From: Deltaproteobacteria bacterium
GTDB taxonomy: Bacteria > Desulfobacterota > Binatia > UTPRO1
Reading direction: 5' to 3'
DNA: 37,291 bases
NCBI GenBank assembly: GCA_020848745.1
Contig: JADLHM010000078.1
Location: 1-37,291, forward strand
Part shown: positions 1-37,291 of the stretch, one piece after another
How positions within the stretch are numbered: the first letter of the stretch is position 1
How the letters are laid out: each line of letters begins with the position of its first letter
Notes under the pieces: generated by a model
Databases searched by the model: none
The model's input: only the letters and a program-made list of their open reading frames with translations
Told to the model about the DNA's origin: nothing
Position numbers and translations under genes: made by a program

Positions 1-96
1 CGCCTCGTCGATCGCTGGATCGACCTCGCCACCGAACGCTCCGACCTCCAACTCGCGCAACGCACCGAAGCAGCGAAGCCGATCAAGCGCCGCTGA
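1..96 (+). CDS. C-terminal tail of the element's protein (putative transposase), 5' partial
   Basis: An open frame enters at base 1 and ends at TGA 94-96, giving 31 basic residues ending in AAKPIKRR. The same tail is encoded in inverse orientation at 37194-37291. Its position just inside the end of a repeated element suggests a transposase, but too little is visible to name a family. It could instead belong to another kind of multicopy element, such as one carrying a reverse transcriptase. Confidence 0.4.
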   Translation, partial: RLVDRWIDLATERSDLQLAQRTEAAKPIKRR

Positions 97-124
97 TCAC
101 ACCCGAGAACCCGGCACTCTCCAG
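1..124 (+). mobile_element. Left copy of a repeated IS-like element end
   Basis: Bases 1-124 are identical, in reverse complement, to 37166-37289 at the other end of the window. Identity stops abruptly after ...CACTCTCCAG on both sides, and the next bases differ (AT-rich here, CTATTAACCC in the other copy read the same way). That shared break point marks one terminus of the element. The copy contains the 3' end of a reading frame plus 28 non-coding bases up to the terminus. The rest of the element lies outside the window. I do not recognise the IS family from this much sequence. Confidence 0.75.
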
Positions 125-135
125 TAAAATAATAA

Positions 136-633
136 AATAGTCTGGACCGATTTACGATGCTGCGACGGTGGGTCGACACGCTGACCGCGCTGCATCACGG
201 GTTCCTCGTGCGCCCGTGGTTCAAGAACGTGGCGAAGTCGCTCCGCAAAGAGCCCAAGTGGTATGCGACCGACTGGTCGGGCATCGCGGATCCGGGGCAG
301 CGCGCCGAGACTTTCGTGGCATGCCATCTCCTGAAGGCCGTCCAGGGCTGGAGCGACCTCGGGCTCGGCACGTACGAGCTCCGCTATCTCCGCGACAAGG
401 AGAAGCGCGAGGTCGACTTCGTCGTCATCCGCGATCGGAAGCCCTGGTTTCTCGTCGAGGTGAAGCACGCCGACACGAGCCTAAGCCCGAGCCTCGCGCA
501 CTTCCAGCGGCAGACCGGCGCGCGCCACGCGTTCCAGGCCGTCCTCGAGGAGCCGTTCGTCGACGCCGACTGCTTCACACGACGCGATCCGTGCGTCGTG
601 CCGGCTCGAACGCTGCTGTCGCAGCTACTCTGA
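136..633 (+). pseudogene. DUF4143/AAA_14 ATPase, C-terminal fragment truncated by the adjacent element
   Basis: The frame is open from base 136 (after TAA at 133-135). The first ATG is at 157, but residues before it (SLDRFT) look like part of the family's winged-helix region, so ATG 157 is probably not a native start. What remains is the C-terminal part of an ATP-binding DUF4143 protein: the helix-turn-helix-like segment, an E at residue 51, and a nuclease-like pattern EVD (85-87) and EVK (101-103), numbered from ATG 157. The AAA+ half with Walker A and B is missing; intact members are about 400 residues, this is 158. The repeated element ends only 12 bp upstream, so insertion of that element explains the loss. 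Function of the family is not established. Two intact relatives lie at 6306-7457 and 35656-36870. Translation from ATG 157 cannot be excluded. Confidence 0.8.
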
Positions 634-771
634 CCCGCGTTTCGCACCGGTCCCGAGGCAACCGTCGAGATCCGACAACTTCACGAGGATGCGGTTACGA
701 TCCGGCACGGACGACCGCTCGCAGATACTCGTCGCACTCGTGTCGGAAGTCCTCGAACTCGCGGATGGGGG

Positions 772-2208
772 CTATCGGGCGAGGGCCATGGTCGCTGGCC
801 TGGCGTCCGCCGTCGCAACGTTTTCCGCGCCATCGGCTCGCGCCGGCGCCGACAGATCCGGGATCACGAGCTCGACCACGGTCCCGCCGCTCACACCGGG
901 CGTCACGCGGCAGTCGCCGTGGAGCAGCGCGAGGCAGGCGCGCACGAGGCTCAGACCGAGGCCGAGCCCCTCGTGGCGCCGCGCATGGCTGTCGTCGCCC
1001 TGGCGGAAGAGCTCGAAGATCCGCCCGAGCTGGGCCGGGGCGATGCCGATGCCGGTGTCGGCGACGCGGATGCGCCAGCCGCGCCCGCCGGGCGCGCGCG
1101 CCGCCTCGACCCGGATCTCGCCGCGCTCGGTGAACTTGAAGGCGTTGCCGACGACGTGGAAGAGCACCCGCCGCAGGAGCGCCGCGTCGGTCCGCACGGT
1201 CGCGGCGTCGGGGGCGATGTCGACGCAGAGCGCGGGCGCGTCCGGCGCGCCGTGGCGCGGTATCGCCTCGGCGACGTCGCGCAGGACGGCGGCGAGGTCG
1301 ACCGCGGCGGGCGACGGCGTGATGCGCGCGGTCTCGGCATCGACGAAGAAGAGCATGTCCTCGACGAGCTGATGGAGATGGCGGCCGTTCGAGGTGATGC
1401 GGTCGAGGTACTCGCCCTGCCGCTGATTGATGGGCCCGGCGGCCTCCTCGCGCAGCAGCGACCCGAAGCCGAGGATCACCGCGAGCGGGGTCCGGAGCTC
1501 GTGGGACATGAGCGCGAGGAACGTGTTCTTGGCGCGGCTCGAGCGGATGAGCGAACCCGCGAGATCGCCGATGCGCTCGGACTGGGCGCGCAGGGTCTCC
1601 TCCTGCCGCTCGACCCGATGCCGCGTCGTCCCGAGCTCGGCCTCGAGGCCCGCGTGGATCGCGCCCATCGAGAGCCGCATGTGGGCGAGCGTCACGACCT
1701 GCGTGATGATGTCGCCCACGAGCTCGAGCGCGCGCTGGCTCACCAGGTCCCAGCAGATCGGCACGAGCTGCAGGCAGAGAACGGCACCCACGCACTCGCC
1801 GCCGATCGCGAGCGGGAACCCGACGACCGAGCCGCGGAGCTCGCCCGGGAGCTGGCGCCGCTCTCCGACGCCGTCACCACCCCAGCGCACGAGGGCGCGG
1901 GCCCGCACCACGTCGGCCGCGAGCGCCTGCACCGCCGCCGGGAGCGGCTCCGCCGCGCCGCCGAAGCGCTCGCTCTGGCTGAAGCTCCCGACGACGCTCG
2001 ACGCCTCTGAAGCGCGGCAGCTCGTCACGACGACGCGCTCGTGCCCGAGCCCGAGGACGAGCGTCCGGGCGAGCTCGGTCGCGAGCTCCTCGAACGACGA
2101 TGCCTGGTGCCCGAGCCGCGTGAGGTCGCGAATCAACGAGAGGTGCGTGAGCAGCGTGTCGTACTGTTCTTGGGCCTCGCCGACGGCCTCGCGAAAGACT
2201 TGGCTCAT
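772..2208 (-). CDS. Cytosolic sensor histidine kinase with GAF-like input domain
   Basis: 478 residues. The N-terminal half (about 35-180) looks like a GAF-type sensor with no membrane segment. A coiled-coil linker (about 185-228) follows, then a HisKA domain with the H-box SHELRTP (phospho-acceptor H236) and a HATPase_c domain with N355 (GNAFKFT), DTGIG from D384 and GLGLGL at 414-419. All catalytic boxes are intact, so it should autophosphorylate. There is no receiver domain, and no cognate response regulator adjoins it. The start lies 2 bp after the stop of the upstream HDOD gene, so the two are almost certainly co-transcribed and the kinase may be translationally coupled. The ligand of the sensor domain cannot be read from the sequence. 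Confidence 0.92.
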   Translation of the reverse strand: MSQVFREAVGEAQEQYDTLLTHLSLIRDLTRLGHQASSFEELATELARTLVLGLGHERVVVTSCRASEASSVVGSFSQSERFGGAAEPLPAAVQALAADVVRARALVRWGGDGVGERRQLPGELRGSVVGFPLAIGGECVGAVLCLQLVPICWDLVSQRALELVGDIITQVVTLAHMRLSMGAIHAGLEAELGTTRHRVERQEETLRAQSERIGDLAGSLIRSSRAKNTFLALMSHELRTPLAVILGFGSLLREEAAGPINQRQGEYLDRITSNGRHLHQLVEDMLFFVDAETARITPSPAAVDLAAVLRDVAEAIPRHGAPDAPALCVDIAPDAATVRTDAALLRRVLFHVVGNAFKFTERGEIRVEAARAPGGRGWRIRVADTGIGIAPAQLGRIFELFRQGDDSHARRHEGLGLGLSLVRACLALLHGDCRVTPGVSGGTVVELVIPDLSAPARADGAENVATADARPATMALAR

Positions 2209-2210
2209 GG

Positions 2211-3062
2211 TCAATCCGCTCCGTAGAACACGCGAAGGTCGTCCTTCTGCCCCTGAAGCTGCGCCGCGATCTCGACGCAGGTTCCGAACGAGAGTCCGCC
2301 GAGGCCCCCCAAGACCGCCTCGGCCTCGGGCGCGAGCACGCCCTGCTCCATGTCGGTCCAATGGACCAGCCGATTGGCGAGGTTCACCACGACGGACGCG
2401 CCGAGCGGCGTGGCGGGGGCGAGTTCGTCGTGATGGTCGCGACACGCGTCGACGATCATCTCGGGGAGCTGCCACGAGGCGCCGAGCCACGCGCCCGCCC
2501 GCGCGTGGTCGACCCCGAAAGCGTCGCGCTCGCGGACGACGAGCGGCGTGTCGCCGCCGACGGCGGCCACCGCGTCGTAGACCGTCGTGAAATGGATGCG
2601 GAGCACGACCTTGCCGAGGTCGTGCAGGAGTCCCGCGGTGAATACCCCCTCGGGGTCGGCCGCCCTCGTGCGCTGCGCGATCGCGCGCGCTGCCGCGCCG
2701 ACCAGCGCCGAGTGCTCCCACAGCGCCGTAATGCTCGGGCCCCCGCGCGACGCCATCGTCTCCCAGATCTTGATGCCGAGCGCCAGATTCTTGACCGTCG
2801 AGAAGCCGAGCAGCATCACCGCCCGCGAGAGCGAGCTCACCTCGCGCGCGCAGCCGAAGAAGCCGCTGTTGGCGAGGCGCAGGACGCGACCTGCGAGCGC
2901 CTGGTCGCGCTGCATCAGGTCGACGAGATCTTTGGCGGAGGCGCGCTCGCCGTCGACGACACGCAAGATGCGGAGCAGCAGCACCGGGATCGTCGGCACA
3001 TCCTTCGAGTTGACGATCTCCGCGCGCAGTCGCGCCAGATCGTGCGCCTCCTTCGTGGCCAT
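2211..3062 (-). CDS. HDOD-domain signalling protein
   Basis: 283 residues. An HDOD domain begins near residue 22 (VPTIPVLLLRIL) and continues through VLRLANSGFFG, AVMLLGFSTVKNLAL and GLLHDLGK (about 143-150). H147/D148 recall the HD dyad, though HDOD proteins are generally not enzymatically active as phosphodiesterases. Members act as output or scaffold modules in bacterial signalling. A strong ribosome site (GGGGAGG, 3068-3074) fixes the start. It is the first gene of an operon with the histidine kinase, overlapping neither but separated by only 2 bp, which suggests a shared pathway. The promoter would lie in the 100-bp divergent gap with the SDR gene. Confidence 0.9.
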   Translation of the reverse strand: MATKEAHDLARLRAEIVNSKDVPTIPVLLLRILRVVDGERASAKDLVDLMQRDQALAGRVLRLANSGFFGCAREVSSLSRAVMLLGFSTVKNLALGIKIWETMASRGGPSITALWEHSALVGAAARAIAQRTRAADPEGVFTAGLLHDLGKVVLRIHFTTVYDAVAAVGGDTPLVVRERDAFGVDHARAGAWLGASWQLPEMIVDACRDHHDELAPATPLGASVVVNLANRLVHWTDMEQGVLAPEAEAVLGGLGGLSFGTCVEIAAQLQGQKDDLRVFYGAD

Positions 3063-3162
3063 GCGCGCCTCCCCGCGGTGCTATCGGATGCGCCGCCCGA
3101 GAACTTGAGCCGAAGGAGACGTCCGCCATTCCGCGACGTTGCGGACCCGGAGGCGGTCGCGT
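3063..3162. promoter_or_regulatory. Divergent intergenic region, HDOD operon / lipid operon
   Basis: This 100-bp gap separates two divergent starts and must hold promoters for both operons. It carries a ribosome site for each: GGGGAGG on the minus strand at 3068-3074 and GGAGG on the plus strand at 3149-3153. I see no convincing -10/-35 pair or operator. Confidence 0.45.
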
Positions 3163-4092
3163 ATGAGCGCAGCCGTGGAGCGGCTGCTCATCACCGGGAT
3201 CTCCGGGGGCCAGGGACGCCTGGTCGCCAAGCGCCTCGCCGACCAGTTCGCCGTGAGCGGCGTGGATCGGGCCCCGTGGGAGGGACATCCGGACTCCATC
3301 ACGGTCCACACGATGGACCTCCGGAAGAAGAAGTTCGAGGACATCTTCCGGCGCGAGCACCCCACGGCCGTGGTCCACCTCGCCTTCGTCCGTCACTTCC
3401 GCGCCGATCCGATGGTGCGCCACGAGATCAACGTCGCCGGCACCAAGCGCCTGCTCGAATGCTGCGCGACCTACGGGGTGAAGAAGCTCGTCGTGCTCTC
3501 GAGCTCCTACGTCTACGGGGCCCTCCCCGAGAGCCCGTACTACATGGACGAGGACACGGCGCTGAACGTCAGCCGGCACTATCCCGACATCCGAGACCTC
3601 GCGGAGGTCGACACGCTCTGCAGCACGTTCCTCTGGAAGTACCCCGAGATCGCGACCGCCATCCTGCGGCCGGTGCCGACGCTCGGCTACTACGTGCACA
3701 GCGCGATCGGCGGCTACCTCAAGCTGCGCTACGTGCCGACCATCATGGGCTTCAACCCGATGGTCCAGTTCATCCACGAGGAGGATCTCGCGGAGGCGAT
3801 CGGCCGCGCCATCGAGCTCGGGCTCCGCGGCATCTTCAACGTGACCGGGCCCGGCGCCGTGCCGCTCAAGGTGGCGATCCGCGAAACCGGCGGGACGGCG
3901 GTGCCGCTGCCCGAGTCGGTCGCGCGCACCACGATCGACGGGCTCTTCCGCCTCGGCCTCTACCACCTGCCGCCCGGCGCCCTCGACTTCGTGAAGTATC
4001 CTTGCACGATCGACGGCCGCCGCTTCCGCGAAGCGACGCAATTCCAACCGCTCTTCACCCTCGAAGAGATCTTCAGCAGCGTGAGGCACTGA
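3163..4092 (+). CDS. NAD-dependent epimerase/dehydratase-like (extended SDR) protein lacking YxxxK
   Basis: 309 residues from ATG 3163, chosen because GGAGG lies 9 bp upstream; a TTG at 3139 in the same frame has no such support. The Rossmann motif TGISGGQG (11-18) and the SSSYVYG segment (113-119) place it in the extended SDR family (GalE/WcaG-like). The usual catalytic YxxxK expected after that is not present; the region reads DIRDLAEVD (142-150). It may therefore bind nucleotide without being a standard epimerase. It leads an operon with an acyltransferase (6 bp downstream) and a patatin. A similar pairing of a GalE-like protein with a PlsC-like acyltransferase is known in mycobacteria (Rv0501/Rv0502, from memory), which points to lipid or glycolipid metabolism. 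Confidence 0.85.
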   Translation: MSAAVERLLITGISGGQGRLVAKRLADQFAVSGVDRAPWEGHPDSITVHTMDLRKKKFEDIFRREHPTAVVHLAFVRHFRADPMVRHEINVAGTKRLLECCATYGVKKLVVLSSSYVYGALPESPYYMDEDTALNVSRHYPDIRDLAEVDTLCSTFLWKYPEIATAILRPVPTLGYYVHSAIGGYLKLRYVPTIMGFNPMVQFIHEEDLAEAIGRAIELGLRGIFNVTGPGAVPLKVAIRETGGTAVPLPESVARTTIDGLFRLGLYHLPPGALDFVKYPCTIDGRRFREATQFQPLFTLEEIFSSVRH

Positions 4093-4098
4093 GCGCCG

Positions 4099-5127
4099 AT
4101 GGCCAAGTCGCCCTCGCCGAAGTCGCCGTCCGAGCGCCCGACCCGCCGCCGCGCCCGGCCGAGAGCGGTAGTCGGCACCGGAGGCATCTTGATGCATGAT
4201 GCCCCGGGAAGAGACCTGGATCTTCCGGTGGACGACTCTCCGAGCTCCGACGCGATCGACATGGCCGAGTCTCTCGGCGCGCTGTCCGACCTCGTCGGCG
4301 GCATGCTGGAAAGCTTCTCGCCGTCGCTGATCCGCGAGCTGAACCACGAGATCGGCGACCGGCTGCGCCGCTCGCCGATCCGCGTGAACAGCTACGGCTA
4401 CGACCCGTGGGGCTTCAATCCCGACGTCGCACGCCGCACACTGCTGCTGTTCGCGCTCATCTATCGCTACTACTTCCGCGTCCAGACGAGCGGCCTCGAG
4501 CACCTGCCGAAGGGCCGCATGCTCGTCATCCCGAACCACGCCGGACAGATCGCGCTCGACGCCGGCATGATCGGCGTCGCGACGGTGCTGGAAGCCGACC
4601 CGCCGCGGCCGCTCCGCGGCATGGGCGAGTACTGGCTCCCGACGCTCCCTTTCTTCAACGTCTTCATGGCTCGCGTCGGCGGCGTCGTCGGAACGCCCAA
4701 GAACGCGCGCGACATCCTCGAGCACGGCGAGGCGGTGATCGCGTTTCCCGAGGGCGTGCGCGGCATGAACAAGACCTTCGCCGAGCGCTACCAGCTCCAG
4801 GAGTTCGGCTACGGCTTCATGCGGCTCGCGCTCGAGACGCAGACGCCGATCGTGCCGGTCGCGGTCGTGGGCTCGGAGGAGCAGGCGATCTCGATCGCGA
4901 ACGTGAAGCCGCTCGCCGACCTGCTCGGCATGCCGGCCTTCCCGGTCCTCCTGAACTACTTCCCGCTGCCGGTGCGCTACCACATCCACTTCGGGAAGCC
5001 GATGGAGTTCCGCGGCAACGCCAACGACGAGGACGAGGTCATCGGCAAGAAGGTCGAGGTCGTGAAGGACCGGATCCACGACATGATCCAGGCGGGGCTG
5101 CGCCGGCGATCGAGCTGGTTCTGGTAG
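4099..5127 (+). CDS. PlsC-type lysophospholipid/glycerolipid acyltransferase
   Basis: 342 residues. The first 45 are Pro/Arg/Ser-rich and probably disordered; ATG 4192 is a possible later start. The acyltransferase core runs from about residue 125 to 300. The catalytic block is NHAGQIALD (146-154), so the Asp follows the His by seven residues rather than the usual five (HX4D). FPEG (216-219) corresponds to the second glycerol-3-phosphate-binding block and VPVAVVG (252-258) to a later core strand. It is expected to move acyl groups from acyl-CoA or acyl-carrier protein onto a lipid at the membrane face. It sits 6 bp after the SDR gene and 13 bp before the patatin, so acylation and deacylation are encoded together. 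Confidence 0.9.
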   Translation: MAKSPSPKSPSERPTRRRARPRAVVGTGGILMHDAPGRDLDLPVDDSPSSDAIDMAESLGALSDLVGGMLESFSPSLIRELNHEIGDRLRRSPIRVNSYGYDPWGFNPDVARRTLLLFALIYRYYFRVQTSGLEHLPKGRMLVIPNHAGQIALDAGMIGVATVLEADPPRPLRGMGEYWLPTLPFFNVFMARVGGVVGTPKNARDILEHGEAVIAFPEGVRGMNKTFAERYQLQEFGYGFMRLALETQTPIVPVAVVGSEEQAISIANVKPLADLLGMPAFPVLLNYFPLPVRYHIHFGKPMEFRGNANDEDEVIGKKVEVVKDRIHDMIQAGLRRRSSWFW

Positions 5128-5140
5128 CGGAGGGAAGGCG

Positions 5141-6124
5141 ATGGCGCGCAAGCAGAAGCGGGTCTTCATCCTCGGCGGCGGCGCGGCCCTCGGCGCCCAC
5201 CACGTCGGCGCGATCCGGCTCCTCGAGGAGCAGGGCATCAAGCCCGACGCGATCGTCGGCAGCTCGATCGGCGTCATCAACGCCTGCTGTTACGTCTCGG
5301 GAGGCGTGCCGCAGCTCGAAGAGGCCTGGAACGGCTTCTACTCGCTCCCGCGCATCTTCTCGCCGAGCCTGAAGCACAACCCGCTCTTCGGCTACTCGCT
5401 CTTCTCGATGGATCGCCTGCAGAGCGCGATCGAGGAGCACATCGATTTCCCGAAGATCTTCGAGAGCCGGATCGAGCTCGAGTTCGTCCTGTTGAACCTC
5501 TCGCGCGGCCGCGGCGAGGTCTACTCGAAGCGCGACTGCGAGAGCTGGCGCGACCTCCGCACGCTGTCGCGCGCCGGCTACGCGATCCCCTTCCTCTTCC
5601 CGCCCATCAAGTTCCGGAGCGACTGGTTCGTCGACGGCGGCTTCGCCTGGAACATCCCGCTCGAGCACGCGCTCGGGCTCGGCGCGACCGAGATCTACCT
5701 GCTGGCGCCGATCGCGAGCCAGCTTCCCTACCAGGGACGCTTCCGCGGCATCGCCGACTTCGTGCAGCGCTTCACCGACGTCATGTGGCGGACGATCGGC
5801 AACATGGGCTACCTGTACGCGCGCATGGAGAACGGCCGGCTGCACGACGTGCCGGTCACCGTGATCGAGCCCGGCGAGCAGTACAGCGGCTTCGGCCCGC
5901 TGCACGTCTTCAACGCCTACCCCAGAAAGAACCGGGAGCTGATGGACGCCGGCTACCGCGACGCGAAGCGCGTGATGGCGGCCCGCAAGCGCATGGAGCA
6001 ACAGCACGCGGCGAAGGTCGCGGCCGAGAGATCGCGGGCCGCCGTCGATGCCGAGCCCGCCGCCGCCCAGACGAGCGGCAAGGTCGTCGCGATCCGCCCG
6101 ACCGAGTCCGCCCTCAAGAACTGA
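5141..6124 (+). CDS. Patatin-like phospholipase
   Basis: 327 residues. The patatin fold is clear: oxyanion loop GGGAALG (12-18), nucleophile elbow GSSIG (40-44; S42) and the catalytic Asp in DGG (D165). All catalytic parts are present, so it should hydrolyse lipid acyl esters. A strong ribosome site (GGAGGGAAGG) precedes the ATG. The C-terminal 40 residues are Ala/Arg/Glu-rich. There is no signal peptide, so it probably acts in the cytoplasm on membrane lipids. It is the last gene of the SDR-acyltransferase-patatin operon. The 181-bp stretch downstream (6125-6305) has no gene I can support and no clear terminator. Confidence 0.92.
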   Translation: MARKQKRVFILGGGAALGAHHVGAIRLLEEQGIKPDAIVGSSIGVINACCYVSGGVPQLEEAWNGFYSLPRIFSPSLKHNPLFGYSLFSMDRLQSAIEEHIDFPKIFESRIELEFVLLNLSRGRGEVYSKRDCESWRDLRTLSRAGYAIPFLFPPIKFRSDWFVDGGFAWNIPLEHALGLGATEIYLLAPIASQLPYQGRFRGIADFVQRFTDVMWRTIGNMGYLYARMENGRLHDVPVTVIEPGEQYSGFGPLHVFNAYPRKNRELMDAGYRDAKRVMAARKRMEQQHAAKVAAERSRAAVDAEPAAAQTSGKVVAIRPTESALKN

Positions 6125-6305
6125 CGGGAGCGCCTTTCTCACCCCGACCCACAAGCGAACAGCTCGAAGTTCCCGCTCGAGATCGATCCCGATGGAGGCA
6201 CACGATGACTCCGCTGCGCGCTGAAGAGAGCCGATAGAGGAAAGAGAGCGATCGCGGTCGAGACGCTGAGGCGGTTCGCGCGCCAGTGCATCATCGGACG
6301 GCCCG

Positions 6306-7457
6306 TCACCCCAGCCCGCGCTCCAGATCCGCGAGGAAGGCAGCCAAGGGCAGCACCTCGAGTCCTTTCTCGGGACGCAGCCGCTCGACACCGAGATAGA
6401 CCACCACGCGACGGGTGACGCCCGGGAGCTCGCCGATGGCGCGGAGCCCTTTCGCGAAATCCGACTTCCAGCGCCGCGCTGCCTTCACCTCGATCGCCAC
6501 GAGCTCGCGACCGCGGCGCAGCAAGAAGTCGACCTCGGTGTCGCGGCTTTCGGTGGGCGCCCAGTAGGCGAGTTCGTCGCAGAGGCCGCGATAGTCACGA
6601 TAGGCACGCAGGAGCTGCGCGATCCAGCCTTCGAACAATCGTCCCGTCGAATCCGCATCCGGCGGACCGCGGTCGCCGCTGACGGCGCGAACCAGGCCCG
6701 GATCGACCCAGTAGAGCTTCGGATGCCGGCGCTCGCGCACGCGCAGGCGAGCCTCGTAGGCCGGAATCGCGAACGTGAACAGCGTGTCCTCGAGAATCTG
6801 CAGGTACCCCTGGACGGTGGTGCGCGCGACCCCGGCATCCCGTGCAAGGGCCGAGACGTTGAGCAGCTGGCCGTGGAAGAGCGCGGCGATCGGAAGAAAG
6901 CGGGCGAATCCCGGGAGGTTCCTGGTCGCCGCCTCCGCTTGGATCTCTTCCTTCAGATACATCTGGACATAGGCGTCGAGCGCGTCGCGGCGGTCCTCGG
7001 CTCCCCAGACGATCGGCAGCGCGCCCCATTCGAGCGTGCTCGCGAGCGAGAACGACGCGCCGACCTCCTCGGGCACGAAGGGATGGAGCGCACGGCGTAC
7101 CGCACGGCCGGCAAGGAGGTTCACACCCGAGCGGCGGAGCTTCCGGGCGCTCGATCCGGACAACACGAAGCGCAGGCGTCGCGTCTCGATCTTCTGGTGG
7201 ACGACGTTCAGCAGCGCAGGCAGGCGCTGCACCTCGTCGACGACGACACACGCCCCGCGCGGAAGGGCCTCGAGCTCGGCGGAAAAGAGCCCTGGATCGA
7301 CGAGGTAGCGCTGGTACCGGCCCTCATCGAGAAGATCCACCCAGTGTGCATCGGGATGCAGATGGCGAAGCCACGTGCTCTTACCGCTCCCGCGGGGCCC
7401 AAAGAGAAAATAGGAGCCCCTGGGTGCGACGAAGATGCGCCTGACCTTGATAGCCAT
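6306..7457 (-). CDS. ATP-binding protein, AAA_14/DUF4143 family (intact)
   Basis: 383 residues. The AAA+ half has Walker A GPRGSGKST (20-28), Walker B VVVDEVQ (71-77) and an LSGSSARKLRR segment (99-109) typical of the family. The middle holds a winged-helix-like stretch (about 200-240) and the DUF4143 half ends with E275, EVD (308-310) and EVK (323-325), a PD-(D/E)XK-nuclease-like arrangement. The biological role of this family is not established. It stands alone on the minus strand between convergent and divergent genes. A promoter-like palindrome directly upstream resembles the region before the ATPase at 35656. It is clearly a different subfamily member from the other two copies. Confidence 0.9.
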   Translation of the reverse strand: MAIKVRRIFVAPRGSYFLFGPRGSGKSTWLRHLHPDAHWVDLLDEGRYQRYLVDPGLFSAELEALPRGACVVVDEVQRLPALLNVVHQKIETRRLRFVLSGSSARKLRRSGVNLLAGRAVRRALHPFVPEEVGASFSLASTLEWGALPIVWGAEDRRDALDAYVQMYLKEEIQAEAATRNLPGFARFLPIAALFHGQLLNVSALARDAGVARTTVQGYLQILEDTLFTFAIPAYEARLRVRERRHPKLYWVDPGLVRAVSGDRGPPDADSTGRLFEGWIAQLLRAYRDYRGLCDELAYWAPTESRDTEVDFLLRRGRELVAIEVKAARRWKSDFAKGLRAIGELPGVTRRVVVYLGVERLRPEKGLEVLPLAAFLADLERGLG

Positions 7458-7460
7458 GCT

Positions 7461-7493
7461 GGCAGATTACGCCGAATTCTGCCGACATGACAA
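7461..7493 (-). promoter_or_regulatory. Putative promoter with overlapping 23-bp imperfect palindrome before the DUF4143 ATPase
   Basis: Read on the minus strand, TTGTCA (7488-7493) and TAATCT (7464-7469) are separated by 18 bp. The second box lies 6 bp before the ATG at 7457, so transcription would give a nearly leaderless message. GGCAGA and TCTGCC are the arms of a 23-bp palindrome (7461-7483) pairing at 9 of 11 positions. It overlaps the -10-like box, a good place for a repressor, perhaps autoregulation. No protein is identified. Confidence 0.4.
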
Positions 7494-7699
7494 ACAGCGT
7501 TGCCTTGGTCAGGGCGCCGCCGCGCATGCCACGACATGCAATCTCGGCGGACGGACGGTCCTGCTCGCTCCGTTCCGGTCCTTGCACGAGCGCACGACCG
7601 TACCGCCCGGCCCCGAAATGATGTCCTCGTGATATTCCAGCGACATGAATCTTCGACGCGCTGTGCAACGTGGCACATCGCTTGCTGGTTCGTCCCTTC

Positions 7700-9478
7700 A
7701 TGACGTTCGGCGAACCCCTGGCCTCCGGCGGCTCCTTCCTGACCGGCACCACCGTCCGTGACTGCTTCACCTACGAGGACCTCGGTCCGGAAGACGCCGA
7801 GGTCGCGCGGGTCGCCGAGGAGTTCGTCCGGCGCGAGGTGCTGCCGCGCGTCGACGCGATCGAGGCGCAGACCCCCGGCGTCATGCGCGCGCTCCTCGAG
7901 AAGGCGGGCGAGCGCGGCCTCCTCATGTTGGACATCCCCGCGCAGCACGGCGGGCTCGGCGTCAGCAAGGCGGCGTCGACGCTGATCGGCGAGCGCGCCT
8001 TCAAGCTCGCGTCGTTCGCGGTCTCCTGGGGCGCGCACACCGGCATCGGCACCCTGCCCCTCCTCTTCTACGGCACCGCCGAACAGAAGGAACGCTATCT
8101 CCCGCGCCTCATGTCGGGCGAGCTGATCGCCGCCTACGCGCTCACCGAGCCGGGATCGGGAAGCGACGCGCTCGGCGCCAAGACCAAGGCGATGCGCCTT
8201 CCGAACGGCGACTTCGCGCTCACGGGCGTGAAGCAGTTCATCACCAACGGCGGCTTCGCCGACCTTTTCACGGTCTTCGCGAAGATCGACGGCGAGAAGT
8301 TCAGCGCGTTCCTCGTGGAGCGCGCGTACCCCGGCGTCTCGACCGGCGCCGAGGAGCACAAGCTCGGCATCAAGGGATCGTCCACCTGCCAGCTGATCCT
8401 CGAGGACGTCGTCGTGCCCGCCGCGAACCTGCTCGGCGAGGAAGGCCTCGGGCACCGCATCGCGTTCAACATCCTGAACGTCGGGCGCCTGAAGCTCGGC
8501 GCGGCGGCGCTCGGCGGGGCGCGCGAGTGCCTCGAGTACGCGGTCAAGTACGCGAGCGACCGGAGGCAGTTCCAGACGCCGCTCGTCGAGTTCGGGGCCG
8601 TGCAACGCAAGATCGCCGACATGGCGGTCCGCATCTACGTCGCCGACGCCGCGAGTTATCGCACCGCCGGCTTGATCGACCGTCGCATCGACGCGATCGA
8701 CCCGAAGGCCGACGACTACGATCGTCAGGTGATCAAGGCGATCGAGGAGTATACGATCGAGCAATCGATCGTGAAGGTATTCGGCACCGAGACGCTCGAC
8801 TTCGTCGTCGACGAGTCGCTGCAGATGCTCGGCGGCTACGGCTTCGTCGCCGACTACCCGCTCGAGCGCCACTACCGCGACTCGCGCATCAACCGCATCT
8901 TCGAGGGCACGAACGAGATCAACCGGCTCCTCATCCCCGCCACCATGATGAAGCGGGTGATGACGCAGGGCCTGCCGATGCTCGAGTTCATGCGGGAGGT
9001 CGAGGCCGACCTCGCGAGCGGCAACGGCCACCATCCGCCGGTCGACCACACGCTCTTCCACGAGGTGCACGCCGTGAACCAGGCGAAGCGCCTCGTCGCC
9101 TACACGACGAAGCTCCTCGTGCAACGCGAGCCCGCCGAGATCGGCCGCAAGCAGATGCACCTCGAGCGCTTCGCCGACATGATCATCGACCTCTACGCGA
9201 TGGAAAGCGCGGTCGTCCGGACGCAGAAGCTCATCCGCCGCCGGGGCGAGGACAAGGCGAAGCTCGAGCAGGACATGGTCGCGGTCTACGTCGCCGACGC
9301 CAGCGAGCGGCTCGCATCGAACGCCCGCACCCTGTTCGCCAACGACACCGACGGCCCGGCGCTCGACGGCCACCTGGCCGCCATCGCGCGCTTTACCGCG
9401 TTCGTGCCGAGGGGCCTGCTCGACGCCCGCGCGCGCATCGCCGAGCAGGTCGTCGCGGCCGGCGGCGTCCTCGCCTGA
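7700..9478 (+). CDS. Acyl-CoA dehydrogenase (long form with C-terminal extension)
   Basis: 592 residues from ATG 7700. A GTG at 7670 in frame would add 10 residues, but the family usually has about ten residues before the GGSFL segment, which favours 7700; neither start has a good ribosome site. The dehydrogenase core has the FAD-binding TEPGSGSDA segment (about 150), the RRQFQTPL helix, and the catalytic Glu in FEGTNEINR (about E402). A roughly 170-residue helical extension follows, as in the very-long-chain/ACAD9-like group. It should oxidise an acyl-CoA to the 2-enoyl-CoA, passing electrons to an electron-transfer flavoprotein. The downstream dienelactone hydrolase and carboxylase subunit suggest an acyl-CoA catabolic cluster. 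The 242-bp gap upstream (7458-7699) holds only promoter-like sequence. Confidence 0.93.
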   Translation: MTFGEPLASGGSFLTGTTVRDCFTYEDLGPEDAEVARVAEEFVRREVLPRVDAIEAQTPGVMRALLEKAGERGLLMLDIPAQHGGLGVSKAASTLIGERAFKLASFAVSWGAHTGIGTLPLLFYGTAEQKERYLPRLMSGELIAAYALTEPGSGSDALGAKTKAMRLPNGDFALTGVKQFITNGGFADLFTVFAKIDGEKFSAFLVERAYPGVSTGAEEHKLGIKGSSTCQLILEDVVVPAANLLGEEGLGHRIAFNILNVGRLKLGAAALGGARECLEYAVKYASDRRQFQTPLVEFGAVQRKIADMAVRIYVADAASYRTAGLIDRRIDAIDPKADDYDRQVIKAIEEYTIEQSIVKVFGTETLDFVVDESLQMLGGYGFVADYPLERHYRDSRINRIFEGTNEINRLLIPATMMKRVMTQGLPMLEFMREVEADLASGNGHHPPVDHTLFHEVHAVNQAKRLVAYTTKLLVQREPAEIGRKQMHLERFADMIIDLYAMESAVVRTQKLIRRRGEDKAKLEQDMVAVYVADASERLASNARTLFANDTDGPALDGHLAAIARFTAFVPRGLLDARARIAEQVVAAGGVLA

Positions 9479-9627
9479 CGCGACCGGCGCGGCGTTCGCC
9501 CGAGCGGAGAATCAGGCCGCGACCTGCCCGCGCTCGAGCGCGACAGGCGCGTAGAATGTCTCGCGTTTCCAAGACCCGTGTGTTAGCGAGTCGCGCGGCA
9601 GCTCACCTCACGGAGGAGGTCCGCTCG

Positions 9628-10365
9628 ATGCAGGTCGTCCACGAACGCGTCAACGTCCCCGTCGGCTCCCTTGCGATGCCCGCCTACCTGGCCCGGCCGA
9701 CGGCGCCCGGCGCCTATCCCGCCGTCCTCGTCTTCATGGAGATCTTCGGGGTGAACCATCACATCCGCGGCGTGACGGACCGCGTCGCCGCCGAAGGCTA
9801 CGTGGCGCTCGCGCCGGATGTCTTCCACCGCACCGCGCCCGGCATCGAGCTCAAGTACGACGCGGACGGGCTCACCCGCGGCATCGAGCTCATGAACAAG
9901 GTGACCACCACCGAGGCCATGGCCGACGTGTCGGGCGCGCTCGCCTATCTGAAGAACCGTCCGGAAGCCGGCGGCCGCGGCGCGGGCGCGATGGGCTTCT
10001 GCTTCGGCGGCCACCTCGCCTACCTCTCGGCGTGCGAGCAGCCGATCGCCGCGGCGGTGAGCTTCTACGGCGGCGGCATCGCGGGCGGCAGCCCCGGCAA
10101 CGACGGCCCGCCGACCATCGCCCGCACCGCGAAGATCAAGGGTCGCGTCCTCTGCCTCTTCGGCGAGAACGACGGCTACATTCCGAAGGAGCAGGTCACG
10201 GCGATCAAGGAGGCCCTGGCCGCGGCGAACGTCCGCCATGAGGTCGTCGTCTACCCGCAGGTCGGTCACGGCTTCTTCTGCGACGAGCGCGCCGACTACG
10301 ACGCCACCTCGGCCGACGACGCCTGGGCGCGGGTGACCGCCCTCTTCCGTTCGGCGCTCCCCTAG
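9628..10365 (+). CDS. Dienelactone hydrolase family protein
   Basis: 245 residues. The start is set by GGAGGAGG at 9612-9619, 8 bp upstream. The fold and triad match dienelactone hydrolases (carboxymethylenebutenolidase type): nucleophile C125 in GFCFGGH, D182 in ENDGYIP and H214 in GHGFF. EIFGVN (38-43) is the family's conserved early segment. No signal peptide is seen, so it is cytoplasmic. In aromatic catabolism these enzymes open dienelactones, but many homologues act on other esters or lactones, and no chlorocatechol genes lie here. A TAGAAT box at 9552-9557 may be part of its promoter. Confidence 0.92.
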   Translation: MQVVHERVNVPVGSLAMPAYLARPTAPGAYPAVLVFMEIFGVNHHIRGVTDRVAAEGYVALAPDVFHRTAPGIELKYDADGLTRGIELMNKVTTTEAMADVSGALAYLKNRPEAGGRGAGAMGFCFGGHLAYLSACEQPIAAAVSFYGGGIAGGSPGNDGPPTIARTAKIKGRVLCLFGENDGYIPKEQVTAIKEALAAANVRHEVVVYPQVGHGFFCDERADYDATSADDAWARVTALFRSALP

Positions 10366-10398
10366 TCAGGAGCCTGTGCGCAGAAGGGCCTCGCGACC

Positions 10399-12012
10399 GT
10401 GAGCACGCCGCGCATCGAAAGCCGCATCCGCACGAGCACCCCGGAGTTCCAGGAGAACGCCGCCGCGATGCGGACGGCGGTCGGCGAGCTCAAGCGGCAT
10501 CTCGCGAAGGCGCGCGAAGGCGGCGGGCCCGAGGCGCGCACGCGCCACACCGAACGCGGCAAGCTCACGGCGCGCGACCGCGTCGACGGTCTCCTCGATC
10601 CGGGGACGGCGTTCCTCGAGCTCTCGCCGCTCGCGGCGCACGGCCTGTACGACGGCGGCGCGCCCGGCGCGAGCATGATCACGGGCGTCGGCACGATCCA
10701 CGGCCGGCCGGCCGTGATCGTCGCCAACGACGCCACGGTGAAGGGCGGCACCTACTACCCGATCACCGTGAAGAAGCACCTCCGGGCGCAGGAGGTGGCG
10801 CTCGAGAACCGCCTGCCCTGCGTCTACCTCGTCGACTCCGGCGGCGCGTTCCTGCCGCTCCAGGCGGAGGTCTTCCCGGACCGCGAGCACTTCGGCCGCA
10901 TCTTCTACAACCAGGCGCGCATGTCGGCGGCGGGCATCCCGCAGGTCGCGGTCGTCATGGGCTCGTGCACGGCGGGAGGCGCCTACGTCCCGGCGATGAG
11001 CGACGAGGTCGTGATCGTCGAGCACCAGGGCACGATCTTTCTCGGCGGCCCGCCGCTCGTGAAAGCCGCCACCGGCGAGGAGGTCAGCGCCGAGGACCTC
11101 GGCGGCGGCGACGTCCACACGCGCATCTCGGGCGTCTCCGACCACCTGGCGCGCGACGACCGCCACGCGCTCGCGATCGCACGCGACCTCTTCACGACAC
11201 TGCCGACGGCGCCGCCGCCGCCGGTGACGCGGGAGACGCCCGAGGACCCCGCCTACGACCCCGCGGAGATCTACGGCATCGTGCCGAAGGACCCGCGCAA
11301 GCAGTACGACGTCCGCGAGCTGATCGCGCGCCTCGTCGACGGCAGCCGCTTCCACGAGTTCAAGGCGCGCTACGCCCCGACGGTCGTCACCGGCTTCGCG
11401 CACCTGCACGGCTACCCGGTTGGCATCGTCGGCAACAACGGCGCCCTCTTTTCGGAGTCGGCGCTCAAGGCCGCGCACTTCGTCGAGCTCTGCTGCGCGC
11501 GCCGCGTGCCGCTCCTCTTCCTCCAGAACATCACGGGCTTCATGGTCGGCAAGAAGTACGAGCACGGCGGGATCGCGAAGGACGGCGCGAAGATGGTGAA
11601 CGCCGTCGCGAACGCCCGCGTCCCGAAGCTGACGGTCGTCGTCGGCAACTCCTATGGCGCGGGCAACTACGGCATGTGCGGCCGCGCCTACTCGCCGCGC
11701 TTCCTCTTCATGTGGCCGCGGAGCCGCATCTCGGTGATGGGCGGCGAGCAGGCGGCGTCGACGCTGCTGACGGTGAAGCTCCAGCAGCTCGCCGCGAAGA
11801 AGCAGACGATGAGCGCGGACGAGCAGAAGAAGTTCCAGGCGCCGATCCTCGCCAAGTACGACGAGGAAGGCAGCGCCTACTACTCGACGGCCCGCCTTTG
11901 GGACGACGGCATCCTCGACCCCGCGGAGACCCGGGACGCGCTCGCACTGGCGCTCGCGGCGTCCCTCTCGGGGCCCATCGAGGAGACGACGTTCGGCGTC
12001 TTCCGGATGTGA
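10399..12012 (+). CDS. Acyl-CoA carboxylase beta (carboxyltransferase) subunit, methylcrotonyl-CoA type
   Basis: 537 residues from a GTG start, the usual length of the family. The biotin-dependent carboxyltransferase fold is recognised by [48 protein letters not shown] and [15 protein letters not shown]. These match methylcrotonyl-CoA carboxylase beta chains (leucine catabolism) more closely than propionyl-CoA ones; geranyl-CoA carboxylase is a close alternative. The biotin-carboxylase/carrier alpha subunit is not in the window, which is unusual because the two genes often adjoin. The gene starts 33 bp after the hydrolase and is followed by an intrinsic terminator, closing the acyl-CoA cluster. 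Confidence 0.92.
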
Positions 12013-12048
12013 CCCCTCCCGGGGGGGTCCGTGGCGCAAGTGACATAG

Positions 12049-12070
12049 GCCCCGGACGGGGGCGCTTTTT
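12049..12070 (+). terminator. Intrinsic terminator after the carboxylase gene
   Basis: GCCCC (12049-12053) and GGGGC (12059-12063) pair around a five-base loop, and GC plus five T follow (12066-12070). A second short hairpin (GACCCC/GGGGTC, 12011-12028) overlaps the stop codon. Confidence 0.7.
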
Positions 12071-12164
12071 CGTTTGCGGCGAATCGCCGGTGGTGTAGGG
12101 GTGAGCGACGGTCCTCGAACGAGAGCGGGGCACCGCGTCCCCCGCATCCAGTAAGGAGGGAACG

Positions 12165-12602
12165 ATGGCCACCACGGTATACGACGTGCTGCGACGCAAG
12201 GGCTCCGGCGTCATCGCGGTGAGCCCGGAGAGCACGGTTTTCGAGGCGCTGCAGACGCTCGCCGAGAACAACATCGGCGCCGTCATCGTGCTCGACGGTC
12301 TCCGTCTCGTCGGCATCCTCTCCGAGCGCGACTACGCACGCCAGGTGGTCCTCAAGGGCAAGGCGTCGAAGGATACGCCGGTCCGCGAGATCATGACCAC
12401 GTCGGTCGTCTGCGTGCATCCGGAGCAGACGATCGAGGAGTGCATGGCGCTCATGACCGACAAGCGCTTCCGCCACCTTCCCGTGATCGCCGACGATCAC
12501 CTGCTCGGCGTGCTGTCGATCGGCGACGTCGTGAAGGCGCTGCTCGACGAGCAGGCGTTTCGGATCGAGCAGCTCGAAATGTACATCGCGAGCGGTGGCT
12601 GA
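12165..12602 (+). CDS. CBS-pair domain protein
   Basis: 145 residues made up of two CBS motifs, about 7-62 and 75-137. GILSERDY and GVLSIGDVV are the conserved strand-turn ends of each. A strong ribosome site (AAGGAGGGA) precedes the ATG. Stand-alone CBS pairs of this type bind adenine nucleotides such as AMP, ATP or NADH, and modulate partner proteins or report energy state. No partner is evident; the gene is bounded by a terminator upstream and a convergent gene downstream, so it is probably monocistronic. Confidence 0.9.
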   Translation: MATTVYDVLRRKGSGVIAVSPESTVFEALQTLAENNIGAVIVLDGLRLVGILSERDYARQVVLKGKASKDTPVREIMTTSVVCVHPEQTIEECMALMTDKRFRHLPVIADDHLLGVLSIGDVVKALLDEQAFRIEQLEMYIASGG

Positions 12603-12625
12603 CGCGCCGGTCGCTCAAAACCGGC

Positions 12626-12689
12626 GGGGAGTGCCTCGGGCGCGCGGTGGGGCGGTCGCGTTGCTCCGCCCTTCCTCTCAATACTCCCC
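12626..12689. other. Nested inverted repeats between convergent genes
   Basis: GGGGAGT (12626-12632) pairs with ACTCCCC (12683-12689), and inside it GGGCGG (12650-12655) pairs with CCGCCC (12666-12671). It lies between the convergent CBS and GreA-like genes and could act as a two-way transcription end, but no T-run follows on either strand. Confidence 0.3.
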
Positions 12690-12698
12690 ACCCCCGAT

Positions 12699-13190
12699 TC
12701 ACTCGATGTGAACGATCGTCCAATCAGTGATCTCGTCGTTGACGGTGACTTCTATGGTGTCGTTCAGGCGGCGGCCGATCAGGGCGCGGCCGATGGGGGA
12801 CGTGGGGGTGATCACCGAGAGGTAGCCGTCGCCGCCGGGGCCGGTGAGCTCGAGGCCGGCGCCGACGGGGGCGAGGAAGAGCGTCCGGCCCTCGGCGCCG
12901 TCCTCGACTTCGACGATGGCGCCGAGCGCGACGGAGGCCTTCGCGGAGAAGCGCGGCGGACGGAAGCGCTCGAGGACGTCGAGCTCGCCCGTCGCGCGCT
13001 CGAGGCGCGCGCGGTAACCGCGGGCGAGACCGGCGTTCTCCTGCATGACCCGGGAATCCTCGCGGCGCTCGGCGGGCGTCGCCCCTTCGCGCGCCTCGGT
13101 GGCAGCCGCCGTCATCGCCGCGCGCGCCGTCCGCGCGGTCTCCCGCAGCCGATCGGTCAGCTGCTCGATGAGCCTGCTCTTGTCGATCAC
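12699..13190 (-). CDS. GreA/GreB-like transcript cleavage factor
   Basis: 163 residues from a GTG start. The N-terminal 85 residues form the helical coiled coil, with acidic residues near its tip (EREDSRVMQE region as read in the helix). Residues about 85-163 form the FKBP-like Gre C-domain, with VEVEDG, SVITPTSPIGRALIGRR and NDTIEVTV. Gre factors enter the RNA polymerase secondary channel and stimulate cleavage of backtracked RNA. This is a divergent stand-alone member, perhaps a second Gre paralogue rather than the housekeeping GreA. It follows the patatin-hydrolase fusion by 10 bp and so is in the same operon, an unexpected partner. Confidence 0.82.
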   Translation of the reverse strand: MIDKSRLIEQLTDRLRETARTARAAMTAAATEAREGATPAERREDSRVMQENAGLARGYRARLERATGELDVLERFRPPRFSAKASVALGAIVEVEDGAEGRTLFLAPVGAGLELTGPGGDGYLSVITPTSPIGRALIGRRLNDTIEVTVNDEITDWTIVHIE

Positions 13191-13200
13191 GCGCGGTCGG

Positions 13201-15120
13201 TCACGAGGCGCTGCGCGCGGCGTCGGCGGCGCGGGCGGTGCCGCGGATCGCCTCGCCGACGCGTTGGATCCACCGCTCGACGACCGCGATGAATCCCTGA
13301 GGATCCTCGAGCTGCGGCACGTGGCCGACGTTCTCGAGGATCTCGAGGGTCCAATCGTCGCGACGCGCCGCGAGCGCGCGGGCGGCCGCGACGGGCACGA
13401 GCCGGTCGTGCGTGCCGTGCACGAGGAGGGCCGGCGCTTTGATGCTGTCGATCATGCGCTCGAAGGTGCCGCGGCGGAGCACCGTGAGCACGATCGAGCG
13501 CGCGGCGGAAAGGAACGCGGCGTTCCCGCCGGCGGTCTTGATCCGTTCCCGCGAGAGCGCGATCGTCGCGGCGACGACATCGGGATCGACGCGACCCGCG
13601 TCGACGCAGCAGAAGTCGAGCATCTGCCGGACCGAGCCCTCGGAGCCGAGCAGCAGCTTCCGGCCGCTCATCAGGAGCTCGCCGATGCCGGGAAGACAAT
13701 ACCCCGCGAAGATCGCCGCCACGCCGAGGTCGAAGAAGCCGCCGGGCGCCGCCGGAAGGGCGGGGTTCACGAGCACGAGGCCCGACACCGCACCGGGCGT
13801 CTCGGCGGCGGTCATGAGCGAGATGAGGCCGCCCATCGAGTTGCCGACCAGGATCGACGAATCCCCCATCACGCGGTCGACGAAGCGCGTGAGGAGGGCG
13901 CGATTGGCATGGACCGAGGCCGAGTCGCCCTCGGTCGGAGTGCGGCCGAAACCCGGAAGGTCGATCGCGACCACGCGCGCACGGCGGGCGAGCCCGGCGC
14001 CGACCGACATCCAGTTCACGTGCGCGCCGCCGAGGCCGTGCACGAGCACCATCGGCGGACCATCGCCGCCGTAGTCGACGTAGTGCACCGGCACCCCGAG
14101 CTCGACGACGCGCGACGTCGGCTCCGCCGTTCGCAGGATCTGCGGCCCCGTCTCCCCCACCCGCAGGAGCTCGAGGCGACGCTGGCGCTTCGGGTCGGTG
14201 AAGCGCTCGTGGAACGAGGCGCGGACGCCGCGGATGATGCCATGGCGGCGCTCGGCGGCGAGCGCGTTCGCGCCCATGAGCTCGCGCTCGATCCGGCCGG
14301 GCTCGAGCGGAACGACCGATGTGCCGCTCGCCCGGACGCGGCCCATTTCGCGCCGCAGCACCAGGTGGCAGAACGCGCGCAGCGGGCCGTCGGCGGTCGG
14401 ACGCAGCACGTCGAACCCCGCCGACATCGGGGAGCTCACGAGCACGAGGTCGAGACCCTCGTCGGCGAGAAGATCGAGGTTCGTCGGCGAGCAGACGCCC
14501 CCGTCGACGTAGCGCAGGCCGTCGATCTCGACCGGACGGTAGTAGCCGGGGATGGCGCACGAGGCCGCGACCGCCTGCGCGATCGTCGCCGGGGGTGAGC
14601 CGGCGCGTCCGAACGTCACACGCTCGCCGTCGCCCAGCCGGACCGCGTTGATCCAGAGCCTCCCGAGCGGCCAGCGGTCACCGAAGAGCCGCGCGATACC
14701 GCCGACCAGATGATCGGTCGCGATCCGGCCGTTCGGGAGCGCCGCCGCGACGAGAGCGCCGATCCGCGCCTCCCATGGCCGCCGGAGCGCGCGCTTCAGA
14801 TACGCGGCGTCGGCCGCATCGAACAGCGCCGACCAGGTCCACGGCTCGCTCGCCGGCGGCGGAACCGGACGGCCGAGCATCGCCGCGATCTTCTGGCCGT
14901 CCCCGGAGAGCGTCTCGCCGAGCGCCCGCGCCGCGAGGTCGCGCGGCGACAGGCCGCCGCGCAGCAGGGCCGCGATGATCGCTCCGGCTAACGTGCCGAC
15001 GATCACGTCGGCCGTCCGGGGATCCCAGCCCGTCGCTTCTTCGAGCGCGGTCAGGACCCCGACATGGAAGGCGTGACCGGTGGCGCCACCTGCGCCGAGA
15101 ACGAGGCCGATGCGCGCCAT
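13201..15120 (-). CDS. Patatin-like / alpha-beta hydrolase fusion; patatin nucleophile replaced by Leu
   Basis: 639 residues with two lipase-type folds. Residues 1 to about 320 are patatin-like: oxyanion loop GAGGATG (9-15) and the Asp of VDGG (D206). The elbow that should read GTSAG is GTLAG (42-46), with L44 encoded by the rare codon TTA at 14989-14991. Residues about 340-639 are an alpha/beta hydrolase with HGLGG (361-365), nucleophile S428 in GNSMGG, D562 in THDRLVP and H600 in NVGH, all intact. The second domain should be an active esterase or lipase while the first may be inactive. No signal peptide is seen. It leads a two-gene operon with the GreA-like gene and is divergent from the oxidase operon. 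Confidence 0.88.
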   Translation of the reverse strand: MARIGLVLGAGGATGHAFHVGVLTALEEATGWDPRTADVIVGTLAGAIIAALLRGGLSPRDLAARALGETLSGDGQKIAAMLGRPVPPPASEPWTWSALFDAADAAYLKRALRRPWEARIGALVAAALPNGRIATDHLVGGIARLFGDRWPLGRLWINAVRLGDGERVTFGRAGSPPATIAQAVAASCAIPGYYRPVEIDGLRYVDGGVCSPTNLDLLADEGLDLVLVSSPMSAGFDVLRPTADGPLRAFCHLVLRREMGRVRASGTSVVPLEPGRIERELMGANALAAERRHGIIRGVRASFHERFTDPKRQRRLELLRVGETGPQILRTAEPTSRVVELGVPVHYVDYGGDGPPMVLVHGLGGAHVNWMSVGAGLARRARVVAIDLPGFGRTPTEGDSASVHANRALLTRFVDRVMGDSSILVGNSMGGLISLMTAAETPGAVSGLVLVNPALPAAPGGFFDLGVAAIFAGYCLPGIGELLMSGRKLLLGSEGSVRQMLDFCCVDAGRVDPDVVAATIALSRERIKTAGGNAAFLSAARSIVLTVLRRGTFERMIDSIKAPALLVHGTHDRLVPVAAARALAARRDDWTLEILENVGHVPQLEDPQGFIAVVERWIQRVGEAIRGTARAADAARSAS

Positions 15121-15147
15121 TCCTCATCAGGTAAATGCCCGACCCAT

Positions 15148-15171
15148 GCGTCGCCGGCAAGCCGGCGACGC
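15148..15171. repeat. Perfect 11-bp inverted repeat with AA spacer (REP-like hairpin)
   Basis: GCGTCGCCGGC and GCCGGCGACGC flank two A bases in the 184-bp gap between two divergent genes. The core CGCCGGCAAGCCGGCG resembles repetitive extragenic palindromes of pseudomonads. Because both neighbours start here, it is not a terminator. It could be a dispersed repeat or an operator. Confidence 0.5.
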
Positions 15172-15220
15172 CGACGTTCGCCCCCGTTCCCATCCTTGCG
15201 AAACACCAGGAGCGAAATTC

Positions 15221-15263
15221 TTTGAACTGGGAGCGACCGTAGGGAAATCCTTATCAGTTCAAA
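15221..15263. promoter_or_regulatory. 9-bp inverted repeat upstream of the oxidase operon
   Basis: TTTGAACTG (15221-15229) and CAGTTCAAA (15255-15263) are exact inverted repeats separated by 25 bp, 42 bp before the cytochrome c start. GCGAAA occurs three times nearby (about 15198, 15212 and 15268). The arrangement suggests a dimeric regulator site or an RNA hairpin in the leader; the regulator is unknown. Confidence 0.4.
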
Positions 15264-15304
15264 CCCTGCGAAAAGGCATGGCGTTTGCTTGTTGCCCGCA
15301 ACCC

Positions 15305-15970
15305 ATGTCGCCCCTCCGCTTCGGTGTGCCCACCGCCGCGGCGTGCGCGGTCGTCCTCGCCGTCGCCGGCGGCGACGCGACACCCGCCGCCGCCGGAGAT
15401 CTCAGCCGCGGCGCCGCGCACTATCGGCTCTGCGCGGCCTGTCACGGCGACCAGGGAGCCGGAGATCCGTCGCGCGGCGCGCCCGCCATCGCCGGCCTGC
15501 CTCCCTGGTACGTCGAAGCGCAGCTCAAGAAGTTCCGCGCCGGCCAGCGCGGCTACACGCCCGGCGACGACACGGGCCTCCAGATGCGGCCGATGGCGAG
15601 CGCGCTCCGCACCGACGAGGACGTCGCGGGCGTCGCCGCCTACGTCGCGAGCCTGCCGCCGACGCCGCACCCCGCGACCGTCACCGGCGACGCGGCCCGC
15701 GGTCAGGGGCTCTTCGCGCCCTGCAGCGCGTGCCACGGTCCCGACGGCCGCGGCAACGAGGCCCTCAAGGGACCGCAGCTCGCGGGTCAGGCCGATTGGT
15801 ACCTCCTCGCCCAGCTCGGCAAGTTCAAGAGCGGCGCGCGCGGCGCGCACAAGGACGATGCCACCGGCGCCCAGATGCGGGCCATGGCGAGCACGCTCGT
15901 CGACGAGCAAGCGATGCTCGACGTCGTCGCCTACGTCCGCACGCTCGCGCCCGCGGGGAACGCCAAGTGA
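15305..15970 (+). CDS. Diheme cytochrome c (cytochrome c4-like), exported
   Basis: 221 residues from ATG 15305. A signal peptide covers residues 1-30 (cleavage near ATPAAA). Two class I cytochrome c domains follow, with heme sites CAACH (43-47) and CSACH (140-144). Likely axial Met ligands lie in QMRPMAS (about 94-97) and QMRAMAS (about 191-194), the repeated pattern seen in cytochrome c4. It should be a periplasmic electron carrier. As the first gene of the oxidase operon it is the natural donor to CuA of subunit II, which has no fused cytochrome c domain. Its stop overlaps the GTG of the next small gene. Confidence 0.92.
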   Translation: MSPLRFGVPTAAACAVVLAVAGGDATPAAAGDLSRGAAHYRLCAACHGDQGAGDPSRGAPAIAGLPPWYVEAQLKKFRAGQRGYTPGDDTGLQMRPMASALRTDEDVAGVAAYVASLPPTPHPATVTGDAARGQGLFAPCSACHGPDGRGNEALKGPQLAGQADWYLLAQLGKFKSGARGAHKDDATGAQMRAMASTLVDEQAMLDVVAYVRTLAPAGNAK

Positions 15971-16080
15971 GCCCGGTGAACGACGACGCCTACTTCGCGT
16001 CGAAGGTCCTTCGGGGATTCTGGATCACGATGATCGCATGCGGCCTCTACGCGCTGGCCGCCTGGATCCTGACCCGCTGA
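15967..16080 (+). CDS. Small single-span membrane protein in the oxidase operon
   Basis: 37 residues, starting at a GTG that overlaps the cytochrome c stop (GTGA); GTG 15976 is an alternative. A polar head (VNDDAYFASKVLRGF) is followed by one hydrophobic helix (about 18-34) ending in WILTR. It fits tightly between two oxidase genes (16 bp to ctaC), and its codons have the local C/G-ending pattern, so I think it is real. It may be a small structural or assembly subunit of the oxidase, comparable in size to CcoQ or CtaH-type peptides, but I do not recognise a named family. Confidence 0.65.
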   Translation: MSPVNDDAYFASKVLRGFWITMIACGLYALAAWILTR

Positions 16081-16096
16081 GCGGCGAGGAGCGCCC

Positions 16097-16792
16097 ATGC
16101 TCGAATGGCTGATCCCCGCCGCTTCCACCTCGGCCGACGAAATCGACTGGCTCTTCACCCTCATCTTCTGGACGGTCGGCTTCTGGTTCCTCGTGGCGCA
16201 GGGCATCCTCTTCGGCTTCATCGTCAAGTTCCGGCGCCGCCCCGGCGTCCGGAGCCAGTACATCGCCGGCGAGAGCAAGGACGAGAAACGCTGGATCTCG
16301 TGGCCGCACTACGTCGTGATCGCGTGCGACGTCGTCTTGATCGCGGGCGCGATCGCCGTCTGGCGCGACGTGAAGCAGGTCATCCCCACGCCCGACGAGA
16401 CGATCCGCGTGATCGCGCAGCAGTGGGCCTGGACCTTCGTGCATCCGGGTCCGGACCGCCGGCTCGATACGCCGGACGACGTCGTCACCGTGAACGAGCT
16501 GCACGTCCGCAACGACACGACGTACGCCTTCGAGCTTTCGTCGCTGGACGTCGTGCACAGCTTCTCGATCCCGGTCTTCCGCTTGAAACAGGACGCGGTG
16601 CCCGGGCGCGTCATCACCGGCTGGTTCCGGCCGACCAAGACCGGCACCTTCGACATCGCCTGCGCCGAGATGTGCGGCCTCGGCCACGCTCTCATGCCGG
16701 CGGTGCTGCACATCGAGTCCCCGGAAGCGCACGCGGCCTGGCTCGGCGACCGCACGACCGTCGCCGCCGCGACATCCGGGAGCCGTTCATGA
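16097..16792 (+). CDS. ctaC: Cytochrome c oxidase subunit II
   Basis: 231 residues with two membrane helices (about 18-44 and 70-90) and a periplasmic cupredoxin domain. The CuA site is complete: H154 (DVVHSF), then CAEMCGLGHALM at 189-200, giving C189, C193, H197 and M200, with E191 as the backbone ligand. The aromatic electron-entry patch is QQWAWTF (108-114). There is no C-terminal cytochrome c domain, so electrons should come from the separate diheme cytochrome encoded two genes upstream. Its TGA overlaps the ATG of ctaD (ATGA), indicating translational coupling. Confidence 0.95.
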   Translation: MLEWLIPAASTSADEIDWLFTLIFWTVGFWFLVAQGILFGFIVKFRRRPGVRSQYIAGESKDEKRWISWPHYVVIACDVVLIAGAIAVWRDVKQVIPTPDETIRVIAQQWAWTFVHPGPDRRLDTPDDVVTVNELHVRNDTTYAFELSSLDVVHSFSIPVFRLKQDAVPGRVITGWFRPTKTGTFDIACAEMCGLGHALMPAVLHIESPEAHAAWLGDRTTVAAATSGSRS

Positions 16793-18486
16793 GCATGCCA
16801 GCCACAGCGCACGAGGTCACGGCCGTCCACGCCCTCGAGAGCGTCTGGAGCCGCTACGTCTTCTCGACCGACCACAAGGTGATCGGCCTCCAGTACCTCT
16901 TCACCGGGATGGCCATGGCGCTGCTCGGCGGCTTCATGGCCTACGTGTTCCGCATGCAGCTCGCGTTCCCGGACCAGGTAGTGCCGCTCTACGGGCTCGT
17001 CACCGCCCGCGAGTACAACGCGCTCGTCACCAACCACGGCTCGATCATGATCTTCTGGGTCGCGATGCCGGTGCTGATCGCCGGCTTCGGGAACTTCCTG
17101 ATCCCGCTCATGATCGGCTGCGACGACATGGTGTTCCCGCGTCTGAACCGGCTCTCCTACCAGATCTTCTTCGTGAGCGCAGTGATCATCCTGATCTCGC
17201 TGGTCGTGCCGGGCGGCGGGTTCGGCGGCGCGTGGACCGCGTATCCGCCGCTCTCGGCGAGCGCGCAGTACAACCACACGCCATGGGGCGCGCCGCTCTG
17301 GCTGCTCGCGGTGGCGCTCGAGTTCGTCGCGTTCCTGCTCGGCGGCATCAATTTCACGGTGACCGTGATGAACGCGCGCGCGCCGGGGATGACCGCGATG
17401 CGCATCCCGATCGTCGTGTGGATGATCGTGATCGCGAGCCTCGTCTTCATGGCCTCGGTCGGCCCGCTGGTCGCGGGCGCCGTGATGCTGCTGCTCGACC
17501 AGACGGTGGGCACGCGGTTCTACGATCCGACGGCGGGCGGCGATCCGCTCCTCTGGCAGCATCTCTTCTGGTTCTTCGGGCACCCCGAGGTGTACGTCGT
17601 GCTGCTGCCGGCGACCGGCATCGTCGCCGAGATCATCACGGTCTTCGCCCGCAAGAAGCTCTTCGCCTACAAGACCATCCTCGGCACCTCGATCGCGACC
17701 GGCATCATCAGCTTCTTCGTATGGGCGCACCACCAGTTCGTCGCGGGCATCGACCCGCGCATGGCGCACCTCTTCACGATCACCACGCTGCTCATCTCGA
17801 TCCCGATCGCGGAGATGCTGTTCGCCTTCATCGCAACGCTCTACGGCGGCTCGATCGAGCTCGCGACGCCGATGCTGTGGGCGCTCGCCTTCATCGCCGA
17901 GTTCCTGATCGGCGGCGTGACCGGGATCTTCCTCGGCGCCAACGCGACCGACATCTACCTCCACGACACGTACTTCGTCGTGGCGCACTTCCACTACACG
18001 TTCTTCCCGATCGGGATCATCGCGACGTTCGCCGCCGTCACCTACTGGTTCCCGAAAATGTTCGGGCGGCGCATGAACGAGACGCTCGGGAAGCTGCATT
18101 TCTGGGGCACCATCATCCCCTTCAATCTGATCTTCATCCCGCTGTTCCTGACGGGCGCCGCGGGACAGCACCGCCGCATCTACTCGTACGAGAACTTCCC
18201 GCAGCTCTCGACGCCGTGGCTGAACCAGCTCGCGGTGCTCGCGACCCTGGCGCTGATCGTGATGTTCGTGTTCCAGGCAGTGTTCCTCGTGAACTTCTTC
18301 TGGAGCATGCGGCGCGGCGAGAAGGTCGGCGCCAACCCCTGGAACGCCAACACGCTCGAGTGGTCGGCGCCCTCCCCGCCCCCGCACGGCAATTTCGCGG
18401 CCATGCCGACGGTCTATCGCGGGCCCTACGAGTACGGCGTTCCCGACCGCGAGCTCGACTACTGGCCGCAGCACGTCGCGAGCTGA
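16789..18486 (+). CDS. ctaD: Cytochrome c oxidase subunit I, A1-like, K-channel lysine absent
   Basis: 565 residues, about 12 membrane helices. Metal ligands are present: H83 (TNHG) and H402 for the low-spin heme, H400 (VAHFHY) for the high-spin heme, and H265, H314 and H315 for CuB. HPEVY (265-269) supplies the cross-linked Tyr and the A1-type Glu. D-channel residues N102, D113 and N120 are kept. Aligned without gaps from WAHH, the K-channel segment PTGxK of standard A-type enzymes reads PIAEM (339-343), so Thr becomes I340 and Lys becomes M343. It is the catalytic O2-reducing, proton-pumping subunit. ATG 16789 overlaps ctaC's stop; ATG 16795 is possible. Confidence 0.95.
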   Translation: MSMPATAHEVTAVHALESVWSRYVFSTDHKVIGLQYLFTGMAMALLGGFMAYVFRMQLAFPDQVVPLYGLVTAREYNALVTNHGSIMIFWVAMPVLIAGFGNFLIPLMIGCDDMVFPRLNRLSYQIFFVSAVIILISLVVPGGGFGGAWTAYPPLSASAQYNHTPWGAPLWLLAVALEFVAFLLGGINFTVTVMNARAPGMTAMRIPIVVWMIVIASLVFMASVGPLVAGAVMLLLDQTVGTRFYDPTAGGDPLLWQHLFWFFGHPEVYVVLLPATGIVAEIITVFARKKLFAYKTILGTSIATGIISFFVWAHHQFVAGIDPRMAHLFTITTLLISIPIAEMLFAFIATLYGGSIELATPMLWALAFIAEFLIGGVTGIFLGANATDIYLHDTYFVVAHFHYTFFPIGIIATFAAVTYWFPKMFGRRMNETLGKLHFWGTIIPFNLIFIPLFLTGAAGQHRRIYSYENFPQLSTPWLNQLAVLATLALIVMFVFQAVFLVNFFWSMRRGEKVGANPWNANTLEWSAPSPPPHGNFAAMPTVYRGPYEYGVPDRELDYWPQHVAS

Positions 18487-18502
18487 GAGGAGCCCGCTGC
18501 GC

Positions 18503-19102
18503 ATGAGCGACGCCGCCGACGTCCACACCGCCCACGTCCCGCTCGCCACCCGCCGGAGCACCACCGGCATCCCGACCGCCCGCCTCGCGGTGTGGTGGGT
18601 GCTCGCCTCGGAGATCGTCATCTTCGGGGGCCTGATCGGCAGCTACGTGATGCTGCGCCTGCACCACCCGCACTGGGCCGAGGAGGCGGCGCACACGAAC
18701 ACGATCGCCGGCGCGTTCAACACCTTCGTGCTCCTCACCTCGAGCCTCGCCGCCGTGCTCGCGCACCAGGCCGCCGAGGCGCGCGACGGACGGCGCGCCG
18801 CGCGCTTCCTCGGCGGCACGATCCTCGGCGGCCTCGTGTTCCTCGTGGTGAAGGGCTTCGAGTGGTCGCACGAGATCGCGCACGGATTCACGATCTTCCG
18901 CGACGTCTTCTGGTCCTACTACTACGTCGCCTGCGGCCTCCACGGCCTCCACGTGATCGCCGGCATGATCATCATGGCGATCGTCGCGGCCGACGCGCGC
19001 CGCGGCCGGAACCTCCACCGCGTCGAGCTGATCGGGATCTACTGGCACTTCGTCGACGCGGTCTGGATCTTCCTCTTCCCCCTCTTCTACATCGCCAAGT
19101 GA
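18503..19102 (+). CDS. ctaE: Cytochrome c oxidase subunit III
   Basis: 199 residues with five predicted membrane helices, the short bacterial form of subunit III. Recognisable segments are WWVLASEIVIFGGL near the start, EWSHEI in the middle and WHFVDAVWIFLFPLFY at the end. A ribosome site (GAGAGGAG) precedes the ATG, 16 bp after ctaD. It should bind subunit I and stabilise proton uptake through the D-channel. A second subunit III-like gene lies two genes downstream. Confidence 0.93.
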   Translation: MSDAADVHTAHVPLATRRSTTGIPTARLAVWWVLASEIVIFGGLIGSYVMLRLHHPHWAEEAAHTNTIAGAFNTFVLLTSSLAAVLAHQAAEARDGRRAARFLGGTILGGLVFLVVKGFEWSHEIAHGFTIFRDVFWSYYYVACGLHGLHVIAGMIIMAIVAADARRGRNLHRVELIGIYWHFVDAVWIFLFPLFYIAK

Positions 19103-19115
19103 GGATCGCCCCGCC

Positions 19116-19463
19116 ATGAGCAGCCACGACCACGCCGCGACGACCTCCGGACACCCGTCCTACGTCCGCATCTACTTCGCGCTGCTGGCGCTCCTCGGCG
19201 TCAGCCTGCTCGGGCCGATGCTCGGGATCCCGATCGTGACGCTGGTCACGGCGTTCGGCATCGCGATCGTGAAGGCGACGATGGTCGCCGCGTACTTCAT
19301 GCACCTCAACATCGAGGAGAAGTACATCTGGTACGTGCTGCTGATCATGCTGGGCTTCATGCTGGTGATGTTCGCCGGCATCGCGCCCGACGTGATGCTG
19401 CCGGCGGGCCAGAACTGGTTCCACCTTCCCATCGAGCCGCCGGCGCCGCCGGCGCACCCCTGA
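19116..19463 (+). CDS. ctaF: Cytochrome c oxidase subunit IV family protein
   Basis: 115 residues with a His-containing N-terminus and three membrane helices (about 17-35, 40-62 and 70-92). The segment IVKATMVAAYFMHL is the hallmark of prokaryotic subunit IV (COX4_pro). The tail is Pro-rich (PPAPPAHP). It lies between two subunit III genes, 13 bp after ctaE and 8 bp before the next gene, so it is plainly part of the same transcript. Confidence 0.9.
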   Translation: MSSHDHAATTSGHPSYVRIYFALLALLGVSLLGPMLGIPIVTLVTAFGIAIVKATMVAAYFMHLNIEEKYIWYVLLIMLGFMLVMFAGIAPDVMLPAGQNWFHLPIEPPAPPAHP

Positions 19464-19471
19464 GGCGCGCG

Positions 19472-20056
19472 ATGACCCCGACCGCGACCATGACCGCCGC
19501 GACGGCCGCGCCGCGCCTCCGGACGGCGATGGCCGGGATGCTGATCTTCGTCGGCACCGAGGTGATGTTCTTCGCGGGGTTGGTGAGCGCCTTCGTGATC
19601 GCGCGCAGTCACGCCCTCGGCTGGCCGCCGCCCGGCCAACCGCGCCTTCCGGTCGCCGCGACCGCCCTGAACACGCTCGTGCTGCTCGCGAGCGGCGCCG
19701 TGCTCGCGGCGGCCGGCCGCGCCGCGGCGCAGCCGTTCGGACGTCATCGGGCGCTCGGCCGGCTGACGCTCGCCGCCGTGCTCGGCGCGCTCTTCGTCGC
19801 CGTCCAGGGCGTCGAGTGGGCCCGCCTCCTCGCCTACGGGCTCACGATGCGCTCGAGCCAGTACGGCTCGTTCTTCTACCTGATCGTCGGCATGCACGCG
19901 GCGCACGCGGTCGCGGCGATCGCCGCCCTGCTGCACGCCCGCAGCCGGCTCGCCGGGGGCACGCTCTCCGCCGACGCTTTCGCGGCCGTCCGGATCTTCT
20001 GGTACTTCGTGGTCGGCGTCTGGCCGGTGCTCTACGCCGTGGTGTACCTGGCATGA
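19472..20056 (+). CDS. Second subunit III-like heme-copper oxidase protein
   Basis: 194 residues, five membrane helices. GMLIFVGTEVMFFAGLVSAF, QGVEWARLL, GSFFYLIVGMHAAHA and FWYFVVGVWPVLYAVVYL match subunit III of heme-copper oxidases. It is a diverged paralogue of the ctaE upstream, not a tandem copy: the two share the fold but little sequence. Either both belong to one oxidase, or this one is a specialised assembly or regulatory subunit. Its stop overlaps the start of the next gene (ATGA). Confidence 0.88.
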   Translation: MTPTATMTAATAAPRLRTAMAGMLIFVGTEVMFFAGLVSAFVIARSHALGWPPPGQPRLPVAATALNTLVLLASGAVLAAAGRAAAQPFGRHRALGRLTLAAVLGALFVAVQGVEWARLLAYGLTMRSSQYGSFFYLIVGMHAAHAVAAIAALLHARSRLAGGTLSADAFAAVRIFWYFVVGVWPVLYAVVYLA

Positions 20057-20325
20057 GCGCCGCCCGCATCGTTCGTCGGGCCTCGACGGCCGCGGCCGGC
20101 TCCGTGCCCGCCGTGCTCGCCTGGGCCGCGACGGCGGCCGCCTGCCCCGTCTGCTTCGCAGCCGACGAGCGTACCCGCGCGAGCTTCCTCGCTACGGCGG
20201 TCGCGCTCTCCGCGCTGCCGCTCGCGCTGTTCGCCGGCCTCGCGTTCTGGTTCTGGCGCGAGCTCGACGGCCATGCCCGACGGGCTCCGCGCCTCTCGCG
20301 GAAGGACGCCGGCCTTCCCGGCTGA
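20053..20325 (+). CDS. Small membrane protein with CPVC motif, end of the oxidase operon
   Basis: 90 residues, starting inside the stop of the subunit III-like gene. The N-terminus is an Ala-rich hydrophobic segment (about 10-30) ending in ACPVCF (30-35), followed by a polar loop and a second hydrophobic helix (about 46-68, ending FWFWRE), then a basic tail. The CxxC just after the first hydrophobic segment would sit near the outer membrane face and could bind copper or act in thiol chemistry during CuA/CuB assembly. That role is inference from position; I cannot name a family. If the first segment is cleaved, it leaves a single-span protein. Confidence 0.75.
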   Translation: MSAARIVRRASTAAAGSVPAVLAWAATAAACPVCFAADERTRASFLATAVALSALPLALFAGLAFWFWRELDGHARRAPRLSRKDAGLPG

Positions 20326-20401
20326 CCTTCGTCATTGACCCCACGCGCGGCGCCGGCGCAGGCTCGCCCCCGCAAGGTACGATCGTACAGGAGGAAGGTC
20401 C

Positions 20402-20869
20402 ATGACTCGTTGGTGGTTGGCAGTCGCCGCAGTCTTTGCCGTGACGGTTTCGAGCGAGGCTGGCGTCCTCGCGCCCGCCAAGCCGAGTGAGGTCCGGATC
20501 CTCAAGCTCGGCGATCCATGCTTGGCCCTGGGGAGCTTTGCGCTCGATACGCGTGTGCACGGGGACGGCACCACGTCGGCGTTCGCCATCCCCGACAAGC
20601 AGGTGCTGGTGCTCGACTCCGTCACCTGGGTCGTGACCGGGGTGCCGACGATCGGCGGCCTCTGCAGCATCGTGCTCCGCGTCGACACGGAGACGATCTG
20701 GAGCGACGTCGTCACGCAGTCGAACCCGTCGGGAACCTGCGGCGCCACGACGGCACTGCCGCCGCTCGTGATCCCGGCCGGAAAGAGACTCTGCATGACC
20801 GTCGGCGCGGGCGGCAGCATCAGTACGAACGGCACGCGCGTGCACGGCTTCCTCACCAAGAACAAATAG
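20402..20869 (+). CDS. Small secreted protein of unknown function
   Basis: 155 residues. A signal peptide covers residues 1-20 (VTVSSEA-G). The rest is beta-rich and hydrophilic with four Cys (in GDPCLALG, GLCSIVL, GTCGATT and RLCMTVG), which could form two disulfides in the periplasm or outside. A strong ribosome site (AGGAGGAAGG) precedes the ATG, and a 12-bp palindrome GTACGATCGTAC (20377-20388) sits just before it. I do not recognise a family. It follows the oxidase operon by 76 bp and probably has its own promoter. Confidence 0.75.
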   Translation: MTRWWLAVAAVFAVTVSSEAGVLAPAKPSEVRILKLGDPCLALGSFALDTRVHGDGTTSAFAIPDKQVLVLDSVTWVVTGVPTIGGLCSIVLRVDTETIWSDVVTQSNPSGTCGATTALPPLVIPAGKRLCMTVGAGGSISTNGTRVHGFLTKNK

Positions 20870-20932
20870 CCCGCGTGCCGGCGCCGGTGCCGCCGATGGG
20901 CGGGCCGCCGCGATCGGAACGCGCCGCCGCGC

Positions 20933-22201
20933 TCAGCCGTGGCGGCGGCGGTAGTGGTCGAGGAACTTCGCGATGCGCCCGATCGCCTCGGTCAAGTCGT
21001 CGACGCTCGGCAGGAACACGATGCGGAAGTGGTCGGGCTTCGGCCAGTTGAAGCCGGAGCCCTGCACCACCAGCACCTTCTGTTCCTCGAGGAGCTCGAG
21101 GATGAAGGCCTGGTCATCGTCGATCGGGTAGCGCCGGAGGTCGAGCTTCGGAAACAGATAGAGCGCGGCCTTCGGCTTCATGCAGCTGACGCCGGGAATG
21201 CTGGTGACGAGGTCGTGCGCGAGGTCGCGCTGCTTGCCGAGCCGCCCGGTCGGCAGCACCAGGTCGCCGATGCTCTGGTAGCCGCCGAGCGCGGTCTGGA
21301 TGGCGTACTGCGAGGGCACGTTCGCGCAGAGCCGCATCGACGACAGGATGTTCAGGCCGTCGATGTAGTCCTGGGCGTGCGACTTGTCGCCGGAGATGAT
21401 CATCCAGCCGGCGCGGTAGCCGCAGGCGCGGTAGTTCTTCGAGAGTCCGTTGAAGGTGAGCGTGAGGACGTCCTCGGCGAGCGAGGCGACCGAGGTGTGG
21501 GTGGCGCCGTCGTACAGCACCTTGTCGTAGATCTCGTCGGCGAGGATGACGAGATGGTGCTGGCGCGCGATCTCGACGAGCTCGCGCAGGAGGTCGTCGG
21601 GATAGAGGGCGCCGGTCGGGTTGTTGGGGTTGATGACGACGATGGCGCGCGTGCTCGGCGTGATCTTGGCCCGGATGTCGTCGAGGTCGGGGAGCCAGCC
21701 CGCCCCCTCGTCGCAGAGGTAGTGCCGCGCGGTGCCGCCGGCGAGGCTCACCGACGCGGTCCAGAGCGGGTAGTCCGGGGCCGGGACGAGCACCTCGTCG
21801 CCGTTGTTCAGGAGCGCCTGCATGCTGATGCCGATCAGCTCCGAGACGCCGTTCCCGATGTAGATGTCCTCGATGCCGACGCCGGCGACGTGCTTCTGCT
21901 GCGAGTAGTGCATCACCGCCTTGCGCGCGGCGAAGAGGCCTTTCGAGTCGCAGTAGCCGGCGGCGTTCGGGAGGTTGTAGATGACGTCCTGCACCAGCTC
22001 CTCGGGCGCGTCGAAGCCGAAGGGCTGTGGATTGCCGATGTTGAGCTTGATGATGCGGTGCCCTTCGTCCTCCATCTGCTTGGCGCGCGCGAGGACGGGC
22101 CCCCGGATGTCGTAGCAGACGTTGGCGAGCTTGGCGGACTTCTGCAGCAAGCGACGCGGGACGGACGGCTGCGGGTGCTGCGACACGACGAGCTTCGGCA
22201 T
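20933..22201 (-). CDS. alaA: Pyridoxal-phosphate alanine aminotransferase, AlaA type
   Basis: 422 residues, class I/II aminotransferase. The PLP-binding residues are visible: NPNNPTG (191-197), DEIYDK (222-227) and the Schiff-base K255 in LSKNYR. GYRAGWMI, SMRLCANVPSQYAIQTALGG and IPGVSCMKPKAALYLFPK match Escherichia coli AlaA (YfbQ) closely. It should interconvert pyruvate plus glutamate with alanine plus 2-oxoglutarate. The N-terminus is about 18 residues longer than the E. coli protein, and a later start is possible. It lies 56 bp downstream of the hybrid kinase on the same strand. Confidence 0.92.
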   Translation of the reverse strand: MPKLVVSQHPQPSVPRRLLQKSAKLANVCYDIRGPVLARAKQMEDEGHRIIKLNIGNPQPFGFDAPEELVQDVIYNLPNAAGYCDSKGLFAARKAVMHYSQQKHVAGVGIEDIYIGNGVSELIGISMQALLNNGDEVLVPAPDYPLWTASVSLAGGTARHYLCDEGAGWLPDLDDIRAKITPSTRAIVVINPNNPTGALYPDDLLRELVEIARQHHLVILADEIYDKVLYDGATHTSVASLAEDVLTLTFNGLSKNYRACGYRAGWMIISGDKSHAQDYIDGLNILSSMRLCANVPSQYAIQTALGGYQSIGDLVLPTGRLGKQRDLAHDLVTSIPGVSCMKPKAALYLFPKLDLRRYPIDDDQAFILELLEEQKVLVVQGSGFNWPKPDHFRIVFLPSVDDLTEAIGRIAKFLDHYRRRHG

Positions 22202-22257
22202 GCGGCCACCCTATGCCATCCGCCGCCGACGCGACAGGGGAATCCGGCGAGTGACCG

Positions 22258-25038
22258 TCAGGCGGCGGAGGTCGCGGGGGCCCGCTCCGCGGCCTCGCGG
22301 CGAAGCCGCTGCTCCCCGATTGCTGCCGTCAGCGCCTCGAGCGTGAGCGGCTTCGCGAGGAAATCGTCCATCCCCGCGGCGAGACAGCGCTCGCGCTGCC
22401 CTTCGAGAGCGTGGGCCGTGAGCGCCACGACCGTCACCCGGGCGGCGGCGGTCGCGCCGATCGCCTCGAGTCGGCGGATCGTCCGCGTCGCCTCGAGGCC
22501 GTCCATCCCGGGCATCTGCACGTCCATGAGCACGAGGTCGTAGGAGCGGGCCTGCACCGCCGCGACCGCCTCCCGTCCGCTCGGGACCACGCTGACCGCG
22601 CAATCGAGCCGCTGCAGCATCTGGCGGATCACGTTGCGGTTGACGGCGTTGTCCTCCGCGACGAGGACCGCGAGCGGGCGCGCGGGCGAGAGCGCCGTGA
22701 TGCCGCCCGCCGCCGCACGCGGCACGCGCCGCTCGAGCACCGCCGTCACCGTCTCCTCGAGCGCCCCGCGGCAGATGGGCTTCGTCACGGCGACGTCGAA
22801 GCCGAGCTGCCGCGCGGCCTCCGCGCCGCCGCGCAGCGCGCCCATCGACGAGAGCAGCACGAGCGGCAGGTCGGCGAGTGCGGCGTCGGCGCGGATGCAC
22901 GCCGCGAGCTGCGCGCCGTCCATGACGGGCATCTGCATGTCGAGGAGCACGAGTCCGAACGGGTCGTCGCCGACCGCGGCCGCGAGCATGCGGAGCGCCG
23001 ACGGACCGTCGGCGGCCTCCTCGGGGCGGCAGCCCCACGAGCGGAGGTGCTGGCAGGCGATGCGGCGATTGGTCGCGTTGTCGTCGACGACGAGCGTACG
23101 CAGCCCGGCGAGCGCGGCCGACGGACCGGCGCCACCCACCGCCGCGTCCTGCCGTTCGAGCGTGAGTTCCACCGTGAACGTGCTCCCGGCGCCGGGCGTG
23201 CTCGTGACGACGAGCTTGCCCGCCATCAGTTCGACGAGCTGGCGGCAGATCGTGAGGCCGAGGCCGGTGCCCCCGTAGCGGCGCGTCGTGCTGCCGTCGA
23301 CCTGCGTGAAGCTCTCGAAGATCGCCCGCTGGCGGTCCTCCGGGATGCCGATGCCGGTGTCGCGCACGTGCAGCGCGAGGCCGATCCATCCGCCGCGCTC
23401 CGAGCACAGCTCCGCCTCGATCACCACCTCGCCCCGCTCCGTGAACTTGACCGCGTTGCCGACGAGATTCGAGAGCACCTGCCGGATGCGTCCGGGATCG
23501 CCGATCAGGTGCTCGGGAAAGTCCGCCGGAATGATCGCGCCGATCTCGAGCCCCTGCTCGTGCGCCTGCTGCGCGAAGAGCGTGGTCACCTCCTCGACGA
23601 GCTGGCGCAGATTCATCGGCACGCGCTCGATGGTGAGCTTGCCCGCCTCGATCTTCGAGAAATCGAGCACGTCGTTCACGACCGTGAGCAGCGCGTTGTT
23701 GCAGCGCCGGATGGTGTGCGCGAGCTCGCGCTGCTCGGGGTCGAGCCCGGTCTCGAGCAGGATGTCGGTCATGCCGATGATGCCGTTCATCGGCGTACGG
23801 ATCTCGTGGCTCATGTTGGCGAGGAACTCGGCCTTCACGCGCGCCGAGCTGAGCGCCTGGTCGCGGGTCGCGGCGAGCTCCACGGCCTGCTCGCGGAGCT
23901 GCGCGGCGCGCGCCTCGGCGGTCGCGCGCGCCAGGTCGAGATCGGCCAGGTAGCGCTCGAGGGCGCGGCGCGCCTGGCCGCGCTCGACCGCGATGCCCGC
24001 CAGGTGCGCGCCGAGCTCGATCATCCCGCACTCGGCCGCCGTCGGCCCACGCGGCGTCGGGTAGTACATCGCGAAGGTCCCGAGCAGGCGGCCGTCCGCG
24101 GAAAGGATCGGGTCGGACCAGCACGCCGCGATGCCGGCGCGCGCCGCGAGCGGCCGAACGCCGACCATGCGCGCATCGCTCGCCACGTCCTCGACGACGA
24201 CGCGCTTCCTCCAGAACGCGGCCGCGCCGCACGATCCCGCCCCGGGGTCGATCGGCCACGACGCCATCGCCGCCACCACCTCGGCCGGCAGCGACCGGGA
24301 GACGCCATGGCGCAGACAATGCGCGTCGGCATCGGCAAGCAGCATCGCGCACATCATGCCTGGCGACTGCTGCTCGACGACCCGCAGGATCTCCTCCAGC
24401 ACCTGTTCGAGCGGCGCGTCGCGCGCGACCATCTCGAGCACGCGCTTCTGCCCCGCTTGCAGGATCTCCATGCCCTTGCGCTGGAACCGCTGCGCGTCGA
24501 GCGAGCTCGCGGCATAGATCGAGACGACGAGCACGGTGCCGACGGTGAGCACGAGGTTCGACGAGTGCGCCCAGAGCGTCGGCTCGACGACGAGAAGCAC
24601 GGCGACCACGACCGCGCTGACGACGACCAGCGCCCCCTGGGCCATGGTGCTCCACGGAAACACGATCGCGCCGCCGAGCGCGAGCGCACCGATCACGTGC
24701 AGCGTCATCAGGCTCTCGCCGGCCGCGAGGTCGATCGACACGGTCACGAGGCAACTGAGAACGGCGCAGGCCACGGCGACGCGCTCGACGGCCCGCCACC
24801 GGGCGCCGCCGGTCAGGGGCACGAGTGCCATGAGGGCGACCACGTACGCCCCGACCCCCGCGAGCCGCGTCGGCAGCACCCACGACGCCCGCGCCCGGCC
24901 GAGCGCGGCGTCGATCGCGATGCCGACGAGGATGCCCACGGCGGCCAGCACCACGACGGCGAGCATGCGCCGGGCAAGGAGCGGCGAGCTCTCCTCGTCG
25001 AGGGCGCGTCGAATGGTTCCGTCGTAGGCCTGGGGCAC
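22258..25038 (-). CDS. Membrane hybrid histidine kinase (GAF-HisKA-HATPase-REC-REC)
   Basis: 926 residues from a GTG supported by GGAGGAG 6 bp upstream (25045-25051). Six hydrophobic segments lie between about 25 and 175. A GAF domain (about 205-355) and coiled coil (355-400) follow, then HisKA with MSHEIRTP (H411), HATPase_c with N528 and DTGIG (from D560), and GTGLGL near 590. Two receiver domains follow: REC1 (about 646-765; D652, D653, phospho-acceptor D700, K753) and REC2 (about 790-915; E795, D796, D839, K896). Both look functional, so a multistep phosphorelay is likely, with the final Hpt or output protein encoded elsewhere. Tandem 10-bp repeats precede the gene. Confidence 0.93.
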
Positions 25039-25064
25039 GCTCGTCTCCTCCGCGGTCCGCTCCC

Positions 25065-25087
25065 GAGCAAGTGCCTAGAGCAAGTGC
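25065..25087 (-). promoter_or_regulatory. Tandem direct repeat in the promoter region of the hybrid kinase gene
   Basis: Read toward the kinase gene, GCACTTGCTC occurs twice with a TAG spacer, a 13-bp period, starting 27 bp before the GTG. An exact adjacent 10-bp repeat just upstream of a regulatory gene suggests a binding site for a regulator. No protein can be assigned. The rest of 25039-25245 holds only the ribosome site. Confidence 0.4.
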
Positions 25088-25245
25088 TGTGCCCCCGGAG
25101 AAGCCATCGGCCACGCGGTCGCGCCTGGTCATCCGAGCGGAGCGAGCGGTACGATTTTGACGCTCGACCGGCGTACGCCGCTGAACGCGGCGGCCGGCGG
25201 AACCCGGCGCCCGATCCGATGGAAGCCTCGCGCCGTGCGGACTCA

Positions 25246-25405
25246 GAGGTTGTGAAGAAATCCCCGGACCGAGCCGGGCGAAGAGCGCCGAGCAGCGCAA
25301 GGAGCAACCCGCAGGAATACCTGGAAGGTATTCCGAGGACGTGCGACGCCGCGACGCGACGGCGCTCTGAAGCCCGGCGACGGGAGGGGATTTTTTCACA
25401 GCCTC
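25246..25405. mobile_element. MITE-like palindromic element, 160 bp
   Basis: The ends are 20-bp inverted repeats with two mismatches: GAGG(T)TGTGAAGAAATCCCC at 25246-25265 against 25386-25405. Inside them are further inverted arms: GCCGGGC/GCCCGGC and AGAGCGCCG/CGGCGCTCT. The centre is a perfect hairpin, GGAATACC-TGGAA-GGTATTCC (25314-25334). It encodes no protein I can support. The right end directly abuts the stop codon of the oxidoreductase gene (25406-25408), so its hairpins may also end that transcript. It occupies most of the otherwise gene-free 25039-25405. Confidence 0.65.
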
Positions 25406-26425
25406 TCAGCTTGCCGGCGTGCGCAGACCGGCCACCACGTCCGCCCAGTGGGCCGGATCGGGAGCGCGGTTGTTGGTGAGGCTCACGCCATCGGCGAGGT
25501 CCCCGAGGCGCGCCCGCAGCCGCGCCGCGACCTCGCGCCGCGGCGCCACGACCGCGATCGCGTCGAGCAGCGCATCGTCGACGAGCGCCGTCATGTCGTC
25601 CCACCGGCCTTCTTTCGAGAGCCGGTTCAGCTCCGGGTGGAGCGCATCGTACCCCTCGCACGCGAGCGTCGGCCGGTACGCCGGCGTCGACCCGTAGAAC
25701 GCGAGCTGCTTCTTCACGGCGCGGCGGATCCGGACGAGATCCTCCTCGCCTTCGGCGGTGACGACGATCGTCGCGCACACGACATCGACGTCGGCGCGCC
25801 GACGGTCCGCGCGGGCGAGGCCGCGTCCGAGCGCCGGCAGCACGTGCTCGACGAGCGAGCGGCGGGTCGCGAAGGGATGCGCGATGAACCCGTCGGCAAC
25901 CTCCCCCGCCGCCTCGATCATGCGCGGCCCGACGCCGCCGAGGTAGATCGGCGGCGGACCGAACGGGTTCGGCCCCGGATCGAACGCGGGGATCATCAGC
26001 GTGTGACGGTAGAAGGTTCCCTCGAAGCGGAGCGGCCCGCGGCCTTCCCACGCCGCCCAGATCGCGCGGACTCCCTGCACGAGCTCGCGCATGCGCTCGA
26101 CGGGACGCGACCACGCCGCGCCGAAGCGCCGCTCGACGTGCGGCCGCACCTGCGTGCCGAGCCCGAGGAGGAAGCGGCCGCCGGAGAGCGCCTGCAGGTC
26201 CCAGCCGAGGTTCGCGAGCGTCATCGGGTTGCGCGCGAACGCGATCGCGACCGCGGTGCCGAGCCGGAGGCGCGTGGTGTGCTCGGCGGCGACGGCGAGC
26301 GGCAAGAACGGATCGTGCTTGGCCTCGAAGCTGAACGCGCCGTCGTAGCCCGCGCGCTCGAGCGCGGGGAACGTCACGCGCGCATCGCGCGGATCCTCGA
26401 GCGGCGCCGTCGTGTAGACGCGCAT
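25406..26425 (-). CDS. Luciferase-like (LLM class) flavin/F420-dependent oxidoreductase
   Basis: 339 residues, a TIM-barrel of the bacterial luciferase superfamily. Family segments include FEAKHDPFLPLAVAAEHT, LRLGTAVAIAFARNPM, LSGGRFLLGLGTQ and PIYLGGVGPRM. It resembles the TIGR03617 group (MSMEG_2256 family) predicted to use coenzyme F420, though FMN use is also common in the superfamily. The substrate is unknown. It is monocistronic on the minus strand, and its stop codon touches the palindromic element. No F420 biosynthesis gene is in the window, so cofactor choice rests on homology alone. Confidence 0.88.
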   Translation of the reverse strand: MRVYTTAPLEDPRDARVTFPALERAGYDGAFSFEAKHDPFLPLAVAAEHTTRLRLGTAVAIAFARNPMTLANLGWDLQALSGGRFLLGLGTQVRPHVERRFGAAWSRPVERMRELVQGVRAIWAAWEGRGPLRFEGTFYRHTLMIPAFDPGPNPFGPPPIYLGGVGPRMIEAAGEVADGFIAHPFATRRSLVEHVLPALGRGLARADRRRADVDVVCATIVVTAEGEEDLVRIRRAVKKQLAFYGSTPAYRPTLACEGYDALHPELNRLSKEGRWDDMTALVDDALLDAIAVVAPRREVAARLRARLGDLADGVSLTNNRAPDPAHWADVVAGLRTPAS

Positions 26426-26512
26426 GCGCCCGCGGTTCTATCCCGCCCGCCGTACGGGGTCGACCACGGGTGCGCGCGCGTGCCCCCGACTGTGGTAGGA
26501 ACGCCGCCCCGT

Positions 26513-27397
26513 ATGGCGCCTCCGCCTTCGCATCGTCCCGTGTCCCGCCTCGCGCTCGCGGGCGCCGCTCTGATCGCGATCCGGCCCGCGCTCTGGTTCG
26601 CGCAGACGCTCGCCGACGTGCCGGGAATGATCGTGCTCGCCGCGGCGCTGCCGGCCGTCCTCTACGGAATCACCGTGCGGTGGATCGATCGCGGCGAGCG
26701 CGAGCCGCTCGCGGCGATCGCCGCGGCGGTCTTCGCCGGCGCCGTGGTGGCGGCCTGGCTTTCGCACGCGGCGAACGCCCGCCTCCTCGAATGGGCCGAC
26801 ACCGTCGCGAGCGCCGACGCCGCGCGTCCGCTCGCGGCCGGATTCGGCGCGCCCCTCGTCGAGGAGACCGCCAAGGCGCTCGCGTTGCTGCTCGTCGTCG
26901 CGCTCGTGCGCGACCGCTTCGGCGGCACGCTCGACGGCATCGTCTACGGGGCGCTCGTCGGCATCGGCTTCGCGTTCACCGAGAACGTCGTCTACCTGAC
27001 GTTCGCGACCCTCCAGGGCGGCCCGGCGGGCCTGCTGCGCGGCGTCTACGTGCGCGCGCTCCTCGGCGGGGGCAACCACGCCGCCTTCACCGCGACGACC
27101 GGGGCGGCGCTCGGCTGGGCGGCGCGGCGATCGCGTCCCGGAGGCCGGTGGCTCGTGCCCGCCCTCGGCCTCGCCTTCGCGATGCTGCAGCACGTGGTGT
27201 GGAACGCCGTCGCGGCGAGCGCCATCCAAGGGGTTCTCTGCGGGCCCGAGCTCACGGGTGGACCGTGCCGGCCGACGCCGACCGACACCAGCCTCTTCGT
27301 CGTGGTCCCGGTGCTCACCGCAATCTTCGTTGCACCCGGCCTCATGACGCTCGGCGCCATCGCGCTCCTCGCCGCACGCTCGGAAGAGCCGGGCTGA
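26513..27397 (+). CDS. PrsW-family intramembrane metalloprotease
   Basis: 294 residues from ATG 26513; GTG 26480 in frame would add 11. About eight hydrophobic segments are visible. The family motifs are present: EETAK (117-121), FAFTEN (153-158), H189 (GGNHAAF) and H227 (MLQHVVWN). The Glu and His residues are the expected metal ligands and catalytic residues inside the membrane. In Bacillus, PrsW cuts an anti-sigma factor, but related proteins occur widely, and no anti-sigma gene is nearby. Many distant members of this clan lack known substrates. It is followed by a 184-bp gap with one hairpin. Confidence 0.88.
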   Translation: MAPPPSHRPVSRLALAGAALIAIRPALWFAQTLADVPGMIVLAAALPAVLYGITVRWIDRGEREPLAAIAAAVFAGAVVAAWLSHAANARLLEWADTVASADAARPLAAGFGAPLVEETAKALALLLVVALVRDRFGGTLDGIVYGALVGIGFAFTENVVYLTFATLQGGPAGLLRGVYVRALLGGGNHAAFTATTGAALGWAARRSRPGGRWLVPALGLAFAMLQHVVWNAVAASAIQGVLCGPELTGGPCRPTPTDTSLFVVVPVLTAIFVAPGLMTLGAIALLAARSEEPG

Positions 27398-27522
27398 GGC
27401 GCTTCCGGTCTCGACCGCGGCGCGATCGCATGTCATGTCTCATGCACGCATGCCGCTCAATCCGGTCCCGATGGGCCACCCCGGCGCGGCGCGCGGCGAG
27501 ACCGCGCCCCTCCTCGCCCACC

Positions 27523-27552
27523 CGAGCGTCCCGACCTCCGCCCCGACGCTCG
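27523..27552. repeat. 8-bp inverted repeat upstream of the amidase gene
   Basis: CGAGCGTC and GACGCTCG are exact inverted arms with a 14-base loop, ending 29 bp before the amidase ATG. There is no T-run, so an operator or leader structure is more likely than a terminator. Nothing else is evident in 27398-27581. Confidence 0.3.
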
Positions 27553-27581
27553 TGGTGTCCTGAGCCCGGGAGCGACCGCGC

Positions 27582-28988
27582 ATGTCCGACGTCCTGCACA
27601 CGGCCTCCGTCACGACGCTCGCGGACGCGATCCGGGCCGGCCGGCTCCGGGCCCGCGACGTGCTGGAACACCACCTCGAGCGCGTCGCGCGTCTCGATCC
27701 GCCGCTCGGCGCGTTCGTGTTCCTCGACGCCGCCGGCGCGCGCACCGCCGCCGACATCGTGGACGCGCGCGTGCGGCGCGGCGACGATCCCGGCCCGCTC
27801 GCGGGCGTTCCCTTCGGCGTGAAGGAGCTGGAGGACGTCGCCGGCTGGCCGCATCCGCGCGGCGCCCGCGTCTTCGCCGACGCGATCGCGGCCACGACGT
27901 CGACGCACGTGCGCCGCCTCCGCACCGCCGGTGCGATACCGCTCGGTCTCACCGCCTCGCCCGAGATGGGCGCCGCGTCCTTCACCGCCTCCCTGCTGCA
28001 TGGCGTCTGCCGCAATCCCTGGAACCCGGCGCGCACGCCGGGCGGATCGAGCGGCGGCTCGGCCGCGGCCGTCGCGGCCGGCCTCGTGCCCCTCGCGACC
28101 GGCTCCGATTCCGGCGGCTCGCTCCGCATCCCGGCATCCTTCACCGGGCTCGTCGGCTTCAAGGGCACCTACGGCCGCGTGCCGCGCGGCCCGCGCTACG
28201 TCGGCTTCCCGAACGTGCGGAACTACGGCGTCCTCACCCGGAGCGTCGCCGACACCGCGCGCGTCCTCGACTGCGTCGTCGGGGCCGACGAGCACGACCC
28301 GCTGTCGCTGCCGCATCCGGGGCACTCGTACGAGCGGGCGGTCACCGAGCTGGATCTGCACGGAGCGCGCGTCGCCTGGAGCGCCGACCTCGGCTTCGGC
28401 GCGTGCGATCCCGAGGTGGCCCGCGTCGTGCGCGCCGCCGCCGACGGCCTCGTCGCCGCGACCGGCATGGTCGAGGTCGACGCGCGCGTCGACCTCGCGG
28501 ATCCCGAGGAGGCCTGGCGGGTCCTCATGGCGCCCGACCTGCTCGAGCTCTACGCGCCCTTCCTTCCGGAACGCGCCGCCGACGTGAACCCGGCGCTGCA
28601 GTTCCTCTTCGCGATGGCCGCCGGGCTCGGCATGCGCGACCTCGCGCGCGCCGCGCTCGTCCGCGACGCGCTCGTGCAGTCGCTCGCCAATCTCTTCGAG
28701 CGGGTCGATCTCGTGCTCCTGCCGACGACGCCGATCCCGGCGTTCGCCGCGGAGGGTCCGCCGCCAGCCACGATCGCCGGACGCGCGCTGAGTCCGCTCG
28801 CGACGGTCGCGCAGACCTATGTCTTCAACCTGAGCGGTCACCCCGCCGTGTCCGTACCCGCCGGCACGGTCGACGGCACCCCGATCGGCCTCCAGATCGT
28901 CGGGCGCCGCCACGACGATCTCCGCGTGCTCGCGGCGGCGCGCGCGCTCGAGCGGGAACGGCCGTGGCCGCTCCTCGCGCCCGAATGA
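27582..28988 (+). CDS. Amidase (amidase signature family)
   Basis: 468 residues. The Ser-cisSer-Lys triad is intact: K81 in GVKELEDVAG, cis-Ser S156 in PGGSSGGS and nucleophile S180 in GSDSGGSLRIPA, with the 24-residue spacing between serines seen in the family. No GatB or GatC gene adjoins it and the substrate loops differ from GatA, so it is probably a catabolic amidase rather than the tRNA amidotransferase subunit. No signal peptide is present. GGGAG lies shortly before the ATG. The substrate cannot be predicted. Confidence 0.92.
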   Translation: MSDVLHTASVTTLADAIRAGRLRARDVLEHHLERVARLDPPLGAFVFLDAAGARTAADIVDARVRRGDDPGPLAGVPFGVKELEDVAGWPHPRGARVFADAIAATTSTHVRRLRTAGAIPLGLTASPEMGAASFTASLLHGVCRNPWNPARTPGGSSGGSAAAVAAGLVPLATGSDSGGSLRIPASFTGLVGFKGTYGRVPRGPRYVGFPNVRNYGVLTRSVADTARVLDCVVGADEHDPLSLPHPGHSYERAVTELDLHGARVAWSADLGFGACDPEVARVVRAAADGLVAATGMVEVDARVDLADPEEAWRVLMAPDLLELYAPFLPERAADVNPALQFLFAMAAGLGMRDLARAALVRDALVQSLANLFERVDLVLLPTTPIPAFAAEGPPPATIAGRALSPLATVAQTYVFNLSGHPAVSVPAGTVDGTPIGLQIVGRRHDDLRVLAAARALERERPWPLLAPE

Positions 28989-29090
28989 CGGTCGCACGCG
29001 ACGTCGCGGCGCGCCGGCCATGCGCGATCGCGTGCGCCACGCCGGCCGCGCGCCATTGACGTCCGCGCACGCGCCGCTACGATCGCGGCG

Positions 29091-31088
29091 ATGCTGCACC
29101 TCGGTCGGGCGCTCCTGCTCCTCATCGTCATCGCGCGCGCCACGCGTGCGGACGGCGCCGAGCTGCAGGTCGTCGCCGTGAGCCCCGCGCCCAACGCCAT
29201 CGCGCCCGCGACGACGCTCGTCCGCATCGACTTCGACCGCCCGCTCGACCCGACGACCGTCTCCGCCGATACGGTGCGCGTCTTCGGCCGCGGCACCGGC
29301 ACCGCCGGTGGCACGCGCGTCCTCTCGAACGGCGACCAGACCCTCACCTTCACCCCGACCGCGCCGTTCTCCGCGGGCGAGATCGTGCTCGTGAACCTGT
29401 CGCGCGCGCTCGCCGGCGCCGACGGGTCGCCGCTCCGCGCCGCCGGGTGGGCCTTCGAGATCACGATCGCGACCGCGCCGACCACGCGCAGCTTCACGCG
29501 CATCGACACGATCTCGAACCGCTCGAGCCCGGGCGTCGCGACCCGCATCTACGGCGCCCAGGCGACCGACCTGAACCACGACGGCTTCCTCGACCTCGCG
29601 ACCGTGAACGAAGTGAGCGCCGACGTCCGCGTCGCGCTGAATCGCGGCGACGGCACCGGCGCGTTCCACGCGTTCCTCGCGCCCGCGCCGATCGCGCTCG
29701 AATCGAGCCCGAACGAGCCGGCAGACTTCGACAACGACGGCCACACCGACGGCTGCTTCTCCGCCGCGAGCGGGCGGGCGGTGACCGTCCTGATGGGCAA
29801 GGGCGACGGCACCTACGGGACGCCGCGCACGATCGACCTCGGCGGGCAACCGCACGGCATCGCGGTCCTCGACGTCGACGGCGACGCCGACCTCGACGTC
29901 GTCGTAGCCGACCGTCAGCGCAGCATGCTCGCGCTCCTCGTGAACGACGGCGCCGGGACGTTCGCCGCGCCCGCGTTCTTCGACGGCGCCGTCGACGGCG
30001 AGTACGGCCTCGCGGCCGGCGACATGAACGCCGACGGCATCGTCGACCTGGTCGTCGGCGGCCGCGACAGCCGGAGCATCGCGACGCTGCTCGGCAACGG
30101 CGACGGCACGTTCACCGCCGCGACGCCGCAGGACTCCGGCGGCAACACCTGGGTCGTCACGCTCGGCGACGTGAACGGCGACGGCCACCTCGACGCCACG
30201 ACCGCGAACTCCAGCAGCAACAACGGCGCCGTCCTCCTCGGCGACGGCGCCGGCGGCTTCGCGGCGCCGGTCGTCACGACGACCGGCGCGCACACCCCGT
30301 CGACAGACCTCGGCGATCTCGACGGCGACGGCGACCTCGACTGGGTGCTCTCGGTCTTCGGCGGCGGCTTCTGGCGCGTGTACCTGAACGACGGTCACGG
30401 CGCCTTCACGTTCGAGCGCCAGATCGACGCCCCGAGCAATCCCTCGTGCGCGGTCCTCTTCGACTTCGACGACGACGGCGACCTCGACCTGGCCCTCACG
30501 GACGAGGTCGCCGACGTGATCCTCCTCGAGCGGAACGGCGGCAGCGTCAAGCCGACCGCCACGCCGCAGTGCGCCGCGACGCCGCGTCCGTGCCGCACGC
30601 CGGCGGTCGCCGGCAAGGCCGCCCTCGCCATCAGCGACGCGGCGACCGCCCAACGCGACGCCTTCGCCTGGTCGTGGACGAAGGGTTCCGCCACGACGGT
30701 CGCCGACTTCGGCGACCCCGCGACCACCGACGCGTTCGACCTCTGCGTCTACGACGCCGGCGCCCTCGTCATGAGCGCCACCGCCCCGCCCGCCGGCCTG
30801 TGCCCCAAGCGCCCCTGCTGGAAACCCCGCAAGAACGGCCTGGACTACGCCGATCGCGCCCGCACCCCGAACGGCCTCCAGTCCATCACCCTGCGAGCCG
30901 GAGGGACCGGCAAAGCGCGTATCGCCGTACGCGCGAAGGGCGAGCACCTGACGCTCCCCGCGCCGAGCGGCCTCGCCGGTCCGCTCGAGGTCCAACTCCA
31001 GCGCCCGACCGGCCCCTGCTTCGGCGCCCGCTACCCCACCCCCTTCAAGAAGCAGTCCCCCAAGAAGCTGACCGCCAAGTCCGGCTGA
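29091..31088 (+). CDS. Secreted FG-GAP/VCBS repeat protein with Ig-like N-terminus and uncharacterised C-terminal domain
   Basis: 665 residues. A signal peptide covers about 1-20 (ATRA-DG). Residues about 25-120 look like a bacterial Ig-like (Big_5) domain (NAIAPATTLVRIDFDRPLD). Residues about 150-480 contain seven FG-GAP/VCBS-type repeats, each with a calcium-binding loop: DLNHDGFLD, DFDNDGHTD, DVDGDADLD, DMNADGIVD, DVNGDGHLD, DLDGDGDLD and DFDDDGDLD, enough for a seven-bladed propeller. The last 155 residues form a separate domain (CPKRPCWKP, YADRARTPNGLQSITLRAG, KARIAVRAKG) I cannot name. It is probably cell-surface or released and may bind ligands or surfaces. No good ribosome site is seen before the ATG. 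Confidence 0.88.
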   Translation: MLHLGRALLLLIVIARATRADGAELQVVAVSPAPNAIAPATTLVRIDFDRPLDPTTVSADTVRVFGRGTGTAGGTRVLSNGDQTLTFTPTAPFSAGEIVLVNLSRALAGADGSPLRAAGWAFEITIATAPTTRSFTRIDTISNRSSPGVATRIYGAQATDLNHDGFLDLATVNEVSADVRVALNRGDGTGAFHAFLAPAPIALESSPNEPADFDNDGHTDGCFSAASGRAVTVLMGKGDGTYGTPRTIDLGGQPHGIAVLDVDGDADLDVVVADRQRSMLALLVNDGAGTFAAPAFFDGAVDGEYGLAAGDMNADGIVDLVVGGRDSRSIATLLGNGDGTFTAATPQDSGGNTWVVTLGDVNGDGHLDATTANSSSNNGAVLLGDGAGGFAAPVVTTTGAHTPSTDLGDLDGDGDLDWVLSVFGGGFWRVYLNDGHGAFTFERQIDAPSNPSCAVLFDFDDDGDLDLALTDEVADVILLERNGGSVKPTATPQCAATPRPCRTPAVAGKAALAISDAATAQRDAFAWSWTKGSATTVADFGDPATTDAFDLCVYDAGALVMSATAPPAGLCPKRPCWKPRKNGLDYADRARTPNGLQSITLRAGGTGKARIAVRAKGEHLTLPAPSGLAGPLEVQLQRPTGPCFGARYPTPFKKQSPKKLTAKSG

Positions 31089-31121
31089 CGCGGCCCCTCT
31101 TCAGCGGCCGGCGGTAGCCGC

Positions 31122-32618
31122 CTATTCCACGACTTCGAAGTCGTTGCCGGTGATGCGCAAGAACTCGTCGTGCATCAGCTCATCGTCCCAGCGCGGATCT
31201 GGCGCCCCGGTGACGAACCAGTCGCTGCCGTTGTCCGCGAGGATGAGCCCGTACGTCTGCATCGCGCGCACGATCACCGCGGCGGGCGCGGCGAACGTGT
31301 CGGGATCGACGCTCGCCTTGAGGCGGACGCGCAACCCGAGCGGCGGCCGCTCGTCGCCGCCCGGTCCCGACGTCGCGTCGTGCGATGCCGGATAGACGTA
31401 GCCCCGGGTGCCGCGGACGGTGAAGCGGAGCGCGTGCGTGATGACCCCGGCGTCGAAGACCTCGTCGGCGCGCACCAGCCCCGGGAGGATCGCGAGCCCC
31501 GCCGCATCGGCGGACGTCCAGCCTTCGGGACGCCGCGCGTTGCTCCCGAGGTCGAAGATCGCGCCCGAGCCGCCGCGCCATGCGCCGCCCATGAACTGCG
31601 CCGCGTAGATCTCGAAGAGGAAATTGTGGTCGCGGTCGACGAGGATGAGGTGGCGGTCTCCGCTCGAGCCGCCGCCGGCGACGCCGCCCTCCACGTACCC
31701 CGGTACGTACTGCGCGACCTCCGGGATCGGGTAGCCGAGCGGGAGGCCGGGCGCGCCGTCATCGCTCTCGTCGCCGTAGAGGAAAGAGACGGGCACCTTC
31801 GGCTGCGCACCCTCGACCTCGACGTATGGAATGCCGAAGGTCGTGCCGAAATCGGCGTGCAGAGGCTTCGTGCGCCCGATGTAGTCGATGGTCGCGTCGG
31901 AGCCGGCGGGCACGGTCGCCGTCGACACGTCGCGGTTCCACCAGTTGTCGGAGGGGAACACCTGGAGGCCGGCGAGGCTGCCGTTCAGCGTCACGATGCC
32001 GTCGATCGTGGCCGGCACGTCGGCCAAGACGGCGGCGACGAGCGGATCGACGCGACCCGTCTCGATGGCCGCCGCATCGCCCTCGGTGGCGCAGGCGTAG
32101 CGTTCGTCGGCATCCGCGAAGGCGTTCGTGAACTTGTTCTCGAGCTTCGCGAGGCACGCGGGATCGACCGCCGCGGCCTTCCCGGCCGCACGCGCGTGAC
32201 ACGCGAGCTTGGCGCTCGCCTTCATCCCCGTCGCTCCGAGCTTCACCGCCGCGCAGCGCCGCCCGTCTACGCTGCCGTCGGCGGCGAGCGCCGCCGCGAC
32301 CGCCGCGACGAAGTCGTCGAGCGCGGCCGTGACGGTCGCCGCGTCGTCACCGCTCGCGCAGCCGCCCTTGGCCTCGGCGCGCGCGAACACGGCGGCGATC
32401 TTGGCCCGGATCTTCGCGAGGCACGCCGCGTCGACGACCGCCCCCCGCTTCACGGCGTGCGCATGACACCGGAGGAGCCCGGCGCCGGCCGCGCCCGCCG
32501 CCTTGAGCTTCGCCGCCGCGCAGCGCCGCGCCGGTGTCGCCGCCGCCCCCACTGCGCCCGCGAGCAGCACCGTCGCCACGAGCGCCCAGGCGCCGCTTCG
32601 CACGATCGTCCGCATCAT
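31122..32618 (-). CDS. Secreted protein: two Cys-rich repeats plus a conserved uncharacterised domain
   Basis: 498 residues from ATG 32618 (ATG 32615 is adjacent). A signal peptide covers about 1-27. Residues 28-200 contain two Lys/Ala-rich helical repeats with identical cysteine spacing: C33, C51, C66, C87 and C122, C140, C155, C176. Residues about 212-498 form a domain I remember as common in secreted actinobacterial and acidobacterial proteins (DNWWNRDV, KPLHADFGT, GIPYVEVEG, DRHLILVDRDHN, RRPEGWTSADAAGLAI, HALRFTV, LILADNGSDWF). It has no established function. An IS5-type remnant ends 14 bp upstream of the start, so the original promoter may have been displaced. Confidence 0.8.
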   Translation of the reverse strand: MMRTIVRSGAWALVATVLLAGAVGAAATPARRCAAAKLKAAGAAGAGLLRCHAHAVKRGAVVDAACLAKIRAKIAAVFARAEAKGGCASGDDAATVTAALDDFVAAVAAALAADGSVDGRRCAAVKLGATGMKASAKLACHARAAGKAAAVDPACLAKLENKFTNAFADADERYACATEGDAAAIETGRVDPLVAAVLADVPATIDGIVTLNGSLAGLQVFPSDNWWNRDVSTATVPAGSDATIDYIGRTKPLHADFGTTFGIPYVEVEGAQPKVPVSFLYGDESDDGAPGLPLGYPIPEVAQYVPGYVEGGVAGGGSSGDRHLILVDRDHNFLFEIYAAQFMGGAWRGGSGAIFDLGSNARRPEGWTSADAAGLAILPGLVRADEVFDAGVITHALRFTVRGTRGYVYPASHDATSGPGGDERPPLGLRVRLKASVDPDTFAAPAAVIVRAMQTYGLILADNGSDWFVTGAPDPRWDDELMHDEFLRITGNDFEVVE

Positions 32619-32631
32619 CGCGAGTAAGAGC

Positions 32632-32853
32632 CTATCCCACAAGGTGGCGCCAGATAAGCCGCGTCGCCGCGAAGTGGACGAGCGCGAGCTAGTTCTGCGA
32701 TTTCTTCTCCCGGCAGATGAGCAGCCTGCGGCAGCGGTTGAACCACGACGTGGTGCGTTCGACGACCCAGCGGCGGGCGCGCGTCCCTCGGCGACAGGCC
32801 CGACGCTCCTCACCGCGCCGCCGAGGTCGTCCTGGCAGTTCGCTAGAGTCAGT
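32632..32853 (-). pseudogene. IS5-type transposase, decayed C-terminal remnant
   Basis: Read on the minus strand, one frame gives RRWVVERTTSWFNRCRRLLI, then CREKKSQN, a TAG (32689-32691), and LALVHFAATRLIWRHLVG ending at TAG 32632-32634. This is the C-terminal block of IS5/IS4-type transposases (WVVERT...W.NR.RRL...E), in which the position of the internal TAG normally holds Tyr (NYLALLHFA). The N-terminal catalytic parts are absent. GATAGGCTCTT just past the end resembles an IS terminus. It fills most of the 324-bp gap between two secreted-protein genes. Confidence 0.75.
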
Positions 32854-32942
32854 CCAACAGGCCAGACGTCCTCAGCCAACCCGAGAGCCGGCTCGTAGAG
32901 ACGCGGGCCCGCTCCGCTCCGGTTTTCGACGCGTCGGGAGGC

Positions 32943-35003
32943 CTACCAGTTTGCCGTCGCATGCGTGAGTGGGGTCGCGACCCACGCCTGGCGCGTCGCC
33001 GCCGCAGTCGTCGTGAGTCCGGGGGCGTCGTAGTACAGGACCTGCCGACCGCGCAGGAAATTCGTGCCGCCCGTAGACGGGTCCGTGCTCGGGATGAACT
33101 GATTGATCCAAGGCCCGCTCGCGCCGTACGCGTACGCGTCACCGGTGCACTGCTGATCCGATGGAGTGGGGCTCGCGTCGTCGAGATAGTAGGAGCTCGG
33201 GGTGAGGCCGGGGACGTCGGTTTCGACCACGTTCACGATCGCGACCGATCCTTGGGCGCCGGTCGCGAGCTCCCAACTGAGCGTGCCTGACGACATGGCG
33301 TCGGCGACACCGTCTATCGTCGCACCGGCGGGGTTGATGACATTGGCGTAGGTCATGCCGGCGGCCGCGGAGCTGAAGTCGCGGAAGGTCATGATGCCCG
33401 AAATCGCATGGACGCGCAGGAACGCGGTGGCCTCTTCGCGGCCGCGGTAGAAAATCTGCTCTTGCTGTGATCGCGGTCCGCTGTTCGCGCCGATGAACGA
33501 ACGGATTCCACGTACGGGCCCGCTCTTGTTCGCTACGAAGGCCCCCTCGCTCGACTCGGAGTCGCCGGTGAGTCCGTCGAACGTGTCCTCGCTACGGCCG
33601 CAAAAAGACGGCGCGAACAGGATCTTGTTGCGATCCAGAATGTCGACGCCCGCCGCACCGCCACTGAAGACGCGGAGCTCGTCCTGCAGCCATCGATCAT
33701 GGAACCCGCGCGCGTACTCCGTCGTGCACACTCGGCTGGCTTCGGGGTTCGGACCGTCCGCGATCTGGTAGGTCGACTTGTAGTTCCCCGACAGGAGGAC
33801 GAAGTCGTAGCGGACGTACTGTTGTCCGGCGCTCGGATCGAGCGATCCGTCCTGCCGGAAGAGATAGACGTAACCGGCCTCGGCGTTCAGGGGATCCGTG
33901 ATCGTCACGCGCACGCCGGAGCTCGCGATCACTCCGGTCGGTTCGCTGAACGCCGGAGGCTGGGTACCCGCATCGGCGGCCATGAACGCAATTTCGTCGT
34001 CGGAATCGAGCGTCGTGTCCACGTCGGCGCCCGTAAACGTCTGGGCGTCGGTGTAGTCGAGCACCATGAAACCGCCGCCGGATCCCCAGGGAAAGGACAT
34101 GTTGTTGTAGACGTCGTTGAAATTGATCACGGCGCGCTCGTCGACCTGCACCGGAATCTGCACCCACGCGCCCTCCCAGCGGAACGCGACGAGCTCGCCA
34201 GGCGCGATCCCGACGAGACGCGGAGCGACGTCGGCGCCGGTCAGCACGACCGGATCGGCCGGGCGATGCAACGGCGCCGGTCCGGCAGCGAGGGTCGGAG
34301 GCGGTAACGGGCAGGACGGTGGCGGCGGAGGACATCCTGGATTGCCCGGGTCGAGCGTGCAGGTCGCGGCCTCGACGAACGCATCGCCGGCCATTGCGAG
34401 TGCAGACGCCTGGCTGCCGGAGGAGGTGCAATCCGCTCTGGCCGCGGCCTTGTCGAGGCACCCGTTGCTCCCGTTGGAGAGCTTGGTGACGAGCTTGGCG
34501 ACGCAATCGCCGGAGATGAATCCGCCTTTGCCGGCGGCTTTGCCGTAGCAGCCGAGCACGCCCCCGATATACTTCCCGACGCACTTGAGCTTCGCCGCAT
34601 CGCACGCGCTCCCGGTCGGGTTGGCGCCGACCGTCGTGCCGACCGCAGAGAGAGTCGCATCCATGTCTCCCGCAATCGTTGCGGTGTCGTCGAAGGTGAG
34701 ACACGGCGTGACCGAAGCCGGTGCGTATTTCGTTTCGAGCTTCTCGAGGACACCTTTCGCCGGGAGCGCGCCACCGTCGAACTTGTCGCTCGCCTTTCCG
34801 CGACATGTGGCGAGCGCGGTCGCGTCGGGTTTTCCGGCGTCCTTGCTCGCGCAGCCGGCGAGGGTCGCCGTGGTCTTACCCGTCCCCTTGAGCTTCCCGG
34901 CGAGGCATTTGTTGACCGTCAGCGTGGTGACCGATGCGTAGGCAACCGTCGCGGTTGCGAGTACGGCCAAGACGAGGAGGACGAAGGCAACACGAGGGCG
35001 CAT
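32943..35003 (-). CDS. Secreted protein with Cys-rich repeats, Pro-rich hinge and unknown large domain
   Basis: 686 residues. The start ATG (35001-35003) has GGAG close upstream. A signal peptide covers about 1-23 (VAYA-S). Two Cys-rich helical repeats follow: C33, C51, C67, C101 and C134, C152, C167, C182/C192, the same type as in the neighbouring protein. A Pro-rich linker (about 218-242, PPPPPSCPLPPP) leads to a beta-rich domain of about 440 residues (PRLVGIAPGELVAF, VQIPVQVDER, DSDDEIAFMAADAG, DEIAFM-type acidic loops) that I cannot place in a family. Its C-terminus reads TPLTHATANW. It is likely cell-surface or released; function unknown. Confidence 0.78.
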   Translation of the reverse strand: MRPRVAFVLLVLAVLATATVAYASVTTLTVNKCLAGKLKGTGKTTATLAGCASKDAGKPDATALATCRGKASDKFDGGALPAKGVLEKLETKYAPASVTPCLTFDDTATIAGDMDATLSAVGTTVGANPTGSACDAAKLKCVGKYIGGVLGCYGKAAGKGGFISGDCVAKLVTKLSNGSNGCLDKAAARADCTSSGSQASALAMAGDAFVEAATCTLDPGNPGCPPPPPSCPLPPPTLAAGPAPLHRPADPVVLTGADVAPRLVGIAPGELVAFRWEGAWVQIPVQVDERAVINFNDVYNNMSFPWGSGGGFMVLDYTDAQTFTGADVDTTLDSDDEIAFMAADAGTQPPAFSEPTGVIASSGVRVTITDPLNAEAGYVYLFRQDGSLDPSAGQQYVRYDFVLLSGNYKSTYQIADGPNPEASRVCTTEYARGFHDRWLQDELRVFSGGAAGVDILDRNKILFAPSFCGRSEDTFDGLTGDSESSEGAFVANKSGPVRGIRSFIGANSGPRSQQEQIFYRGREEATAFLRVHAISGIMTFRDFSSAAAGMTYANVINPAGATIDGVADAMSSGTLSWELATGAQGSVAIVNVVETDVPGLTPSSYYLDDASPTPSDQQCTGDAYAYGASGPWINQFIPSTDPSTGGTNFLRGRQVLYYDAPGLTTTAAATRQAWVATPLTHATANW

Positions 35004-35139
35004 GTGATCTCCGAACACGTCGGTGAGAATCCTTGGAACGATCAGGTGGAACGACTCGAGACGGGACGGCAGTCGTGAAGACACGATAGCAATTTGGCAC
35101 AGAACTATCATCCCCCAATCGGGTGAGGCCATTCGGCAA

Positions 35140-35655
35140 AACGCCGGGGATGGCCCGACATTGCGGCGGATGCTGCGGCACGCGTGCCAGCCCGACGACG
35201 ACCCACGCCCCGCGTACCCGCCCGCGCTGCTGCACATCCGCCGGGCCTCCTTGCGCCGCTCGTACTGCGTGGCGGTGGTCTGCCTTGCAGGCGCCGACCC
35301 AACAGGCGGCGACGACGAGCCCGCCGCCCTCGTGCTGGTGAGCCACCCCGATGGCGACGTCGGCACCTTCACCGCCGTCATTCGCGAGCTCTCCGGGCTC
35401 ACCCCCACCGAGGGCCATGCGGCGACCATGCTGTTGCAAGGCACGGGTGTCGAGGTGATCGCGACCCGCTCCGCAATGTCGCTCAACACCGTGCGGACCC
35501 ACCTCGAGCGCACGTTCTCCAGGGTCGAGGTCGGGAGCCAGTGCGACCTCGTGCGCATGCTGCTGGCGGGCCGGCGCGGATCGTCCTGCGCGCCGTCGCG
35601 ACCGATCGAGACTCCGGCTTGTCGCCGTAGATATCGGCGTATAATATGCGGGCTC
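35140..35655 (+). pseudogene. LuxR-type regulator, N-terminally reduced, without its own stop codon
   Basis: The frame includes ATG 35170 and, upstream, GTG 35023 close to the divergent gene. A LuxR helix-turn-helix lies at 35398-35568: LTPTEGHAATMLLQ, then SLNTVRTHLERTF and QCDLVRMLL. Before it is the short stretch often seen ahead of the HTH in PAS-type LuxR proteins (AALVLVSHPDGD). The usual 200-residue sensory part is absent. After LVRMLLAGRRG no stop codon occurs, and the frame runs straight into the DUF4143 ATPase. I read it as a truncated regulator; a functional short LuxR protein, or a real fusion, is possible. The promoter of the divergent gene at 35003 also lies in 35004-35140. Confidence 0.6.
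35619..35645 (+). promoter_or_regulatory. Putative promoter before the right-hand DUF4143 ATPase
   Basis: TTGTCG (35619-35624) and a perfect TATAAT (35640-35645) are 15 bp apart, a short spacer. The -10 box ends 10 bp before the ATG at 35656, so the message would be almost leaderless. CGCCG/CGGCG arms flank a GATATC core between the boxes. TCGGCGTA followed by AT-rich sequence and TGC is shared with the region before the ATPase at 7457. Confidence 0.5.
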
Positions 35656-36870
35656 ATGCAATATCCGCGCTTCCTCGAGAAACCCCTGCGGTCGCGAACC
35701 TCTCGGGGCAAAGCACGGCTCGTCCTCGGCGCGCGTCAAACCGGGAAATCGACGATCTTCGAACGCCTGCGCGGCGCGAGCGATCTGCTGATCGACCTGC
35801 AGGAGCGAGGGGAGCGCGCGCGTCTGGCGCGCGATCCGGCCGCATTCACCCGCGCGCTGCTGCCCGCCCGCCGCCATCGTCACGTCTTCGTCGACGAGGT
35901 CCAACGCGTACCGGAGCTCCTCGACGAGATCCAGCACCTGCTCGATCGTCATCCGGGAAAGTTCACCTTCACGCTGACCGGCAGCTCGGTGCGCCGCTTG
36001 CGCCGACGCGACGCTAACTTGCTCCCGGGCCGTACGCACCGCTTCCATCTGGCACCGGTCTGCGCGTGGGAAATCGTCGGCCGCGACGACACCGTTGTAG
36101 CCGCTGCGCCTACCGCGCTCGGCGCCGAGCGATTTCCGGAGCGCGCGCTCAGCGACCATCTCGTGCTCGGGAGCATGCCGGCCGCGTTCATCGAAGGGAA
36201 GCGCTACCGGGCAACCTTGCAAACCTACGCCGAGGCGTATCTCGAGGAGGAGGTCCTGCGCGAAATGGCAGCGCGCAATCTCGGCGCATACAGTCGCTTC
36301 CTCGAGCTCGCCGCCGTCGAGTCCGGCAAGCCGATCAACCTCACCAAGATCTCGCAGGAAAGCGACCTCGCCCTCTCGACCCTGCGCGGATTCTACGGTG
36401 TCCTGGAAGACACGCTGCTCGGCTTCACGGTTCGCCCGTTCGGAGGCTCGCCGCGCGCACGCCTATTGAAGACGCCACGCTTCTTCTTTTTCGACGTCGG
36501 CGTGCGGAACGCCGTGGCACGACTGCCTCTCGACGACGGCATCCTCGCGACGCAAGCGGGCCAGCTCTTCGAGCACTGGGTCGCCTGCGAACTCATGGCG
36601 CGGATCGGCTATCTCGGCCCGGGGTGGCGCCTCGGCTACTGGCGTACGGTCGACGGCGCCGAGATCGATTTCATCCTCGAAACTCCGCGCGAAACCATCC
36701 CGATCGAGGTGAAATACACCGCGAATCCACGGCCGGCAGACGCCCGCGAGGTCGAGCGGTTCGTGCAACGGCATCCCAAGCAGAGCCGACGCGGCCTCCT
36801 CGTCTGCCGGGTCCGGCGACCGGAGCAGTTGACGGAGCACGTGCGCGCGATTCCGTGGGATACGTTGTAG
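35656..36870 (+). CDS. ATP-binding protein, AAA_14/DUF4143 family (intact)
   Basis: 404 residues from ATG 35656, chosen because a TATAAT box lies just upstream and the family begins at about this point; the frame is open further 5' through the LuxR remnant. Walker A GARQTGKST (25-33), Walker B FVDEVQ (78-83), LTGSSVRRLRR (107-117), a winged-helix-like segment (about 225-255), then the DUF4143 half with EID (336-338) and EVK (351-353), a nuclease-like pattern. All motifs are intact. Function of the family is not established. It lies between a LuxR remnant and the right-hand element end, a setting typical of a mobile or frequently rearranged gene. Confidence 0.9.
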   Translation: MQYPRFLEKPLRSRTSRGKARLVLGARQTGKSTIFERLRGASDLLIDLQERGERARLARDPAAFTRALLPARRHRHVFVDEVQRVPELLDEIQHLLDRHPGKFTFTLTGSSVRRLRRRDANLLPGRTHRFHLAPVCAWEIVGRDDTVVAAAPTALGAERFPERALSDHLVLGSMPAAFIEGKRYRATLQTYAEAYLEEEVLREMAARNLGAYSRFLELAAVESGKPINLTKISQESDLALSTLRGFYGVLEDTLLGFTVRPFGGSPRARLLKTPRFFFFDVGVRNAVARLPLDDGILATQAGQLFEHWVACELMARIGYLGPGWRLGYWRTVDGAEIDFILETPRETIPIEVKYTANPRPADAREVERFVQRHPKQSRRGLLVCRVRRPEQLTEHVRAIPWDTL

Positions 36871-36877
36871 CCCCAGC

Positions 36878-37141
36878 GTGGTCCGATGCCCCTCGGGCTC
36901 ACGCTCAGTCCGCTTTGTCGACGAAACTGCTCGCCAACAGACGACGGCCGAGCGACGATCCCCGACCCGCAAGCGGCGCACGCTCTTCCGCTTCGAGACC
37001 ATTCCCACGCTCCGCTACCTCTGCTTCGGACGGGCGGGCGTGCTGCTCTACCCCAACGGCTACGCCACCCTTGACGTCGGCCCAGCTCCGGCCGTCGCCG
37101 AGCGCTTCAAGCGGCTCGATCGGCTCCTGAAAGCGGCCTAG
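36878..37141 (+). CDS. Small orphan reading frame, probably the 3' remnant of a gene
   Basis: 87 residues if started at GTG 36878, but only the last 55 (from about RRTLFRFETIPTLRYLCFG to RFKRLDRLLKAA) have convincing C/G-ending codons. The upstream part looks random. This suggests the 3' end of a larger gene whose 5' part was lost when the ATPase gene or the end element arrived. I do not recognise the protein. The repeated element begins 24 bp after its stop. Confidence 0.4.
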   Translation: MVRCPSGSRSVRFVDETARQQTTAERRSPTRKRRTLFRFETIPTLRYLCFGRAGVLLYPNGYATLDVGPAPAVAERFKRLDRLLKAA

Positions 37142-37165
37142 GTTTTGGCTCATCAGGGTTAATAG

Positions 37166-37291
37166 CTGGAGAGTGCCGGGTTCTCGGGTGTGATCAGCGG
37201 CGCTTGATCGGCTTCGCTGCTTCGGTGCGTTGCGCGAGTTGGAGGTCGGAGCGTTCGGTGGCGAGGTCGATCCAGCGATCGACGAGGCGGC
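37166..37291 (-). mobile_element. Right copy of the repeated IS-like element end
   Basis: Bases 37166-37289 are the exact reverse complement of 1-124. Both copies have their 3' ends pointing into the window. The flanking bases differ, so they are independent insertions of one element or contig ends in different copies of it. Confidence 0.75.
37194..37291 (-). CDS. C-terminal tail of the element's protein (putative transposase), 5' partial
   Basis: The frame ends at TGA (complement of 37194-37196) and encodes the same AAKPIKRR-ending tail as bases 1-96. The remainder lies beyond the window. Family not recognised. Confidence 0.4.
   Translation of the reverse strand, partial: RLVDRWIDLATERSDLQLAQRTEAAKPIKRR

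Follow-up and report, generated by a model that had tools for sequence, protein, structure and literature searches.

Two neighboring genes of the window, i.e. the whole stretch of 37,291 nucleotides analyzed here, encode exported proteins that carry a cysteine-rich repeat of about 75 residues in two copies behind the signal peptide. Judged from its sequence relatives, this repeat is a mobile terminal module of exported proteins, referred to below as the helical module. Sequence or model data show its homology and mobility, the export signal, the number of units and their location at a protein end, the predicted helical fold, and the pairing of cysteines by covariation. The window stems from a 4.9-Mb draft genome (G000) assigned to UTPRO1, the name of an order within Binatota (PMC8262859). 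Binatota are uncultured and much of their exported protein set is unnamed. A single profile of the helical module would link dozens of such unnamed exported proteins in about one third of the genomes of the class that were searched.

Both genes, coding for P0002 (498 aa) and P0003 (686 aa), are encoded on the minus strand. The strand had gone unstated in the original prediction, whose repeat coordinates and cysteine spacings were correct throughout. The two genes are composed of the following parts.

31122..32618, minus strand: P0002 gene, coding for a signal peptide, two helical cysteine units and an unnamed C-terminal domain
32538..32618, minus strand: P0002 signal peptide, about residues 1-27, MMRTIVRSGAWALVATVLLAGAVGAAA, assigned from its sequence and its position relative to the unit
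32283..32522, minus strand: P0002 unit A, residues 33-112, with Cys 33/51/66/87
32019..32255, minus strand: P0002 unit B, residues 122-200, with Cys 122/140/155/176; both units are covered by an AlphaFold2 model
31125..32003, minus strand: P0002 C-terminal domain, without Pfam match
32943..35003, minus strand: P0003 gene, coding for a signal peptide, two helical cysteine units, a Cys/Pro-rich linker and an unnamed C-terminal domain
34932..35003, minus strand: P0003 signal peptide, about residues 1-24, assigned from its sequence and its position relative to the unit
34632..34907, minus strand: P0003 unit A, residues 33-124, with Cys 33/51/67/101 and an insertion in helix 2
34356..34604, minus strand: P0003 unit B, residues 134-216, with Cys 134/152/167/192 and the extra pair C141/C182; covered by an AlphaFold2 model
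34269..34355, minus strand: P0003 Cys/Pro-rich linker, assigned from its sequence
32946..34268, minus strand: P0003 C-terminal domain, without Pfam match; its homologues carry other ends

Cysteines are spaced 17-14-20 in both units of P0002. In P0003 the spacing is 17-15-33 in unit A and 17-14-24 in unit B, with C141 and C182 in addition. The repeat had been placed directly after the signal peptide of both proteins and ahead of differing domains. This was borne out, as both modules begin shortly behind a signal peptide and the C-terminal domains of P0002 and P0003 are unrelated (BLASTP E 0.68).

Similarity beyond the cysteine spacing had been set beforehand as a test of the repeat. Profiles were built without the units of the tested protein and, for P0003, also without those of its close paralogues, and 2000 shuffles with every cysteine held in place served as control. 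Under these conditions the units scored 68.7 and 69.1 bits (P0002) and 42.4 and 57.1 bits (P0003). In each test all 2000 shuffles stayed below the real score, and the four units of the window were far above them, with z values of 18-23. Even a profile of P0002-type units alone recognized the P0003 units with 23.4 and 33.4 bits (z 10 and 13). The cysteine-fixed shuffles thus ruled out a composition artefact as the source of the likeness.

No known family was found to cover the repeat. An existing Pfam family had been named as a possible refutation, and searches with the whole of P0002 and P0003 returned no family from Pfam, NCBIfam or PHROGs. When 38 diverse units were compared with Pfam and NCBIfam, only isolated single-member matches with E 0.013 or worse were obtained. 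Two module profiles had no match among PDB chain sequences, plasmid sequences contained no module match, Rfam gave no match at window 28000-37291, and no paper on the helical module was found in the literature. Structural comparison gave best matches of E 0.54 (double module) and 5.8 (single unit) with Foldseek and of Z 8.5 and 7.5, respectively, with VIA-align, all at background level for helical bundles; this does not prove a new fold. Lipoprotein anchoring was rejected on the basis of the signal regions, since a lipobox-like string occurs in 3 of 101, those of P0002 and P0003 not being among them.

For the family as a whole, 101 distinct proteins were gathered from 144 loci plus the window, 145 sequences in total. 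Two units were detected in 73 of these proteins, one in 28 and three in none, and in almost all of them the first unit starts shortly behind the signal peptide. When the ancestry of units A and B was compared, the nearest neighbor of a unit had the same position in 92 of 144 cases, and units within one protein shared 39% identity vs. 31% for A-B pairs between proteins. The partners of the module are highly varied and include PAF-AH/PETase-like (esterase-like) hydrolases, CAP, pectinacetylesterase, Lcl_C, glucose/sorbosone dehydrogenase(-like) and DUF4215 domains, as well as, by weak matches, His-phosphatase and DUF1554. Linkers rich in Thr, Pro and Ser follow the module in 36 of the 101 proteins. 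Furthermore, proteins consisting of the module only exist, e.g. L009 and L110.

The cargo domains also occur without the module. The C-terminal domain of P0002 is present in 25 of 145 genomes of the class, and the helical module precedes it only in the window genome and in a second genome of the same genus (G431). Its best matches outside the genus are 49-57% identical, with some homologues more distant, and homologues elsewhere lie behind a bare signal peptide, Thr/Pro-rich linkers or other domains. The region at 31125-32003 (minus strand) represents a conserved unnamed exported domain behind several differing N-terminal segments. Likewise, a homologue of the P0003 C-terminal domain in another genome (G092) has a different N-terminus. 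Since the C-terminal domains of the window are found elsewhere without the module, the module is mobile. Together with the lack of a family match and the varied partners in 101 proteins, this agrees with the original description as a mobile exported module without a name.

The helical module was found in 47 of 148 genomes of the class, often in many copies each, and about 15 proteins of the window genome carry it. Among 395 sampled genomes of the phylum, it was nearly restricted to the class of the window. Outside this class it occurred in a single genus belonging to a different class (G132 and G580), besides a single weak match broken by stop codons. In several proteins of G132 (L056, L061 and L214) the module is C-terminal, behind other domains. 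It is therefore not bound to one protein end. In L214, Asp-rich repeats with a CPxDP pattern are located ahead of the C-terminal helical module.

Covariation of the cysteines was counted in 170 aligned units, cysteine numbers being alignment positions. C1 and C55 hardly vary at all. The pair C19/C34 is complete in 155 units and wholly missing from 15, the pair C15/C38 is complete in 11 and wholly missing from 159, and one partner alone was found in neither case. C8 occurs together with a cysteine near position 45 in 29 units and both are lacking in 140, the lone exception being a truncated copy. The spacing between the first and second cysteine is 17 in 153 of 155 units, and that between the third and fourth is mostly 20. 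The position sums of all four pairs lie between 53 and 56, which describes one antiparallel hairpin; the family thus seems to exchange equivalent disulfides along this one pair of helices. Nested disulfides between the first and fourth (C1-C4) and the second and third cysteine (C2-C3), with optional C8-C45 and C15-C38 bonds, on an antiparallel hairpin are supported by this covariation. A further cysteine, C13, is present in both units of 9 out of 9 two-unit proteins of the class that have it, which suggests a C13-C13 bond between the two units of one protein. The formal significance of the covariation is weakened by the shared ancestry of the units. A tree-based test counted 1-2 independent paired changes on well-supported branches and 3, 5 and 7 changes when every branch was included, each of them in the expected direction. 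VKOR, a disulfide-forming oxidase, is encoded in the genome, and the module cysteines are probably oxidized in the exported protein. A variant with the C15-C38 pair in place of C19-C34 heads Lcl_C proteins (L047); a divergent copy similar to it was found at L102:2370-3623 (plus strand). These joint gains and losses of cysteines amount to a disulfide map on a helical hairpin, drawn from sequence alone, which can be checked by mass spectrometry.

Metal or heme binding, suggested initially and inviting in view of at least four cysteines per unit, is hardly credible as the function of the module. Cysteines appear and disappear two at a time, as fits a helical hairpin. A CXXCH heme-attachment motif is absent from the repeat according to cysteine spacing and column counts, and no histidine is conserved, position 20 after the second cysteine being His in only 21% of units. 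Metal or heme binding is therefore unsupported, and on the basis of cysteine pairing and the absent CXXCH a metal, heme or redox function was rejected.

A structure prediction, also proposed at the outset, supports a helical fold well. AlphaFold2 confidently predicted six helices for the double module of P0002 (five sequences; pLDDT 89.4, pTM 0.87), which may be taken as two bundles of three helices each. For one P0003 unit on its own (ten sequences; pLDDT 84.3), the predicted order of helices is similar, helix 2 being broken at the insert.

Mitochondrial CHCH (twin CX9C) proteins are helical hairpins with two disulfides. The helical module differs from them in cysteine spacing, by which twin CX9C motifs are absent, and in bacterial export as opposed to mitochondrial import, and it has no sequence match among PDB chains. 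One CHCH protein, CHCHD4, has been described in PMC12114033. In plant alpha-hairpinins, two antiparallel helices form a hairpin in which the Cys1-Cys4 and Cys2-Cys3 disulfides are nested (PMC7191063), a topology also proposed for the helical module. However, their motif is C-X3-C ... C-X3-C, which the module spacing does not match (17 in 153 of 155 units). The module has the form C-X17-C ... C-X20-C with a third helix, and tandem units head large proteins. The resemblance is one of plan and not of kinship. The shared disulfide plan (PMC7191063), the lysine-rich helix faces and the existence of module-only proteins might point to an independent secreted hairpin peptide, e.g. an antimicrobial or inhibitory peptide like a large alpha-hairpinin. 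We consider this highly improbable, because large domains are attached to the majority of copies and the helices, besides being accompanied by a third one, are much longer than in alpha-hairpinins. DUF4215 (PF13948), which directly follows the helical module in several members, also consists of Cys-rich repeats of exported proteins, but it is a separate Pfam family covering other residues and does not match the helical module.

Dockerins, carbohydrate-binding modules and SLH domains are non-catalytic terminal modules found many times per genome on varied exported enzymes, and dockerins consist of duplicated units. The helical module is likewise terminal, repeated within the genome and joined to varied exported cargo. 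In contrast to these known modules, with which it shares no sequence or fold match, it is built from disulfide-braced helices. We give about an even chance to the view that it serves exported proteins for attachment or retention, as a non-catalytic module laddered by disulfides. Once the protein is exported and its signal peptide removed, each unit, usually one of two in tandem, would fold into an antiparallel helical hairpin plus a third helix. The hairpin would be held by the nested disulfides C1-C4 and C2-C3, in some members with the cross-braces C8-C45 and C15-C38 and possibly with the C13-C13 disulfide between units. From its place at one protein end, often via Thr/Pro/Ser-rich linkers to unrelated enzymes or domains, the module would keep its cargo domain attached to the cell envelope or matrix by its lysine-bearing helix faces, much as carbohydrate-binding modules, dockerins or SLH domains act by means of other folds. 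These faces may bind an anionic envelope or matrix component, the purpose being cargo retention. If the module is a retention tag, its ligand would reveal how Binatota keep enzymes at the surface.

Several observations count for attachment. Unrelated cargo is found across the 101 proteins, linkers are present, cargo domains occur without the module, and the module can be located at either end. The helical model, the paired cysteines and VKOR fit as well, and Lys or Arg recurs at positions 5, 7, 11, 22, 37, 41, 48 and 52. In orthologue pairs all module cysteines are retained and dN/dS is 0.43 and 0.37 for the module vs. 0.14 and 0.17 for the cargo domains, indicating purifying but relaxed selection on the module. 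Counted against attachment are a one-sidedness of lysines that is significant for helix 2 (p 0.0001) but not for helix 1 (p 0.09), a mean net charge of only +3 per unit, the few independent cysteine changes and the looser sequence of the module. Because the module sequence is looser than that of the cargo domain, it would also fit an inert, protease-resistant spacer or stabilizing cap that lifts or protects the cargo without specific binding. Relaxed sequence constraint combined with strict cysteines, the linkers and the very varied cargo speak for such a spacer, which we nevertheless regard as unlikely, since the lysine positions recur and module-only proteins such as L009 and L110 leave nothing to space. 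We attach little probability to a pro-region or intramolecular chaperone that assists export or folding and is afterwards cut off. The N-terminal location directly behind the signal peptide in the class and the faster evolution of the module than of the cargo would agree with it, but in another class the module is C-terminal, module-only proteins exist, and homologues of the cargo domains fold without it.

A second unnamed module was found next to the P0002 gene, where an FG-GAP protein (29091-31088, plus strand) carries it at its C-terminus (window 30549-31085, plus strand). It comprises about 165 residues, contains cysteines and has invariant W/G/C columns. A Pfam search gave no match for it, and the second and the helical module are unrelated to each other. 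There are 31 matches in the window genome. The second module occurs in 51 of 145 genomes of the class and in 45 of the 47 genomes having the helical module, a co-occurrence with p 2e-28 in Fisher's test that is confounded by family-level ancestry. G311, the sole representative of family f97 to possess the helical module, has the second module too. We regard this genome co-occurrence as a lead and not as a conclusion. Homologues of one cargo domain carry either the helical or the second module, and the two were never found in one reading frame, as judged from 101 frames with their stop inside the locus. It is conceivable, and we rate it as distinctly unlikely, that the two modules are alternative tags addressing proteins within a single undescribed system of surface display or sorting. 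On the other side of the P0003 gene, at window 35023-36867 (plus strand), one open frame, either a genuine fusion or a pair of genes sharing the frame, matches a LuxR-type helix-turn-helix (GerE), followed by AAA_14 and DUF4143.
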